From contig NZ_CP146614.1 of NCBI RefSeq assembly GCF_037094685.1, positions 6,448,001 to 6,512,000 on the forward strand: a stretch of DNA of 64,000 nt, in the 5' to 3' direction. This stretch comes from Massilia sp. METH4. Lineage in GTDB: Bacteria > Pseudomonadota > Gammaproteobacteria > Burkholderiales > Burkholderiaceae_D. Both the position numbers and the translations under genes were made by a program. A model generated the notes under the pieces. The model saw only the letters and a program-made list of their open reading frames with translations, had not been told where the DNA came from and did not search any database. Below are positions 1-64,000 of this stretch, piece after piece (position 1 is the stretch's first letter; every line of letters begins with the position of its first letter).

Positions 1-1656
1 GTAGAAGCGCTCGGCCGGCACCCGGTCCAGGTAGGCCGCCAGGTCGGCCGGAGTGTCGATCTTGTCCAGGTCGTGGCCTGCGTGCGAACCCAGCGGGCGC
101 ACGATCAGCGGAAATACGCCGTCCGGCAGCAGCGACGGCAGCGTCTCCGGTGCGGCAGCCAGTGCGGCGAGCTGCTCCCGTGCGAGGCGCACCGTTTGCG
201 GCATCTCCACGCCGTCGATGGCGCCCAGCGCATTGCACACGCCGTCGCGCGACAGCACGGCGATGCGGTCCGGCCCGTTGACCACGGGGCGCGGCCAGCC
301 TGCGATCCATTCCGACAGCCGCGCAAGCAGCGGCTGGTTGGCGTCGTTCTCGCCCATGCAGACCATCATCACGTCGTGTTCGGGCACGACTTCCGGCCAC
401 GGCGCCTCGGCCGTCACGTACAGGATTTCCAGGGTGACGTCCGAGTCTTCCAGCAGGAACTCGACCGGCGTGTTCGCCATCAGGTCGCCCAGGCCCATGA
501 TCACCAGCAGGCGCAGCATCTCGCCCTGCCGCGCCGGCAGCGTGTAGTGCGGGCGGATGCGCACGGCCTCGGCCTGCACGTTCATCGCCACGTCACGGTC
601 GCCGGTCAGTTGCAGCGTGGTGGAGAAATCGAGGAAGGCGTTCGCGTCGAGCGCGTCGGCTTCCGCGCGCGCCAGCAGCGCCTGCGCGACCGGCGCCATG
701 TCCTCCTTGTTAAAGGCGCGGCGCATCAGCGGCGCCGTGCCGATCAGCGGCGCGAACGGCAGCGCGGCCGCGGCGACCAGCGGGTCGGCCTCGTGCGACA
801 CGTCCGGCACGAAGCGCGAGAGCAGCGCCAGCTTGCCGGCCAGGCGCGGCTCGTCCCAGCGCGGCGCGTATTCGACAGGCGTGCCGCCATCGAACACGCG
901 CGCGGACCACGGCCGCTGCGAGAGAACGATGTGCGCATACAGCGCGAACGCCTCGGCGAAGTCGTCGACCGGGCTTTGCGCCCCGAACGGCGTCAGGAAG
1001 GCGGTGCCCGCCAGGGCCTTGAATGCCGCCGCGGCATCGGCCTCCGCATGGCGCAACGCGTCGTCCACCGGTACCACGGCGCCCTCCTCGCCCACCTGCC
1101 ACGACAGCGGCAGGAACGAGTACTCGCCCTGCGCATCGGCGCGCCACCAGTCGGGGATGAAGTTGCGGCCGGCCGCCAGCGCCTTGCCCGCCTCGTGCAG
1201 CAGCAACAGGCGCAGCGCGTTGGCGCGCGTGTCGCCGGCATCATCCTCGACGCAAACTTCTACCAGCGACGGCGAGGCGGGAAACATGGCGCTGGCCCGC
1301 GCGCTGGCCCAGCCGTTCGCGGTGGCATCGGCCAGCTCGCCGGCATCGAGCAAGGTGACGATGCCGAGGAATTCGCCTTCCGGCGAGACCACCAGGTCGG
1401 TCAGCGCTTCGCGCCCCAGGCCCTCGACGAAGTACGCTCCGAGCCAGCTCACGTGCAGCCGCGCCAGCACGGCCGGCGGCAGGTCGCGCAGCGCGGCCCC
1501 CAGGTCGGCGTCGACGCCGCCGTCGCCGGATGGGGCAGCTCCGGCGTGCTCGTGACCCAGTGCCTCCGCGAGAAAGGCGGGTGCCGCGCCGTGCCGGCGC
1601 TCGGTCGGTTGCTGGATGGCCTCGTTCCAGAAGTCGGTTTCCGTGCTGGTGATCAT
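1..1656 (-). CDS. Conserved hypothetical protein, possible ATP-grasp-like C-terminal part (C-terminus beyond left edge)
   Basis: An uninterrupted minus-strand frame of 552 codons runs from an ATG at 1656-1654 to the left edge, so the 3' end is missing. Codon-by-codon reading gives a coherent protein starting MITSTETDFWNEA. The middle (about residues 300-400) is helical and ends in a segment like those of TPR-containing proteins (FSTTLQLTGDRDVAMNVQAE). The last ~110 residues contain VCMGENDANQPLL, VNGPDRIAVLSRDGVCNAL and FPLIVRPLGSHAGHDL. These resemble a conserved family in which a glutathione-synthetase/ATP-grasp-like region follows a TPR-like region. The enzyme activity is not known to me. 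It is divergent from the pectinesterase, 122 bases away. The opposite strand also has a long open frame, but its translation is a low-complexity Arg/Gln-rich shadow. Confidence 0.75.
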   Translation of the reverse strand, partial: MITSTETDFWNEAIQQPTERRHGAAPAFLAEALGHEHAGAAPSGDGGVDADLGAALRDLPPAVLARLHVSWLGAYFVEGLGREALTDLVVSPEGEFLGIVTLLDAGELADATANGWASARASAMFPASPSLVEVCVEDDAGDTRANALRLLLLHEAGKALAAGRNFIPDWWRADAQGEYSFLPLSWQVGEEGAVVPVDDALRHAEADAAAAFKALAGTAFLTPFGAQSPVDDFAEAFALYAHIVLSQRPWSARVFDGGTPVEYAPRWDEPRLAGKLALLSRFVPDVSHEADPLVAAAALPFAPLIGTAPLMRRAFNKEDMAPVAQALLARAEADALDANAFLDFSTTLQLTGDRDVAMNVQAEAVRIRPHYTLPARQGEMLRLLVIMGLGDLMANTPVEFLLEDSDVTLEILYVTAEAPWPEVVPEHDVMMVCMGENDANQPLLARLSEWIAGWPRPVVNGPDRIAVLSRDGVCNALGAIDGVEMPQTVRLAREQLAALAAAPETLPSLLPDGVFPLIVRPLGSHAGHDLDKIDTPADLAAYLDRVPAERFY

Positions 1657-1778
1657 GGGTTACTGGCGGAAATGGTCGGACGGCCAGTATATGACGAATG
1701 CGCGTAGGATGATCGGAAGCTTGAGCGCAATTGACCGCCCTGCCGCTCTACAATGGGGAAAACACCCAGAGGAGTCTC

Positions 1779-3497
1779 ATGAAGCGCGCCGCCCTGCCTC
1801 TTGCCATCGCCCTGTCGTTCACGGGCCATGCGAATGCCGTCGAGCTGCTGCCCAGAAGCGGCGCGGCCGGCATCAATCCGGATACGCGGCTGCGCCTCGT
1901 GTTCGACAGCGCGCCCGTGCCGGGCACGCGCGGCCAGGTGCGCATCTACGACGCGGCCGACGACCGGCTCGTCGACACGCTCGACCTGTCGATACCGCCC
2001 GGCCCCGCCACCCGGCGCACCGCCCCGCGCGCGCCCTACCTTGCCCACCCCTATCCCTACGGCGGGCCGCGCCGCACCAATGCGGACACGAAGCCGGGCA
2101 CGCCGACGCCCGGCGTGGAGCCGGCCCCAGTCGCCGCGCCGGGCGACTACCAGCTGACGATCATCGGCGGTTTCACCGAAGGATTCCACTTCCATCCGCT
2201 GCTGGTGCGCGGCAACACGGCGACGATCACCCTCCACCACAACCTGCTCGGGTACGGGAAGACGTATTACGTGCAGGTCGACGCGGGCGTGCTCGAGGGC
2301 GACGGCTTCCAGGGCGTGCAGGGCAAGGCGTGGCGCTTCACCACGAAGCCCGCCGCCCCGTCGAAGGATGCGCCGCTGGTCACCGTGAGCGCCTCGGGCG
2401 ACGGCGACTTCTCGACCGTGCAGGGGGCGCTCGACCACGTGCCCGACCAGCCGGCACGCCGCACCACGATCTTCGTGAAGAATGGCGACTACGAGGAGAT
2501 CGTCTACTTCCGCAACAAGCGCAACCTGGCGATCGTGGGCGAGGATCGGAACAGGGTGCGCATCCACTACGCGAACAACGAAGTGTTCAACCCGCATCCG
2601 CTGAACGTGGCCACCAACGAGCAGCCGGGCACTTTCCCGTCGCGCCGCGCCGCCTTCATGGCCGACAACGTGCAGGACATCGCGCTCGTCAACCTGACGA
2701 TCGAGACGACGGCCAAGGGCCAGGCCGAGGGCCTGCTGCTCAACGGCGCGCGCAATATCGTCACGCACGTGACGGTGCGTGGTTCCGGCGACGCGCTGCA
2801 GACCAACGGCAGCGCGTACTACAGCCATTTCAGCCTGGCGGGCGACGGCGACACGATCCTCGGCCGCGGCCCCGCCTTCTTCCAGGATTGCGACATCGCG
2901 TCGAAGAGCGCCTTCATGTGGATCAGGAACACGGAAGCGAATCACGGCAACGTGTTCGTCCGTTGCCGCTTCACGGCCGTCGGCGGCCCCGCGGAGATCG
3001 CCCGCCTGCCGGATAACAAGGGCAGGAACTATCCGCATGCCGAGGCGGTGCTGATCGATTCCACGCTGGACGGCATCAGCCAGGCCGGCTGGGCCGACAT
3101 TGGCGATGGCGCCACGCACGTGAAGTTCTGGGAGTTCAACTCTCGTGGCGTGGACGGAAAACCGGTCGACGTGACTGCGCGCCACCCGCGCTCGCGGCAG
3201 CTCGATGCCACGCGCGACGCGGCCGTGATCGCGCAATACCGCGATCCCGCCTTCGTGCTGGGAGGATGGCGGCCGGCGCTGGCGCCGATCATCCTGGCGC
3301 AGCCCGTGGCCGGCACGGGGACGGTCAGCGTGCGCGCCGCCGGGGTGCCGGAACCGTCGTACCGGTGGTATCGCGACGGCAAGCCGGTCGCCGGCAACGG
3401 CGCCACGATCCCGGCGGGCGAGCCCGGAAGGTATAAGGTCGAGGTGTCGAACGGCAGCGGGCGGGTCGTCAGCGAGGCGGTTGCCGTCGGTATCTGA
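1779..3497 (+). CDS. Pectinesterase (CE8-like) with C-terminal Ig-like domain
   Basis: Predicted secreted pectin methylesterase, which would remove methyl esters from homogalacturonan. I place the start at the ATG after AGAGGAG (1768-1774), giving 572 aa with signal peptide MKRAALPLAIALSFTGHANA. Residues ~40-190 look like a bacterial Ig-like (Big_5-type) domain ending in GKAWRFTTKP. The parallel beta-helix follows, opening with VTVSASGDGDFSTVQGAL, which is the usual start of pectinesterases. It contains GSGDALQTNGSAYY and an FFQDCDI segment, corresponding to the Q-A/D-T and aspartate-rich catalytic region, though divergent from plant enzymes. A C-terminal Ig-like module (about 510-572, with SYRWYRDGKPVAG) may bind carbohydrate. 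A TACAAT hexamer (1749-1754) could be the -10 box. Confidence 0.85.
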   Translation: MKRAALPLAIALSFTGHANAVELLPRSGAAGINPDTRLRLVFDSAPVPGTRGQVRIYDAADDRLVDTLDLSIPPGPATRRTAPRAPYLAHPYPYGGPRRTNADTKPGTPTPGVEPAPVAAPGDYQLTIIGGFTEGFHFHPLLVRGNTATITLHHNLLGYGKTYYVQVDAGVLEGDGFQGVQGKAWRFTTKPAAPSKDAPLVTVSASGDGDFSTVQGALDHVPDQPARRTTIFVKNGDYEEIVYFRNKRNLAIVGEDRNRVRIHYANNEVFNPHPLNVATNEQPGTFPSRRAAFMADNVQDIALVNLTIETTAKGQAEGLLLNGARNIVTHVTVRGSGDALQTNGSAYYSHFSLAGDGDTILGRGPAFFQDCDIASKSAFMWIRNTEANHGNVFVRCRFTAVGGPAEIARLPDNKGRNYPHAEAVLIDSTLDGISQAGWADIGDGATHVKFWEFNSRGVDGKPVDVTARHPRSRQLDATRDAAVIAQYRDPAFVLGGWRPALAPIILAQPVAGTGTVSVRAAGVPEPSYRWYRDGKPVAGNGATIPAGEPGRYKVEVSNGSGRVVSEAVAVGI

Positions 3498-3544
3498 AGG
3501 CGTGGCCCGCGTCGCTGGTAACGGCCGGCGGCGTGGGCGGCACT

Positions 3545-3646
3545 GGTGTCGGACACCGCAAGGTGTCGGACACCGGTTTTCCTCCGAGGCAGTGGCGGCG
3601 CATGCGAAAACCGGTGTCCGACACCATGAAGCCGGTGTCCGACACC
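3545..3646. repeat. GGTGTCSGACACC palindrome cluster with long inverted repeat
   Basis: Four copies of the 13-base palindrome GGTGTCSGACACC lie here. Two of them, extended by GGTTTTC/GAAAACC, form a perfect 20-base inverted repeat (3562-3581 with 3606-3625) around a 24-base loop. It sits between the convergent 3' ends of the pectinesterase and a TonB receptor, a position suited to a bidirectional terminator. Related elements occur near 9.7, 50.1 and 58.3 kb. Confidence 0.8.
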
Positions 3647-3784
3647 AGCGACACCAGCGACATCGGCGGCATCGGCGGCATCGGCAAAGCCAGCGCCAAA
3701 CAACATCGGCGCCCTCCCTTGCGGGATGGGCGCCGACCATGCGAGGCAACGACGGCCCCTGGACAAGCAGCCGTCAGGCCCGCA

Positions 3785-6700
3785 TCAGAACTTCATGCGC
3801 AGGCCGAGGGCAAAGGTGCGGCCCGGCTCGTACTGCGACATCGTGGCGTTCGGGAACTGGAAGTAGCCGCTGCGCTTTGCCTTGTTCAGGTTGACGATGT
3901 CGAAGGTGAGCATCGGCAAGCCTTCGCGATCGAAGATCTGGTCCAACTCGAAGCTCGACGAGAAATCCGCCTGCTTGTAGTCGCGGCCGAACAGGGCGGC
4001 TTGCGTGATGCCGCTCTGGTTGGCGTAGGCCACCTGGCTGCCCTTCGAGTACGTGTGCGACAGGCGCAGCATGTAGCCGTGGTTCTCGTAGTAGATGCCG
4101 AAGTTGTTGGTGCGCTTCGGGACACCCAGCGCGATGAAGCCTTGCGAGCCCTCGCCGCTCGCCTTCTGGTTGATCAGCGTGAGCGTTTCGTTGATGCCGA
4201 AGCCGCGCCACGGCAGGATCTTGTCCAGCGGCTGCACCCAGCCGATCTCCAGGCCGCGGATGCGCAGGATGCCGTCGGCATTGCGCGGGCGTGTCATCAC
4301 CACGGTAGCGTTGTTCGGACCGCCACGCGAATCGATCGCCACCTGCTGGTTAGGAATCAGCGTGTTGTAGTTGATGCCGTATTGCGCCAGCGCGGAGAAC
4401 GGCATGGTGATGTTCTCGTTCACGGTGAAACCATTCAGGCGCTTCTGGAAGGCGGTCACGGACAGGTAGCCTTCGCGGCCCGTGTACCAGTCCACGCCCA
4501 GGTCGATGTTATCCGACAGGTAGGGGCTCAGGCCCGGGTTGCCGATCGTGCCGACCTGCGCGGAGACATCGCCGAAGTTGATGCCCGGGCGCAGGTCGTT
4601 CGGATTCACGCGGGTCATGCTGCGCGAGGCGGCGGCGCGCAGCACCACGTCCTTGGTCAGGTCCAGCGCCACGGTACCGGAGGGCAGCGTGTTGCTGTAC
4701 TCGGTGTTCTGGTAGACCCACTGGCTGATGTTCGGATACTTGCTGCCGTTCAGTGTCAGGCTGGCATTGCGCGGATCGGACGTCGAGTTCAGCGAACCGA
4801 CCAGCTGCTCGGTACGGACGTATCGCACCCCGGCGTTCCAGCGCAGGTTGTACCCGGCCGGCTGCAGCTCGCCGTTCGCTTCGAGATAGATCGCCTTCGA
4901 CTTCTCGCGGATGTAGCCGGCGCTGGCGCCGGTGGACGAGCCACCGGAATCGGGCGCCGTGCTGTTGAAGTAGTCGTAATTCGAATCCTTGCGGAAGCGG
5001 TCCCAGTCCAGCGCCAGGCGGCCGTACGGGCCGGGCACCAGGTAGTTCTGCACCGCGGCATTCGGGATCAGCGAACCGCCATAGGTGAGGGCCTGGTTCT
5101 GGCCCGCCGTGTAACCCGTGCCGTAGCCCGGATACAGGCCCGCGGCGGAGGCGCCCGGCGTGACGGCGCCGTCGCAAGGCGGCGCGCCGTTCGGGCCCTG
5201 CAGGAACACGCTCGGGTTGTTGCCGCACACGGCAGCCTGCCATGCGGCGGAATTGTCCTGCGCGCGGATGCGGCGGTTGATGTCGTCCCAGGCGAAGCCG
5301 CCGCGGATCGTCAGCTTCTTGTCGCCCCATGCCAGGTTGGTGTGGAAGCCCTTGGTTTCCGTTTCGCGCAGCTCGTTCTGGATGTTGACGCGGCCTCCCA
5401 CCCACTGGTAGCTGGCCGGATTGTTCAAGTCCAGGTTCGAGACGATGGACGGCACGCCGCCATTGTTTTCATACGTGATCGTGTTGCCGCTGTTCGGTGC
5501 CGTGATCGGCATGATCGTCGGCGCCTCGTGCGTGAAGCGGCTGCGGTTCCAGTTGCCGGCCGCGTCGAAGGTGAGCTTGGGCGTGATCTTCCATTCCACG
5601 CCCGGGTTGATGCCCAGCAGGTCGACCTTGTCGCGGCGCGGGCCGAACTCGATGAAGTTCAGCGCGTTGGCGAACGTGCCCGAGGTGACCACGCAGCCGT
5701 TGGCGCAGTCGCTGCGGTCGACCGTCATGTTCAGCGGAATCGACCCGTTATTGCGCACCGCCCAGGTATAGGCGTTGCGCTGCATGTCGTCGTCCTTCTT
5801 GCTGTACATCGTGTCCAGGTAGAAGTGCAGGTTCTCGGTCGGGCGGTATTCGCCCGCCAGCACGGCCGAGATCTTGTCGCGCGTGCCGTAGTACTCCATC
5901 GTGCGGCCCAGGCGCGGCACGATCGCGTTGTCGATCTGGTCGATCGTCAGGCCTGGATTCTGCGCCAGCAGGAATGCCTGGTTGATCGCCGTTCCCGGCA
6001 CCAGGCCATTGCCCGCGTTGGCGGGCACGGTGGCCGGAATCGTCCAGTTGCCGCCGCCGGTGGCGTTGCGCGCCGGCGAATTGCTCTGCGCCGTGGTCAG
6101 GTTCGGGTTGGTCCAGCCCACGGTCTCGAAGCCGCTCACGCGGTTCTGCTGGCGCGAGAACGAGATGCCGCCCAGCAGGCCGAACTTGCCGCCCCACGTA
6201 TTGGACGCGATGACGTTGCCGCGGAAGCCGGCCTTGTCGGCGATCTGCTGCTTGGTGCCCGTCAGGCCCATCGACAGCTGGCGGCCTTCCTTGTCGAACG
6301 GGCGCGCGCTGCGCAGGTTCACCACGCCGGCGGCGCCGCCTTCGATCTGGCTGGCGGTCGGGCTCTTGCTGACGGTAAGCTTGGTGAACAGGTCGGTCGG
6401 CAGCAGGTCCAGGTCGACTTCGCGGTTCGTGTTGGCGCCATCGATCGGGCCGGACGATGCGACCGCGATCGGCGAGTTGTTCAAGAGGATCTTCGTGAAC
6501 GAGGAACCGAGGCCGCGGATCTGGATCGTCATGCCCTCGCCCGTCACGTCGCGCGCCACCTGCACGCCGGGCACGCGGCTCAGCGATTCGGCGATGTTCT
6601 TGTCCGGGAATTTGCCGAGGTCTTCGGCGTTGATCGAATCCTGGAAGCCCACGGCTTCCTTCTTGTCGCGTGCCGACGAAAGCAAGCTGTTGCGATAACC

Positions 6701-6865
6701 CGTGACCTGCACGGTCTGCATCGGCGCTTCGGCCGCCGCGGGAGCGGCGGGGCTGGCGACGTTAGTGGCGTTAGTGGCGTCCTGGGCGTATGCCTGGGCG
6801 ATCAGGCTCGCCATCGCGGTCAAGCCGAGCGCGACACGCCGGCCGGCGGTCGTTCGATGTTTCAT
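3785..6865 (-). CDS. TonB-dependent receptor (Xanthomonas/Caulobacter type)
   Basis: Outer-membrane active transporter, 1026 aa, probably for an oligosaccharide. The chosen ATG (6865-6863) follows AGGAGA and opens a signal peptide MKHRTTAGRRVALGLTAMAS ending AYA-Q. A TonB-box-like VQTVQVTGYR-type segment precedes the plug, where AEDLGKFPDKNIAESLSRVPG is the signature of the large receptors that stand in for SusCD in Proteobacteria. The C-terminus ends in Phe (LRMKF), as expected for a BAM-inserted barrel. It is divergent from a GH95 fucosidase across a 361-base regulatory region, so a fucosylated ligand is plausible but not shown. A good promoter lies upstream (6933-6961). Confidence 0.92.
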   Translation of the reverse strand: MKHRTTAGRRVALGLTAMASLIAQAYAQDATNATNVASPAAPAAAEAPMQTVQVTGYRNSLLSSARDKKEAVGFQDSINAEDLGKFPDKNIAESLSRVPGVQVARDVTGEGMTIQIRGLGSSFTKILLNNSPIAVASSGPIDGANTNREVDLDLLPTDLFTKLTVSKSPTASQIEGGAAGVVNLRSARPFDKEGRQLSMGLTGTKQQIADKAGFRGNVIASNTWGGKFGLLGGISFSRQQNRVSGFETVGWTNPNLTTAQSNSPARNATGGGNWTIPATVPANAGNGLVPGTAINQAFLLAQNPGLTIDQIDNAIVPRLGRTMEYYGTRDKISAVLAGEYRPTENLHFYLDTMYSKKDDDMQRNAYTWAVRNNGSIPLNMTVDRSDCANGCVVTSGTFANALNFIEFGPRRDKVDLLGINPGVEWKITPKLTFDAAGNWNRSRFTHEAPTIMPITAPNSGNTITYENNGGVPSIVSNLDLNNPASYQWVGGRVNIQNELRETETKGFHTNLAWGDKKLTIRGGFAWDDINRRIRAQDNSAAWQAAVCGNNPSVFLQGPNGAPPCDGAVTPGASAAGLYPGYGTGYTAGQNQALTYGGSLIPNAAVQNYLVPGPYGRLALDWDRFRKDSNYDYFNSTAPDSGGSSTGASAGYIREKSKAIYLEANGELQPAGYNLRWNAGVRYVRTEQLVGSLNSTSDPRNASLTLNGSKYPNISQWVYQNTEYSNTLPSGTVALDLTKDVVLRAAASRSMTRVNPNDLRPGINFGDVSAQVGTIGNPGLSPYLSDNIDLGVDWYTGREGYLSVTAFQKRLNGFTVNENITMPFSALAQYGINYNTLIPNQQVAIDSRGGPNNATVVMTRPRNADGILRIRGLEIGWVQPLDKILPWRGFGINETLTLINQKASGEGSQGFIALGVPKRTNNFGIYYENHGYMLRLSHTYSKGSQVAYANQSGITQAALFGRDYKQADFSSSFELDQIFDREGLPMLTFDIVNLNKAKRSGYFQFPNATMSQYEPGRTFALGLRMKF

Positions 6866-6932
6866 GGTCTGTCTCCTGTTTTTATCAGCACTGCCGTGCC
6901 ATCTGTTGCCTTTTAGTAGCACAGCGGAGTCG

Positions 6933-6961
6933 AGTTTAGAAGTCGCACGAAACAAAGTCAA
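6933..6961 (-). promoter_or_regulatory. Sigma-70-like promoter of the TonB receptor
   Basis: On the minus strand TTGACT (6961-6956) and TAAACT (6938-6933) are separated by exactly 17 bases, close to consensus, about 70 bases before the receptor ATG. The 361 bases between the receptor and the GH95 gene hold only this promoter and the two operator-like sites listed separately. Confidence 0.6.
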
Positions 6962-6978
6962 CATTTTTTACCATGCTT

Positions 6979-6993
6979 TGTTAAGCGCTACCA
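6979..6993 (-). promoter_or_regulatory. LacI-type operator-like site, TGGTAGCGCTTAACA
   Basis: The minus strand reads TGGTAGCGCTTAACA, one base longer than the xyl-box TGGTAGCGCTAACA that I recall for xylan/xyloglucan genes of Xanthomonas. It lies 18 bases upstream of the -35 box of the receptor promoter. A second half-conserved copy lies at 7083. No matching regulator is encoded next to it. Confidence 0.5.
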
Positions 6994-7082
6994 TCCCCGC
7001 AACGTGTACTCTTGTCTGCTCAAAACACACTATGAAAGCCAGGAATCTCGGTAATCAGGAGAGCGGAATTAGCGCAACCATT

Positions 7083-7097
7083 TGGTAGCGCATATCA
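7083..7097 (+). promoter_or_regulatory. Second operator-like site, TGGTAGCGCATATCA
   Basis: The plus strand reads TGGTAGCGCATATCA. The left half is identical to the site at 6979 and the right half is degenerate. The two sites face each other about 104 bases apart in the divergent region, an arrangement that would allow looping or control of both directions. Confidence 0.4.
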
Positions 7098-7226
7098 ATT
7101 ATGAAAAATATCACTCCCGTTAATTATCGGTAATTTCGTGGCGAACGCTCGCCTGGCAGCAAACGAATTAGGTTTTTTATATATACTGGACACTGCAAGC
7201 AACCGCTGCGGAGACGAAAGGTGACG

Positions 7227-9689
7227 ATGGCAGAACAAGAATCGAGACAGGCGGCGTTGACGCGCCGGGAATTCATGCTCGGCGCCGGCCTGGCGCTGGC
7301 CTTCCCCGGCCTGGCCGGCGCGCAAGGCGCCGTGCGGTCGGATGGCGCGCGAGACGACCTCGAACTGTGGTACGACCGCCCTGCCGGCCCCTGGGTCGAA
7401 GCGCTGCCGGTCGGGAATGGCCGCATCGGCGCGATGGTGTTCGGCCGGGTGGCGCAGGAGCGCTTGCAGTTGAACGAGGACACGCTCTTTGCCGGCGGCC
7501 CGCACGACCCGAACAATCCGGCGATGCGCGCGGCGCTGCCGAAGGTGCGCGCGCTGATCGACGCGGGCCGGTACAAGGAAGCGAGCGACCTCGCCGAGGA
7601 GCGGCTGCTGGCGAAGCCGAGCCGGCAGATGCCGTATGGCGCGGCCGGCGACCTGCTGATCGACTTCGAAGGTGCCGGCGCGCCCGCCGGGTACCGCCGC
7701 GACCTGGACATCGATTCCGCCGTGGCGAGCACGCGCCTGCGCACCGGCGGCAACGCGCACCTGCGCGAAACCTTCGCCAGCGCCAGCGACCAGGTGATCG
7801 TCACGCAGTTCAGCGCGGACAAGCCGATGTCCTTCCACGTCGGCTACCGGCATCCGGACAAGGCGCAGTACGACTCCACCCAACACAAAGGCCCCGTGAC
7901 GCGCCTGGATACCGGCGGCGCCGCATGGGACCACCGGGAAGACGACCGCGTCGTCACGCGCCCAACTACGCTGTCGATCCGGGCCGACGGCGACGGCTGC
8001 CTGCTGGTCGAAGGCCGCAATATCGCCGCCTTCGGCATCGAGGGCGCGCTGCGCTATGCCGTGCGCGTGAAGGTGGTGGGCGATGGCGAGATTGCCGTCG
8101 ATGGGGAGCGCATCGCGGTGCGCAACGCCAGGCGCGTCACGCTGCTGGTCGCGATGGCCACCAGCTACGTGAACTTCGCGGACGTCAGCGGCAACCCCGT
8201 CGCCAAGGTGCGGCGCCAGGTCGACGCGGCGGCGCGCAAGCCCTACGAAACCTTGAAGGCCGATCACCTGGCCGCGCACCGCGCCCTGTTCCGCGCGCTG
8301 TCATTGCGGATCGACGGCCCGGCATTGCCGAAGCGCACGACGAAGGAACGCATCGTGGCGCTGGCGGGTGGGCACGATGCGTCTCCCGATCCGGCGATGG
8401 CCGCACTGTACGTGCAATATGCGCGGTATCTGCTGCTGTCGTCGTCGCGCGCCGGCAGCCAGCCCGCGAACCTGCAGGGCCTGTGGAACGAAGGCACGAA
8501 CCCGCCGTGGGGCTCGAAGTACACGATCAACATCAACACGGAGATGAACTACTGGCCCGCCGGTCCCGCCAATCTCGGCACCTGCATGGAGCCGCTGGTG
8601 CGCATGGTCGAGGACCTGGCCGTGAAAGGCGCCGCCACGGCGCGCGACAGCTACGGCGCGCGCGGCTGGACGGCGCACCACAACACCGACCTGTGGCGCT
8701 CAACCGCCCCGATCGACGGCGCAAAATACGGCACCTGGCCCATGGGCGGGGCCTGGCTGTGCATGTCGCTGTGGGATCACTACGAATACCACCCCGACCC
8801 GGCTTACCTGAAGCGCATCTACCCGCTGCTCAAGGGCGCCAGCCTGTTCTTCCTCGACACGCTCGTGGAAGACCCGAAGGGGCGCGGCCTGGTCACGTCG
8901 CCATCGATGTCGCCGGAGAACATGCACCTGCCGGACGTGTCGATTTGCGCCGGCCCGGCGATGGACAGCCAGATCCTGCGCGACCTGTTCGCCCGCACGC
9001 TGCGGGCCCACGCGCTGCTGGGCGAGGCGGATGCGGACTTCGCGAAAGCCGTCGCCGCCGCCCGCGCGCGCCTGCCGGCCGACCGCGTCGGCGCCCAGGG
9101 CCAGTTGCAGGAATGGCTGGACGATTGGGATGCGCGCGCGCCCGACCAGCAGCACCGGCACGTCTCGCACCTGTACGCCGTCTATCCCAGCGACCAGATC
9201 AACGTGCGTGACACGCCGGAACTGGTCGCCGCCGCGAAGCACACGCTCGACACGCGCGGCGACCTGTCCACGGGCTGGGCCACGGCCTGGCGCCTGTGCC
9301 TGTGGGCACGCATGGGCGAAGGCGAGCGCGCGCATGCGATCCTGCTGGGATTGATGGGGCCCCTGCGCAGCTACCCGAACCTGTTCGACGCCCATCCGCC
9401 GTTCCAGGTCGACGGCAATTTCGGCGGCGCCGCCGGCATCCTGGAGATGATCGTGCAATCGTGGGGCGATGAGATCCGGCTGCTGCCCGCCCTGCCCCGC
9501 GCCTGGCCGGGCGGCGCGCTGCGCGGCGTGCGCGCCCGCGGCGGCATCGAGCTCGATATCGCGTGGCAGAATGGCCAGCTGGTGCGCGCCGCGCTGCGCG
9601 GCCCGGCCAATCAGTCGGTGAAGGTGAGATATCGCGACCGGCTGGTCACGGTGGCGCTCGGCCAGGACGGCCGGGCAAGCTATCGGTAG
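7227..9689 (+). CDS. GH95 alpha-L-fucosidase (or alpha-L-galactosidase)
   Basis: Exported glycoside hydrolase, 820 aa. A Tat-type signal (TRREFMLGAGLALAFPGLAGAQ) precedes the N-terminal beta-sandwich, which opens [30 protein letters not shown] as in GH95. The (alpha/alpha)6 catalytic region shows NLQGLWNE, NINTEMNYWPA (the Asn pair that assists catalysis in the family), SPSMSPEN (Glu, general acid) and DAHPPFQVDGNFGG. GH95 enzymes invert alpha-1,2-linked L-fucose or L-galactose, for example on xyloglucan. A GTG six bases earlier (7221) is an alternative start; AAAGG (7217-7221) supports the ATG. A second, more divergent GH95 is at 36609. It probably belongs with the divergent receptor. Confidence 0.9.
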   Translation: MAEQESRQAALTRREFMLGAGLALAFPGLAGAQGAVRSDGARDDLELWYDRPAGPWVEALPVGNGRIGAMVFGRVAQERLQLNEDTLFAGGPHDPNNPAMRAALPKVRALIDAGRYKEASDLAEERLLAKPSRQMPYGAAGDLLIDFEGAGAPAGYRRDLDIDSAVASTRLRTGGNAHLRETFASASDQVIVTQFSADKPMSFHVGYRHPDKAQYDSTQHKGPVTRLDTGGAAWDHREDDRVVTRPTTLSIRADGDGCLLVEGRNIAAFGIEGALRYAVRVKVVGDGEIAVDGERIAVRNARRVTLLVAMATSYVNFADVSGNPVAKVRRQVDAAARKPYETLKADHLAAHRALFRALSLRIDGPALPKRTTKERIVALAGGHDASPDPAMAALYVQYARYLLLSSSRAGSQPANLQGLWNEGTNPPWGSKYTININTEMNYWPAGPANLGTCMEPLVRMVEDLAVKGAATARDSYGARGWTAHHNTDLWRSTAPIDGAKYGTWPMGGAWLCMSLWDHYEYHPDPAYLKRIYPLLKGASLFFLDTLVEDPKGRGLVTSPSMSPENMHLPDVSICAGPAMDSQILRDLFARTLRAHALLGEADADFAKAVAAARARLPADRVGAQGQLQEWLDDWDARAPDQQHRHVSHLYAVYPSDQINVRDTPELVAAAKHTLDTRGDLSTGWATAWRLCLWARMGEGERAHAILLGLMGPLRSYPNLFDAHPPFQVDGNFGGAAGILEMIVQSWGDEIRLLPALPRAWPGGALRGVRARGGIELDIAWQNGQLVRAALRGPANQSVKVRYRDRLVTVALGQDGRASYR

Positions 9690-9712
9690 AACCGCCGTCG
9701 GGGGAAGTATCT

Positions 9713-9852
9713 GGTGTCGGACACTTTTCCGCGCGCTTCATGCGGAAAAGTGTCCGACACCGGTTTTCCTCTGCATTGCCTTGATCGCAGAATAGAACCG
9801 GTGTCGCACACTTTTTTCTGGGAAAAGCACCCAGAAAAAAATGTCCGACACC
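9713..9852. repeat. Double hairpin of the GGTGTCG repeat family (candidate bidirectional terminator)
   Basis: Hairpin 1 has perfect 20-base arms (9713-9732 and 9742-9761, starting GGTGTCGGACACTTTTCC) with a 9-base loop. Hairpin 2 has 23-base arms with few mismatches (9800-9822 and 9830-9852) and a T-rich stem. The linker holds CCGGTTTTCC, as in the element at 3.5 kb. It lies between the convergent ends of GH95 and the cupin gene. Confidence 0.8.
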
Positions 9853-9897
9853 GAGCCGCGGGCGCCGCCGACCAAGGCAAGCGCCGCGGAGAATCAC

Positions 9898-10284
9898 TCA
9901 ATGATGCCCATGCTCCGCCTCGTAGGCGTCCGCCTCGGCCTTGTTCTTGTGGATCGTGCCGTCGGGGTGTTCCGGCGGCGTGTACAGCGTGTACAGCTTC
10001 AGCGGCTCGCTGCCCGTATTGATCACGTTGTGATGCGTGCCGGCCGGGATCACAACACCCACGCCGTCTTCCAGCGCATGCTCCTCGCCGTCGAGGATCG
10101 CCTTGCCCTGCCCCGCTTCCACGCGGATGAACTGGTCGGTGTCGTCGTGCTGCTCGGCGCCGATCTCCTCGCCGGCCTGCAGGGTCATCACCACGAGCTG
10201 GCTTTGCTTGGTGGTGAACAGCACTTCGCGGAAGTACTCGTTGGAGAGGGTCTTTTCTTCGAGGTTGATGCTGAATCCGGCCAT
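9898..10284 (-). CDS. Small cupin-domain protein
   Basis: A 128-aa single-domain cupin, probably cytoplasmic since it has no signal peptide. The start ATG follows GAAGGAG. Motif 1, GAEQHDDTDQFIRVEAGQGKA, gives the H-x-x-x-x-x-x-E metal-ligand pattern. Motif 2 is PAGTHHNVINTG. Homologues are often annotated as cupin or mannose-6-phosphate-isomerase-like proteins; the substrate is unknown. It lies 86 bases downstream of ilvE on the same strand, so co-transcription is possible. The C-terminus is His/Glu-rich (EAEHGHH). Confidence 0.8.
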   Translation of the reverse strand: MAGFSINLEEKTLSNEYFREVLFTTKQSQLVVMTLQAGEEIGAEQHDDTDQFIRVEAGQGKAILDGEEHALEDGVGVVIPAGTHHNVINTGSEPLKLYTLYTPPEHPDGTIHKNKAEADAYEAEHGHH

Positions 10285-10370
10285 GATTGCTCCTTCTGGG
10301 TTACCAATATTGCTTTGTACCACATTAGAGCGATTCGCGTCGGCGGCGGCCACCGCCGACGCGGCCGGCA

Positions 10371-11474
10371 TTACGCCAGCGCGACCTGGTGCAGCCAGCC
10401 GTGCTTGTCCTCGGCGGTACCGCGCTGGATACCCAGCAGCGCGTCGCGCATGGCCAGGGCGACCGGGCCATTCTCGTTGTTGTTGACGGTGACTTCGAAG
10501 CCGCGGCCCTTGATCAGGCCCACCGGCGTGATGACGGCGGCGGTGCCGCACGCAAACACCTCGGAAATTTCTCCGGATTCGATGGCCTTGCGCACTTCGG
10601 TCAGCGACAGGCGGCGCTCTTCGGCAGCATAGCCCACGTCGGCGGCCAGTTGCAGCAGGGTCGAGCGCGTGATGCCGGGCAGCAGCGTGCCGGTCAGCTG
10701 CGGAGTGACGATGACGGGCTTGCCATCCTTCTGGTACACGAAGAACAGGTTCATGCCGCCCATCTCTTCGATGTACTCGCGCTCGATCGCGTCCAGCCAG
10801 ATCACCTGGTCGCAGCCGTGCTCCTGCGCCTCGGCCTGCGCCAGCAGGCTGGCCGCGTAGTTCCCGGCGCACTTGGCTTCACCGGTGCCGCCCGGCGCGG
10901 CGCGCACGTATTCCTTGCTGGCCCACACGCTGACCGGCTTCAGGCCTTGCGGGAAGTACTCGCCGGCCGGCGACGCGATCAGCAGGAACAGGTATTCCTC
11001 GGACGGGCGCACGCCCAGGAACGGATCGGTCGCGATCATGAACGGCCGCAGGTACAGGCTCTCGCCCGAACCGGACGGCACCCACGCCTGGTCGATCTTC
11101 ACCAGCGCCTCGGCCGCGCCGATGAACAGTTCCTTCGGAATGGCCGGCATCGCCAGGCGGTGCGCGCTGCGGTTGAAGCGCTCGCCGTTCTGCTCGGGGC
11201 GGAACAGGCTGACCGAACCGTCCGGCTGGCGATAGGCCTTGAAGCCCTCGAAGATCGCCTGGCCATAGTGCAGCACGGAAGCCGAAGGATCGAGCGACAG
11301 CGGGCCGTAGGGCTTCACTTCCGGATCGTGCCAGGCACCGTTGCTGTACTTGACGACGGCCATGTGGTCGGTGAACACGCGGCCGAACTTGATGGCCTTG
11401 AGCTTCTGCTCGCGGTCGGCGTCGGAGGCGGGGTTCGTGGAAGGGGTGATTTTGAACGTGGTATCGAGGGACAT
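10371..11474 (-). CDS. ilvE: Branched-chain amino acid aminotransferase
   Basis: Pyridoxal-phosphate fold-type IV transaminase, 367 aa, interconverting Leu/Ile/Val and their 2-keto acids. The start (MSLDTTFKITPS) is chosen for family length; frames upstream are not conserved. Recognisable segments are LHYGQAIFEGFKAYR, YLRPFMIATD, GTGEAKCAGNYAASL (Lys201, the expected PLP Schiff-base lysine), EEMGGMNLFFV, and the phosphate-loop-like EVFACGTAAVITPVG. It has the type II branched-chain transaminase length. No ilv or leu neighbours are present. Confidence 0.95.
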   Translation of the reverse strand: MSLDTTFKITPSTNPASDADREQKLKAIKFGRVFTDHMAVVKYSNGAWHDPEVKPYGPLSLDPSASVLHYGQAIFEGFKAYRQPDGSVSLFRPEQNGERFNRSAHRLAMPAIPKELFIGAAEALVKIDQAWVPSGSGESLYLRPFMIATDPFLGVRPSEEYLFLLIASPAGEYFPQGLKPVSVWASKEYVRAAPGGTGEAKCAGNYAASLLAQAEAQEHGCDQVIWLDAIEREYIEEMGGMNLFFVYQKDGKPVIVTPQLTGTLLPGITRSTLLQLAADVGYAAEERRLSLTEVRKAIESGEISEVFACGTAAVITPVGLIKGRGFEVTVNNNENGPVALAMRDALLGIQRGTAEDKHGWLHQVALA

Positions 11475-11578
11475 GTCGAAAACTGCGGAAAACGGAGTTG
11501 ATCGTCGGGGGAGTTTAACACGTGGCCGGCGCATGCCTTTACCCCACCGGCGGGCGGCCGGAGTCGGCCCAAGTGCGA

Positions 11579-11644
11579 AAAAATGGGGACAGACCCCATT
11601 TTCCAAGAAATGTTTCCTGAAAAATGGGGTCTGTCCCCATTTTT
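11579..11644. repeat. GGGGACAGACCCC inverted repeat (candidate terminator)
   Basis: AAAAATGGGGACAGACCCC (from 11579) and its reverse complement AAAAATGGGGTCTGTCCCC (from 11620, followed by a T tract) form one long stem. The inner spacer itself pairs (GAAA/TTTC). It lies between the end of the DUF2264 gene and the start of ilvE, both on the minus strand, so it may terminate the polysaccharide operon before or after the housekeeping gene. Confidence 0.75.
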
Positions 11645-11658
11645 GAAGCAACTTCAGG

Positions 11659-12927
11659 TCAATAGTTCACCGGATAATCCTTCGCGAACTTCGCCCCGGA
11701 ATACGCCTTCTTCTGCGTCCAGTCCAGCGCCGGCGTGGTCCAGAAGCTGTCCGAAGCCGGTAGCCCGAGCGCGAGGAAGCCGGCCGAGGCAATGTACATG
11801 CTGCCGTTGTTCGAATACCAGTCGCCCAGCTCCGGCTGGTGCCCCATGAAGCCGATCGTCAGGTAGCCATCCTTTGTAAAATTCGAGGGCGTGGTCCAGA
11901 TCGCGCGGTGGGCGGCGTCCAGCGCGGCGCGCACCTGGCCTTCCGGAAGCGCCTTCGGCAGCTTCTTGCGCCATGCGAGCAGCGCCAGCGGCTGGAACAC
12001 GGCAGTGCGGTAGGTCAGCGAGCGGCCGACCGGCGGCCACGTGCCCTGCGGCGAGATGAAGCGCTCCAGGTGTTCGCCGAAGCGGCCCATGCGCTGGTAG
12101 GCCTGGACCAGCAGCTCTTCCGGCTTGCCGTTCCAGAACGGGCCCTTGTGCTTCGCCAGCACTTCGAGGATCTCCACCAGCATCGGGTACATCACGTAGG
12201 AGCTGTAGTAATCGAAGTGGAACGTCTCGCCATCCTTGATCCAGCCGTCGCCCACGTACCACTCGTTGACCTTGCGGATCGCCACGTTCATGCGCATCGG
12301 GTCGTGCTCCTCGCCGATCGACAGCAGGAAGGCTTCGTTCATCGCGGCGAACAGCAGCCAGTTGATGTACGGCGGCTCGATCACGCGCAAGCCCTTGACC
12401 ACCTCGACGATGCGGCGTTTCGTCGTCGCGTCCAGCGGTTCCCACAACGCCTTCGGCGCGCGCATCAGCGCGTTCGTGAAGTACGCCGAATCGACGAGCG
12501 CCTGGCCATGCCCCTTCCACGTCAGGTAATCGGGGCTCTTCGGATCGACCGAGTGCACATAGCTCTGCACCGCCAGGCTGGCCAGGCGCTTCCTGGCCTT
12601 GCCCTCGGCCGTGCCGTCGTCCGGCAGTTCCAGCCACGGCGCCATGCCGGCGATCAGGCGGCCGAACGCTTCGAGGTAGGCGACGTTTTTATCGCGGCCA
12701 TCCCATGTGGGACTCACCTCCAGCTGGAAAGTCTTTTTCAGCTGCCCCTTCGCCATGTTCGCCAGCACCGGCTCGGCCATCTTCTGCATCAGGCCGAGCT
12801 GGAAGGCGCGGGCATCGCCCGGCGCGGTGTCGGCGGCCAGTGCATTGCCACCCCCAGGCAGCAGGCCCGGGGCCGTGTAAGCGGCGGGCGCGGCGGCCAG
12901 CGCGCGCATGAAGTGTCGGCGTTCCAT
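11659..12927 (-). CDS. DUF2264 family protein (possible glycoside hydrolase)
   Basis: A 422-aa exported protein with a Tat-like signal (MERRHFMRALAAAPAAYTAPG). The body is an (alpha/alpha)-barrel-like DUF2264 domain with RDKNVAYLEAFGRLIAGMAPWLEL, EPPYINWLLFAAMNEAFLL and YVGDGWIKDGETFHFDYYSSYVMYPML-type motifs. DUF2264 members recur in rhamnogalacturonan and arabinogalactan loci. I believe some have been classed as GH154 beta-glucuronidases, but I cannot confirm that this one is. Its ATG overlaps the GH105 stop (TGATG at 12929-12925), so it is the last gene of a translationally coupled operon. Confidence 0.8.
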   Translation of the reverse strand: MERRHFMRALAAAPAAYTAPGLLPGGGNALAADTAPGDARAFQLGLMQKMAEPVLANMAKGQLKKTFQLEVSPTWDGRDKNVAYLEAFGRLIAGMAPWLELPDDGTAEGKARKRLASLAVQSYVHSVDPKSPDYLTWKGHGQALVDSAYFTNALMRAPKALWEPLDATTKRRIVEVVKGLRVIEPPYINWLLFAAMNEAFLLSIGEEHDPMRMNVAIRKVNEWYVGDGWIKDGETFHFDYYSSYVMYPMLVEILEVLAKHKGPFWNGKPEELLVQAYQRMGRFGEHLERFISPQGTWPPVGRSLTYRTAVFQPLALLAWRKKLPKALPEGQVRAALDAAHRAIWTTPSNFTKDGYLTIGFMGHQPELGDWYSNNGSMYIASAGFLALGLPASDSFWTTPALDWTQKKAYSGAKFAKDYPVNY

Positions 12928-14090
12928 CAGCGAGCCTCCTTGTCGATCAGCCGCACCATTTCCGCCCCCGCCAGCAGGAAGGCGCCCACGCCGAAATGCG
13001 CGGTCGAGTTCCTGTCCACCACCTGGCCGGGAATCGCCCGGTCGCCGATCGGCTGCACATAGCCCAGCCGGCCGTCCGGCTGCACCGCCACCGTGGTCAG
13101 GTAGGCCCAGCCCTTTTGCGCGGTCGGCAGGTATTCGCTCCGGTCCAGCAGGCCGTTATTGATGCCCCACAGGTAACCGTATGTGAAGAAGGCCGTGCCC
13201 GAGGTTTCCGGCCCCGGCGCGTGGGCCGGGTCGAGCAGGCTGCGCGTCCAGTAGCCATCGGCATGCTGCGCCTTCTTCAGCGAGGCGGCCATGTCGCGGA
13301 ACACCTGTTCATACTCGGCGCGGTGCGGGTCGTCCTTCGGCAGGTCGTCCAGCACGCGCGGCAGCGCCGCGAACACCCAGCCCACGCCGCGCGACCAGAA
13401 GTCCTTGCCGCCATTGCTGCTCTTGTGCTTCGGGTAGACGTAGCGCACGTCGCGGTAGAACAGCTTGGCCTCCTCGTCGTACATGATCTTGCGCGCATGG
13501 GCGAAGTACGCGTGCATCTTGGCCAGATACTGCTGGTTGCCGGTAATGCTGTACAGGCGGCTCATCACCGGCATGCCCATGTACAGCCCGTCGGACCACC
13601 ACCAGTAGTCATCGTTCGGCGTGCTCATCTGGTATTCCATTACCTCGCGGGCGCGGGCGATCTTCACGGGATCGGGCGAGAGCTTGTACAGGTCCGCATA
13701 GACCTGGAAGCATGTCTGCCAGTCGCCGAACAGCACGTGCTCGTCCGTTTCGCCGTAGGTGTACTTCCACTTGGCCTTGTCGGTGGACTTCGCGCCCATC
13801 CACTTGTTGTGCTCCGCCCAGTCCTGCGTATAGCGCAGGTATGCGGGGTTCTTCGTGATCTTCCACGCCTCCATATTGCCGGTGTGGTAAGCGGCCACGT
13901 TCCAGAACGGCCACTCCCGCGCCGGTGTCGTCTTTTGCCAATAGCCGTTCACCTTGTCCATCACGGCCACCACTTCCGCCCTGCCTTCCGGCTTGTGCGC
14001 CGCTTGTTGCGAGGCGCATCCGGCCAGCACGAACACGGCCGCCAGCAGCACGCCTCTCATTGCGTATTGGTTCTTCACCACTTGCTTCAT
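12927..14090 (-). CDS. GH105 unsaturated rhamnogalacturonyl/uronyl hydrolase, lipoprotein
   Basis: A 387-aa family GH105 enzyme that removes delta-4,5-unsaturated uronic acids from lyase products by hydration. The signal sequence ends in a lipobox, VLAGC (Cys25), so it is probably membrane-anchored in the periplasm. The (alpha/alpha)6 barrel shows REWPFWNVAAYHTGNMEAW, WWWSDGLYMGMPVMSRL (with the Asp expected to be catalytic), SRGVGWVFAALPRVL, GYWTRSLLD and ETSGTAFFTYGYLWG, all typical of the family. The start (14090) overlaps the stop of the propeller gene (ATGA) and follows GGAG; M11 is an alternative. A neighbouring lyase or hydrolase would supply its substrate. Confidence 0.88.
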   Translation of the reverse strand: MKQVVKNQYAMRGVLLAAVFVLAGCASQQAAHKPEGRAEVVAVMDKVNGYWQKTTPAREWPFWNVAAYHTGNMEAWKITKNPAYLRYTQDWAEHNKWMGAKSTDKAKWKYTYGETDEHVLFGDWQTCFQVYADLYKLSPDPVKIARAREVMEYQMSTPNDDYWWWSDGLYMGMPVMSRLYSITGNQQYLAKMHAYFAHARKIMYDEEAKLFYRDVRYVYPKHKSSNGGKDFWSRGVGWVFAALPRVLDDLPKDDPHRAEYEQVFRDMAASLKKAQHADGYWTRSLLDPAHAPGPETSGTAFFTYGYLWGINNGLLDRSEYLPTAQKGWAYLTTVAVQPDGRLGYVQPIGDRAIPGQVVDRNSTAHFGVGAFLLAGAEMVRLIDKEAR

Positions 14091-15454
14091 CGATTCCACT
14101 CCTTTGGTTTGAACTCCAGCACGCGCACCATCGTCGGCGCGCCCCGTGCCAGTCCTTCGCCATCCGCCTGCCGCACTTCCTGCACGAACAGGTTCAATTC
14201 CCCGGCGCGCCGCCAGCGCTCCGGGTCGAGGTTCGGTTCCCAAGCACCCACAGACCCTTCGGTGAGATCGCGCACCGTCCATCCGCCCTTCGCCACGTCG
14301 ACCAGCGCTGCCGACACACGGCTGCCCCGCTCCTCGTCCCGGAACAGCAGCAGCGCATGGGCGCCCCGCTCGTCGACGACGAGCTGCGGCCGCGAGACGG
14401 GGATCGCTTTCGTGCCCATGCCGGACAGGGAGAACAGGGTGCGCCGGAACGGCAGGTCCAGCGTGCCCCAGCCGGCATCGCCCCGGTACACGATGCGGTA
14501 TTGCGGCACGGTCTCGCCCGCGTTGCGCCAGTAGGTGGCGATGTACGGCCGGCCCGCGCCATCGGCGGCCATCGCGGTCTGGTTGATCAACTCACTGTTC
14601 CGCGGCACCCGCGCCGCCACCTCGGCCGTCGCTTCCGTGACCGGCAGCGCCAGCCGGCGCCCCGTGCTGTCTTCCCACGTCACGCCGCCGTCGCGCGAGC
14701 GGGCGTAGGCGATGTCGTGGTTGCTGGCCACGTCCGGCGATTCGCGCCAGGTCCAGGAGACGTGTACCGTGCCCTGCCCGTCCACGGCCGCCTGCCAGTA
14801 GGCGTTGCGCCTGCCTTCGCCGGAAATCAGGTTGTCGTGCAAGCGCGTCCATCGCCGCGACGACGGATCGTAGCGGTTCACCACCAGGTTGCCCCGGCCG
14901 GAACCACCGTCGCGGTACAGGAACAGCATGGCGCCGCCGGCGAGCGGATGGAACTCTGGATAGGTGACGGAACGTTCGTCGCGGCCCGTCATCGGCTCCT
15001 CGGCACCCAGCGCGAGCGCATGGGGCGCCACGCCCCGCGCATAGCGCAGCGGCCCGTTGTGGTGGTCGAACGCCACGTGCAGCACGCCGGTGGCGTCCAG
15101 CCCGATGCTGATGCTGTTGTGGGCGTCGCGCACATTGCCCCGGTACTGTGTGGGCGCCAGTTCCCATTGCGAGGCGCCCAGCCTGCGCTTGCCCAGCACC
15201 ACGCGCCCCTCGGCATCGTAGAACGCGATGAACTGCATCGCGCCGTCGCTGACCAGCGCGTGGCGGCGGAAGATCACCGCGTTCACGGAGTTGTCCGCCC
15301 ACCCGGGCGCCACGTCGACGAGGCGAACATCGGCAAGGTCGGCGCCAAGACCGGCGGCAGGTTCGACGGCACTGCGGCCGGCGAGGTGCGCGCAGCCGCC
15401 CGCCGCGACGAGCAGCGCGAGCGCCGCGCCCGGCCGCAGTATCGTCATCCACAT
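14087..15454 (-). CDS. BNR_4-type beta-propeller lipoprotein (lyase or rhamnosidase candidate)
   Basis: A 455-aa predicted lipoprotein (VAAGGC, Cys21) with a seven-bladed-propeller repeat pattern. Segments such as VRDAHNSISIGLDATGVLH and VAFDHHNGPLRYARG match the BNR_4 family, which includes PL24/PL25 ulvan lyases and GH145/PL27-type enzymes acting on rhamnose-glucuronate linkages. Which activity applies cannot be settled by eye. Adjacent GH105 and DUF2264 favour a uronic-acid-containing substrate. The gene starts within the TonB-receptor stop (TGATG at 15456-15452) and ends within the GH105 start (ATGA), so all three are coupled. A GTG one codon upstream is less likely. Confidence 0.75.
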   Translation of the reverse strand: MWMTILRPGAALALLVAAGGCAHLAGRSAVEPAAGLGADLADVRLVDVAPGWADNSVNAVIFRRHALVSDGAMQFIAFYDAEGRVVLGKRRLGASQWELAPTQYRGNVRDAHNSISIGLDATGVLHVAFDHHNGPLRYARGVAPHALALGAEEPMTGRDERSVTYPEFHPLAGGAMLFLYRDGGSGRGNLVVNRYDPSSRRWTRLHDNLISGEGRRNAYWQAAVDGQGTVHVSWTWRESPDVASNHDIAYARSRDGGVTWEDSTGRRLALPVTEATAEVAARVPRNSELINQTAMAADGAGRPYIATYWRNAGETVPQYRIVYRGDAGWGTLDLPFRRTLFSLSGMGTKAIPVSRPQLVVDERGAHALLLFRDEERGSRVSAALVDVAKGGWTVRDLTEGSVGAWEPNLDPERWRRAGELNLFVQEVRQADGEGLARGAPTMVRVLEFKPKEWNR

Positions 15455-18381
15455 CACAGCTTGCCGCGGATGCCGATCTTGATCGTGCGGCCGTCGTACT
15501 TCGCGTAGTCCATCCGGGTCTTCTTGCCGCTGCCGTATACGCCGTTGGCGTCCTCGAAGTAATCGTAGGACAGCGTGTTGGACAGGTTCAGCGCATCGAT
15601 CCGCAGTTCCAGCCTGTCGCTGATCTTGTAGCTGATATTGCCGTCGAGGTAGCCGCGGGCGGCGCGCCAGCGGATCAGGTCATCGCCATTGTTGCGCGGG
15701 TTGTCGCCATGCAGCGAGCGGCCCTTGTAGTTCCAGGACAGGCGCACTGCCAGCGGCCCGCGCTCGTAGTAGCCGGTGGCGCTGTAGGCGAATTTCGGCA
15801 CCGAATTGACTTCGATCTCGCGGCCCGAGGTGGTGATCCAGCGCTGGCTGTTGAACGGGTCGATGTGGGTAAAGCTGGCCAGCGCGCCGAAGCCCTTGAA
15901 CGGATCGGGGAGGAAGTCGAACGCCTGCTGGTAAGCCAGTTCGTAGCCCTTGAGCACCTGCTCGCCGGCGTTCGAGTAGGTGCGCAGGGTCATCGCCAGG
16001 TTGGGATCGACGCGGCCATTGGCATCCTGGAAGATGGGGCCCAGCGCCGTGTCGGGGAGGCCCAGCGAGCCGAAGGTAACGATCTGCGTGGACGATACGG
16101 TGGCATCCGTCAGCGTCTTGCGGAAATACGCGGCCGACAGCAGGCTGCCCGGCTTGAAGTACCACTCCAGGCTCGTGTCGAAGTTCTTCGACTGCTGCGG
16201 CTTCAGGTTCGGATTGCCGGCGGTGGCCGTGTTGTCGAACTGGTTCGGGATCACGGTCTGCGCGGCGATGATGCCCAGCGAGGCGCGGGAAATCGTCTTG
16301 CCCCACGAAGCGCGCCACATCAGCGTGTCCGTCACGTCGAACGCGGCGCTCACGGCCGGCAGCACATTGCTGTACTTGCCCTGCTCCTCATTGGGCGCGT
16401 AGGCATTGTTGGCGCCCGTCTGCTTGAAGTTGTCGATATAGGTCTTCGTCTCCGAGTAGCGCACGCCGGCATTGAGGCGCAGCTCGCGGCCGAACACTTC
16501 CCCGCGGAAGTCGGACTGGACGAAGGCCGTGCTCACCTTTTCCTGCGCGGTGAAGCTCTGCGCGGGCGTGAACGCGGAGTTCGGGTTGTATTCCAGCGGG
16601 TTGAACGTGGCGTAGGTATAGCCCCGGTCGAAGGTGCCCCAGGCGTTCGGCCAGCCGCCGCCCATGTCCAGGTTCGAGATCGGCAGGTTCGACGTCATGC
16701 CGGCGCGCAGGCCCGCGTTGCCCAGCTGGTTCAGGCGCGCGGTGGCCAGCGAGGTGCCGTTGCGCTTGTCGATGCCCTTGGTGGTTTCCACGAAGGAGAA
16801 GCCGGTCTTCATATGGCCCCTCCAGCCGCCCGGCAGGTCGTAGTCCCAGTCGGCGGCGGCGCGCACCTGCCGGCCCTTGTCGGTCTCCTTCGTCCAGCCC
16901 GTGCCGATCTGGAAGCCCTGGAAATTGTTCGGGTCCGTGTAGCTGGTCGGGGAGGACAGCGACGGGTAGACGTGATCGTCGCCATAGTCGATCGTCGAGG
17001 TGATGCCGAAGATTTGCCCCGAGAGCGTGCTCTGGTAGGACAGCGCGCTGCTGTTGTTGGCGCTGGCCTGGGCCGTGAACGTCAGCCGGTCGCTCGCCTT
17101 GTACGACAGGTTGAGGGCCCCATAACCGAATTCGGTTTCGTCGTTGGCATAGGTCACGCCGCTGCTGTACGAGGTATTGCCGAAGGTGCCGGTCAGCAGG
17201 TTCGAGCCCGGGTCGATGCGCACGTCGAGGGGAATCAGGCCGTTGTTGCCCGTCTGGCCGGCCGGCGCGTTGCGGTTGGTGGTGCGGCTGTTGCGAACCA
17301 GGATGCCGAAGTACATCTCGTCGCGCTCGTTCTCCAGCTTCGAGTACAGCGTGTCGAGGCTGATGTTCAGCGGGCCGTTCTTGTACTGCAGCGAAGACAC
17401 CAGGCCGTTGCGCGAGCGGTCGTTCTGCGAGCCGTAGAAGCGGTAGATGCGCGGCAGCAGCGCGCGGTCGACCTGCTCGCGCGTGTAGCCGGAGAGGTTG
17501 GCGAGCGGCGAATCGTAGTCCAGCGCCAGCGCGAAGTTGCCTTTCACGGGGCTCTGGCTGCCGTTGAACGAGCTGTTGTAGCCGCCCGTGGCTTCGAAGC
17601 CGGAGCGGTTGTTCACGCTGCCCGAATGCGAGCCGCCGATCAGGAAGCCCCAGTTGCCCCAGGTGTTCGAATACAGCGCGAAGCCGGAAGGATCGGTGTG
17701 CTCGGACATCGTGTTGTAGCCGGCCGTCAGCCCGTAGCGGATGGTGCGCTTGGGATTGTCGAACGGCCGCGGCGTCTGCAGGTCGACGATGCCGCCCAGG
17801 CCGCCTTCGGTGAGCTCGGCCAGCGGCGACTTGTAGAAGTCCACGCGGCCGAACAGTTCGGAAGCGAATACATCGTAGTTGAAGCCCCGCGCCGCGCTGC
17901 CGATCGTGCTGGTGGATGTGGTGTTGACGGGCGCGCCGTTCAGCGTCGTCACCGAGTATTCGGTCGGCAGGCCGCGGATCGAGATGCGCTGGCCTTCGGC
18001 CGAGCTTTCGTCGCGGTTCAGGATCACCCCCGGCACGCGCTGCAGCGACTCGGCCACGTTCGCCTCGGGGAATTTGCCGATGTCTTCCGCCACGATGGAA
18101 TCGCGCACGCCGATCGCCTGCTGCTTCAGGTTCAGCGCCTTCTGCAGGCTGGAACGGAAGCCCGTCACGACCACGGTGCTCACCGGGCCAGGGTCAGCGG
18201 ACTGCGCGGCCGCCGCGGTGTCGGCGCTTGTCGCGCTGGCGGGGTTCGTTTGCGCCCCCGAGGGACTGGCTTGCGGTATGCCGGTGTCCGCGGCGGCCGA
18301 TGCCTCCTGGGCGCCGGCATGGGGGCCGTAGGCGGCGGCCAGCGCCAGCGGCAGCAGGGTGGCGAGAAGCTTCTTGTTCAT
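15454..18381 (-). CDS. TonB-dependent receptor of the LacI-controlled locus
   Basis: A 975-aa outer-membrane receptor. Signal peptide MNKKLLATLLPLALAAAYG ends HAGAQ. A Ser/Ala/Thr-rich linker leads to the TonB box/plug with VVVTGFRSSLQKALNLKQQ and AEDIGKFPEANVAESLQRVPG, the Xanthomonas/Caulobacter-type signature. The barrel closes KIGIRGKL, ending in Leu rather than the usual Phe. It is the first gene of the operon receptor, propeller, GH105, DUF2264. It is divergent from the LacI gene, and one operator lies 44 bases upstream of its ATG. RBS: GGAG, 9 bases before the ATG. Confidence 0.92.
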   Translation of the reverse strand: MNKKLLATLLPLALAAAYGPHAGAQEASAAADTGIPQASPSGAQTNPASATSADTAAAAQSADPGPVSTVVVTGFRSSLQKALNLKQQAIGVRDSIVAEDIGKFPEANVAESLQRVPGVILNRDESSAEGQRISIRGLPTEYSVTTLNGAPVNTTSTSTIGSAARGFNYDVFASELFGRVDFYKSPLAELTEGGLGGIVDLQTPRPFDNPKRTIRYGLTAGYNTMSEHTDPSGFALYSNTWGNWGFLIGGSHSGSVNNRSGFEATGGYNSSFNGSQSPVKGNFALALDYDSPLANLSGYTREQVDRALLPRIYRFYGSQNDRSRNGLVSSLQYKNGPLNISLDTLYSKLENERDEMYFGILVRNSRTTNRNAPAGQTGNNGLIPLDVRIDPGSNLLTGTFGNTSYSSGVTYANDETEFGYGALNLSYKASDRLTFTAQASANNSSALSYQSTLSGQIFGITSTIDYGDDHVYPSLSSPTSYTDPNNFQGFQIGTGWTKETDKGRQVRAAADWDYDLPGGWRGHMKTGFSFVETTKGIDKRNGTSLATARLNQLGNAGLRAGMTSNLPISNLDMGGGWPNAWGTFDRGYTYATFNPLEYNPNSAFTPAQSFTAQEKVSTAFVQSDFRGEVFGRELRLNAGVRYSETKTYIDNFKQTGANNAYAPNEEQGKYSNVLPAVSAAFDVTDTLMWRASWGKTISRASLGIIAAQTVIPNQFDNTATAGNPNLKPQQSKNFDTSLEWYFKPGSLLSAAYFRKTLTDATVSSTQIVTFGSLGLPDTALGPIFQDANGRVDPNLAMTLRTYSNAGEQVLKGYELAYQQAFDFLPDPFKGFGALASFTHIDPFNSQRWITTSGREIEVNSVPKFAYSATGYYERGPLAVRLSWNYKGRSLHGDNPRNNGDDLIRWRAARGYLDGNISYKISDRLELRIDALNLSNTLSYDYFEDANGVYGSGKKTRMDYAKYDGRTIKIGIRGKL

Positions 18382-18424
18382 CTCCGTCTCCGATTTTGTA
18401 GGTTGTCTCGATTGCCTCGAGTTA

Positions 18425-18438
18425 TGGTCACGTTACCA
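18425..18438 (-). promoter_or_regulatory. LacI-family operator 1 (TGGTAACGTGACCA)
   Basis: The minus strand reads TGGTAACGTGACCA, identical to operator 2 at 18543 on the plus strand. It has a near-palindromic TGGT-N6-ACCA form with central CG, typical of LacI operators. It lies 44-57 bases before the receptor ATG, in the expected promoter zone. Confidence 0.75.
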
Positions 18439-18542
18439 CAGACGTTTTTCATCAAACCGATCACGAAATTGAGCGGTTTGCCGCCTCATCCGTAAACCCT
18501 TGAGTTCATTGAATAAAGTTTCTCCGAGTATTTTTGGCGATG

Positions 18543-18556
18543 TGGTAACGTGACCA
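18543..18556 (+). promoter_or_regulatory. LacI-family operator 2 (TGGTAACGTGACCA)
   Basis: The plus strand reads TGGTAACGTGACCA inside an extended palindrome TGTGGTAACGTGACCACA (18541-18558). It is 64 bases upstream of the lacI-type ATG and 118 bases from operator 1 in mirror orientation, consistent with autoregulation plus control of the divergent operon, possibly by looping. Confidence 0.75.
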
Positions 18557-18619
18557 CATCCCCGCCCGAACGGCGTGTGCTCTGGTACAGTCGGGTCCCA
18601 CATTCAGACAGAACGATCC

Positions 18620-19636
18620 ATGCGCAAGACCAGCAAGCTCAGTGAAGTGGCCAAGATCGCCGGCGTCTCGCCGATCACCGCGTCGCGCGCGATCCGCGGG
18701 GTCGGCTACGTTTCCGAGGCGGCGCGGGCCCGGATCATGGAAGCAGCCGCCCAGCTGAACTACACGCCGGACATGCTGGCACGCCGCATGCGCGGCGACA
18801 AGAGCAACCTGATCGGCGTGTTCGTCAACAATTATGGCTCGCTCGTGCTGCACGAAGTCACGCGCGCGATCAGCGCGCAAGCGCGGGCGCGCGGCTACGA
18901 CATCCTGCTGTTCAACGCCGAGCGCTTCGACAGCCCGGAACGCGCGGGCACCGTGGACATGCTCTCCAAGCTGTGCGACGGCCTGCTGCTGGTGATGCCG
19001 AACGGCGCCGACGGCTACCTGGACGTACTGGGCCAGCACCGCATGCCCTGCGTGCTGATCGCCTACGATGCGCGCGACGTCGGCCTGCCCGTGGTGGCGC
19101 TGGAGAACCGCAACGGCGCGCGCACGGCTGTCGAGCACCTGATCGGGCTCGGGCACCGCCGCATCGCCTTCCTGGCCGGCACGGCGGCGACGGGCCAGAG
19201 CGCCGAGCGCGAAAAAGGCTACAAGGATGCGCTGCGCGCCGCCGGCATCCGCGTCGATGCCGCGCTGATCGCCGGCGGCGCGTTCAACCAGGCGGCCGGC
19301 AACGCGGCCGCGCAGCAGCTGCTCGACCTGAAACGTCCCCCCACCGCGATCTTTGCGGCGAACGACGAGATGGCCTATGGCGCGATCGACGCCATCCACA
19401 GCCGCGGCCTGAAGGTGCCGGCCGATATATCCGTGATCGGCTTCGACGACATCCCCCTGTCCAGCCACGTGTTTCCACCGTTGACGACGATGCGCCAGCC
19501 GATCAACGACCTGGCGGCGCGCGCCGTGGCCGACGTGGTCACGCTCGCCCAGGGCGGCACCCTGCCCCCCGCGAAGGTGGCGCTGCCGATGGAACTCGTG
19601 ATCCGGCAATCGACCGGACCGGCACCGGGCAAATGA
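18620..19636 (+). CDS. LacI-family transcriptional regulator
   Basis: A 338-aa repressor. The N-terminal helix-turn-helix (residues ~6-25, LSEVAKIAGVSPITASRAI) and hinge helix (LNYTPDMLARRMR) are followed by a GntR/PurR-like periplasmic-binding-protein fold (NLIGVFVNNYGSLVL to the C-terminus, with VIGFDDIPLSSHVFPPLTTMRQP). The inducer is unknown, presumably a sugar released by this locus. The start chosen gives the standard family N-terminus MRKTSKLSEVA. The stop overlaps the MFS ATG (ATGA at 19633). Two identical TGGTAACGTGACCA operators upstream are the probable targets. Confidence 0.93.
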   Translation: MRKTSKLSEVAKIAGVSPITASRAIRGVGYVSEAARARIMEAAAQLNYTPDMLARRMRGDKSNLIGVFVNNYGSLVLHEVTRAISAQARARGYDILLFNAERFDSPERAGTVDMLSKLCDGLLLVMPNGADGYLDVLGQHRMPCVLIAYDARDVGLPVVALENRNGARTAVEHLIGLGHRRIAFLAGTAATGQSAEREKGYKDALRAAGIRVDAALIAGGAFNQAAGNAAAQQLLDLKRPPTAIFAANDEMAYGAIDAIHSRGLKVPADISVIGFDDIPLSSHVFPPLTTMRQPINDLAARAVADVVTLAQGGTLPPAKVALPMELVIRQSTGPAPGK

Positions 19637-21006
19637 TGGCCCGCGCCGCCGCCACCGCCCGGCCCTCCCCGGCCGAGATGGCCGAGATGGCCGAAAAGGC
19701 CGCCGGTCCGGCGGGCGCGAGGGCGGCGGGCGGGGTTGGGCTGCTCTCGCTGGCCGGCATGCTGGCCTGGCTGCTGCTGGGCGACCTGGGACTGGCGATG
19801 CGCGACCGCGCCGCGCTGCCCTCGGGCCTGGAACTGCTGCGCGTGGCAGGCGCTTCCGACACGGCCACCTCGCTGCTGCTGTCCACCGTGCCCGCACTGC
19901 TGTCGATGGTCGTGGTGCCGCTGGTGGGCTGGCATTCCGACCGGCACCGCGGGCGCTGGGGACGGCGCCGGCCCTATCTGTTCGTGGCCGGGCCGGCCGG
20001 CTGCGCCGCCCTGGCCGGCCTGGCGTACTCCCCGGCGCTGGGCGTGGCGCTCGACTCGGCGCTCGGCGGGTGGTCGCCGGGACCGCAGCCTTGCCGCCTC
20101 ATCGCGTTCGGCCTGTTCTGGACCGTCTTCGACTGCGCGGCGCTGTGCGCGCTCTCCCTGTTCACGGGTCTCGTCAACGACGTGGTGCCGTTCGGCTGGC
20201 TGGGCCGCTTCTACGCGCTGTTCCGCATCGTCGGGCTGGGCGCCGGCATCGCCTTCCACAGCTGGGTCTTCGCGCTGACCGACCATTACCTGGCGGAGAT
20301 CCTGGTGGGCACGGCGCTCGTGTTTGGCGGCTGCCTGTTCGCCATGTGCGTGGGCGTGCGCGAGCCGGCAGTCCCGCCTCCCGCGGCCGGGCGGCCGCAC
20401 GGCGTGCCCGCCCGCCTGCCCGCCGGTCTGTTCACCGCGCCGATCCTGTGGGCGATCGCCATGTTCATGTGCGCCGCCGTCACGTTCAATCCCTTCAACA
20501 CCTTCTACCAGTTCTTCGCCCATGCCAGCGCCGTTCCGAAGGCCACGCTGGGCATGCTCACGGCGGCCGGCTACGCGGTATCGATCTGTTCGGCCTTCGC
20601 CATCGGCTGGCTCGTCGACCGCTGCGGGGCGATGCGCGTTTCCGCCGCCGTCATGACGGCATACCTGGCGGTGGCCGCGCTCGGCACGGCGATCGTCGAT
20701 GACGCGGCCACGTTCCAGGCCGTGTACCTGTGCCACGTGATCGTTTCCGGCGCATGGTGGACGGCGGCGGCATCGATGCCGATGGCGCTGTTCCCGCGCG
20801 AGCGCTTCGTGCAGTTCAATGCCACCAAGGATTTCGCCGTCGTGGCCGGCATGATCGTCGTCGGCATCGTGCAGGGCCCGCTGCTCGACCTGTCGGGGCA
20901 CGACTACCGTTTGACGCTGGGCTGCGGTGCCGTGTTCTCGGCGCTGTGCCTGGCCTGCATGGCGCGCCTGCGCGCCCTTCCTTCCACCTCCACCAGACAG
21001 ACATGA
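19633..21006 (+). CDS. MFS (GPH-like) sugar transporter
   Basis: A 457-aa inner-membrane carrier with about 12 hydrophobic segments. The cytoplasmic loop GWHSDRHRGRWGRRRPY is the G-x-x-x-D-R/K-x-G-R-R motif of MFS permeases, in the form seen in glycoside-pentoside-hexuronide and SLC45-like carriers; GWLVDRCGAMRVS is the matching second-half motif. Pro-rich PAVPPPAAGRPHGVP forms the central loop. It starts inside the LacI stop (ATGATG; the second ATG at 19636 is an alternative), and its own stop overlaps the GH35 start (ATGA at 21003). It likely imports the mono- or disaccharide released in the periplasm. Confidence 0.85.
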   Translation: MMARAAATARPSPAEMAEMAEKAAGPAGARAAGGVGLLSLAGMLAWLLLGDLGLAMRDRAALPSGLELLRVAGASDTATSLLLSTVPALLSMVVVPLVGWHSDRHRGRWGRRRPYLFVAGPAGCAALAGLAYSPALGVALDSALGGWSPGPQPCRLIAFGLFWTVFDCAALCALSLFTGLVNDVVPFGWLGRFYALFRIVGLGAGIAFHSWVFALTDHYLAEILVGTALVFGGCLFAMCVGVREPAVPPPAAGRPHGVPARLPAGLFTAPILWAIAMFMCAAVTFNPFNTFYQFFAHASAVPKATLGMLTAAGYAVSICSAFAIGWLVDRCGAMRVSAAVMTAYLAVAALGTAIVDDAATFQAVYLCHVIVSGAWWTAAASMPMALFPRERFVQFNATKDFAVVAGMIVVGIVQGPLLDLSGHDYRLTLGCGAVFSALCLACMARLRALPSTSTRQT

Positions 21007-23360
21007 CCAATATGCCATCCCGCCGGCGCGTGCTGCTCGGCACCGCCGCTGCCGTCGGCAGCACCCTGATCCCCGCCGTCGCCACCTCCGCTCCCGCGCA
21101 TCGCTTCGCCATCGGCGAAAACGACTTCCTGCTGGACGGCAAACCGCTGCAGGTGCGCTGCGGCGAGATCCACTTCGCCCGCGTGCCGCGCGAATACTGG
21201 GGGCACCGCCTGAAGGCGATCAAGGCGATGGGCCTGAACGCCGTGTGCGCCTACCTGTTCTGGAACTACCACGAGTGGCGCGAAGGCCGCTACGACTGGA
21301 GCGGGCAGCACGACGCGGCCGAGTTCTGCCGGCTGGCCCAGGCCGAGGGGCTTTGGGTGATCCTGCGGCCCGGCCCCTACGCCTGCGCCGAATGGGAAAT
21401 GGGCGGCCTGCCGTGGTGGCTGCTGAAGAGCCCAGGTGACGCATTCCTCCGCACACGCGACGACAACTTCGTGCAGCCGGCACGTCGCTGGATGCGCGAG
21501 GTGGGCCGCGTGCTCGGGCCGCAGCAGGTCACCCATGGCGGCCCGATCCTCATGGTGCAGGTGGAGAACGAATACGGCTTTTTCGGCGAGGACCTGGAAT
21601 ACATGCGCGTGATGCGCCAGGCACTGCTGGACGGCGGCTTCGACGTGCCGCTGTTCCAGTGCAATCCCACCAACGCGGTCGCCAAGACGCATATTCCCGA
21701 GCTGTACTCGGTCGCCAACTTCGGCAGCGATCCCGGGCGCGGCTTCGCGGAACTGGCCAAGGTGCAGAAGGCGCCGCTGATGTGCGGCGAATACTACTCG
21801 GGCTGGTTCGATACCTGGGGCGCCCCGCACCGCACGGGCAGCCCCGCCAAGGCGGTGGCCGACATCGAGGCGATGCTGGCGGCGAACGGTTCCTTCAGCC
21901 TGTACATGGCGCACGGCGGCACGTCGTTCGGCCTGTGGGGCGGCTGCGACCGGCCGTTCCGGCCCGACACCACCAGCTACGACTACGACGCACCGATCAG
22001 CGAGGCGGGCTGGGTGGGCGAGAAGTTCGAGGCCTACCGCGCCGGCATCGGCCGGCACCTGCGAGCGGGCGAGCAGCTGCCGCCGGCGCCGGCGCCCATG
22101 CCCGTCATGACGATCCCCGCGTTCACGCTGGCCGAGACGGCGCCCGTGTTCGCCAACCTGCCCGCGCGGGTCATCCGCGACGCGACGCCCAGGCCGATCG
22201 AGCAGTACGACATCAGCCGGGGCCTGATCGCCTACCGCGTCACCTTGCCGCCCGGCCCGGCGGCCGTGCTGGAAGCGGCCAAGGTGCGCGACCTGGCCTG
22301 GGTGACCATCGATGGCAAGGAAGTGGGCACGATGGACACGCGTTACCGGCGCTTCCGCGTGAACCTGCCGGCGCGCGCGAAGAGCACGACGCTGGACATC
22401 CTGCTGTACACGATCGCCCGCGTGAACTTCGGCGTGGAGATCCACGACCGCAAGGGCTTGCATGGGCCCATCACGCTGCGGGCCAAGGGCAAGGACCCGG
22501 TTGCGCTGGAGAACTGGGAAATCCGCGCGATCGACTTCGATGCAGACGGCGTGCTGCCGCCGCTGAACTGGCAGGCCGGCAAGGTGAAAGGCCCGGCGTT
22601 CTGGCGCGGCAGCTTCGACGCCGCCAACACCGCCGACACCTTCCTCGACATGACGAGCTGGGGCCAGGGCATCGTCTGGATCAACGGCCGCTGCCTGGGC
22701 CGCTACTGGAGCATCGGCCCGACGCAAACGATGTACCTGCCCGGCCCATGGCTGAAGGCGGGCCGCAACGAGGTCGTGGTGCTCGACCTCACGGGCCCGC
22801 AGGACAACCGCATCGCCGGCGTGCCGAAACCGGTGCTCGACCGGCTGCGCCCGGAGCGCGACCTGGTGCGCCCGCCCAGCACGGCGCGCCTTGCGCTGCA
22901 GGGCGTGAAACCCGTGCACGAGGGCCGCTTCCAGCCCGGCGGCGCCACGCAGGACGTGCAGTTTTCACAAGCCGCCACCGGCCAGCAATTGTGCATCGAG
23001 GCGCTGGATGCGTTCGACGGCAAGCCGTTCGCCGCCATCGCCGAACTGGCCCTGCTGGGCAAGGATGGCAAGACGCTGAACCAGACCCTGTGGACGATCG
23101 CCTTTGCCAGCAGCGAGGAAGCGTCGAAGGAAGACGGCACGGCGCTGAACGCGATCAATGGCCAGAACACCGACTTCTGGCACTCGGCCTACAGCAAGAC
23201 GGTGGCCGAGCCGCCGCACCGGCTGGTGCTCGACCTGGGCGCCCCCTTCGAGGTGGCAGGACTGCGGTACACGCCCCGGCAAGGGCCCGACGGGGTGACG
23301 GGACGCATCCGGCGCTACCGTGTCTATCTCGGCGACAAGCTCGTTACCGAAGAGGCTTGA
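21003..23360 (+). CDS. GH35 beta-galactosidase with C-terminal discoidin-like domain
   Basis: A 785-aa exported exo-beta-galactosidase with a Tat-like signal (SRRRVLLGTAAAVGSTLIPAV). The TIM barrel shows RCGEIHFARVPREYW, LRPGPYACAEWEMGGLPWWL, QVENEYG (Glu190, acid/base) and LMCGEYYSGWFDTWG (Glu263, nucleophile), then GGTSFGLWGG. Beta-sandwich domains follow (INGRCLGRYWSIGPTQTMYLP). The C-terminal ~130 residues (NAINGQNTDFWHSAYS to RIRRYRVYLG) look like an F5/8-type C or CBM32-like module. It ends the plus-strand LacI, MFS, GH35 operon, with an ATGA overlap upstream. It suggests the substrate carries terminal beta-galactose. Confidence 0.93.
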   Translation: MTNMPSRRRVLLGTAAAVGSTLIPAVATSAPAHRFAIGENDFLLDGKPLQVRCGEIHFARVPREYWGHRLKAIKAMGLNAVCAYLFWNYHEWREGRYDWSGQHDAAEFCRLAQAEGLWVILRPGPYACAEWEMGGLPWWLLKSPGDAFLRTRDDNFVQPARRWMREVGRVLGPQQVTHGGPILMVQVENEYGFFGEDLEYMRVMRQALLDGGFDVPLFQCNPTNAVAKTHIPELYSVANFGSDPGRGFAELAKVQKAPLMCGEYYSGWFDTWGAPHRTGSPAKAVADIEAMLAANGSFSLYMAHGGTSFGLWGGCDRPFRPDTTSYDYDAPISEAGWVGEKFEAYRAGIGRHLRAGEQLPPAPAPMPVMTIPAFTLAETAPVFANLPARVIRDATPRPIEQYDISRGLIAYRVTLPPGPAAVLEAAKVRDLAWVTIDGKEVGTMDTRYRRFRVNLPARAKSTTLDILLYTIARVNFGVEIHDRKGLHGPITLRAKGKDPVALENWEIRAIDFDADGVLPPLNWQAGKVKGPAFWRGSFDAANTADTFLDMTSWGQGIVWINGRCLGRYWSIGPTQTMYLPGPWLKAGRNEVVVLDLTGPQDNRIAGVPKPVLDRLRPERDLVRPPSTARLALQGVKPVHEGRFQPGGATQDVQFSQAATGQQLCIEALDAFDGKPFAAIAELALLGKDGKTLNQTLWTIAFASSEEASKEDGTALNAINGQNTDFWHSAYSKTVAEPPHRLVLDLGAPFEVAGLRYTPRQGPDGVTGRIRRYRVYLGDKLVTEEA

Positions 23361-23477
23361 AGGACTGGATAGACGTTCTGGACAGGAGTGCACACTCACC
23401 GCGCGCACGGTTGACCCGGCCGGGCGCGCGGCCGAAACTGTCGGGATTCCACATGCATTGAAGGTCTCCCGGCATCC

Positions 23478-24629
23478 ATGGCAACCGTCTCGCAAGCTAC
23501 CAGCACCACCCTCTCCGGCCACAACCACATCGACGCCCTGCTCGGCAACCTGCCGAACTGGAACTACGTCACCCCCGGCACCAACACGCTGTACTACTCG
23601 TTCTCGGTCGCCGGCAATCTCGAAAGCGGCAATTCGATGCTGCTGAGCGCTCCGCAGGCGTTCACCGCCTCGCAGGCAGCCGCCACGCGCGGCGCGATGT
23701 CGTACATCTCGAGCCTCACCGGCATCAAGTTCGTGGAAACGGCGGACGCCAACCTGGCGCAGGTGCACTTCGCGAACGCCAACCTGGCCGGCTCGGGCAC
23801 CGCGGGCCTCGACAGCAACCGCGTCGGCTATTCGTACAACAGCAGCAATGTGATCACCAAGTTCACGGCCGCGTCGTATGTCTACCTCGACAATGCCGAA
23901 TGGGCTGGCATGAATGCCAACCTCACGAAGGGCACGCAGGGCTATGAAACCCTGCTGCACGAGCTCGGCCACATGCTGGGCCTGAAGCACCCGTTCGAGG
24001 GCACGATCAGGCTGCCGACGGCCACTGACAATACCGCCTACACGCTGGAGTCGTACACGCACGCGGGCGGCATCCACTCCACGTTCAGCCCCTACGATAT
24101 CGCGGCGCTGAAGTGGCTGTACGGCGGCGACGGCTTGGCCGGCAACCTGGGTGTCAATTCCCTGGCGGGCGGCCGCTGGCTGACCGGCACGAGCGCGGCC
24201 AATACGCTCACGACCGGCACGGCCAACGACGTGCTGGAAGGCGGCGGCGGCAACGACATCCTGAACGGCGGCGCCGGCTCCGACACGGCGTTCTACAACG
24301 GCGCGCGCAGCGCCTACACGGTGACCCGAACCGGCACCGGCTGGAACGTCTCCGGCGCGGAAGGCAGCGACACCCTGTCGAACATCGAGCTGCTGCGCTT
24401 TACGGACGCGACGGTCACGCTGACCACGGGCACGCTCGCACTGACGACGCCGGTTTCGAAATCGGAGGCGCCGGACGGCTCGGCCGACGTCTTCGCCACC
24501 ATGCTGCAGGTCGCGCAATCGAAGGAAGCGGCGCCGGTGCGCGGGGAAGAACCGGCGTGGCGCGGGGCGGACGATATCGACGTGCAGCTGATCGGCCACC
24601 ACGACCACGCGCACATCGAGCTGGCCTGA
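23478..24629 (+). CDS. M10 serralysin-like metallopeptidase with RTX repeats
   Basis: A 383-aa protein with no N-terminal signal peptide, as expected for type I secretion. The catalytic zinc site HELGHMLGLKH (161-171) is the metzincin H-E-x-x-H-x-x-G-x-x-H form and is followed by Pro. The RTX part, LEGGGGNDILNGGAGSDTAFYNG, binds calcium and acts in secretion. Where serralysins carry the Met-turn (S-V-M-S-Y), this protein reads T-L-E-S-Y (189-193), so the methionine is replaced by Glu191. The C-terminal ~60 residues are low-complexity and end HHDHAHIELA. No strong RBS is visible. No type I export genes are in the window. Confidence 0.82.
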   Translation: MATVSQATSTTLSGHNHIDALLGNLPNWNYVTPGTNTLYYSFSVAGNLESGNSMLLSAPQAFTASQAAATRGAMSYISSLTGIKFVETADANLAQVHFANANLAGSGTAGLDSNRVGYSYNSSNVITKFTAASYVYLDNAEWAGMNANLTKGTQGYETLLHELGHMLGLKHPFEGTIRLPTATDNTAYTLESYTHAGGIHSTFSPYDIAALKWLYGGDGLAGNLGVNSLAGGRWLTGTSAANTLTTGTANDVLEGGGGNDILNGGAGSDTAFYNGARSAYTVTRTGTGWNVSGAEGSDTLSNIELLRFTDATVTLTTGTLALTTPVSKSEAPDGSADVFATMLQVAQSKEAAPVRGEEPAWRGADDIDVQLIGHHDHAHIELA

Positions 24630-24661
24630 CCTGCCGGGCCGCGGCGCATTGCAACAAAGTG

Positions 24662-24696
24662 TAATCCTGCCGCGCGGCGCACGGGCGGCGGGATTA
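24662..24696 (+). terminator. GC-rich hairpin downstream of the M10 peptidase
   Basis: The 12-base arms TAATCCTGCCGC (24662-24673) and GCGGCGGGATTA (24685-24696) pair with one mismatch around an 11-base loop. It sits between the peptidase and the RTX gene. There is no T tract, so termination is uncertain and a regulatory role for the next gene is possible. Confidence 0.4.
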
Positions 24697-24727
24697 TGCT
24701 GTCGCCATCACGACAAGAGAGGTTGCA

Positions 24728-25816
24728 ATGGCCATTTACCAGACTTTGCCCTACCTTCCGCCGCTGTCCGAGGCCGACATGGACACGGCGGATCACCTGA
24801 CGTTCGCGCCGTACAATTTCGATGGCTATGAGAACGGCGCCCTGTTCTCCAGCTCCACGCCGGGCGAGGCCGCCTTCCCGATCTTCAGCTTCACGGCCGT
24901 CGCCGGCGGGCTGTACACGATCACCTCCGAGAGCTGGTTCGACCCCTACAACCTGGTCCTGTACGACGCGGATGGCGCGCCGATCGCCGAGGACGACGGC
25001 TGGGGCCCCGTGGGCCAGGACGGCCTGAGCTTCATCGCCCCCTACTCCGGCACATATTTCGTGGACGCCTCGTGGGAACAGGCAGCGCCGCCGTACAGCG
25101 ACGTCGAGCTGTCCATCCTGGAAGACCTGGACACGATTCCGCTGGCGATCGGCCACGGCACGGAGTACGACGACGACATCACCGGTACTTCCGGCAACGA
25201 CGCACTGTACGGCCACGGCGGCTGGGACCTGCTCGAAGGCGGCGGCGGCAATGACCTGCTCGACGGCGGCAGCGGCATCGATACGGCCTGGTACGCCGGC
25301 AGGCTGGCCGAGTACGACGTGACCACGGCCGGCCATCGGCTGTTCGTCACCGACGCCGTGGGGCTGGATGGGGCGGACACGCTCGTCGACGTCGAGCGGC
25401 TCGACTTTGAAGACGTGGCACTGGCCTTCGACGTGGACGGCACCGCCGGCGAAGCCTACCGGCTGTACCAGGCCGCGTTCGACCGCATGCCGGACGAGGG
25501 CGGCCTGGGCTTCTGGATCCATCAGCTGGACAGCGGCGCCAGCCTGCACTCGGTGGCCGCCGGGTTCGTCAACTCCGAGGAATTCCGAGGCGTCTACGGC
25601 ACCAATCCCAGCAATGCCACCATCATCACGGGCTTCTACGAGCACGTGCTCAACCGCGCACCGGATGTCGGCGGCATGAACTACTGGCTCGATGTCCTGG
25701 ATAACCAGAAGGACAACGTGGCCGGGGTGCTGACATCGTTCAGCGAGAGCCAGGAGAATTTCGACCAGCTGGTGGGGGTGATGCAGAACGGGATGGCGTA
25801 CCAGATCTGGGCTTGA
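24728..25816 (+). CDS. RTX / DUF4214-domain secreted protein
   Basis: A 362-aa protein without signal peptide, preceded by AGAGAGG. Residues ~45-130 resemble a bacterial pre-peptidase (PPC-like) beta-sandwich (PIFSFTAVAGGLYTITSESW, YSGTYFVDAS). The calcium-binding RTX nonapeptides GTSGNDALYGHGGWDLLEGG and GGNDLLDGGSGIDTAWY lie at ~150-190. A DUF4214-like C-terminus (YRLYQAAFDRMPDEGGLGFW, FVNSEEFRGVYGTN) completes it. This architecture is common in type I-secreted proteins of Oxalobacteraceae. The function is unknown; it may be surface adhesion or a peptidase partner. It follows the M10 gene by 98 bases on the same strand. Confidence 0.8.
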   Translation: MAIYQTLPYLPPLSEADMDTADHLTFAPYNFDGYENGALFSSSTPGEAAFPIFSFTAVAGGLYTITSESWFDPYNLVLYDADGAPIAEDDGWGPVGQDGLSFIAPYSGTYFVDASWEQAAPPYSDVELSILEDLDTIPLAIGHGTEYDDDITGTSGNDALYGHGGWDLLEGGGGNDLLDGGSGIDTAWYAGRLAEYDVTTAGHRLFVTDAVGLDGADTLVDVERLDFEDVALAFDVDGTAGEAYRLYQAAFDRMPDEGGLGFWIHQLDSGASLHSVAAGFVNSEEFRGVYGTNPSNATIITGFYEHVLNRAPDVGGMNYWLDVLDNQKDNVAGVLTSFSESQENFDQLVGVMQNGMAYQIWA

Positions 25817-25879
25817 TCGACGCTTGCGCGGCACCGTGCCATTTCCCCCAACGGCAAGAGCTGGGGTGCCTCTGACAAG

Positions 25880-25966
25880 ACCGGTGACAGGCTCCGATTT
25901 TCGAGCAACATTTGTCGAGGCTGAAAACCGGTGACAGGCACCGCTTTTCTGGCAATATTTCTCCAG
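25880..25966. repeat. Two tandem copies of an ACCGGTGACAGGC element
   Basis: Two direct copies of ~40 bases with a 47-base period (25880-25919 and 25927-25966). Each starts ACCGGTGACAGGC, continues with CCG and TTTTC, and ends in a similar GCAA-ATTT-TC stretch. They lie between the convergent ends of the RTX and ThuA-like genes. Different in sequence from the GTGTCGGACAC family but in the same kind of position. Confidence 0.65.
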
Positions 25967-25967
25967 C

Positions 25968-26723
25968 TTAACGCGCCTTGAGATCCCTCCCCGTGGCGGC
26001 CCAGTAGATGCCGCCATACAGGTGATGGCGGAACACCGGGTCGCCATAGGTGGCCGGCAAATGGCCGAGCGCCGTGTAGAAGGCGCGGCCACCGTCGTAC
26101 TGCTGGTACCAGCTGATCGGGTGGAAGGCGCCCATGCCCTTGCCCTTGCCGGTCTCCGGACGGTAGGTCGATTCATCGACGGACAGCAGGTAACGCAAGC
26201 CCTTCGACTCGGCGGCGCCGTACTCGTACCACTCCTCCGTCACCAGCGTGCGCGGCGCGAAGCGCTCCATGCCGGGGAAGTTCGCATCCTCCACCTTCAG
26301 CACGGCCGACTGCACGGCCGGATGCGTGACGAACATGTGGCCGACGAGCTTGCGGTACCACGGCCAGCCGTATTCGGTATCGGCCGCCGCGTGCACGCCG
26401 ACAAAGCCGTTGCCGGCGCGGATATAGCGCTCGAAGGCGCGCTGCTGCTCGTCGTCCAGCACGTCGCCCGTGGTGGACAGGAACACGACGGCCTTGTACT
26501 TGGCCAGCTCCTTGTCGTTGAAGACGCGGTTCGCATCCTCGGTCCAGAACACATTGAAATCATGCAGCCGCCCCAGCTCGCGCAGCGCCGCCACGCCCTC
26601 GTGGATCGACTCGTGATGCCAGCCCGCCGTGCGCGAAAACACCAGCACATCGAACTGCGCCGCCATCGCCGGCATGGCCGCGAAGGATGAAACTGCCAGA
26701 AGCGCGATCCGTGATATTCCCAT
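25968..26723 (-). CDS. ThuA-like domain protein (trehalose-utilisation family)
   Basis: A 251-aa protein with signal peptide MGISRIALLAVSSFAAMPAMA, so predicted periplasmic. The ThuA-like glutamine-amidotransferase-type fold is shown by VLVFSRTAGWHHESIHEGVAAL, YKAVVFLSTTGDVL, FVGVHAAADTEYGWPWY, PISWYQQYDGGRAFYTALGH and YGGIYWAATG. Periplasmic ThuA-like proteins often accompany sugar dehydrogenases or 3-keto-glycoside metabolism; none of those genes is nearby. It is the last minus-strand gene after the xyloglucan cluster, 78 bases beyond GH3. The gap holds a palindrome and an operator-like site, so it may have its own promoter. Confidence 0.85.
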   Translation of the reverse strand: MGISRIALLAVSSFAAMPAMAAQFDVLVFSRTAGWHHESIHEGVAALRELGRLHDFNVFWTEDANRVFNDKELAKYKAVVFLSTTGDVLDDEQQRAFERYIRAGNGFVGVHAAADTEYGWPWYRKLVGHMFVTHPAVQSAVLKVEDANFPGMERFAPRTLVTEEWYEYGAAESKGLRYLLSVDESTYRPETGKGKGMGAFHPISWYQQYDGGRAFYTALGHLPATYGDPVFRHHLYGGIYWAATGRDLKAR

Positions 26724-26753
26724 GATTGCTCCCAGGTAATGTTGTAAAAAATC

Positions 26754-26766
26754 GGGGACTGTCCCC
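26754..26766. repeat. Perfect palindrome GGGGACTGTCCCC
   Basis: A 13-base perfect palindrome next to an A-run (GTAAAAAATC) in the GH3/ThuA gap, same class as 11579-11644. Read from the GH3 side it is followed by a T tract on the minus strand, so it could end the xyloglucan transcript. Confidence 0.6.
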
Positions 26767-26769
26767 TGT

Positions 26770-26785
26770 TGTTGAAGCGCTACGC
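26770..26785 (-). promoter_or_regulatory. Partial operator-like site GCGTAGCGCTTCAACA
   Basis: The minus strand GCGTAGCGCTTCAACA shares GTAGCGCTT and AACA with TGGTAGCGCTTAACA at 6979, with one inserted base. It lies about 47 bases upstream of the ThuA-like ATG. A weak match, which could be chance in GC-rich DNA. Confidence 0.3.
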
Positions 26786-26801
26786 TTTTGTTGTGGCGGC
26801 G

Positions 26802-28976
26802 CTACTTCGGCAGGGCCAGCGTGGTGCGCGAGGTGATGGCGTCGGAGGCGCCGCCGAGGGTGAACTCGTAGGTGCCGGGGGTGCGTTGCCAGTCGCGCGT
26901 CCTGGCGCTCCACACGCCGAGGATGCGCGGGTCGACGGTCACGCTGACGGTCTTGCGCTCGCCCGGTTGCAGGGCCACCTTGTCCCAGCCGGCGAGGCGG
27001 CGCGGGGCTTCCCAGCCGGCGGCCTTGGCAGTCGAACCGGCGGGGCCGACGTAGACCTGCGGCACGGCTTGCCCGGCGCGCTGGCCGGTGTTCGCCACGG
27101 TGAAGGTCAGCACGACCTTGCCGCCATCGTTGCGCGCTTTCAGGTCGCCGTATTCGTATGTGGTGTACGACAACCCGTGCCCGAACGCGAACAGGGGCTT
27201 CTTGCCGGTCTTTTCGAACCACTTGTAGCCGACGGCCGCGCCCTCGATGTTGTAGTCGGTGCTGTAGCGCCCTTCACGGTCGTTCGGGTTGCCGTCGATC
27301 TTCGGCCGCGGCAGCTGCGCTTCCGAGGCGGGGAAGGTGGCGGCCAGGCGGCCGGAGGGGTTCACCTCGCCCGTCAGCAGCCGCGCGATCGCCTCGCCGC
27401 CGGCGGAGCCGGGGAACCAGGCGGCCAGCACGGCGCTCACATTGTTAAGCCAGGGCATGGTGACGGGGTTGCCCGTCTCCAGCACGACGACCGTGCGCTT
27501 GTTGGCGCCCGCCACGGCGGCGATCAGCGCGTCCTGGTTGTCCGGCAGGGACATCGACGGCGCATCCACGCTCTCGGCCGCCCACTGCGTGGCGAACACG
27601 ATGGCAAGATCGGAAGAAGCGGCCGCTCGCGCAGCCGCAGCGGCATCCTTGCCGTCGACGTAGGTCACGCGCGCTTTCGTGCGCGCCTGCAGCGCCTTCA
27701 TCGGCGAGGACGGCAGCCACACGATCGGCCCCGGGAAGGTCTTCGGTCCCTCGCCCTTCACGGCGCTGCCGCCGTGCGGGTGCACCTGGGCGGCGCCGCC
27801 GCCCGAGATCACGGCCTTGTCGGCATGCCCGCCGATGATCACGATGGACTTCACGTCGGCGGCGAGCGGCAGCACGTTGCCTTCGTTCTTCAGCAGCACG
27901 CTGCCCTCTTCCGCCACCTGGCGCGTTACCTTCGCGTGCGCGGCGAAGTCGATCTTCTCGGGCTCCACCTTCGGCTGCGGCGCATCCATCAGGCCGTTCG
28001 CGTACATGGCGCGCAGGATGCGGCGCGCCATGTCGTCCAGGCGCTCTTTCGGCACGTGGCCGTTGTCCACGGCTTCCTTCAGCGCCGGGCCGAAGTACAT
28101 CGACTTGTCGAACGGCCAGCCAGATTGCTGGTCCAGGCCCCCGTTGGCCGCCTGCGTGGTCGAGTGCGTGGCGCCCCAGTCGGACATCACGAAGCCCTTG
28201 TAGCCCCAGTCCTTCTTCAGCACCTGGTTCAGCAGCCAGTCGCTCTCGCACGCGTACACGCCGTTGACGAGGTTGTACGAGCACATCACCGACCCGGGAT
28301 CACCCCGCTCGATCGCGATACGCATCGCCAGCAGGTCGGACATCTGCCCGGCCGCCTCGTCGATCTTCACGTCGATCGTGTTGCGGTTCGTTTCCTGGTC
28401 GTTGAACGCGAAGTGCTTGATCGTGCCGACGATATGGTTCGACTGGTTGCCGCGGATCTGCTCACCGGTGATGACGCCGGCCAGCAGCGGATCCTCGCCC
28501 GCATACTCGAAATTGCGGCCGTTGCGCGGATCGCGGTGCAGGTTCACGGCGCCGCCCAGGATCACGTTGTGGCCGGACAGGCGCGCCTCGCGACCGATCA
28601 TCGCGCCCGCCTCGTACGCCAGCTTCGTGTTCCAGCTGGAGGCCGTGGCCAGCCCCGCCGGCAGCGCCGTGCGCTCGCGCGGCGCCGGCGACGGCTGCGT
28701 GGCCACGCCCAGGCCCGCATCGGTCTGCCACTGCGGCGGGATGTTCAGCCGGGGAATACCGGGCACATAGCCTGCCGTGTACGGTATCGCCTCCTTCGGC
28801 GGCTTCACGCCCTGGAACTCGGCACCGAAATAGCCGAACACGAGGAGCAGCTTTTCCGCCTGCGTCATCTGCGCCACGGTGTCCCGGGCGCGCTGGTCCG
28901 GATCGGGCGCGGCGTGCGCAGTGCTTGCAAAGGCCGCCGCCAGGGCGACCGCCACTACTTTCTTCATCAATGCCAT
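26802..28976 (-). CDS. GH3 beta-glucosidase (xyloglucan locus)
   Basis: A 724-aa periplasmic GH3 enzyme (signal MALMKKVVAVALAAAFASTAHA). The TIM-like barrel carries KHFAFNDQETNR and GFVMSDWGATHS with Asp266 as the expected nucleophile. The alpha/beta sandwich (VLLKNEGNVLPLAADVKSIVIIG) and the C-terminal fibronectin-III-like domain (FTVANTGQRAGQAVPQVYVG) follow in standard order. It would remove beta-glucosyl units exposed after the alpha-xylosidase acts. The start overlaps the GH31 stop (TAATG at 28978-28974), so it is coupled. A beta-xylosidase activity cannot be excluded from sequence. Confidence 0.92.
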   Translation of the reverse strand: MALMKKVVAVALAAAFASTAHAAPDPDQRARDTVAQMTQAEKLLLVFGYFGAEFQGVKPPKEAIPYTAGYVPGIPRLNIPPQWQTDAGLGVATQPSPAPRERTALPAGLATASSWNTKLAYEAGAMIGREARLSGHNVILGGAVNLHRDPRNGRNFEYAGEDPLLAGVITGEQIRGNQSNHIVGTIKHFAFNDQETNRNTIDVKIDEAAGQMSDLLAMRIAIERGDPGSVMCSYNLVNGVYACESDWLLNQVLKKDWGYKGFVMSDWGATHSTTQAANGGLDQQSGWPFDKSMYFGPALKEAVDNGHVPKERLDDMARRILRAMYANGLMDAPQPKVEPEKIDFAAHAKVTRQVAEEGSVLLKNEGNVLPLAADVKSIVIIGGHADKAVISGGGAAQVHPHGGSAVKGEGPKTFPGPIVWLPSSPMKALQARTKARVTYVDGKDAAAAARAAASSDLAIVFATQWAAESVDAPSMSLPDNQDALIAAVAGANKRTVVVLETGNPVTMPWLNNVSAVLAAWFPGSAGGEAIARLLTGEVNPSGRLAATFPASEAQLPRPKIDGNPNDREGRYSTDYNIEGAAVGYKWFEKTGKKPLFAFGHGLSYTTYEYGDLKARNDGGKVVLTFTVANTGQRAGQAVPQVYVGPAGSTAKAAGWEAPRRLAGWDKVALQPGERKTVSVTVDPRILGVWSARTRDWQRTPGTYEFTLGGASDAITSRTTLALPK

Positions 28977-31855
28977 TACAGTTTCACCGTCACTGGTTTG
29001 CCTTCATAAACGACTTCCTTGTCGGAAGCATCGAACGTCTCGGAGCTCGAGACGCCTGGCTTCACGAAGTGCACGCGGAACGTGCGTTTCGCGAGCATGC
29101 CCTGGTAGCCGTCGCCGGAGCGCTGGCCGATCGTGAGCGTGCCAGCCTTCTCATTCCAGGTCAACGGAATACGCGAGTACTTGCCGCGCTGGTAGTCCTC
29201 GGTCACGCCATCGTCCTCGTAGAAGCTGAACTGGCCGTTCGCGCCCGTGTACACCTTCAACGTGATCGGCGCATCCGGCTTCTCGTCCACGTACTGCGTC
29301 ACGGGACCCATCGGCACGATCGAGCCGGCCTTCACGAACAGCGGCATGCGCGTTTCCGGCGCCGCCGCCGTCACGGTACGGCCGCCCTGCAAGCGTTCGC
29401 CCGTGTAGTAGTCGTACCACTGCGCACCCTTCGGCAGGTAGACCTTGCGCTCGCGGCCGCCGTACTCGTACACCGGCGCGACGAGGAAGGCATGGCCGAA
29501 CAGGTATTCATCCTTCACGTCCTTCGAACCCGGATCGTTCGGGAAGTCCATCACCAGGCCGCGCATGATCGAGCCTTCGTCGAAGTACGTGCTCGACGCG
29601 GTCGCGTAGATATAGGGCATCAGGCGATAGCGCAGCTTCAGGTACCACACCATGGAATCGCGCATCGGCGAGCCTTCCGGCGAGATCAGGTGGATCTCGC
29701 GCTTCACGACTTCGCCGTGCGAGCGGAACAGCGGCGTGAACGAGCCGAACTGCCACCAGCGCAGGTTCAGCTCGCGCCATTCCTTCAGGTCTTCTTCCTT
29801 GACCTGCGCGCCGCCGATGCCGCGGTTTTCCTGCGCCGAGCCCAGCTCGCCGCTCTGGAAGCGGGTTTCCTGCGCATAGCCGCCGATATCATGCGTCCAG
29901 TTCGGAATGCCGGACATGGTGGAGCCCACGCCCGCCGAGATCTGGTCATACAGGTTGTTCCAGCGGCCCACCGTGTCGCCGCTCCAGATCGCCACGTAGT
30001 TGCGCTGCACGCCGGCAAAGCCGGAACGGGACAGGATGAATTGCCGTTTATTCGGCTGGTCGCGTTTCAGGCCGTCGTACAGGGCCTGCGTCTGCAGCAG
30101 GCTGTAGGAGTTGAACGTGATCTCGCCGGGGCCGTAGATCGTGGGCCCGATCAGCTGCTTGAAGTCTTCCAGGCGGCTGTTCGACAGCACGTCCGGCTCC
30201 GTATTGTCCAGCCACCACGCATCGAAGCCCAGGTCGACCAGCTTGGTCTTCATCTGGCGGTAGTAGATGTCGCGCGCTTCCTTGGCGTACGGCGAATAGT
30301 GGCTGTTCTTGTAGCCCGGGCCCACCCAGTCCAGTGCGCCATCCTCGACGTTCTTGGTCCACATGTGGCCCTTGGCCTTCAGTTCCTGGTAGTTCTCCGT
30401 GTTCTCGTAGAACTTGCCCCAGACGGACAGCATGATCCGGGCATTCATCCTGTGCACTTCATCGACCATGCCCTTCGGGTTCGGGAAACGCTTGGGGTCC
30501 CAGTCGTGCGAGCCCCAGCCGTTCTCGGGCCAGTAGAACCAGTCCTGCACGATGTTGTCGAGCGGCCAGCCGTTCTGGCGGTAGGTCTTCACCGTGTCGA
30601 GCAACTGGTCCTGCGTCTCGTAGCGCTGGCGCGACTGCCAGAAGCCATAGGCCCACTTCGGCATCAGCGGCTGGGCGCCCGTCAGCACGCGGTAGCCGCC
30701 GATCACATTGTCGATACTGGTGCCGCGGATCACGTAGTAGTTCAGGCCTTCGGCGATCTCGGACGAGAATTGCAGCGAATGCCGCTCCGGTTTCGGCAGC
30801 GGGTTGTTGTGCGCCACGTAGATCATGCCGCCTTCCGGCTTCCACTCGAGCTTGAAGTCCACCGGCTTGTTGGCGGCAAAATCCACCTCGAAATTGTGGT
30901 ACCACGGGTTCCAGCCCTGGCGCCACACATCCATCACCTGCTTGCCGTCGATCGTGAGCGTGGCGTAATCGGATGAGTACAGCTTCATCTTGTGAACGCC
31001 CGGCTTGTCGGAGGCGAGCTTGCCTTCCCACACGACCTTCACATCCTTCAGGTCCTTCAGCGGCTTCAGTTCCTTCGGCCAGAACTCGGCCACGTCCTTC
31101 AGGTACTGGTAGTTGATCTTCTCTTCGCGGCGCTCCAGCGCCAGCTTGCCGCCGATGTAGTAGCGGGCCGTCAGCGCGCCTTCCTTGCCTTGCGCGTCCG
31201 TCAGCTTCAGGTCGCGGTTGATCGCGCCGTAGGGGCGCGGGTCGCCGAAGCGGGTGATGCCGTTGTTATCCCACAGGATGCCGTAGTTCTTGTCCGACAC
31301 CACGAGGGGAATGGCGATATCCATATTGTGCTGCAGCAGGTCGACATCCTCGCCATTCAGGTTGACCTGGTTGTTCTGGTGCTGGCCGGTGCCGTAGAAC
31401 GCATCCTTCGTGCCGAAGTTGAAGCCCTGCTTCACGGCGAGGTAAGGCTTGCCGCCCACGGTCACCGGCTGCATGTCCTCGGCATCCTGCTTCAGGAACA
31501 CGGCGCCGCCCTTGTCGGCGAACTGCACGCGGCCATCCTTCAGCGACACGTTGGCCACCAGCTTTTTCGTGGCCAGGCTCAAGCTGTCGCCCGTCTTCTT
31601 CACGTCGAACGTGCAGGCGCACGGCTTGGCGATCGTCATCAGGGAAGGCGTCAATTCCTTGCCCGCCTGGTCCACCTTCACCACGTGAACGATATTGTCG
31701 GCCATGACCTGCAGCCGGATCTCCCTGGCTGCGCCGCTATCGGGCGCGATCGTCACGCCGGTGGCGGTCTGCTGGAACGTGCCGGCCCAGGCCGGCGCAC
31801 CGGCGGCCACCATCAGGCAAGCCAGGCTGATTGTCTTCAACTGCATTTTCATCAT
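28976..31855 (-). CDS. GH31 alpha-xylosidase with PA14-like insert
   Basis: A 959-aa periplasmic enzyme (signal MMKMQLKTISLACLMVAAGAPAWA). The order is N-terminal beta-sandwich, PA14-like insert at ~225-350 (KPGVHKMKLYSSDYATLTIDGKQV), and a (beta/alpha)8 barrel with WWLDNTEPD (Asp550, nucleophile) and IWSGDTVGRW (Asp627, acid/base). The PA14 insert and WWLD-x-x-E-P-D motif are characteristic of xyloglucan alpha-xylosidases such as Cellvibrio Xyl31A. It removes alpha-1,6-xylose from the non-reducing end of xyloglucan oligosaccharides. The start ATGATG overlaps the GH35 stop (ATGA) and the gene runs into GH3. Confidence 0.94.
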   Translation of the reverse strand: MMKMQLKTISLACLMVAAGAPAWAGTFQQTATGVTIAPDSGAAREIRLQVMADNIVHVVKVDQAGKELTPSLMTIAKPCACTFDVKKTGDSLSLATKKLVANVSLKDGRVQFADKGGAVFLKQDAEDMQPVTVGGKPYLAVKQGFNFGTKDAFYGTGQHQNNQVNLNGEDVDLLQHNMDIAIPLVVSDKNYGILWDNNGITRFGDPRPYGAINRDLKLTDAQGKEGALTARYYIGGKLALERREEKINYQYLKDVAEFWPKELKPLKDLKDVKVVWEGKLASDKPGVHKMKLYSSDYATLTIDGKQVMDVWRQGWNPWYHNFEVDFAANKPVDFKLEWKPEGGMIYVAHNNPLPKPERHSLQFSSEIAEGLNYYVIRGTSIDNVIGGYRVLTGAQPLMPKWAYGFWQSRQRYETQDQLLDTVKTYRQNGWPLDNIVQDWFYWPENGWGSHDWDPKRFPNPKGMVDEVHRMNARIMLSVWGKFYENTENYQELKAKGHMWTKNVEDGALDWVGPGYKNSHYSPYAKEARDIYYRQMKTKLVDLGFDAWWLDNTEPDVLSNSRLEDFKQLIGPTIYGPGEITFNSYSLLQTQALYDGLKRDQPNKRQFILSRSGFAGVQRNYVAIWSGDTVGRWNNLYDQISAGVGSTMSGIPNWTHDIGGYAQETRFQSGELGSAQENRGIGGAQVKEEDLKEWRELNLRWWQFGSFTPLFRSHGEVVKREIHLISPEGSPMRDSMVWYLKLRYRLMPYIYATASSTYFDEGSIMRGLVMDFPNDPGSKDVKDEYLFGHAFLVAPVYEYGGRERKVYLPKGAQWYDYYTGERLQGGRTVTAAAPETRMPLFVKAGSIVPMGPVTQYVDEKPDAPITLKVYTGANGQFSFYEDDGVTEDYQRGKYSRIPLTWNEKAGTLTIGQRSGDGYQGMLAKRTFRVHFVKPGVSSSETFDASDKEVVYEGKPVTVKL

Positions 31856-33522
31856 TGGTAAGTCCCCAGTTTGATCTTGAGTACCGTCGGCGTCGCGCCG
31901 AAATTGAGGCCGTAGTCGATCTGGTCGCCATTCCACACGCGCTCCATGACCCAATTGCCCTTGCCGTCGTATTGCCCTTCCTCGACCCGCGCATACATGG
32001 ACGACTTGCCGGCATTGCGCCCGGCAGGGTCGAACTTGATGCGCGCGTGCTGGGCGACGACGATGAATTCGTTGTCGCCGACCTGCGCGACGGCCAGGCC
32101 GCCGTTCGGCTTGTCCGTGCCTTCGATCGGGTCGTTCTTCGCCATCGAATCCCCGAACTGGCGCTGGCGGAAGCTGACAGTCGCCTTCCAGCCATCGAGC
32201 GCGATATCCTGCGGCTTGCGGTCATCGTGTTCGAACACGCCGCGCGTGCGGCCTTCGAAGCCCCACCTGGCCCATTCGCGCATCATCGGGCGGAACGCGC
32301 CGTACACCTTGCCGAACGGCTCGGTCATCGTCTTGTCCCACGCCTTCGCACCCAGCGGGTAGTTGCTGAATTCGAAGTAATCGATGCCGAACGGCGCGAA
32401 GCCGATGCCGCCCTGCCCGAACACGGCATAGGCCACGCGCGCGAAGTCTTCCGAATTGCCGATCTCCGGCACGAACAGCGGATTGTCCTTCGTGTGGAAC
32501 TGCTTCAGGGTGGCGGCGATCTTGTCGGATTCGTGCAGGTAGATATCCGGCCCTGCCACGTCGATGTGCGGGGCGGCCGCTTCATAAATGCCGAGCACGT
32601 CGTAGGTCGGACCGCCGCTGGCGAAATTGCCGCGCCACGGTGCCATCGGCTCCACCGGGTCGCGCAGCGCGTTGTTGACGAACATCGGCAGGTCGTAGAC
32701 CGCGCGGCCGGCTTTCGCGATCTCCTCGATGTAGCTCGCCACCGCCCAAGTGTGGAAATACTGGTCCGCGTACTCGCCGTACACTTCCTTCCACGTGCCG
32801 CCGGCCTTTCCCAGGTTATTGGCCGAACCGCGGGGCGGCTTCTGCTTCGCCACCACGGCGGCCGGCACCGGCGAGTTGAACGCCTGTTGCGCGGCCGGGC
32901 CATGGTCGCGCACCAGGCCGTAGGTGCCCACCTCGTTCTGCACCTGCACCATGATCACGGTCTGGCGGTCGCCATCGATCCGCTTCAGGTGCTTCATGAA
33001 CTCGACGAAGGCGCGCCGGTCGGCTTTCAGGGTCTCCCCGCCGAAGGGCGAATGGCTGTAGCTGCTCTTGCCCTTCTCGTCGACCATGCGCGGGAAGCGC
33101 TTGTTGTCGAACTTGACCCATTCGGGCAGGTAGGCGGGCGCCGTGTTCTTCCAGGTGCCGAACCACAGCAGCACCAGGCGCACGTCCTTCTCGCGGGCTT
33201 GCTTGACCAGGGTGTCGACGAAACTGAAGTCGAACTTTCCTTCCACCGGCTCGACCTGCTCCCAGGCGACGGGGATCTCGAGGGTATTGGCCTGGGCATC
33301 GGCGATGGCGGCCCATACCTCGGGCAGCGCCTTCGGGTAGTTGCTGGAGTTGTGCGCCTGGCCACCCAGGATCAGGTAAGGCGCGCCATCCACGAGCAAT
33401 GCATGGCGGCCATCCTTGGTGACGACGCGCGGCAGCTCGGCGGCCATGGCCGCCGACACCATCATCGCGCAGGCACCGGCCAGCAAACCCGCCTTGAACA
33501 TCGGCTTGGCGAATGCTTTCAT
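31852..33522 (-). CDS. GH35 beta-galactosidase, Bgl35A-like
   Basis: A 556-aa enzyme with signal sequence MKAFAKPMFKAGLLAGACAMMVSAAMA and RBS AGGGAG. The barrel shows ILGGQAHNSSNYP, QVQNEVG (Glu197, acid/base) and LFVPEIGNSEDF (Glu353, nucleophile). This shorter GH35 type with a DUF5597-like C-terminus is the one found in xyloglucan loci (Cellvibrio Bgl35A), where it removes beta-1,2-galactose from L side chains. It is quite unlike the other two GH35 proteins in this window. It lies 10 bases after the receptor gene and overlaps GH31 by ATGA. Confidence 0.92.
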   Translation of the reverse strand: MKAFAKPMFKAGLLAGACAMMVSAAMAAELPRVVTKDGRHALLVDGAPYLILGGQAHNSSNYPKALPEVWAAIADAQANTLEIPVAWEQVEPVEGKFDFSFVDTLVKQAREKDVRLVLLWFGTWKNTAPAYLPEWVKFDNKRFPRMVDEKGKSSYSHSPFGGETLKADRRAFVEFMKHLKRIDGDRQTVIMVQVQNEVGTYGLVRDHGPAAQQAFNSPVPAAVVAKQKPPRGSANNLGKAGGTWKEVYGEYADQYFHTWAVASYIEEIAKAGRAVYDLPMFVNNALRDPVEPMAPWRGNFASGGPTYDVLGIYEAAAPHIDVAGPDIYLHESDKIAATLKQFHTKDNPLFVPEIGNSEDFARVAYAVFGQGGIGFAPFGIDYFEFSNYPLGAKAWDKTMTEPFGKVYGAFRPMMREWARWGFEGRTRGVFEHDDRKPQDIALDGWKATVSFRQRQFGDSMAKNDPIEGTDKPNGGLAVAQVGDNEFIVVAQHARIKFDPAGRNAGKSSMYARVEEGQYDGKGNWVMERVWNGDQIDYGLNFGATPTVLKIKLGTYQ

Positions 33523-33532
33523 GGGCTCCCTG

Positions 33533-36500
33533 TCAGAACGAATAGTTGAGGCGCGCCGAATAGCGCGGACCGGAGACGAACCAGGCACGGCCCATCATGC
33601 CGATCCCCTGCTGCATCAGCTGCTTGTACTTGGAATCGGTCAGGTTGGTACCGTCGACGAGGATCTGCGTGCGCTCGTTGATCTGGTAGGAGATCGATGC
33701 GTCGAGCTGGCCGTAGTCGTCCACCCACGTCGGCAGGGCCCAGCCGATATTGGTGGCGCCGCGGGTCGGGCTGTTCGGGTTGGTATCCGTGCCGTTGTCG
33801 CCGCGCGTGCCGTTCACGTTCACGCCCTGCAGGTTCTTCGAGCGCCAGCTCCACGCCGCGCGCGCCGACCACTTGCCGTAGTCGTACAGGATCGCCAGGT
33901 TGTACGAGTTCTTCGACAGGTATTGCAGCGGCAGGTTGCCGAACGACTGGCCGTTGGTGTCGCAGCCGTTCTGGTTCAGGTTGATGTTGGCGGCCGTATT
34001 GCCGACCGCGCAGTAGGCGGTGAACTTGTCGTTGTACAGCGTGGTGCTGCTGCTCACATACGTGTAGTTCGCCTGTACGCCCAGGCCCGCCCATGCACCC
34101 GGCAGCTTGTCGAAGTACTGCTGGTAGGCGATTTCGTAGCCGGTGGCACGGCCGCGCGCCCCATTGACGGGTGCCGTCACGCTGAACGTGTACGGCTGGC
34201 CGTTCACGTCCGCCAGCTCGTAGCCGTAGGTCTGGTTGACGATCACGTCTTTCAGGCGCTTGTGGAATATCGCCATGGTGATCGAGCTGGACTTGCCGAA
34301 GTACCATTCACCGGTCAGGTCGACCTGGTCGGACTTGATGGGCCGCAGCATCGGGTTGCCCTTGCCTTCGCCCGTCTGCGACACGTTGTTGACGATCAGG
34401 CTGGGGCCCTCGCCCGTCGTGGTGGCGCCCTGCGTGAGCGTGGTGTAGCCCTGCAGCTGCGAGAAGTCCGGCCGCGAGATCGCCTTGGCGAGCGCGAAGC
34501 GGAATTGCAGGTCGGGGCGCGCCTGCAGGCGCAGGTTCAGGCTCGGCAGCACGTTGCTGTACGAATTGTCGTAGGCGCGCGCCGCTTCATACGCCGGCAT
34601 GTCCGGGATGGTCACGCTGCCCGGCTTGCCGTTCAGGTACATCCTGTCCCGGCTGTCGTTCTTGAACGTCGTGTAGCCGTGCGCGTTCATGTCCGTCTTC
34701 ACGTAGCGCACGCCGATGTTGCCGTCGACCGGGTACTTCAGGTCGTCGAAGCCGAAGCGCAGCTGCGTGTAGAAGGCCTTGGTCTTTTCCGACTGCTCGT
34801 TGATGCCGGCCGGATTGCCGCCGAACTTGGCCGGGTTCCAGGCCGCGCAATTGCCGTCGACGGGCGGGTTTTCGCGGCACAGGATCTGGAAGAATTCGTG
34901 CAGCTGCGCATAGCTTTGCGGGTAGCCGGTCGCCAGCGACACGCCAGGGAACACGACGGCCGGCACGCTGGCCTTGCCGTTGAAGAAGTTCGGGAACGTG
35001 CCCAGGATCGTCGGCGCGGCGAAGCGCGGGTCCGACATATAGGCCAGGTTGCCGTTCAGGTGGCCCATCCAGGAAGCCGTGATCGCATCCCAGTTGTAGT
35101 CCGGGTTGGAATTCTCGTTGATCGAGTCGCGCTTGGTGAAGCGCACGCCGAAGCGCAGGTCGCGCAGCACCGGGTGGTCGAACGTATACTTCGCGTCGCC
35201 CTTCCACGCCTTCGATTCCGCTTCGCTGCGGTCCATGTGTTCCTGGGTGAAGTTCCAGTAGTACTTGCTCGGGTCGGCCAGGTGGGCGCGGTCGGCATCC
35301 GTAAAGGTCAGGCGTGGCAGGCGACCGGTCAGGTCCAGCGTTTCGCTCGGCATCTTCACCGCGGTGGCCACGGTGGAATCGAAGCCGTTCGACTTCGCCT
35401 TGATGCGCTGCAGGTCGGACGTGAAGGTCCAGCGGTCGTTGGCGCGCCATTCCAGGTTCCAGGAGACGTCGGTCGTGTCCGACTTGCGGTTGGCGATCCG
35501 GGTATCGGCGCCGAAGTCGATGCCGTTCTCGGTCGGGGCGGCCAGCGTGCCGGTCAGGAACTGGCCGTTGGCGCCGTAGGTGGAGTTCGGGCTTGCCGTG
35601 ATCTTGTACGCATCGGCGGAAGAGAAGATTGCATTCTCATCCCAATCCATCTGGTATTTGGACTTGAAGAAGGTGACGTGCGAACGCAGGTTGGCATCCT
35701 TCTTCCATTGCAGCGCGCCGTACATGCCCTGGCGCTCGCGGTTGAAGTTCAGGGTGCGCCATTGCGCGCCCTTCGGAATCCATACGGTCCGGCCGGCTAC
35801 CACGTTATCGCGCGGGTAGTATGGCTCGACCTGGAACGCATCGGTGCGGGTATTGCTCTCCGAGTGGGCGAGGTCGACCAGCACGCCCACCTCGCCGATG
35901 CCGGTCTTCCAGCGGTTCGACAGCAGGATCGAGGCCGACGGCGACCACTTGCCGCGCTTGAGCTCCGAGTAGGCGGTGGATGCCGACAGCGACACCTTCG
36001 GCCCCTTGAAGTCGAACGGCAGCGCGGTGCGCAGGTTGACCAGGCCGCCGATGGCGCCTTCGATCTGCTCGGCGGACGGGTTCTTGTAGATGTCCAGGCC
36101 GGCCATCAGCTCGGGCGGCACGTCCTCGAAGTTCAGCGAGCGGCCGCCATTGGCCGAAAACGAATCGCGGCCATTGAGCTCGGAGCGCACGTAGGACAGG
36201 CCGCGGATCGATACACCGGAACCCTCGACGGAATAGTGTTCCGGGTCGCCGCGCGACATCGTGCGGTCGATCGTCACGCCGACCACGCGCTGCAGCACCT
36301 CGGTCACGGACTTGTCGGGCAGCTTGCCGATGTCGGCGGCCACGATGGAATCGACGATCTCGTCCGAATTCTGCTTGATCTTCTGCGCATTCTCGAGCGA
36401 GGCGCGCTGGCCCGTCACGACCACGGTCGCGGTGGCGCCGGGATTGCCGGCATCGGCCGTCTGCGCGTGGGCCGCGCCGGCCAGGAAGGCGATCTGCGCC

Positions 36501-36544
36501 GATGCCAGCGCCATCGCGGTAAGCTTAAACTGTTTCACCTGCAT
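33533..36544 (-). CDS. TonB-dependent receptor, xyloglucan oligosaccharide importer (predicted)
   Basis: A 1003-aa outer-membrane receptor with RBS AAGGAG and signal peptide MQVKQFKLTAMALASAQIAF ending AHA-Q. Plug signatures are VVVTGQRASLENAQKIKQ and AADIGKLPDKSVTEVLQRVVG; the barrel ends ARLNYSF with terminal Phe. It sits within the minus-strand run, 64 bases after GH95 and 10 bases before GH35, the place occupied by the receptor in Cellvibrio and Xanthomonas xyloglucan loci. There is no SusD partner, as usual in Proteobacteria. Substrate assignment rests on context only. Confidence 0.9.
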   Translation of the reverse strand: MQVKQFKLTAMALASAQIAFLAGAAHAQTADAGNPGATATVVVTGQRASLENAQKIKQNSDEIVDSIVAADIGKLPDKSVTEVLQRVVGVTIDRTMSRGDPEHYSVEGSGVSIRGLSYVRSELNGRDSFSANGGRSLNFEDVPPELMAGLDIYKNPSAEQIEGAIGGLVNLRTALPFDFKGPKVSLSASTAYSELKRGKWSPSASILLSNRWKTGIGEVGVLVDLAHSESNTRTDAFQVEPYYPRDNVVAGRTVWIPKGAQWRTLNFNRERQGMYGALQWKKDANLRSHVTFFKSKYQMDWDENAIFSSADAYKITASPNSTYGANGQFLTGTLAAPTENGIDFGADTRIANRKSDTTDVSWNLEWRANDRWTFTSDLQRIKAKSNGFDSTVATAVKMPSETLDLTGRLPRLTFTDADRAHLADPSKYYWNFTQEHMDRSEAESKAWKGDAKYTFDHPVLRDLRFGVRFTKRDSINENSNPDYNWDAITASWMGHLNGNLAYMSDPRFAAPTILGTFPNFFNGKASVPAVVFPGVSLATGYPQSYAQLHEFFQILCRENPPVDGNCAAWNPAKFGGNPAGINEQSEKTKAFYTQLRFGFDDLKYPVDGNIGVRYVKTDMNAHGYTTFKNDSRDRMYLNGKPGSVTIPDMPAYEAARAYDNSYSNVLPSLNLRLQARPDLQFRFALAKAISRPDFSQLQGYTTLTQGATTTGEGPSLIVNNVSQTGEGKGNPMLRPIKSDQVDLTGEWYFGKSSSITMAIFHKRLKDVIVNQTYGYELADVNGQPYTFSVTAPVNGARGRATGYEIAYQQYFDKLPGAWAGLGVQANYTYVSSSTTLYNDKFTAYCAVGNTAANINLNQNGCDTNGQSFGNLPLQYLSKNSYNLAILYDYGKWSARAAWSWRSKNLQGVNVNGTRGDNGTDTNPNSPTRGATNIGWALPTWVDDYGQLDASISYQINERTQILVDGTNLTDSKYKQLMQQGIGMMGRAWFVSGPRYSARLNYSF

Positions 36545-36608
36545 CTCCTTGAAAATTTATTTGTCCGGGCCAGGGTTGCCGCCGCGCGTCGCGGTGGCGC
36601 TCTTTCGT

Positions 36609-38969
36609 TCAGCGCAGTTGTGCGCCGATCACCCTCGCCTCACCCAGCTTCAGTTTCAGAATCACGGTCTTCGCATCCGCGCGCACGCGCACGGTGCCGG
36701 CCCCGTTGCCCGGTTTCGCCCTGACGGTCGCCGACGTCACTTTCCCGTCGCGCCATGTCACGTCCACTTCGTATCCTCCGCGTGCCCGCAGGCCCGATAC
36801 CGAGCCGCTCTTCCACGCCGCCGGCAACGCCGGCAGCAGGTGCAGCACGCCGTCGTGCGATTGCAGCAGCATTTCGCAGATCGCCGCCGTGGTGCCGAAA
36901 TTGCCGTCGATCTGGAATGGCGGGTGCGCGTCCAGCAGGTTCGGGTACATGCCGCCGGCCGTGTTCTCTTCGGTTCCCGGCTTGTGCTCTTGCGTGCGGG
37001 CGCCGGGCGTGGCGATCACGCCGCGCAGCATCGCGTGGGCCCTGTCGCCGTCGCCCAGGCGCGCCCAGAACGCGGCCTTCCATGCCATCGACCAGCCGGT
37101 GCCGGCATCGCCGCGCGCGGCCAGCGACACGCGCGCGGCCTGCGCCAGCGCCGGCGTGCGACCCGGGGTGATCTGCCGGCCGGGGAACACCCCGAACAGG
37201 TGCGACACGTGGCGGTGATTGTCGTTCGGCGTGTCGAGGATCGGGTCCTGCTTTTCCTCCATCCATTCGAGCAACTGGCCCCAGCTGCCGATCTTCGGCG
37301 CGGCCAGGCGGTCGCGCGCGGCGGCCACCTGCCCCGCGAAGGCCACGTCCGTCTTCAGCTCGGCCGCCGCTTCCACGGTGTTCTGGAACAGGTCCCACAC
37401 GATCTGCTGGTCGTACGACACGCCGTCCTCGACGGGGCCGTGTTCCGGCGACCAGCCGTTCGGCGCCACGAGCCTTCCCGGTCCGCCGCCGCGGTCAGGG
37501 AGTTCCTTCAGGTAGTCAAGCCAGAACTGGCTCACCTCCTTCAGCAGCGGATACGCAACCTTTTCCAGGAATGCCTTGTCGCGTGTGAACGCGTAGTGCT
37601 CCCAGAAGTGCTGCGCATACCAGGCGTTGGCCGTCTTGTTCCACTTCCACTGCATGTAGCCGAACGGGTTCGTTTCGGTGCGCACCGTCCAGCCGCGCAC
37701 CGGCTTGCCGTCCTTGCGCAGGAAGGTCTCCACGACCTGCCCATCCTCGGCATCGCGCGACGGGTTGGCCGCGCTCTCGGCCACCAGGCGGCGGTACGAG
37801 GGCACCATGGCTTCCACGAAGCCGAACAGGGGCTCGGTTAGCTCCGACAGGTTCGCCACCTCGGCCGGCCAGTAATTCATCTGGATGTTGATATTCGTGT
37901 GGTAGTCGGCATTCCACGGCGGCGTGAGGCTGTTGTTCCACAGGCCTTGCAGGTTGGCCGGCAGCGGCCCGCGCGAGCTGCCGATCAGCAGGTAGCGGCC
38001 GTACTGGAACACTTGCGCTTCCAGTTCCGGGTCGTTGCCCCGGCGCGTGTATTCGGCCAGGCGGCGGTCCGTCGTCAGCGCGCGGCGCTCCACCGCAGCC
38101 GTGCCCACGTCGAGCTCCAGGCGGCCGAACAGGCGCTTGAAATCGTTTTCGTGCTCGCCCTGCAAATCGGACCATGGGCGTGCCGCCGCGCGGCTCACTT
38201 GTTCGGTCACGCGCGGGAGCGGGTGCGGGCCCTGGAAGTTCGCCGCGCCATTACGCGCGTAGCTGGTACCGGCGCCCAGCACGAGCGTCACGGCGTCGGC
38301 CTGCTCGAAGCGGACCGTGTCGCCTTCCATCACCAGCTTGCCGCCCTCGTTCATGACTTGCACCTGGGCCGCGTAATCCATCTGGTTCGACGTCAGCGGC
38401 TGGTGCGCCGGCGTCCACTGGTTGCCCCGCTCGCGCGGCACCACGAAGCCGGCCAGCGAACCGGTGGCGTGGATGCGGTTGCCGAAGGCGTTGATGTGCG
38501 CGCCGTGCTGGTCGGTCAGGCGCACCACGCCCGTGTGGGCTCCCGGCCGGTCGGCCGTCAGGCGCACCACGATCACGCCGGCCGGATGGCTGGCGATCGT
38601 TTCGCGGCGGTAGCGCACCCCGTTGTGCACATAGGTGACCGTGTGCAGCGCGCGCGCCAGGTCCAGCGTGCGCGCATAGCCCGTGGCGGCGGCATGGCCC
38701 GGCAGGTCGATGTACAGGTCGCCGAACGGCTGGAAGGCGCCCATCGACTGCGCGTCGCCCGTCCACAGCGTGATGTCGTTGAATTGCACATGCTCGCGCG
38801 CCGGCTGGCCGAACACCATGGCGCCGATGCGGCCATTCCCGACGGGCAGCGCCTCGCGCTCCCAGCCGTCGGCATTGTCCGTGGCCGGGCGGTCGTAGCG
38901 CAGCGTGAGGTCGGGCGCCGCGTGGGCCGCGGCCGTGAAGCACAGCGTGGCGAAAAGGACCCGCATCAT
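36609..38969 (-). CDS. GH95 alpha-L-fucosidase (xyloglucan locus)
   Basis: A 786-aa periplasmic GH95 with signal [18 protein letters not shown]-terminal [17 protein letters not shown] and [15 protein letters not shown] are followed by catalytic-region segments [41 protein letters not shown] (Glu, acid) and [13 protein letters not shown]. It is expected to remove alpha-1,2-fucose from F side chains before GH35 acts on galactose. The start ATGATG overlaps the GH74-fusion stop (ATGA at 38969-38966). Its sequence differs clearly from the GH95 at 7227, so the two are not recent duplicates. Confidence 0.93.
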
Positions 38970-41900
38970 GGCGCCATCTCCCCGTACACGATGCCGCGCC
39001 CGGCGGTACTCATGTAGACGCGGCCGACCACGTTCATGTCGCCCACGATGAAGCGCCCGTCGCCCGGCCCGCCATACTGGTGCGCGTCGTCGTTGATGCG
39101 CACCCAGTTCGCGCCCTCGTCGGTGGAGCGCCAGATGCCGCGCAAGCCGTCGATCGTGCCCCAGAGGTAGACGGCCGGATAGCCGCCTTCCCGTTCGGCC
39201 TTGCCGAAACCGACGGCACCGGCGTACGTCGCGTCCCTGATCGCGGCGAACGTGGCGCCGCCATTCGTGGAACGGGCAAGGCCGCCGTTCCTCAGGGCCA
39301 CCCACACGTCGCCCGAGCGGCCGGGCACGGCCCGCACGACATCCGAGCCCCCCTCCGGCAGCCGCGCCGTCACGCTGAAGGTGCGGCCGGCGTCGGCGCT
39401 GGCCAGGAAGGCGCCGTCCTGGTAGGCATAGAAGCGGTTCCCGTCGACCGGGTCCGCGACGGGGCGCGCGCCATCCAGGCCGGTCACGGTGGTCCAGGTA
39501 TCGCCATCGTCCGTGGATCGGAAAGTCACGCGCGACCTTTCGGGACTATGCAGCAGCACCTTGCCGTCCGCCGACAGCGCGAGCTGTCCCTTGGTGCCGT
39601 TCATACCCCGCGCCAGGCGCCACTTCGCACCCCCATGGCGCGTGACGTAGATCGACTTTCCCACCCGCGCCAGTACCTGCGGCTGCATGCCGGCGTACGC
39701 CAGGCCGAACGTGGTACCCATCTGCGGCTCGTGGATGCGGCCATAGTTCCGCGGGTCAGTGTGGATGAAACCGTCGTAGTCGCCGATCGTGGACACCAGC
39801 GGCGCGCCGGCGCGGCTGACGAGGCCCAGCGGCACCGTTTCCTCCAGGCCCTTGACGTCGAAGCGCCAGACGGTGGGAACCGCGTCGAGGTTGGACGTCT
39901 TGAACACGCCGTTGCCTGACGTGACCCAGGCGGCCCGCGGGTCGAAGGGATCGAAGGCGATCGTGCTGGCCCAATGGATGGCATGGCCCTTCACCCAGGG
40001 CACGCCGGCATGGTCCATCCGGAAGCCGCGCGCGACGAGGTCGGTCCAGCTCGCGCCGCCATCGGTGGACAGGTAGAAGCGGTCGCCCTTCGCGTCCCCC
40101 TTCTCGCCGCTTTGCCGCGCATACAGGCTGATGGTGGAAGCGAGCAGCCGGCGCGGATCGGCGCGGTCGACGCTGATGCCGGAGTAAGCGGCGCGCGGGC
40201 CCTTCGGCGTCACGTCCTGGCCGGCGCCGGAGGCGATGGCGTACTTGCGCACGGCGCCGCTGTCCATCTTTTCGTCGCCGCGCGGGTGCGGGCCGGCCCC
40301 GTTGGCGAAGGTCACGTACAGGTGGCCCAGGCCGTCGAGCGCGGCGCGCTGCGGCATCAGGCCGCCGGGCGTGGCATCCATGGGCTGGAACGTCCTGCCG
40401 CCGTCGTCGCTGCGAAACAGATTGGTGCCGGCGCGCGACACGCCGACGAACAGCCGCTCGCTCCTTCCACCCTTCACGCTGGCCGGATCGGGCAGCACGA
40501 AGGCGATGCCGGCGCCGTTCGGCGTGGCCGCCACGTCCAGCCCCCGCACGTGCTGCCACGTCGCACCGAAATCGTCGCTGCGGAACAGGCCATTGGCGCG
40601 CGTGCCCACGTACAGCACGTTGGAAGCGCCGGGATCGACGGCCAGCCGTTCGCCGTTGTTGCGGCCGGGGCCATTGCCGTGGGTCTTGAACTGCGCCGTC
40701 ACATCGGTGACGGCGAACGTCTTGCCGTAGTCGCGCGAGCGCAGGATCGCCGTGCGGCCGCCGTTGTGATACGCGATGCCTGCCAGCAGGTAGAGCCTGG
40801 CCGGGTCGCGCGGGTCGACCGCCAGCGAATCCACGCCGAGCAAGCCCGTCTGGTCCTCCGACACCCAGTCCAGCAGCGGCGTCCAGCGATCGCCCGTCCA
40901 CCTGTAGGCGCCGCCGACGTCCGTGCGGGCATATACCACGCCCTGCTCCGCCGTCGGGACCACGGCCGACACGAAGCCGCCGCCGCCGATCGCCACGCTG
41001 CCCCAGCGGTAGCCGGTCAGCAGCGGTTGCAGGATCGGGTCCATGGCCCGGGCCCAGATTTCGTAGCCGCGCGCGTTCGGGTGCAGCAGGTCGGGCATGA
41101 TGTCTTTCGACAGCGTGCCGTGCTCGTCGAGGAAGGCGCTGCCGATGTCGGCGAAGAACACGCGGCGATTGTCCGCAAACTGCGCGATGCGCCCGTTGAT
41201 CGCGTCGTTGATGCGGCGCGACTGGCTGTCCGCCGCGTCGCGCGGAAACACGCCCAGCAGCAGGATCTTCGCGTTCGGAAGGCGCTGTTGCAGTTCGTCG
41301 ATCACGCGCCGCAGGCCGGCGGCCGTGGTGGCCGGGTCTTCCTGCCGGCTGCCCGTGTTGTTGGTGCCCGCCATCAGCACCACCACCTTCGGGTCGATGC
41401 CGTCCACTTCGCCATGCCGGATGCGCCAGAGGATGTTTTCCGTGCGGTCGCCGCCAAAGCCCAGGTTGATCGGCTGGTAGCGGGCGTAGCGCCGGGCGAA
41501 TTCTTCCTTGCCCTCCTTCGCCCAGCCCTCGGTGATCGAGTCGCCGATGAACACGAGTTGCGGCAGTTTGCCGGCAACGCGACGCGCGGCGTTGTCTTTT
41601 ACCTTTTCCTCGTGGCGCGGCATCCACCAGTCGATCGCCCACGATTCGTTCAGCGGTTCGGGCGTGACGGAACGGGTGCGGTAGTCCGGGCACGCGGTAT
41701 TGGGCTGGCCGCTCTTCAGGATGCGCACGTTGGCCACGGCCACTTCGCCCTGCCCCGTCGCGTCGACTGAAAACGGTTTCATGACCGTTTCAAAAACATC
41801 GCCTTCGCGGTAGAAGCACTTCAATGCGATGGACACGCTCTTCCAGCCCTGCCCCGCCGCGGCCCGGCCGGGCAGCACGTAGGGCACCTTGCGTTCGCAG

Positions 41901-42307
41901 CCTTCGCCGCAATCGAGCCTGAAGTCGATGCCACCCTTGCCCAGGTCGCGAACGTTCAGGTCGAATGCCACGACACCCTTGTCGAGGTAGGGGCGCAGGT
42001 CGCGTGGCGTGCTCTCGAAGCGCAGGCTCGCGTACCAGGTATCGCGCCAGGCGAGCGTGAGCGCGTTGCGGCCCGCGACCTTGCCGGCCGTGCCGCGCAC
42101 GACGGCCTGCGGCTGATTTTCGGATTTGGGAACGACGGCGCTCGCGCCGGCCAGCGGCACGGCATTCTCCGGATCGGCCACCCGCACCTGCCAGCCGGCA
42201 CCCGGACGGTTCTTGAAGAGCGTGAGTGGGTCCGATGCGGCCGCACCGGCGGCTGCCGCGTGTGCGGAAGCGGCCGCCAGCAGAAGCAGCGGGAGGATAT
42301 GGCGCAT
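38966..42307 (-). CDS. Trimodular ExoP-like domain / SGNH esterase / GH74 endo-xyloglucanase
   Basis: A 1113-aa exported protein joining three domains. Signal peptide: [20 protein letters not shown]. Residues ~28-205 resemble the galactose-binding-like ExoP_C domain ([28 protein letters not shown]). Residues ~246-430 form an SGNH hydrolase: block [10 protein letters not shown] (Ser257), block [17 protein letters not shown], block III AGTNN, block V DLLHPN (Asp406, His409), so all catalytic residues are present. Residues ~435-1113 are a GH74 double propeller, opening [14 protein letters not shown] and [12 protein letters not shown] (Asp463, a likely catalytic Asp) with many S-x-D-x-G-x-x-W BNR repeats. 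It would deacetylate and cut xyloglucan. It overlaps GH95 (ATGA) and is preceded by a CAGAA repeat cluster. Confidence 0.92.
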
Positions 42308-42325
42308 GGCGTCTCGTCGTTATGG

Positions 42326-42373
42326 TTCTGGCAGGATTCTGTTCTGGCAGGATTCTGTTCTGGCAGCATTCTG
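42326..42373 (-). repeat. Three 16-base tandem repeats, CAGAA-N6-CAGAA
   Basis: The plus strand has TTCTGGCAGGATTCTG twice and a third copy with one change (TTCTGGCAGCATTCTG). On the coding strand each unit is CAGAA-N6-CAGAA, giving six CAGAA boxes spaced 11 and 5 bases alternately. It fills the 122-base gap between the aldose-epimerase stop and the GH74-fusion start, ending 18 bases before that ATG. Direct-repeat half-sites are the usual target form of AraC-type regulators, and xylR is two genes upstream. Confidence 0.85.
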
Positions 42374-42429
42374 GACGGGGACGGCGGCGCGGTTCAATTG
42401 CGAAATTCACCAGCCGACCGAACAATATT

Positions 42430-43473
42430 TCAGCCTTGGACCGACACTCGGTATACGGTGGTTTGCCGGTAGACCTGCCCTGGCCGCAGGATCACGGCGG
42501 CCGCGCCCTTGCCGTTCAATTGATTGGGAAAGGCGCCCGCTTCCAGGCAAAAGCCGTCGTGCCGCGAATAGATCACGCCGTTCCGGCCGCGCACGCCGGT
42601 CAGGCCGTTGCCGCTGTAGAACTGCAGGCCCGCCTCCGTGGTGGCCACGTCCAGTTGCCGGCCGGAGCCGGGGTCGACCACCCGCGCCACATTGCGCAGC
42701 CGGCCGCGTTCGCGCGGGTCCGACGGCAGGCAGTAGCAGTGGTCGAAGCCGCCCGCCACGCGGATCTGCGGATCGGGCCAGCGCATGCGTGGGCCGATCG
42801 CGGCGGGCTGGCGAAAGTCGAACGGCGTGCCGGCCACCGCGGCGCGGCCGATCGGGATGCCCACGGCGTCGATCTCCAGGTAGTAGTCGGCATCGATGCG
42901 CAGCATGTGGTCGCCCACGTCGGCGCTGCCGCCATTCAGGTTGAAACACGGGTGCGAGGTGAGGTTGACCGGCGTGGGCGCGTCGCAGGTGGCCTGGTAT
43001 TCGATGGTCAGGCTGCCGTCGTCGTCCAGCTGGTAGAAGACCTGCACGGCCAGGGTGCCGGGAAAGCCGCCCTGCCCGTCCGGCGACACATAGGACAGCG
43101 CCAGCCCGCCGTGCGCCAGCTCGCCATCCCAGTGCGCCGCATGGAAGCCGGCATCGCCGCCGTGCAGGTGGTTGCCGCGGTCGTTGACGTCGGCCTGCAC
43201 CACGCGGCCATCGAGCTTGAAGCGGCCGCGCGCGATGCGGTTGGCCCAGCGGCCGAGGATGGCGCCGAACCAGGCATGACGGTGGTGTAGCAGGTATTCG
43301 TTTTCGGGGTAGCCGAGCAGGATGTCGGCCATGCGGCCGTACCGGTCGGGCGCCAGCCACGAGACGAGCGCGGCGCCGCGCTCGCTGATCGTCACCCGCA
43401 TGCCCCAGGCATTGGTCAGCGTGAAGCGCCGCGCCGTGGCGGCCGACACGGCCATTGGCGGCATGATGATCAT
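42430..43473 (-). CDS. galM: Aldose 1-epimerase (mutarotase)
   Basis: A 347-aa cytoplasmic enzyme interconverting alpha and beta anomers of aldoses. Motifs: YPENEYLLHHRHAWFGAILGRWANRIARGRF, GNHLHGG (catalytic His region), NLTSHPCFNLNG (second His) and GLQFYSGNGLTG, with CLEAGAFPNQLN holding the catalytic Glu. The ATG (43473) overlaps the xylR stop (ATGA), so the two are translationally coupled; M4 (43464) is a weaker alternative. In this setting it probably handles xylose, glucose or galactose released from xyloglucan. Confidence 0.92.
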   Translation of the reverse strand: MIIMPPMAVSAATARRFTLTNAWGMRVTISERGAALVSWLAPDRYGRMADILLGYPENEYLLHHRHAWFGAILGRWANRIARGRFKLDGRVVQADVNDRGNHLHGGDAGFHAAHWDGELAHGGLALSYVSPDGQGGFPGTLAVQVFYQLDDDGSLTIEYQATCDAPTPVNLTSHPCFNLNGGSADVGDHMLRIDADYYLEIDAVGIPIGRAAVAGTPFDFRQPAAIGPRMRWPDPQIRVAGGFDHCYCLPSDPRERGRLRNVARVVDPGSGRQLDVATTEAGLQFYSGNGLTGVRGRNGVIYSRHDGFCLEAGAFPNQLNGKGAAAVILRPGQVYRQTTVYRVSVQG

Positions 43474-44666
43474 TCCCGCACGTCGCCGGCGGCTTCGGCG
43501 CTCCGTTGTCGTTCCTGCCAGGCGCGCGGCGTGCACCCCAGTTCCCGCTTGAACACCGAGTGCATGTATTGGCTCGACGTGAAGCCGCAGCGGACGGCGA
43601 CGTCGGCCAGGTTACAGCCGCCGCGCGCCAGGTAGCCGGTGGCCGCTTCCAGCCGCAGGCGCAGGATCTCGTCGTGCACGCTGCGGCCCAGCTCCGCGCG
43701 GAAATGCGCTTCCAGCGACGAGCGCGAGATGCCCACGTACTGGGCCACCTGGTCGGTCTTGATGCCCTGGCACGCATACTGGCGGATGAAGTGGCGCGCG
43801 CGCATCACGTGCGGGTGCTTGCCCGCCTCGTGCTTGCTGGAGGCCAGCACGTTGATGCCGGCCGGCGGCACCAGGATGCGCGTATCGGGCAGGCGCACGC
43901 CGTGCAGCATCTGGTCCAGCAGGTGGGCCGCCGTGCGGCCCATTTCCTGGGCGCCCTGGATCACCGAACTCATCGGAATGCGCGTGAGCATGCGCGCCAG
44001 CGGGTCATTGTCGATGCCGATCACGGCCACCTGCTCCGGCACCTCGATGCCGGCCAGCGCGCACGCCTGCATCAGCTGGCGCGCCCGCGCATCGGTCACG
44101 GCAATGATGCCGACCGGCTTCGGCAGGCTCTGCAGCCAGGCGACCAGTTGCTCTACCGCCTCCGTCCAGTGCTGCGCACTGGTCGCGCGGCCCCGGTACA
44201 CCTCGGGTTGCAGCCTGTCGCGCAGCAGCAGCTTGCAATACGCCTTCTCGCGCTCCTGCGCCCAGCGGTTTTCCTGCGCCTCGGGCAGGCTGAAACAGGC
44301 GATGTGGCGCAGGCCGGCCTCGATCAGGTGATCGTAGGCCAGCTTGATGAGCTTGAAGTTATCGGTGGCCACATAGGGCACGGCGGCCGGATAGTCGGCC
44401 GGGTTCTGGTACGAACCGCCCACGGCAACCATCGGCACGCGCGTGGCAGCCAGCGCGCGCGCCACCATGGGATCGTCGAAGTCGGCAATGATGCCGTCGC
44501 CCTGCCAGCCGTCGATGCCGGCCAGGCGCAGCCGGAAATCCTCTTCCAGGAACAGGTCCCACGCCGTGCGGGTGCTGGCCAGGTAGGCGGCGATGCCGGT
44601 GATGACTTCGCGGTCGAAAATCTTGTTGGCGTTGAAAAGCAGCGCGATGCGATGCGTTCTCAGCAT
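43470..44666 (-). CDS. xylR: XylR-type xylose-responsive regulator (LacI-like sensor plus AraC DNA-binding domain)
   Basis: A 398-aa protein of the same length and order as E. coli XylR. Residues ~5-275 are a periplasmic-binding-protein-type sugar sensor (RIALLFNANKIFDREVITGIAAYL, VAVIGIDNDPLARMLTRIPMSSV). Residues ~290-395 are an AraC domain with two HTHs (GIKTDQVAQYVGISRSSLEAHF and NLADVAVRCGFTSSQYMHSVFKRELG). The start at 44666 follows GGGGAGA. It is coupled to galM and lies upstream of the whole xyloglucan run, so it is the likely activator responding to xylose. Classical xylA/xylB targets are not in the window. Confidence 0.93.
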   Translation of the reverse strand: MLRTHRIALLFNANKIFDREVITGIAAYLASTRTAWDLFLEEDFRLRLAGIDGWQGDGIIADFDDPMVARALAATRVPMVAVGGSYQNPADYPAAVPYVATDNFKLIKLAYDHLIEAGLRHIACFSLPEAQENRWAQEREKAYCKLLLRDRLQPEVYRGRATSAQHWTEAVEQLVAWLQSLPKPVGIIAVTDARARQLMQACALAGIEVPEQVAVIGIDNDPLARMLTRIPMSSVIQGAQEMGRTAAHLLDQMLHGVRLPDTRILVPPAGINVLASSKHEAGKHPHVMRARHFIRQYACQGIKTDQVAQYVGISRSSLEAHFRAELGRSVHDEILRLRLEAATGYLARGGCNLADVAVRCGFTSSQYMHSVFKRELGCTPRAWQERQRSAEAAGDVRE

Positions 44667-44801
44667 GTCGTTCGTCTCCCCATGCTCGTCTTGTGGCGCC
44701 ATTGTAATAGTTGAAAGAGCGCAACGGGCGATCGTATGGCCATTTTGCTCACGCCGGCAAGTGGCGGCAATTACGAATTTCAACGGGAGGCATTGCGATT
44801 C

Positions 44802-44816
44802 TTGACAACGTTTTCA
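44802..44816 (-). promoter_or_regulatory. Near-palindromic site TGAAAACGTTGTCAA
   Basis: The minus strand TGAAAACGTTGTCAA is a near-palindrome centred on AACGTT. It shares AAACGTTGTCAA with the site at 44894. It is 136 bases upstream of the xylR ATG, in the 264-base gap between xylR and the RES toxin, where I see no gene. Confidence 0.45.
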
Positions 44817-44893
44817 CGACAACCGTCCGGGACATCCCCTTTTTTAACATCCGTGAACGGCCGCACGTTGCTGGGCACGACCGCTGCGAATCG

Positions 44894-44908
44894 TTGACAA
44901 CGTTTCTT
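44894..44908 (-). promoter_or_regulatory. Second AAACGTTGTCAA site upstream of xylR
   Basis: The minus strand reads CAAGAAACGTTGTCAA; twelve bases are identical to the site at 44802, same orientation, 92 bases further from xylR. Candidate operator pair for xylR control; the regulator is unknown. Confidence 0.4.
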
Positions 44909-44930
44909 GGGATCATGGTTGGAACATCGC

Positions 44931-45386
44931 CTACTTGAACATCCGGTCGTCGAACATGAACGGCCGCACGATACTCAGCGCGACCGCGCCGTACGCCGGA
45001 TGGCGCGGATTGAGGATGACGTTCGTTTCCTCGGGCACGATGGCGGACGGCACTTTCATCCCCAGTTCGGCGCCGCGGGCGAGCCAGGCGCCGCCGAAGG
45101 ATTGGGCGGCTTTCGAAGTGGGCAGCGCATCCCAGCCGGCCGGCAACGCGGCCACCGCGGGTTCATGGAGGACGGTATCGTCCGGAATATCGACGGCCGC
45201 CAGCACCATGGGCGGCAGCGGCCCGGCCCCGACATGGACGAATTTCTCGAGGCTGCAGAGCGCCACCGACGTGCCGCAATACAGGGCCGGCATGCCGACC
45301 GGGTTCCAGCGGCCACCGAACTGCGCGGCACCAAGGCACAGCTTGTCCAGCGCATGCCTGCGCTGGACGATGCGCCATAACCTCAA
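44931..45386 (-). CDS. RES-domain toxin
   Basis: A 151-aa RES protein. No ATG exists at the proper place. The family's N-terminus (RLWRI) begins right after a TTG at 45386-45384 that overlaps the antitoxin stop (TTGA), giving MRLWRIVQRRHALDKL. Family features present: FGGRWNPVGMPALYCGTSVALCSLEKFVHVG, with the Arg and Tyr of the R-E-S-type site, and IVPEETNVILNPRHPAYGAV near the C-terminus. RES toxins degrade or modify NAD+ and are neutralised by Xre partners with a ParS/MbcA-like toxin-binding domain. The order antitoxin then toxin is standard. Confidence 0.82.
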   Translation of the reverse strand: MRLWRIVQRRHALDKLCLGAAQFGGRWNPVGMPALYCGTSVALCSLEKFVHVGAGPLPPMVLAAVDIPDDTVLHEPAVAALPAGWDALPTSKAAQSFGGAWLARGAELGMKVPSAIVPEETNVILNPRHPAYGAVALSIVRPFMFDDRMFK

Positions 45387-45991
45387 GCGGCACCGCCGGT
45401 GGCGATGGCGTTGAGCACCTGCCGCACCGCCGTGGCACCGGGTTCCGTGTCGAGGTGGTCGATGGGCGCCGCGCCGCCGAACGCGCGGTTCGGGGCCAGC
45501 AGCCATGCCCGGGCCGCGCGCTCTTCCTCGAACACTTCCCGCGCCATGGCCAATACATCGGCCAGCCGCCATATCCGCTCGGAAAGCGCCGCATCGAGGC
45601 AGGAACCCCGCTTCGCCAGCGTGTGCGCCGTGGTTTCCGGCAGGCGGACGATGGCGCGGATGCGTGCCGCCGGCACGTCGAAGTATGCCGCGGCATCCTT
45701 GATGATGGCGGCGGGAAAGCCGGCGCGGATGGCCTCGGCCGCGCCGAAATCGCTGCCGGCAAGCCGCTCCAGCAGTCGCGCGAACTCGTTGGCGCGCTCG
45801 CCGGGAGGAACGGGATTGGCGATCACCTCGAGCCGGGACACCGCCTCTTGCGCTGTTTTCAGTGCGGCCAGGTATTCGCCCCGCCGTTCGTGCACCTCCG
45901 GTGCCGCAAGCAGGGCCTCGGCCTCGGCCACCAGTGCCGTTGCATCCTTGACGAATTGCTCTTGTTGCAATGCATATCGGGAGAACGCCAT
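45383..45991 (-). CDS. Xre/MbcA/ParS-type antitoxin of the RES toxin
   Basis: A 202-aa protein. The ATG at 45991 follows GGAGG; an ATG four codons earlier (46003) has no such site. The N-terminal ~65 residues are helical, Ala/Glu-rich and longer than in typical Xre antitoxins. Residues ~85-200 match the antitoxin core: AYFDVPAARIRAIVRLPETTAHTLAK (HTH), RIWRLADVLAMAREVFEEERAARAWLLAPNRAFGGAAPIDHL and DTEPGATAVRQVLNAIATG (toxin-binding domain). It would bind the toxin and autorepress from the 88-base gap upstream. Confidence 0.85.
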   Translation of the reverse strand: MAFSRYALQQEQFVKDATALVAEAEALLAAPEVHERRGEYLAALKTAQEAVSRLEVIANPVPPGERANEFARLLERLAGSDFGAAEAIRAGFPAAIIKDAAAYFDVPAARIRAIVRLPETTAHTLAKRGSCLDAALSERIWRLADVLAMAREVFEEERAARAWLLAPNRAFGGAAPIDHLDTEPGATAVRQVLNAIATGGAA

Positions 45992-46079
45992 GAAAACCTC
46001 CATTTAGAAGTTCATGGTACTCCAAAAAGTGGTCTTGGCAAGGTCGCCGTGGAGCATTGCCTGCTTGCACCCGGTGCCG

Positions 46080-46853
46080 TCAAGCCGCGTGGCGCAGCCG
46101 TTCGACGAGCCGGGCATGCAATACGGGATCGCCGCAAGCGACAACCGTGCCGCCGTGCTGCGCGTCGCCGCCATCCCAGCTGGTGATCACGCCGCCGGCG
46201 CCCTCGATGATGGGAATCAGCGCCTGGATGTCGAACGGCTGCAGGCTCGCCTCGACGACGGCGTCGACATGGCCCGCGGCCACCATGCAGTACGCGTAGC
46301 AGTCGCCGCCGTAGCGCAGCAGCTGCGCGTCGGCCGCGACCGCATCGAAGGCGGCGCGCTGTTCCGGCTTGCGGAAGATCGATGGCGCGGTGGCCATCAG
46401 CCGCGCCGAGCCGATATCGGCGCAGGCACGCGTGCGCAGCGGCGTGCCGTTCAGCCAGGCGCCGCCGGGTCCTCCCGTGTACAGTTCCCGGGTGAACGGC
46501 TGGTACATCGCGCCAATGACTGGCCGGGTGCCGTCGTTCAGCGCGATCAGCGTGCCCCACAGCGGCAAGCCGCAGATGAAGGCGCGCGTGCCGTCGATCG
46601 GGTCGAGCACCCAGTGATACGGGCTGCTGCCGGCGAGGCTGCCCTCCTCTTCGCCGACGATGCCGTGCTCCGGGTAGCGGGCGCGAATGAGATCGCGCAT
46701 GGCCCGCTCGGCCGCCTTGTCGGCCACGGTCACCGGGTCGTAGCCGCCGGATTCCTTGTTCTCCACGGCCATGCGGGTGCGGAAATGCGGCAGCGCCGCG
46801 GCGGCGGCCGCGTCGGCCAGTTCGCGAAGGAAGCCCAGGTATTCGTCATTCAT
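46080..46853 (-). CDS. hisN: Histidinol-phosphatase, inositol-monophosphatase family
   Basis: A 257-aa Mg-dependent phosphatase of the HisN type (last phosphatase step of histidine synthesis in many Proteobacteria and Actinobacteria). Metal-site motifs: DPVTVADKAAERAMRDLI, GEEEGS, WVLDPIDGTRAFICGLPLWGTLIAL and GGDCYAYCMVAAGHVDAVVEASLQPFD. The distinctive GLPLWGT favours histidinol-phosphate over inositol phosphate. The start overlaps the LysR stop by 8 bases. No other his genes are nearby. Confidence 0.9.
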   Translation of the reverse strand: MNDEYLGFLRELADAAAAAALPHFRTRMAVENKESGGYDPVTVADKAAERAMRDLIRARYPEHGIVGEEEGSLAGSSPYHWVLDPIDGTRAFICGLPLWGTLIALNDGTRPVIGAMYQPFTRELYTGGPGGAWLNGTPLRTRACADIGSARLMATAPSIFRKPEQRAAFDAVAADAQLLRYGGDCYAYCMVAAGHVDAVVEASLQPFDIQALIPIIEGAGGVITSWDGGDAQHGGTVVACGDPVLHARLVERLRHAA

Positions 46854-47769
46854 GTGTCATCCTTGTCGGGAGTTGTTCGCGCAGTTGTTCGCGCGGTTGT
46901 TCGCGCAGCTGCTCGTGCAGATAAGCGGCCACGCGCCGGGCGCGCGCCGGCAGCGGCCATTCGGCGCGGTGGATCAGCCACAGCGTGGCCACCACGGGCG
47001 TGGCGGCATCGATCACGCGGATCGCCTCCTGGCGCGCGAAGCAGCGCCGGGCATGGGTGGGAATCACGGTGAAGCCGAGCCCGCGCGCGACGGGTTCGAG
47101 CAGCAGGGCCACCTGGTTCGAGAAACCGCGCGAGGGCACGCTGGCGATGCCGGGATTGCCGGGAAACGCGCGGCTCAGGAGGCGCGTGGCCATCGCATGG
47201 CCTTCCGGGTGGTCGATGAAGCCAAGCGCCTGCAAGTCGGCCCAGGTGCGCACCTCGCTTGCGGCAGGCACCACCAGTTCCAGCGCCTCTTCGGCCAATG
47301 GGGTGGCGGCCAGCCGCACGTCGTCGGGCTTGAGCGCCACGATGCCCAGGTCGTAGCGCTTGTCCAGCACCTGCGCCAGCGTTTCCCGGTCCGGCGCGAA
47401 GCGGTGCCGGATCGCCAGGCCAGGGTGCGCCGCCTGGAAGTCGAGCAGCCGCGGATACAGGAACAGGCCCGCGCTGCCGGGCGTGATCACGCCCACGTCG
47501 CCACGGCAGGCGTCTTCGTCGGCCAGCCGCGCGGCCAGGCGGCGGTCCGCCTCTTCGATTTCGGCGCAGTAGCGCAGCAGCGCCGTGCCGGCCGGCGTCA
47601 GCTCGATCGCGCGGGGCCGGCGGATCAGCAATGGCCCCAGCCGGTCTTCCAGCTGCCGCACGTGCTGGCTGACGGCGGCCTGGGTGAGCCCCAGCGCTTC
47701 GGCCGCGCGGGTAAAGCTGCCGGCATGGGCCAAGGCCGCGAACGATTGCAGCCACTGTGGAGGATGCAT
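46846..47769 (-). CDS. LysR-family transcriptional regulator
   Basis: A 307-aa protein with an N-terminal winged HTH (LQSFAALAHAGSFTRAAEALGLTQAAVSQHVRQLEDRLG) and a co-inducer domain (GDVGVITPGSAGLFLYPRLLDFQAAHPGLAI onward). It is divergent from the OYE-type ene-reductase, 94 bases away, its most likely target. The last ~20 residues are a four-unit repeat (HEQL, REQP, REQL, REQL) encoded by a 12-base tandem repeat, an extension beyond the usual length. It overlaps hisN by 8 bases, so hisN transcription may depend on it. Confidence 0.9.
   Translation of the reverse strand: MHPPQWLQSFAALAHAGSFTRAAEALGLTQAAVSQHVRQLEDRLGPLLIRRPRAIELTPAGTALLRYCAEIEEADRRLAARLADEDACRGDVGVITPGSAGLFLYPRLLDFQAAHPGLAIRHRFAPDRETLAQVLDKRYDLGIVALKPDDVRLAATPLAEEALELVVPAASEVRTWADLQALGFIDHPEGHAMATRLLSRAFPGNPGIASVPSRGFSNQVALLLEPVARGLGFTVIPTHARRCFARQEAIRVIDAATPVVATLWLIHRAEWPLPARARRVAAYLHEQLREQPREQLREQLPTRMTHE
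46871..46918 (-). repeat. Four 12-base tandem repeats inside the LysR gene
   Basis: The units AGTTGTTCGCGC, AGTTGTTCGCGC, GGTTGTTCGCGC and AGCTGCTCGTGC (plus strand) encode the H/R-E-Q-L/P tail of the LysR protein, just before its stop. The period is a multiple of three, so copy-number change would lengthen or shorten the tail without a frameshift. Confidence 0.85.
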
Positions 47770-47809
47770 AACAAACTCTAATGGGAACGATAAGGTACCA
47801 TCAGTTTAC

Positions 47810-47850
47810 ATGATGACGAGCGGCGCTTACAGTGCCACCCTCGTCATTAT
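47810..47850. promoter_or_regulatory. Inverted repeat in front of the ene-reductase
   Basis: ATGATGACGAG (47810-47820) and CTCGTCATTAT (47840-47850) are complementary but for one pair, with a 19-base loop, ending 13 bases before the ene-reductase ATG. It may be an operator of the divergent LysR or an mRNA hairpin near the start. Confidence 0.4.
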
Positions 47851-47863
47851 CAAGCTGAAAGAC

Positions 47864-48964
47864 ATGACCGCACTCTTTTCCGAATTCAAACTGAAAGACG
47901 TCACCCTGCGCAACCGCATCGCGGTGCCGCCGATGTGCCAGTACAGCGCCGTGGACGGCTTCACCAACGACTGGCACCTGGCCCACTACACCAGCATCGC
48001 CCGCGGCGGCGCCGGCCTGGTGATCGTGGAAGCGACCGCCGTGTCGCCGGAAGGCCGCATCACGCCGGGCTGCACGGGCCTGTGGAACGATGCCCAGGCC
48101 GAGGGCATGGCGCGCATCGCCGCCGCGATCAAGTCCGGCGGCGCGGTGGCCGGCATCCAGATCGCCCACGCCGGCCGCAAGGCCAGCGCCAACCGCCCCT
48201 GGGAAGGCGATGACCACATCCCCGAGGGCGATCCGCGCGGCTGGCAGACGATCGCCCCCTCCGCCGTCGCCTTTGGCGCCAACCTGCCCAAAGTGCCGCA
48301 AGCGATGACGATCGCCGACATCGAGCGCGTGAAGGCCGACTTCGTGGCGGCCGCCCGCCGCGCGCGCGACGCCGGCTTCGAGTACCTGGAGCTTCATTTT
48401 GCCCATGGCTACCTCGCGCAATCGTTCTTCTCCGCGCATTCGAACCAGCGCGACGACATCTACGGTGGCAATGCCGAGAACCGCGGCCGCTTCCTGCTCG
48501 AGACGCTGGCCGCCGTGCGCGAGGTGTGGCCGGAGAACCTGCCGCTGACGGCCCGCTTCGGCGTCATCGAATACGACGGCCGCGACGAGGAAACCCTCGC
48601 CGAATCCGTTGCCCTGGTGAAGAAGATGCGCGAAGGCGGCCTCGATCTGCTGAACGTGTCGGTCGGCTTCACGATCCCGAAAACGGCGATTCCATGGGGC
48701 CCGGCCTTCCTGGCGCCGGTCGCCGAACGCGTGCGCCGCGAGGCGGGCCTGCCGGTCGCGGCATCGTGGGGCATCGACGCGCCGGCCAACGCCAACCGCG
48801 TCATCGCCGACGGCCAGATGGACCTGGTGATGGTGGGCCGCGCCCTGCTGGCCGACCCGCACTACCCGTATCGCGCCGCCAAGGACCTGGGCCTGCCCCG
48901 CCCGTCGTGGGTGCTGCCGGCGCCGTACGCGCACTGGCTCGAGCGCTACGCGATGGCGTCCTGA
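47864..48964 (+). CDS. OYE-family NADPH-dependent ene-reductase, YqjM/NamA-like
   Basis: A 366-aa FMN-dependent oxidoreductase that reduces activated C=C bonds. The N-terminal RNRIAVPPMCQYSAVDGFTNDWH carries Cys25, characteristic of the YqjM (thermophilic-like) class. IAHAGRKAS gives the substrate-binding His, and HFAHGYLAQSFFSAHSNQRDDIYGG and VMVGRALLADPHYPY are standard. The start MTALFSEFKL matches family N-termini; in-frame ATGs at 47810 and 47813 would add 17-18 unusual residues and overlap the inverted repeat. It is divergent from the LysR gene. Confidence 0.93.
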   Translation: MTALFSEFKLKDVTLRNRIAVPPMCQYSAVDGFTNDWHLAHYTSIARGGAGLVIVEATAVSPEGRITPGCTGLWNDAQAEGMARIAAAIKSGGAVAGIQIAHAGRKASANRPWEGDDHIPEGDPRGWQTIAPSAVAFGANLPKVPQAMTIADIERVKADFVAAARRARDAGFEYLELHFAHGYLAQSFFSAHSNQRDDIYGGNAENRGRFLLETLAAVREVWPENLPLTARFGVIEYDGRDEETLAESVALVKKMREGGLDLLNVSVGFTIPKTAIPWGPAFLAPVAERVRREAGLPVAASWGIDAPANANRVIADGQMDLVMVGRALLADPHYPYRAAKDLGLPRPSWVLPAPYAHWLERYAMAS

Positions 48965-49259
48965 CGACATAAATCAACCTGCTGAGCGATTCCCCGCCCA
49001 ATGCCCGCGGGGCGGATGCCCGACGCACCTCACTGCCATCGAAAGTGTGCACGTGAGCAACATCACGGTGCGCGAGGCGAAATTCCTCTGCCTGATCAGG
49101 GCGGAACGCGAGGCTCCGGTGCGCCACGTGACCATGCGCGGCATGCGCGTGGAAAAGCTGAGCGCACGCCGGTGACGAGCGAGAACGTGGAAGGCTCCAT
49201 GCAGGGTTGACGCGGCTGCGGTTACACTCTTGCGGTGTGCATATCACCAGGAGACAACC
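48965..49259. other. Intergenic stretch, 295 bases, little recognisable content
   Basis: Between the ene-reductase and NAT genes. Apart from one very weak 40-codon frame (listed separately) I see no gene, tRNA or clear terminator. The RBS of the NAT gene (AGGAG, 49249-49253) is at its right end. Confidence 0.5.
49053..49175 (+). CDS. Possible 40-aa small ORF, GTG start
   Basis: A GTG-started frame reads MSNITVREAKFLCLIRAERE and ends VEKLSARR before TGA. It has a plausible protein-like composition and no stop within 40 codons, but no clear RBS and no recognised family. It may be a gene remnant or chance. Confidence 0.15.
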   Translation: MSNITVREAKFLCLIRAEREAPVRHVTMRGMRVEKLSARR

Positions 49260-50102
49260 GTGCTTCATGCCGACGATGCCGCGCCTGCCGCGCTGGCGCC
49301 CTACTTCGATCTCATCGGCCAGCCCGGCACCGCTAAACCTTCGCTTGCCGCGCTGGCCCGCCTGCAGTTAGGCCACATCCTGGCCATTCCCTTCGAAAAC
49401 CTGAACCCGCTTGCCGGCCTGCGCGTGCCGCTCGACACTGCCGCGCTGCTGGACAAGTTCACGCACCGCCGCGGCGGTTACTGCTTCGAGCACAACCTGC
49501 TGTACCGCCACGCGCTCGAAACGCTCGGTTACCGCACCACGCCGCTGCTGGCGCGGGTGCGCGTGAACGTGGCGCCCGGAACGGTGACGCCGCGCACCCA
49601 CATGCTGCTGCTGGTGGACGTGGATGGCGAGCGGGTGCTTACCGACACGGGCTTCGGCAAGGCGACGCCCACCGCCCCGCTGCGGCTGATCGCCGGCGTG
49701 CCGCAGCAGACGCCGCACGGCGTGTACCGCCTCACGCAAGAGGGCGACGAGTACCAGCTGGAGACGGAAACCGGCGAAGGCTGGGCGCCGCTGTACGCGT
49801 TCGAGCCGCGGCCGGCCTACCAGGTCGACTTCGAGATGTCGAACTGGTTCGTGTCGACCCACCCCGCCTCGCACTTCACGCGCGACCTGATCGCCGTGCG
49901 CACCGTGGCCAACGGGCGGCATGTGCTGCACAACGGGCGGTATTCGTTTTACGGGACGGATGGGACGGGAACGAGGGAGGAGATCACGACCGTGGCGGCG
50001 CTGGTGCACCTGCTGGAGAATACGTTCGGGCTGGCGGCGAGCGAGGTGGCGGGGCTGGAAGCGAAGCTGGGGCGAATCGTTGGCACGAGTGGCAATCCGT
50101 AA
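49260..50102 (+). CDS. nat: Arylamine N-acetyltransferase
   Basis: A 280-aa acetyl-CoA-dependent N-acetyltransferase. The catalytic triad is visible: RRGGYCFEHN (Cys75), TPRTHMLLL (His114) and VLTDTGFG (Asp129). The N-terminal IPFENLNPL and C-terminal domain with FEMSNWFVSTHPASHFTRDLIAVRT are typical. I choose GTG at 49260 because AGGAG lies 6 bases upstream; the in-frame ATG at 49230 has no RBS and adds 10 unlikely residues. It is followed by the double-hairpin repeat. No obvious link to the polysaccharide loci. Confidence 0.92.
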   Translation: MLHADDAAPAALAPYFDLIGQPGTAKPSLAALARLQLGHILAIPFENLNPLAGLRVPLDTAALLDKFTHRRGGYCFEHNLLYRHALETLGYRTTPLLARVRVNVAPGTVTPRTHMLLLVDVDGERVLTDTGFGKATPTAPLRLIAGVPQQTPHGVYRLTQEGDEYQLETETGEGWAPLYAFEPRPAYQVDFEMSNWFVSTHPASHFTRDLIAVRTVANGRHVLHNGRYSFYGTDGTGTREEITTVAALVHLLENTFGLAASEVAGLEAKLGRIVGTSGNP

Positions 50103-50114
50103 CGCATGAGCTTC

Positions 50115-50244
50115 GGTGTCGGACATCATTTCCCCGCCGGGGAAATGGTGTGCGACACCGGTCTTCCCAACGGTAGTCCGCGACCTCGGCGGATAACCGG
50201 TGTCGCACACCTTTCCGGGCAGGCCCGGAAAGGTGTGCGACACC
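50115..50244. repeat. Double hairpin of the GGTGTCG repeat family
   Basis: Hairpin 1: arms 50115-50135 and 50139-50159 (GGTGTCGGACATCATTTCCCC-type, few mismatches). Hairpin 2: perfect 21-base arms 50199-50219 and 50224-50244 starting GGTGTCGCACACCTTTCC. Between the convergent ends of the NAT gene and a TonB receptor. The outer stem base is conserved with the other loci while the inner stem differs. Confidence 0.8.
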
Positions 50245-50264
50245 AGAGCATCAGGTGCCGGCAA

Positions 50265-53200
50265 TCAGAACTTGTAGCTCGCCCCCAGCACGAACGTCCT
50301 TCCCGACTTCACGTACAGCAGCGTATCCTGCCGCTGCGTGTCGTTGTAGTACCGCGTCGGTTCGTTCGACAGATTCTGCGCCTCGAACGAAATGCGCAGG
50401 TTGGGCGTAACCTGGTACGACGTGCTCATGTCGTACGTGGTCGAGCCGTCCGCCACCAGGTAGTCGTGGCCGTCCACGTTGCCGCGGATGCCCCGGTAGT
50501 ACGTGGAGCGGTAGGCGCGCGACACGCGGGCGCTGAACTTCTCGTCGTCATAGTACAGCGTGAGGTTGTTCGCGCGCGGCGACAGGCCGGTGAAGTTCGT
50601 GATCATGAACAGTTCCTCGTTCGCCGTCGTGCGCGGGTTGTCGAGGCGCGTCAGGTACTTGATCTTCGAGTGCACGCGCGTCACGTTGGCCATCATGCCG
50701 AAGTTCGACCAGGGGCCCGGCAGGAAAGAGAACGGTGTCTGCCACGAGAATTCCATGCCCTTCAGCGGCCCGCCACTGGTGTTGACCTGGCGGCTCACCG
50801 TCACGAGCGTATCCGGCTGCGTCGGGCAGGCCGGGGTGCCGCCGCTGATCGAGCAGCCGGCCGGCGTCAGCAGCAGTTCGAGCGGAATGCCCAGCGACGA
50901 ATAGGTCGCCTGCTCCGAGGCGCCCTGGATGAACGACTTCATGTTCTTGCGGAACAGGCCCAGTCCCACCATCGCGTTCTTCGCGTAGTACCACTCGCCC
51001 TGCAGGTCGAACGTGTCGGCACGGATCGGATCCAGGTTCGGGTTGCCGATCGAGACCGACTGCGCCGTGGTGTTGACGGACACCGAAGGCGTCAGGCCCA
51101 CGTAATCGGGACGCGACATCACCTTGCCGGCCGAGAAGCGCAGGAAGATGTCCTTCGGCAGGATCGCCGTCAGGTTCAGCGCCGGCAGCCAGTCGCGGTA
51201 CTTCTTGTAGCCGTAGTTCGGCTGCAGCTGGTTGTTGACGTTGATGAGCGCCATCGAGTTCAGCTTCGTCTCCGCGCCGCGCACGCCCACGTTGCCGCGC
51301 AGGGTGACGGGGCCCACGTCGTACTTGAAGTCCACGCTGGCGAAGACGGCGTTGATCTTCTCCTCGACCCAGCGGTTCGATTGCGTGAGGTAGTTGTATT
51401 CGGAGCCGGGCACCGCCGCGCAATGGCACTCGATATCCCAGACGGCGCGCAACTTGTCCAGGTCCACTGTCGCCCACGATGCCGGCACGCCGGTGCCGCC
51501 CAGGTTCTTGCCGAAGCCGGTGATCTGCTGCGTGTAGTCGCCCACCGTGGTACCGGCCGGCAGCGCCAGGCCATTGCCGCCCGATCCCAGCTCCAGGTTG
51601 CCCCAGCGGTTCTTGCGGGCCGAGACGCCGGTCTTGAACGTGATGTTGTCGTTGACTTCCCATTCGACGTCGGCCTGCGTGGTCTGCAGCCGGTTTGTCG
51701 TGTTCAGGTAGCGGCCCACGAACTGGCCGTGCAGCGTGCCGTTCGCCTCCTGCGGGCCGAAGGTGAAGTTGTCCGGATTGGCGACGTCGATGCCGAAGTT
51801 CAGGATCGGCACATTGGGGTTCTGGCGGAAGTCGAAAGAGAAGCCATCCACGTTCGGCGCGTCGAACTGCACGGTGGCGCGCATCGGTTCGTCCAGCTCG
51901 GAATCGGATACGCCGTGCATGAAGTTGGCCCGCAGCGTGTCGGTGAAGCGATGGCCGACCGTGAGCACGTGCTGCTTGAAGATGGTCTGGTACACGTCGA
52001 CCAGGCCTTCGGTGCGAATGTCGACATCGTTGAACTTGCCGTAGAGCCAGCGGCCGTCGCCGTTGAATTCCGCTTCCACGATCGAGGTTTGCGGCTTGCC
52101 GTTCGCCTGCGCCATCGTGCGGCCGAACGAGATCGCCGAGATGTAGTTGTCGTAGCGGATGTTGTCGAACTTGCCGTACATGAGGTCCAGGTTCACGTCC
52201 GTGTCCGCGCTCGGCTTCCATTGCAGCGCGCCCGTCAGGCCGAGGCGCTCGTAGTCCGTCATCGAGCGGCGGAAGCGGGGAATGCGCGGATGGAAGGCGC
52301 CGTTGCCGGCGGCGGGATTGGCGACCAGCCCGCCGTAGTCGTCGCGGCGGCCGAACACCTCGTTGTAGGCGGTGGCGTCGGTGAGGCGGTCGGCACCGGG
52401 GCCGCACGAAGTGGCTGTCACGCCCTTGGCTGGATCGTTCGGCGGGGTCTGCGGCGTGACGCCCACAGGCGAGCAGAAACCGCCATCGGTATTGGCGGCC
52501 ACGATGCTGACGGCCTCGTAGCCCTCCTCCTGCGCGCGGCGCTTCGACCAGGCGCCGGAGACCAGCGCGCCGAAGCGGCCGTATGGCGTTTCCCACCGGT
52601 CGGAGATCAGCCCCGTCACGCGCGGCTGTGTCTTCTTGCCCATCTCCCGGTAGGATTCCTGCAGGCCGAAGCTGATCGTGCGGCCCTTGAAGTCGAACGG
52701 GCGGCCGGTACGCAGGTCGACGGTGGCACCCAGCGAGCCCTCTTCCACCGCCGCCTCCGCCGTCTTGCGCACCGACAGGCTGTTGAAGAGTTCGGACGCG
52801 AACACGGAAAAGTCGAAGCCGCGGCCGCGGTTCGTGCTGCCGTTGATGTCCGACGCGCCGGTGGCCGCCACGCCCTCGATGCCGTTGATGCGTACGCGCG
52901 TGAAACCGGAGTTCAGGCCGCGCACGGTGATCTGCCGGCCCTCGCCGCCATCGCCCCGCTCCAGCGCCACGCCGGGCACGCGCTGCAGCGACTCGGCCAG
53001 GTTCGCGTCCGGGAACTTCGAGATGTCTTCCGCCTTGATCACGTCGATGATGCCGTCGGCATTCTTCTTCGTGTTCAGCGCGCTGTTCAGGCTCGCGCGA
53101 AAGCCGGTGACGACGACCGTGTTGGCTTCCGCGCCGCTCCCCTGGCTGGCTGGCTGGCCAGAGGAACCCGAGCTTCCCTGGGCGCCCGACTGGCCGCTTG

Positions 53201-53372
53201 CCTGTGCGGCATCCTGGGCTGTCGGCGCGGCGGCTTCCGCTGCCGCCTGCGCCACCTGCTGTCCATCGAGCTGGTCCGCCTCACCCGTCGCCTGCTGGGC
53301 ATTGGCGTGGGCGGCCATCGCACACACAGCCAGTGCTGCCAGCGCGATCAACCTCGGTTGCGGTCTATGCAT
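50265..53372 (-). CDS. TonB-dependent receptor, tandem paralogue A
   Basis: A 1035-aa outer-membrane receptor. The signal peptide MHRPQPRLIALAALAVCAMAAHANAQ is followed by a ~65-residue Gln/Ala/Ser/Gly-rich linker, then VVVTGFRASLNSALNTKKN and AEDISKFPDANLAESLQRVPG. The barrel ends LGASYKF with terminal Phe. It is closely similar along its length to the receptor encoded immediately upstream (53443-56433), e.g. VNLDLMYGKFDN, RYDNYISAISFGRT and IECHC segments. It lies 70 bases after it on the same strand, probably in the same transcript. The substrate is unknown. Confidence 0.92.
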   Translation of the reverse strand: MHRPQPRLIALAALAVCAMAAHANAQQATGEADQLDGQQVAQAAAEAAAPTAQDAAQASGQSGAQGSSGSSGQPASQGSGAEANTVVVTGFRASLNSALNTKKNADGIIDVIKAEDISKFPDANLAESLQRVPGVALERGDGGEGRQITVRGLNSGFTRVRINGIEGVAATGASDINGSTNRGRGFDFSVFASELFNSLSVRKTAEAAVEEGSLGATVDLRTGRPFDFKGRTISFGLQESYREMGKKTQPRVTGLISDRWETPYGRFGALVSGAWSKRRAQEEGYEAVSIVAANTDGGFCSPVGVTPQTPPNDPAKGVTATSCGPGADRLTDATAYNEVFGRRDDYGGLVANPAAGNGAFHPRIPRFRRSMTDYERLGLTGALQWKPSADTDVNLDLMYGKFDNIRYDNYISAISFGRTMAQANGKPQTSIVEAEFNGDGRWLYGKFNDVDIRTEGLVDVYQTIFKQHVLTVGHRFTDTLRANFMHGVSDSELDEPMRATVQFDAPNVDGFSFDFRQNPNVPILNFGIDVANPDNFTFGPQEANGTLHGQFVGRYLNTTNRLQTTQADVEWEVNDNITFKTGVSARKNRWGNLELGSGGNGLALPAGTTVGDYTQQITGFGKNLGGTGVPASWATVDLDKLRAVWDIECHCAAVPGSEYNYLTQSNRWVEEKINAVFASVDFKYDVGPVTLRGNVGVRGAETKLNSMALINVNNQLQPNYGYKKYRDWLPALNLTAILPKDIFLRFSAGKVMSRPDYVGLTPSVSVNTTAQSVSIGNPNLDPIRADTFDLQGEWYYAKNAMVGLGLFRKNMKSFIQGASEQATYSSLGIPLELLLTPAGCSISGGTPACPTQPDTLVTVSRQVNTSGGPLKGMEFSWQTPFSFLPGPWSNFGMMANVTRVHSKIKYLTRLDNPRTTANEELFMITNFTGLSPRANNLTLYYDDEKFSARVSRAYRSTYYRGIRGNVDGHDYLVADGSTTYDMSTSYQVTPNLRISFEAQNLSNEPTRYYNDTQRQDTLLYVKSGRTFVLGASYKF

Positions 53373-53442
53373 GTCTCATCCTCTCTGCGTTGTTATAGGA
53401 GTGCCCCGTGCCCGCCGTAGCGGGCACGCTTGAACGGCGGGG

Positions 53443-56433
53443 TCAGAACTTGTAGGACAGGCCGAGCACGGCCGAGCGGCCCGAATGCACGTACAGCAGC
53501 GTGTCGTTGCGCTGCGTGTCGCGGCCATAGCGCAGCGGCTCGTCGGTGAGGTTCTGCCCTTCCAGCGAAATGCGCAGGTTCGGCGTCAACTGGTAAGAGA
53601 TGCTGGCGTCGATATTGGTGGAACCGTCGACGACAGTGAAGTCGTGGCCCTGCACGTCGCCCAGCACCGCCAGCAGGTACGAGGACCGGTGCGCCTTCGA
53701 CACCCGCGCCGAGAATTTCGCATCCTCGTAGTACAGCGTGAGGTTGTGCGCGCGCGGCGACAGGCCGGTAAAGTTGGCCTGCACCTGCAACTGCTCGTTG
53801 GCGGTGGTGTTCGGATTGTCCACCCGGGTGATGTAGGTGATCTTCGACTTCACGTACGTGTAGTTCGCCAGCAGCCCGAAGTTCTTCCACACGCCCGGCA
53901 GGAAGTTGAACGGTGCCTGCAGATTGAATTCCGCGCCGTTCAACGGGCCGCCCGGCGTGTTCACCTTGCGGCTCACCACCACCGAATCGGTCGGCGACGT
54001 GGGACAGCCCGGCGTGCCGCCCGTGATCGAGCAGCCGTTGAACACCAGCAGCTCGTTCGGCAGGCCCAGCGTGTTGTACACGGCGCGTTCGGAAACGGTC
54101 TGGATGAAGCTGTCGATCTCCTTGCGGAACACGCCCAGCGACACCATCGCGTTCTTGTCGTAGTACCACTCGGCCTGCAAGTCGTAGGTCTTGGCGCGGA
54201 TCGGGTCGAGGTTGCCGTTGCCGATGCCGACGGTGCCGGACTGGCCGGACACGGTGGCCGACGGCGCCAGGTCCACGTACTCGGGCCGCGACAGCACCTT
54301 GCCGGCCGAGAAGCGCAGATAGACATCCTTCGGCAGCTGCGCCGTCAGGTTGAACGCCGGCAGCCAGTCGCGGTACTTCTTCGTGACGACGTTCGGCCGC
54401 AGCTGGCCGGCCACGTTGATCAGTGCCATCGAGGTTGCCCTGGTTTCCGCGCCGCGCACGCCGACATTGCCGCGCCAGCCGATGCCGCCCCAGTCGTAGT
54501 TGAAGTCGACCATGCCGTACAGCGCATCGATCTTTTCCTCGACCGCACGGTTCGCCTGCGTGAGATAGGCGTACTGCGAACCGGGCACCGCGTCGCAATG
54601 GCATTCGATGTCGTAGATGGCGCGCAGCTTGTCCAGGTCCACCGCGGCCCAGGACGACGGCACGGCCGCGCCCAGGCCCTTGCCGAAGCCGGACACCTGC
54701 TGGGAGATGTCGGCCACGGTGACCCCGGCGGGCAATGCCAGGCCGTTGCCGCCCGAGCCGATCTCCACGTTGCTCCACGTGTTCTTGCGGTTCGAATAGC
54801 CGGCCCGCAGCGTGAGGCGGTCGTTCACGTCGAAGGAACCGTTCAGTTCCGTCGTCTTCAGCTTGTTGCGGGTGTTCAGGTAGCGCCCGACGAACTGGCC
54901 GTGCAGCGTGCCGTCCGTGTCCTGCGGGCCGAAGGTGAAGCTGTTCGGGTTGGCCACGTCGATGCCGAAGTTCAGCGCCGGTACGTTGCGGTTGTTGCGG
55001 AAGTCGAACGAGAAGCCATCCACGTTTGGCGAGTCGAACTGCACCGTCGCGCGCATCGGCTCGTCCAGTTCCGAGTTCGACGTGCCGTGCAGGAAATTGA
55101 CCTTGAAGCGGTCGGAAAAGCGGTGGCCGCCGGAGAACACGTACTGCTTGAACGTGGTGGTGTACACGTCCAGCAAACCTTCGGTGCGGATGTCCACGCC
55201 GTTGAACTTGCCGTAGTCCCAGCTGCCGTTTCCATCGAAGTGCGCGTCGGCGATCGAGGTCTGCGGCTTGCCGTTCGCCGTCTGGAGGGTGCGGCCGAAG
55301 GAGATCGCCGAGATGTAGTTGTCGTAGCGGCGGTTGTCGAACTTGCCGTACATGAGGTCGAGGTTCACGTCGGTGTCGGCCGAGGGCTTCCATTGCAACG
55401 CGCCCGTGATGCCGGTGCGCTCGTAGTCGGTCATCGAGCGGCGGTAGCGCGGGATGCGCGGGTGGAAGGCGCCGGAACCGGCCGCCGGGGATGCGATGGT
55501 GCCGCCGTAGTTGTCGGTACGGCCCATCACGTCGTTCCACGCCGCCAGGTTCGACGTGCGCGGTTCGCCGAAGCCGCAGTTGGCGGCATCGATGCCCTTG
55601 ACGGCATTGTTCGCCGGGTTCTGCGGCGCGAAGCCGGCCGGCGAGCAGAAGCCGCCGTCGGCGTTCGCGGCCAGCAGGTCGACGGCCTCATAGCCTTCTT
55701 CCAGCGCGCGGCGCTTCGACCAGGCAGCCGACACCAGGGCGCCCACCTTGCCGTAGCGGGTGTCCCAGCGGTCCGAGATCAGGGCTGTCACGCGCGGCTG
55801 CGTCTTTTCGGACAGGTCGTTGTAGTACTCCTGCACGCCCAGGCTGATCGTGCGGCCCTTGAAGTCGAACGGTCGGCCGGTGCGCAGGTCGACGGTGGCG
55901 CCCAGCGAGCCTTCTTCCACCGCCGCTTCCGACGTCTTGCGCACCTCCAGGCTGTTGAACAGCTCCGAGGCGAACACGGAAAAGTCGAAGCCGCGGCCGC
56001 GGTTCGTGCTGCCGTTGATGTCCGACGCGCCGGTGGCCGCCACGCCCTCGATGCCGTTGATGCGCACGCGCGTAAAGCCCGCGTTCAGGCCGCGCACCGT
56101 GATCTGCTTGCCCTCGCCGCCGTCGCCGCGCGCCAGCGCCACGCCGGGCACGCGCTGCAGGGATTCGGCCAGGTTCGCATCCGGGAACTTGGCGATATCC
56201 TCGGCCTTGATCACGTCCACGATGCCGTCGGAGTTCTTCTTCGTGTTCAGGGCGCTGTTCAAGCTGGCCCGGAAGCCCGTCACCACGACCACGTTCGCGT
56301 CCGGTGCGGCCTGCGCCGTTTCCGGTGCCTGCGTTTGAGCCTGTGCCTGTGCCTGCGCCGACAGCGTGGCGATCGCCACGGCCAGCGCCGTCAACCTTCC
56401 CGCATGGCCCCGATGCTTACCCATGTGCTGCAT
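53443..56433 (-). CDS. TonB-dependent receptor, tandem paralogue B
   Basis: A 996-aa receptor with GAGGAGG 5 bases before the ATG and signal peptide MQHMGKHRGHAGRLTALAVA ending QAQAQA. It has VVVVTGFRASLNSALNTKKN, AEDIAKFPDANLAESLQRVPG and the C-terminus LGLSYKF. It differs from paralogue A mainly by lacking the long Ser/Gly linker. It is divergent from an SGNH hydrolase across 226 bases, where a TGGTCACG half-site (56452-56459) resembles half of the LacI operator at 18.4 kb; this may be coincidence. The pair probably serves a galactose- or arabinose-containing polymer with the GH35 fusion nearby (inference). Confidence 0.92.
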   Translation of the reverse strand: MQHMGKHRGHAGRLTALAVAIATLSAQAQAQAQTQAPETAQAAPDANVVVVTGFRASLNSALNTKKNSDGIVDVIKAEDIAKFPDANLAESLQRVPGVALARGDGGEGKQITVRGLNAGFTRVRINGIEGVAATGASDINGSTNRGRGFDFSVFASELFNSLEVRKTSEAAVEEGSLGATVDLRTGRPFDFKGRTISLGVQEYYNDLSEKTQPRVTALISDRWDTRYGKVGALVSAAWSKRRALEEGYEAVDLLAANADGGFCSPAGFAPQNPANNAVKGIDAANCGFGEPRTSNLAAWNDVMGRTDNYGGTIASPAAGSGAFHPRIPRYRRSMTDYERTGITGALQWKPSADTDVNLDLMYGKFDNRRYDNYISAISFGRTLQTANGKPQTSIADAHFDGNGSWDYGKFNGVDIRTEGLLDVYTTTFKQYVFSGGHRFSDRFKVNFLHGTSNSELDEPMRATVQFDSPNVDGFSFDFRNNRNVPALNFGIDVANPNSFTFGPQDTDGTLHGQFVGRYLNTRNKLKTTELNGSFDVNDRLTLRAGYSNRKNTWSNVEIGSGGNGLALPAGVTVADISQQVSGFGKGLGAAVPSSWAAVDLDKLRAIYDIECHCDAVPGSQYAYLTQANRAVEEKIDALYGMVDFNYDWGGIGWRGNVGVRGAETRATSMALINVAGQLRPNVVTKKYRDWLPAFNLTAQLPKDVYLRFSAGKVLSRPEYVDLAPSATVSGQSGTVGIGNGNLDPIRAKTYDLQAEWYYDKNAMVSLGVFRKEIDSFIQTVSERAVYNTLGLPNELLVFNGCSITGGTPGCPTSPTDSVVVSRKVNTPGGPLNGAEFNLQAPFNFLPGVWKNFGLLANYTYVKSKITYITRVDNPNTTANEQLQVQANFTGLSPRAHNLTLYYEDAKFSARVSKAHRSSYLLAVLGDVQGHDFTVVDGSTNIDASISYQLTPNLRISLEGQNLTDEPLRYGRDTQRNDTLLYVHSGRSAVLGLSYKF

Positions 56434-56659
56434 GCTGCCTCCTCGTTCTTGTAATGGTCACGCTCCGTTTGCCGGAGTCGTTTCGATCTTAGGACGATTG
56501 TTTTTGCTAAAGGAGGGACACGCGGCAATCACTCACGCAGTTGAGCCGTTCCGGCGCATTCGGACGGAAAAGTTCACGATGCTGTGTGCTTTGAACAACG
56601 CGGTGAGCTACAGTGTCGCCTGTCCCCGGCAGGCGGGAGACCACGAGGAGGAGAACATC

Positions 56660-57928
56660 TTGAAGACATCGTTCGCGCGGCGCCGCTTCCTGGGCGGCGC
56701 CTTCGCCGCCACGCTGGCGCTGGCCGCGCTGGCCGGCGCGCCGCTGGCCCATGGGGCATCCGAAGCGGGCCGCGGCTGGGCCGGCACCTGGGGCGCCGCA
56801 CCGGCCGACGCGGCTCCGAAGACGCTGCAGACGTTCAAGGACCAGACGCTCAGGCTGGTCGTGCACACGAGTATCGGCGGCACGAAGGTGCGCATCCGCC
56901 TGTCGAACGAGCTTGGCAAGGCGCCTCTGCGCATCGGCGCGGCGCACGTGGCCTTGCGCAGGGCCGGGGCGGACATCGATCCGGCATCGAGCCACGCGCT
57001 GACCTTCGGCGGGCGGCCCTTCGCCGTCATCCCGCCGGGCGCGCCGGTGCTGTCCGATCCGGTGGAATTCGCGGTGCCGGCCCAGGCCGACCTGGCCGTG
57101 AGCCTGCACCTGCCGGGCGAAGCGCAGGCCACGACCGCGCACGGCAATGCCTTCCAGACCAGCTACGTGTCGAGCCCGGGCAATTTCGCCGCCGCGGCCA
57201 CTTTCCCCGTGCAGCGCACGATCGGCTCGTGGCCGTTCCTGGCCGAGGTGGACGTGCTGGCGCCCGGCGCGGGCACGATCGTCGCGCTGGGGGATTCGAT
57301 CACGGATGGCTCCAACACCACGACCGACGCGAACCGCCGCTGGCCCGACGTGCTGGCGCTGCGCCTGCAAGGGGCGCGGCCGGGCCTGCGACTCGGCGTC
57401 GTCAATCGCGGCATCGGCGGCAACCGGCTGCTGCGCGATCCCGGCGAGTGGCCGCCGTTCGGCCGCGCCGTGCTGGCGCGCTTTGACCGCGACGTGCTGG
57501 CCACCGCCGGCGTGCGCCACGTGGTGCTCCTCATCGGTATCAACGACATCGGCCATCCCGGCACCGGTTCGATGCCGGCCGCCGAAGGCCCTTCGGCCGA
57601 AGACCTGATCGCCGGCTACCGCCAGGTGATCGCGCGCGCCCGCGCGCACGGCATCTCCATCCACGGCGCCACGCTCACGCCGTTCGAAGGCACGGTGTTC
57701 CCCGGCTATTACACGGCGCCGAAGGAAGCGGTGCGGCAAGCCGTCAACAAGTGGATACGCGAAAGCCGCGAATTCGATTCCGTGATCGACTTCGACCGCG
57801 CCCTGCGCGACCCCGCGCAACCGTCGAAACTGTTGGCGAAGTACGACAGTGGCGACCACCTGCACCCGAACGACGCCGGCATGGCCGCGATGGCCGAAGC
57901 GGTACCGCTGGAGATCTTTGCGCGGTGA
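56660..57928 (+). CDS. SGNH/GDSL-family hydrolase, Tat-exported
   Basis: A 422-aa predicted carbohydrate esterase or lipase. The best start is TTG at 56660 after GGAGGAG (spacing 6), giving MKTSFARRRFLGGAFAATLALA, a Tat-like signal; ATGs further upstream yield implausible sequence. A ~160-residue N-terminal beta-domain (GWAGTWGAAPADAAPKTLQTFKDQ) precedes the catalytic domain: ALGDSITDGSN (Ser213), NRGIGGNRLL, IGINDIGHPG and DHLHPNDAG (Asp399, His402). This layout matches secreted SGNH proteins of plant-polymer degraders, perhaps acetylesterases. Unlike the SGNH domain fused to GH74, it stands alone. Confidence 0.87.
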   Translation: MKTSFARRRFLGGAFAATLALAALAGAPLAHGASEAGRGWAGTWGAAPADAAPKTLQTFKDQTLRLVVHTSIGGTKVRIRLSNELGKAPLRIGAAHVALRRAGADIDPASSHALTFGGRPFAVIPPGAPVLSDPVEFAVPAQADLAVSLHLPGEAQATTAHGNAFQTSYVSSPGNFAAAATFPVQRTIGSWPFLAEVDVLAPGAGTIVALGDSITDGSNTTTDANRRWPDVLALRLQGARPGLRLGVVNRGIGGNRLLRDPGEWPPFGRAVLARFDRDVLATAGVRHVVLLIGINDIGHPGTGSMPAAEGPSAEDLIAGYRQVIARARAHGISIHGATLTPFEGTVFPGYYTAPKEAVRQAVNKWIRESREFDSVIDFDRALRDPAQPSKLLAKYDSGDHLHPNDAGMAAMAEAVPLEIFAR

Positions 57929-57942
57929 GCATCGCTGAGTCC

Positions 57943-57972
57943 GTGTCACTGGGGTCTGACCCCACGAGACAC
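57943..57972. repeat. Nested palindrome with GGGGTCTGACCCC core
   Basis: GTGTC and GACAC (57943-57947, 57968-57972) flank the core palindrome GGGGTCTGACCCC (57951-57963). Between the convergent ends of the SGNH hydrolase and a 64-aa gene; a candidate bidirectional terminator that combines features of both palindrome families. Confidence 0.6.
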
Positions 57973-57989
57973 GTGCTCAGCTGTAGAGA

Positions 57990-58184
57990 TCAGCTGAACG
58001 GCCGCAGGGCCGTCATCGGCGTGGCATTTTCGGCGCTGCCGGGCGGGTCGGTTTCGTCGAGCGTGCCTTCGATGCCTTCCCACACCTGCACGAGCGCGGC
58101 CCAGCAGGCCAGCGCCGGGTCGGTACGCGTGACCAGCTGGGCCACCGCGGCGTCATTGTTCAGCTTTACGTAACCTGCTTCCAT
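57990..58184 (-). CDS. Small hypothetical protein, 64 aa
   Basis: Not a family I recognise. The ATG (58184) is preceded by GGGAGGA at good spacing, which supports translation. The sequence MEAGYVKLNNDAAVAQLVTR continues into an Ala/Trp-containing amphipathic stretch (PALACWAALVQVWEGIEG) and an acidic, Pro-rich tail. No signal peptide or Cys pair. It lies downstream of the GH35 fusion on the same strand, but the double-hairpin repeat between them suggests separate transcripts. Confidence 0.5.
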   Translation of the reverse strand: MEAGYVKLNNDAAVAQLVTRTDPALACWAALVQVWEGIEGTLDETDPPGSAENATPMTALRPFS

Positions 58185-58293
58185 GAGTCCTCCCGTCGTT
58201 CAGCGACAGGGTGGACCCATCGTGGTTCGCCGTCCGTTAGCTGGCGCACCCTTGGAAGGCATCCGGAAGGCGGTCGCGAGCTGGTGTCGGGTT

Positions 58294-58437
58294 GGTGTCG
58301 GACATATTTTCCGGTGCCGTTCCGGAAAATGTGTACGACACCGGTTTTCCTGTGCCTCAGTCAGCTCGTATGCATCATGGGAACACCGGTGTCGCACACC
58401 TTTTCCGGATGATGCCCCGGAAAAGATGTCCGACACC
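58294..58437. repeat. Double hairpin of the GGTGTCG repeat family
   Basis: Hairpin 1 arms 58294-58314 and 58322-58342; hairpin 2 arms 58388-58408 and 58417-58437. Each starts GGTGTCG and has TTTTCCGG in the inner stem, with a few mismatches. The linker begins CCGGTTTTCC, as at 9.76 kb. It lies between the end of the GH35 fusion and the start of the 64-aa gene (same strand). Confidence 0.8.
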
Positions 58438-58462
58438 AGTGGGTCAAGTGCCCGGCGGCTGA

Positions 58463-61400
58463 TCAGCGCCCGTCCTGCGGTGTCGCCAGGACTTCCACCG
58501 GCACGCCGCCACGCGCGGTGCGCAGGTTGACGAGCTTGACGGGCTCCAGCGCGTTCTCCTTCCTGCCATCGGTCGTGACCGCCAGCGCGATCGTGTTGCG
58601 GCCGTTCGGGTTCAGGATGCCCGGCGGGATCACGAACGTGCGCTGCGGGCCGATGTGGGCGATGAACTGCCCCATGTTCCAGCCGTTCACGAAGATCAGC
58701 GCGCGGTTTTCGCGCTCCGACCGCGGCTTGCCCGTATCGCCGAAGGCCAGGCCCAGTTGCACGTCGTGGCCCTTCGGCAGGTCGAGGTCGAAGCTCGTCT
58801 TCAGCCAGTACGTGCCCGGGGCCGGCGGCGCGTCGGTCGGCTTGGCCGCCCTCCAGCCGGCTTGCGCGCCGGCCGATGGCAGGTGCCAGCCCTCGCGCTC
58901 GCCATACAGGCCGCCGTTGTTCAGCGGCCCGCGCGCCACATCGGCCAGCGCTTCGCCGCCGCGGCGGCCCTGGATGCGCCATTCGATCGGCACGGCGAAA
59001 CGCTTGCCGCCCTTCGACGTCAGCGAGGCCGAAATCAGGCCGCGCGCCTCGCGGTGGTAGTCGTCGGCCATCAGGTTCCAGTTATGCGAATTGTTGCGCA
59101 CCATGACGGCGATCACGTGCCTGCCCGGCTTCAGGTCGCCGAGAGCCAGCTTCACGCTGTCGGTCGTTTCCGGGAACGATCGGCCCGTATCCATTTCGTG
59201 CTGGCCGACGAAGCGGCCGTCGATCCACACCTGCGCCATGCCGGCGCCGCCCGCGCCGTAGAACAGTTCGAGGCGGTTGGTACCCTGGTCACCGCGGCCA
59301 TCCTTGATGTCGACATGGCCGCGGTACCACACATCGCCATGGTGGAAGCCGTAGTCGCTCATCGCCAGCGTGGGCTGGCCGCGTTCCGGCATCGTCCACG
59401 TCTGCGCGGCGGACGGCCGGTGGTCGGCCTTCAGCCACTTGCCGTCGTCGAAGCCGGGTTGCGCCTCGGGGCTGTCGGCGCGGCGCGTCCATGGCAGCGC
59501 GGCCAGGTCCGGCAGCTTGATGGCGGCAGGCCCGTTCACGGCGTTCGACTTGAAGCTGCCGTCCGGCTGGGCCGCCAGCGACAGCGCTTCGCCGTTGAAG
59601 GTCGCGGCCGTGAAGGCCGGTCCCCAGATCTCTATCGCGCTGGCCGCCGTGGTGTCGCCGGTGAGAGCCAGCTTGCCGCCGGCCAGCGTCGCGCCGCGCA
59701 CCAGCGCCGGCGTCAGTTGCAGCACCTGGCCGGCAGCAGTCTTCTGCGTCCAGAACTGCAGGCTGGTCTTCTCGTCCGCCAGCAGCAGCAGCAACGGGGC
59801 GCGGCCGCCACCCGTGATGCGCACGCGGGCCAACCCGTCATGGGTGTACGCGAGCTTCAGGTCGCCCTTCGCCGCGTCGAAGCTCGATGCCACCTTGCCG
59901 GACAGGACATCGACCTTCGGCGCGCTCGCGAACCGCAGCACCGTTTCGCCGGGCTCACCATCGCGGCCGTGCAGCAGCGCGATATCGCGCTCGCCATTGT
60001 TGAAATGCGTCTGCAGTTCGGAAGTGGAGTACACCAGGTGCTGCCGCTCCATCGGATAGGCGGCCAGCAGCATCTTCGCATCCTGCCCGTTCAGCCGAAG
60101 CGGCACCTGATAGCTGCCATCCCGCGTCGCCAGGTCGAACGTGAAGCTGTCGTCCGTCAACAAGTCCGACGGGCTGTGCACGGCCAGCAGCACGTGCGCG
60201 CCCAGCTTCGGATTGACGTTGTGGTAGACCTTGACCTTGTCCGACGATGTCCTGATCGGCGGCCCCTTGTCCATCTGCGCCAGCGCCTGCTCGGCCGCCT
60301 GCACGAACATGCCCTGCTGCTTCAGTGCCAGCGCCTTCGGCCGCAGGCCGCGGTCTTCCGAGATCGGCGCGCCGTAGTCGTAGGACGTGTAGACGACCGG
60401 GCCGCCGAGCCAGCCCCACGAGGTGCCGCCGAACGTCATGTACACATTATGGATCGTGATCCGGTTGATCAGGTTCGTTCCATAGAACACGCGCTGGTAA
60501 CCCTTGCCCTGCCGCTGGGCGGTGCACTCATACGTGCCGTTCGAGCCCCAGTAGTCGAACCAGCCGCCACCCAGTTCCGCGGCAAAGCCGGGCGTGCCGG
60601 GCGAAGACAGCGCGCCGGCCTTCGGGCCCGGCTGCGCGTACATCCCCCAGTCCGGCGCCTTGTTGGGCCCCGACGGGTCGGCGAACACATTGCAGCTGCC
60701 GCCCGGATAGCCGTCGAAGGCATAGATATCGGTCGGGCCGGTGTTGGCCCACGGCGCCGCCGAGTTCTTCGGCGCCCAGTCGGGCAGACGCCCGGCCGCA
60801 TTGTGGAAAAATGGCACCGTGATGCCGTCCGCCCGTGCTTTCTTCGCCAGGTGCTCCATCTGGCGCACATGTTTCGGCTCCACCTTGCCCAGTTCGTTTT
60901 CCAGCTGGTAGGCGATGATGTTGCCGCCGCCATCCGTGGCCTGGTGGCGCGCGATGATCGCATTAATCTGCGTCATCCACTCGTCCGATGCGGCCAGGTA
61001 CACGGGGTCGTCGGTACGTGCCTCGGCGCGATTGCGGAACATCCAGCCCGGGTAGCCGCCGCCCGTCAGCTCCGCGTTCACGTAGGGGCCGGTGCGGGCG
61101 ATGATGTACATGCCCTCCTCCTCGGCGATCTCGATCGCCCGCTCCACGTTGCGCACGCCATTGAAGTCGTACACGCCCGGTTCCGGCGAGTGGTAGCCCC
61201 AGTCGAAGTAGAACGCGATGCCGTTGAAGCCCACCGCCTTCATCTTCTGGATCACGTCGCGCCACAGCGAGGGGCTGGGCAGCCGGAACGGATGCACCTC
61301 GCCCGACCAGACGACGACGCGCTTTCCATCGACCAGCAGCGAATGCTCGTCCCAGGCAATCTTCTTCGGCTGGCCCTTCGGCTTCGTGGCTTGCGCGAAG

Positions 61401-62296
61401 GCCATGCGCTCTTCCGGAATCACGGACGCGGTACCGATCATGCCCGAAACGCCGCCCACCTTCGCCTTCGGTGCCCAGGTCCGCAGGTCGCGGCTGTCCG
61501 AGTACCAGTACGCGCGGCTGTCCGGGTCGGCGAAATAGGCGCGCCAGCCGCCGTCGGCCAGCCGGACGAGCGACTGGCCGCCGGACGATGCGCCCGGACC
61601 GGTTCCCTGCTGAACGGTCCAGGGCCCAGGCAGCGTTTGCGCCATCGCGACTTCCAGCGCACCGGTGGATACGTTGCGGACCAGCGCGGCGTAGCCGTTG
61701 TCGGTGGCGGCAATGGCTACGCCGCCGGCCAGGCCCTGCACGGCCTGCGGCGCCGACCATTGCGCGAAATCCGTCCCCGGCGCCAGCAAATACGTTTGCG
61801 CACCGGCGGCCAGGACCACCTTCAAGGCGCCGCTCTTTTCCCGCACCCAGCGCGGTGCCGACACCCTGGCACCGCCGGGCAGCGCCAGCGGGGCGGCGTG
61901 CACCGTCTCCCACTTGCGCAAATCCCGCGACCGCGCGATCCCGAGGTTGGCGCCCTGGGCATACACGGCGTAGTACTGCCCCTCATGACGCACGATGGAG
62001 GGATCGGCCAGCGCGGTACCGGACGGCGCATGCGCCTCGGAGGCCAGCGTGGTGAAGGTAACGCCATCGCTTGACGAATAGACGCTGAACTTGCCCTCGG
62101 CTGAAAGCGGCACGGCCGCCATCAGGAAGACGGGTGCGTTCGCAACGAGGCCCGCCTGCGCCTGCCGCTGCTGCGCGTCGGACGCCTGGGGGATGCCCAG
62201 TTCCTGGGCGGTGACATCGGCCGCGAGGGCGGCCAGGGCGATCGGAAGGATATGGGCGAGGTGGCTGCGGCGCGGCGAGGCAGGAATCTTGGGCAT
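58463..62296 (-). CDS. Beta-propeller (GH43-like) / GH35 beta-galactosidase fusion
   Basis: A 1277-aa exported protein. Signal: MPKIPASPRRSHLAHILPIA ending VTAQ. Residues ~55-305 look like a five-bladed propeller of the GH43/arabinanase type (TALADPSIVRHEGQYYAVYA, IARSRDLRKWETV, YWYSDSRDLRTWAP). Residues ~310-700 are a GH35 barrel: WSGEVHPFRLP, RTGPYVNAELTGGGYPGWM, QLENELG (Glu468, acid/base), FAAELGGGWFDYWG (Glu574, nucleophile). Several beta-sandwich domains like those of fungal-type LacA follow (HHGDVWYRGHVD, ALIFVNGWNMGQFIAHIGPQ). An upstream in-frame ATG at 62335 (AAAAGG before it) is an alternative start. It is the largest protein here and probably acts on arabinogalactan- or galactan-type chains (inference). 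Confidence 0.88.
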   Translation of the reverse strand: MPKIPASPRRSHLAHILPIALAALAADVTAQELGIPQASDAQQRQAQAGLVANAPVFLMAAVPLSAEGKFSVYSSSDGVTFTTLASEAHAPSGTALADPSIVRHEGQYYAVYAQGANLGIARSRDLRKWETVHAAPLALPGGARVSAPRWVREKSGALKVVLAAGAQTYLLAPGTDFAQWSAPQAVQGLAGGVAIAATDNGYAALVRNVSTGALEVAMAQTLPGPWTVQQGTGPGASSGGQSLVRLADGGWRAYFADPDSRAYWYSDSRDLRTWAPKAKVGGVSGMIGTASVIPEERMAFAQATKPKGQPKKIAWDEHSLLVDGKRVVVWSGEVHPFRLPSPSLWRDVIQKMKAVGFNGIAFYFDWGYHSPEPGVYDFNGVRNVERAIEIAEEEGMYIIARTGPYVNAELTGGGYPGWMFRNRAEARTDDPVYLAASDEWMTQINAIIARHQATDGGGNIIAYQLENELGKVEPKHVRQMEHLAKKARADGITVPFFHNAAGRLPDWAPKNSAAPWANTGPTDIYAFDGYPGGSCNVFADPSGPNKAPDWGMYAQPGPKAGALSSPGTPGFAAELGGGWFDYWGSNGTYECTAQRQGKGYQRVFYGTNLINRITIHNVYMTFGGTSWGWLGGPVVYTSYDYGAPISEDRGLRPKALALKQQGMFVQAAEQALAQMDKGPPIRTSSDKVKVYHNVNPKLGAHVLLAVHSPSDLLTDDSFTFDLATRDGSYQVPLRLNGQDAKMLLAAYPMERQHLVYSTSELQTHFNNGERDIALLHGRDGEPGETVLRFASAPKVDVLSGKVASSFDAAKGDLKLAYTHDGLARVRITGGGRAPLLLLLADEKTSLQFWTQKTAAGQVLQLTPALVRGATLAGGKLALTGDTTAASAIEIWGPAFTAATFNGEALSLAAQPDGSFKSNAVNGPAAIKLPDLAALPWTRRADSPEAQPGFDDGKWLKADHRPSAAQTWTMPERGQPTLAMSDYGFHHGDVWYRGHVDIKDGRGDQGTNRLELFYGAGGAGMAQVWIDGRFVGQHEMDTGRSFPETTDSVKLALGDLKPGRHVIAVMVRNNSHNWNLMADDYHREARGLISASLTSKGGKRFAVPIEWRIQGRRGGEALADVARGPLNNGGLYGEREGWHLPSAGAQAGWRAAKPTDAPPAPGTYWLKTSFDLDLPKGHDVQLGLAFGDTGKPRSERENRALIFVNGWNMGQFIAHIGPQRTFVIPPGILNPNGRNTIALAVTTDGRKENALEPVKLVNLRTARGGVPVEVLATPQDGR

Positions 62297-62308
62297 CGGG
62301 CTTCTTGG

Positions 62309-62322
62309 TTGGTCGGACAAAT
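62309..62322 (-). promoter_or_regulatory. GntR-like palindromic site TTGTCCGACCAA
   Basis: The minus strand ATTTGTCCGACCAA resembles the TGGTCNGACCA-type operators of FadR-subfamily GntR regulators of uronate and galactonate genes. A related GATCAGACACCAT lies just beside it. It sits immediately before the chosen ATG (62296). A GATAAT hexamer further up (about 62370) could be the -10 box. Tentative. Confidence 0.3.
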
Positions 62323-62445
62323 GGTGTCTGATCATAAAGCCTTTTGCCCGCGAGACACGACCCTCAATTATCAACAAATTGAGCGTTTCACGAGGGCGCC
62401 CCTCGCCTCATCCGCGCCCTGGCGACCGCTGCGTGCCCGCGCGAC

Positions 62446-63087
62446 TCACCACTTCGGCGCGATGCGCTCTCCCGGCATGGCTTCGTACGGCGGCACCCAG
62501 CCCGGCACGCGCTTCAGGCGCTCGATCCACGCGCCGATGTGCGGCCAGCGCGCCGCCACGTCGATGCCGCTTTCCTCGATCGGGTAGAACATGTAGCCGG
62601 AGAGCGAAAAGTCGGCGATGGTCGGACCGTCGCCCACCATCCATTCGCGCGTGGCGAGATGCTTGTCGACGATCCCGAAGGCGGCCTCGATGCGCCCCAG
62701 CAGGAATTTCATCACCACCGGATCGGGCTGCACGGGACCGAACGACTTCATGAAGCGGTAGGTGGCGAAGTAGCTGGTGAACTTGTGGTTGTCGAACAGG
62801 ATCCAGCGCAGCACCTCGAGCTTGTCGCGTTCGGTCGCGCCGCCGAAGCGCCCATGCTTGTTGGCGAGGTGGGTCAGGATCGCGCCGGACTGGGTCAGGC
62901 GCAGGTCGCCGTCTTCCAGGATCGGGGCCTCGCCCATCTCGTTGTGCTCCTCGCGCCAGGCCGGATCGCGCGAGATGCCCGTGAAGAAGTCGACGAAGAC
63001 GGGTTCGAACGGCTCGCCCAGCGCGCGCAGCATGAACGCGACCTTGAAAGCGTTGCCCGATTGGCCAAAACAGTGCAGGCGGTACAT
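62446..63087 (-). CDS. Glutathione S-transferase family protein
   Basis: A 213-aa cytosolic GST. The start follows GGAGGA. The N-terminal thioredoxin fold (MYRLHCFGQSGNAFKVAFML, GEAPILEDGDLRLTQSGAILTHLA, with the E/Q-S motif that binds the gamma-glutamyl group) and the all-helical C-terminal domain (MVGDGPTIADFSLSGYMFYP, with the conserved N-capping T-I-A-D motif) are clear. The substrate is unknown. It lies 34 bases downstream of the GlxA-type regulator on the same strand and may be its target or co-transcribed. Confidence 0.9.
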   Translation of the reverse strand: MYRLHCFGQSGNAFKVAFMLRALGEPFEPVFVDFFTGISRDPAWREEHNEMGEAPILEDGDLRLTQSGAILTHLANKHGRFGGATERDKLEVLRWILFDNHKFTSYFATYRFMKSFGPVQPDPVVMKFLLGRIEAAFGIVDKHLATREWMVGDGPTIADFSLSGYMFYPIEESGIDVAARWPHIGAWIERLKRVPGWVPPYEAMPGERIAPKW

Positions 63088-63121
63088 GGATCCTCCGGTG
63101 GTTATCATCCCACCATCATAA

Positions 63122-64000
63122 TCACGCCGGAGCGACGACACCAGCCCTGAACGACTTCCGATAGGCCGAGGGCGACGTCTTCAAGGCGGTTCGGAAGTGC
63201 TGCCGCAGCGACAGCGCCGTGCCGAAGCCGGCCTCCTGGGCCACCACCTCGACCGACACATTGCTGCTCTCCAGCAGGCTGCGCGCATGAGCCATGCGCT
63301 GGTTCAGCAGCCACTGCTTGAACGACGTGCCGGTGGCCTGGCGGAAGTGCCGGGTGAACGTGCGGCGGCTCATCGCGGCGCGTTCGGCCAGCGCGTCGAT
63401 ACTGTGCTCGCGCTGCGGATGCCGCGCCACCCAGTCGAGCACCTGGGCGAAGCGCCCGTCGCTGCCGGACACGGGCACGGGCCGCTCGATGAACTGCGCC
63501 TGCCCGCCGTCGCGGTGTGGCGCGACCAGCAGCCGCCGCGAGACCCGGTTCGCGACCTCCGCGCCGCAGAGCTGCCGCAACAGGTGCAGGCAGCAGTCGA
63601 GACCGGCTGCCACGCCGGCGGACGTGAGCACGTCGCCTTCGTCCACATACAGCACTTCCTCGTTGACGTTCACGTGGGGGTGGCGCCGCGCCAGCTCGCC
63701 TGCGGCGGCCCAATGCGTGGCCACGGAGCGGCCGTCGAGCAGACCCGCCTCGGCCAGCGGGAACGCGCCCAGGCACAGGCCCACCACCCGGGCACCGCGC
63801 GCGTGGGCCTGCCGGAGCGCGGCGAGCAACGGCGCCGGCGCCGGCCGGCAATCGTCGTGCCACGCCGGCATCACCACGATATCGGCGTCCTTCAGGGCGG
63901 CGAGCCCGCGGCGGGTGGCGATGGCGAAGCCGGCCGACGTCTGCAACGGCCCCTTGCCGACGGCGCATACTTCCACGTCGAACAGCGGCGCGCCGGTCCC
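63122..64000 (-). CDS. GlxA-family AraC-type regulator (5' end beyond right edge)
   Basis: An open minus-strand frame reaches the window end (in-frame residues before the first GTG read GTGAPLFD), so the N-terminus is missing. The visible ~292 residues hold the DJ-1/PfpI-like domain (DADIVVMPAW, GARVVGLCLGAFPLAEAGLLDGRSVATHW, with Cys in the nucleophile-elbow position) and a C-terminal AraC domain (SIDALAERAAMSRRTFTRHFRQATGTSFKQWL and VSVEVVAQEAGFGTALSLRQHFR). This is the GlxA/FtrA-like architecture. The ligand is unknown. It is followed by the GST gene. Confidence 0.9.
   Translation of the reverse strand, partial: GTGAPLFDVEVCAVGKGPLQTSAGFAIATRRGLAALKDADIVVMPAWHDDCRPAPAPLLAALRQAHARGARVVGLCLGAFPLAEAGLLDGRSVATHWAAAGELARRHPHVNVNEEVLYVDEGDVLTSAGVAAGLDCCLHLLRQLCGAEVANRVSRRLLVAPHRDGGQAQFIERPVPVSGSDGRFAQVLDWVARHPQREHSIDALAERAAMSRRTFTRHFRQATGTSFKQWLLNQRMAHARSLLESSNVSVEVVAQEAGFGTALSLRQHFRTALKTSPSAYRKSFRAGVVAPA

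Follow-up and report, generated by a model that had tools for sequence, protein, structure and literature searches.

An esterase joined to a GH74 xyloglucanase in Pseudoduganella and Duganella, and its interruption at a conserved nine-adenine run in a Duganella clade

The fusion gene and its xyloglucan locus

The window (the whole stretch of 64,000 nucleotides analysed here) comes from the genome of the soil bacterium Massilia sp. METH4. It carries on one strand, in this order, genes for a XylR-like regulator, GalM, the fusion protein (third gene), a GH95 enzyme, a TonB-dependent receptor and GH35, GH31 and GH3 enzymes, with the following features:

43470..44783, minus strand: XylR-like regulator of the AraC family (XylR N-terminal domain and HTH; domain search)
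42430..43536, minus strand: aldose 1-epimerase, GalM (domain and similarity search)
38966..42307, minus strand: whole fusion gene, 1113 aa, with signal-like start, Exop_C, SGNH esterase and GH74
42227..42307, minus strand: putative signal peptide spanning roughly residues 1-27, a hydrophobic stretch judged by eye
41720..42193, minus strand: Exop_C galactose-binding-like module, residues 39-196 (Pfam PF18559)
41012..41665, minus strand: SGNH/GDSL hydrolase, residues 215-432 (Ser257, Gly286, Asn316, Asp406, His409)
40886..40894, minus strand: residues 472-474, the site matching the A9 run and frame change of Duganella relatives
38969..41011, minus strand: GH74 domain, residues 433-1113 (catalytic pair Asp463 and, presumably, Asp843)
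36609..38969, minus strand: GH95 enzyme, alpha-fucosidase type (domain search)
33533..36544, minus strand: TonB-dependent receptor, TonB-Xanth-Caul (domain and similarity search)
31852..33588, minus strand: GH35 beta-galactosidase (domain and similarity search)
28976..31954, minus strand: GH31 enzyme, alpha-xylosidase/alpha-glucosidase type (domain and similarity search)
26802..28976, minus strand: GH3 enzyme, beta-glucosidase type (similarity search)

The fusion gene runs from an ATG at 42307 to a stop at 38966 through 1113 codons without an internal stop, and the plus strand of 38966-42307 contains two stops. The single open frame described in the first-pass annotation is thus borne out, on the minus strand. 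The ATG of the GH95 gene overlaps the TGA of the fusion gene (ATGA). All the components by which we recognise a xyloglucan utilisation locus (GH74, GH31, GH35, GH95 and a TonB receptor) are present, the esterase being a domain of the GH74 protein, and the xyloglucan setting proposed earlier stands. Two other places in the same genome (C1:6843301-6844125 and 6041265-6043316) hold another GH74 (53%) and an SGNH relative (34%), the match to the latter crossing three TGA codons.

Each of the three modules proposed in the first-pass annotation was recovered. The ExoP_C-like N-terminus is matched by the Pfam profile Exop_C at residues 39-196 with 89.7 bits against a curated cut-off of 26.1, and a PDB sequence search with residues 28-206 gave no match at E values up to 1. 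The name of this module presumably derives from a marine glucan hydrolase; the papers listed by an open-access literature search on ExoP dealt with unrelated subjects. Residues 246-430, predicted to be an SGNH hydrolase, indeed fall within that superfamily, with Lipase_GDSL_2 (PF13472) matching residues 253-417 at 122.3 bits (cut-off 32.9) and with intact blocks around Ser257, Gly286, Asn316 and Asp406-x-x-His409. C-terminal of this domain Pfam reports BNR/Sortilin repeats, and residues 433-1108 align end to end with PDB entry 6p2l (603 bits), which confirms the full-length GH74 assignment; 6p2l is the GH74 enzyme of Niastella koreensis (PMC8245568, in part).

Asp463, already named in the first-pass annotation, lies within the YARTDVGG motif of the GH74 domain and aligns with the position at which PDB chains 2cn3 and 2cn2 differ by a D-to-A change in a YARAD motif. 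The second aspartate of the domain is Asp843 within GDYDGF, whose catalytic role we assume. Both the SGNH and the GH74 catalytic residues are kept in 36/36 aligned fused proteins (36 of 45 available fused clusters entered this alignment), so that the SGNH site claimed as complete is also conserved, and both GH74 aspartates are kept in 14/14 GH74-only rows as well. As a domain assignment, the three-module, putatively bifunctional layout was therefore correct. The GH74 endo-xyloglucanases 6p2l, 2cn3 and 7kn8 share with the window protein a full-length GH74 domain and both Asp positions, whereas in the window protein this domain is preceded by Exop_C and the esterase.

The best PDB match of residues 215-432 is PAF acetylhydrolase Ib alpha (104 bits); the weaker matches include 6njc, which is a sialate O-acetylesterase, and the acetyl esterase 5b5l. 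Among the 27 PDB matches of the SGNH domain at E values up to 0.01, none is named CE20 or xyloglucan esterase. Family CE20 was founded on XacXaeA, which deacetylates xyloglucan oligosaccharides and is encoded in a Xanthomonas xyloglucan locus with GH74, GH31, GH35, GH95, two TonB receptors and one separate esterase (PMC8245568, in part). As far as that part of the source goes, the Xanthomonas locus (XacXeg74, XacXaeA) resembles the window in uniting GH74, GH95, GH35, GH31, a TonB receptor and an SGNH-fold esterase; it differs in that its esterase is a separate CE20 protein whose SGNH core is split by an inserted domain, whereas the window has a PAF-acetylhydrolase-like SGNH domain joined to GH74. 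Membership of the window domain in CE20 is unsupported, given the lack of a CE20-named PDB match and a continuous SGNH core (253-417) free of an inserted domain. Judged by sequence, it may share the role of XacXaeA but not its family.

Spread and origin of the fusion

A protein search, of which we evaluated the best 120 of 861 matches, yielded at least 43 further full-length clusters with the same layout (1111-1186 aa, 52-86% identity) and one further, shorter fused cluster (P0045). Among the matches listed, fusions occur in Pseudoduganella, Duganella, Rugamonas and others. In the genus group of 74 genomes, 21 carry the fusion in frame and 14 carry it split at an A run; in the single-contig genome G300 (L184) the fusion gene has two breaks, neither of them at an A run, which may be an assembly error. 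The fusion layout is thus a lineage trait of Pseudoduganella/Duganella. A search of one open-access library listed no paper on this esterase-GH74 fusion.

The first two modules of the window protein also occur without GH74. These two-module Exop_C-SGNH esterases, mostly of about 410-460 aa, stand alone in Massilia, Pseudoduganella, Telluria, Undibacterium, Aquabacterium and others, with 46-67% identity across the 120 rows listed, which include shortened Duganella ORF1s and tandem SGNH chains. In source databases they are often labelled beta-glucosidase or 1,4-beta-D-glucan glucohydrolase, a naming that probably comes from the Exop_C module. Longer chains also exist: in three of three loci (L161:3969-6947; L162:4808-7753; L163:6007-8895) Exop_C-SGNH is joined to another SGNH domain plus an esterase domain of PF00756 in open frames of 963-993 aa.

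Seven of the 16 non-fused full esterase units among those listed lie near a GH74 gene (within 25 kb on the same contig). In UBA6018, esterase and GH74 are adjacent genes, the latter with its own signal-like start, and in Microbulbifer mangrovi (L071:985-4260) a GH3-Exop_C-SGNH chain is found 3.7 kb from a GH74 gene. Two genomes, G266 (L165) and G310 (L164), have kept the Exop_C-SGNH gene in the xyloglucan locus although the GH74 half is lost or internally deleted, and a search of both genomes at E 1e-30 found no GH74. From these fused, adjacent, nearby and retained cases across genomes it follows that the Exop_C-SGNH unit is an esterase module repeatedly placed in or beside xyloglucan-type genes. 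In 17 of the 36 loci re-examined (L003-L008, L010-L018, L026 and L032, from Massilia and near relatives), GH74 precedes GH35 and GH31 but lacks the esterase unit; 16 of the 17 have GH95. Two further observations concern gene structure: the GH95 match of UBA6018 (L021:13550-15842) consists of two overlapping consecutive pieces, which may reflect a frame break in this MAG, and Pseudoduganella namucuonensis (L009:7910-17945) has four GH74 genes in tandem.

That acetylated xyloglucan is the substrate of the esterase is a conclusion we infer from the locus context. Alternatively, the SGNH domain could act on other esters such as acetylated xylan, its joining to GH74 reflecting a shared timing of expression and not a shared substrate, a reading we consider unlikely while granting it appreciable weight. 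Among solved structures the domain is closest to PAF acetylhydrolases and not to a carbohydrate esterase, many bacteria have relatives of the unit that stand alone, and no GH74 is listed within 25 kb of 9 of the 16 listed non-fused units. However, the unit is fused to GH74, lies near it in the seven listed cases and in M. mangrovi, adjoins it in UBA6018 and is retained after GH74 loss in the otherwise complete xyloglucan locus of G310, which argues against a substrate other than xyloglucan.

A tree of the GH74 domain places the Pseudoduganella fusions, including that of the window, next to GH74-only proteins of Massilia, whereas those of Duganella sit on a separate branch with UBA6018. The tree was built from 70 of the 89 rows, after removal of 19 that were near-copies or outgroups, one A9 row among them; it favours two fusion origins (2 changes), and a single fusion clade has a p-AU of 0.13. 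A one-clade test on the esterase domain gave p 8.7e-9, but stand-alone rows nested inside the group make that test uninformative. Two origins of the fusion are thus favoured while a single origin is not rejected; a stand-alone Exop_C-SGNH esterase gene would have been joined to a GH74 gene, perhaps twice.

A frame change at nine adenines in a Duganella clade

For four genomes the family search listed both pieces of a divided fusion gene, with the junction at residues 473-481, and for G166, the fifth, the second piece alone; the DNA of these five genomes was then read. It revealed that one Duganella clade has the fusion gene divided by a shift to the -1 frame. The shift lies at a conserved A9 run that closely follows the first of the two catalytic Asp residues of GH74, in a context reading GAC-G(T/C)A-AAA-AAA-AAC. 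This slippery run is present at the frame change in 15/15 split genes (L113-L117, L159, L169-L176 and L025, from 15 Duganella-type genomes, one genome per species). The genus group contributes 14 of these genes, every one with nine As: the exact pattern matches 13, and in G294 the run is displaced by one base, still nine long and still -1. D. callida (L025) supplies the fifteenth gene. In the GH74 tree the A9 rows (14) form one clade with an SH-aLRT of 97.

The first open reading frame (ORF1) encodes the signal-like start, Exop_C, SGNH and about 40 first GH74 residues including the Asp463 motif, and ends at a TGA 12-13 nt past the A9 run; the remainder of GH74 follows in the -1 frame. The spacing across the site is 56 nt in the 13 pattern-matched split genes and 57 nt in four in-frame genes, so that a -1 change restores the spacing of the in-frame relatives. 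The window gene has no A run at 40886..40894, and A runs do not exceed seven anywhere in the 20 in-frame genes that were measured. At least 38 database clusters stop 17 residues past the start of the DVGGAYRW motif, and read-through as a lysine run was found in none of the proteins examined; a lysine run at the site is present in 0/45 fused clusters among the best 120 of 861 matches, obtained with a query about 55% identical to the A9 clade.

AAA makes up 19% of the Lys codons in these genes, and not one of the 17 Lys columns that the 15 genes share away from the site is AAA throughout. The 15 loci span 287,798 bases and contain 15 A/T runs of at least nine, one per gene and all at the split site. 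Whole genomes contain 25-42 exact nine-A runs on both strands together (eight genomes checked, that of the window among them). Nine As is the length at which many bacterial genomes select against slippage in genes (PMC1088944, in part).

One might regard the run as a phase-variation switch, in which replication slippage turns GH74 on or off between cells. Homopolymer runs are classical contingency loci, and a sample of one genome per species is blind to variation within a strain. Yet the 14 split genes and that of D. callida all have nine As and are all off frame, in G294 the run has moved by a base with length and frame preserved, at least 38 clusters end at the site, and a read-through form was found neither among the proteins examined nor in the 45 fused clusters among the best 120 of 861 matches. 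Since every genome seen is in the same state, we consider phase variation improbable.

It is quite improbable, too, that the GH74 half of the A9 clade is translated separately by stop-start coupling, or is dead. In 15/15 A9 genes the TGA of ORF1 overlaps an ATG of the GH74 frame (TGATGG), which would suit such coupling; a separate product would, however, have no signal peptide and no Asp463 motif, both of which lie in ORF1. The GH74 frame downstream has no stop in the 15 genes, and its median dN/dS of 0.19 (0.05-0.33, 105 pairs) is below the 0.29 and 0.31 of two in-frame groups, as is that of the esterase part (0.28 compared with 0.46 and 0.41), absolute values from these Nei-Gojobori counts being rough because of strong codon bias. 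The GH74 half is thus not dead, and its frame is under purifying selection. A search at E 1e-30 found no GH74 besides the split gene in 8 of 14 A9 genomes; each of the remaining 6 has between one and four additional GH74 genes, so that there the slip is not the sole route to GH74.

Finally, sequencing or assembly error is next to impossible as the source of either feature: homopolymers are error-prone and the G300 break may be such a case, but the window fusion, for which the first-pass annotation had raised a sequencing error merging two genes, recurs in the 43 or more other full-length clusters and in frame in 21/74 genus genomes, and 15 genomes, draft as well as single-contig (G304, G336), agree on nine As at the split.

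Programmed slippage or -1 frameshifting, by which one gene of the A9 clade would give rise to two secreted enzymes in a set ratio, is the reading we hold to be probable. A perfect 7-bp Watson-Crick hairpin lies 22-23 nt past the A9 run in 15/15 genes, with a compensated pair in G294, and the same hairpin is found in one of 20 in-frame genes (G340). Stimulators of -1 frameshifting usually lie 5-9 nt from the site and in a minority 12-15 nt (PMC5009743, in part). At 5-9 nt past the shift site the 15 A9 genes have no 3' structure, and a Shine-Dalgarno-like stimulator upstream of the run was not evident by eye. As a canonical frameshift stimulator the hairpin is thus rejected: it is too distant, 14 of the 15 copies are one sequence by descent, and G340 has it while being in frame. 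Its conservation may reflect descent together with constraint on the protein. Transcriptional slippage needs no 3' structure; the absence of a hairpin at near distance therefore makes us lean towards slippage of RNA polymerase rather than of the ribosome.

Proposed function and its meaning

Beyond the architecture, catalytic residues, locus and conservation, which this analysis establishes, we think it rather likely that the fusion begins the degradation of xyloglucan as a single exported enzyme of three modules, with an esterase-major, double-enzyme-minor variant in the A9 clade. Exop_C, a putative binding module, would probably help to hold the glycan while the SGNH domain strips O-acetyl groups and the GH74 domain cleaves the glucan backbone; export of the protein and cooperation of the two catalytic sites are presumed. 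The resulting oligosaccharides would enter through the TonB receptor and then be trimmed by the GH95, GH35, GH31 and GH3 enzymes. The window gene, as it lacks an A run, should make the double enzyme only. In the A9 clade most of the GH74 half would be readable only after a -1 change at the run, with the esterase alone as the probable major product and the esterase-xyloglucanase as the minor one. The conserved interruption suggests that this clade sets the amount of the GH74 half by a deliberate reading slip.

Precedents exist for the components of this arrangement. In dnaX of Thermus thermophilus, transcriptional slippage at nine As occurs at about 50% (PMC1088944, in part), and as in the A9 clade a run of nine As in coding sequence yields two products from one gene. 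The standard dnaX product is, according to the same portion of that source, the long one, whereas the long Duganella product needs the slip, as in Shigella mxiE. Another parallel is the alpha-fucosidase gene fucA of Saccharolobus solfataricus, which is expressed by a programmed -1 frameshift and gives more mRNA on hydrolysed xyloglucan (PMC8037382, in part). Like the A9 genes it encodes a glycoside hydrolase whose reading involves a -1 shift on a slippery sequence rich in A; in contrast to them it is archaeal, and its ORF1 is an 81-residue fragment where the Duganella ORF1 is a complete esterase. The papers listed by our open-access literature search for programmed frameshifts in glycoside hydrolases were on archaea, and the main text of a survey of prokaryotic frame transitions (PMC3711429) does not mention esterase.

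To the first-pass annotation the present analysis adds that the fusion is a lineage trait, that the esterase is common as a stand-alone protein, that an adjacent two-gene form exists and that a conserved A9 interruption divides the gene in one clade. The interruption also affects annotation, since gene callers record the esterase half alone, as in the at least 38 shortened clusters. Acetyl groups hinder enzymes that degrade plant cell walls, and a natural esterase-xyloglucanase chain offers a ready design for work on biomass. With fused, adjacent, split and esterase-only relatives in a single bacterial family, the value of joining the two activities becomes measurable. The A9 clade, in turn, allows recoding to be tested in a carbohydrate enzyme of bacteria; if the proposal is true, it would represent a bacterial polysaccharide-degrading enzyme in which the ratio of debranching to cutting is fixed by recoding.
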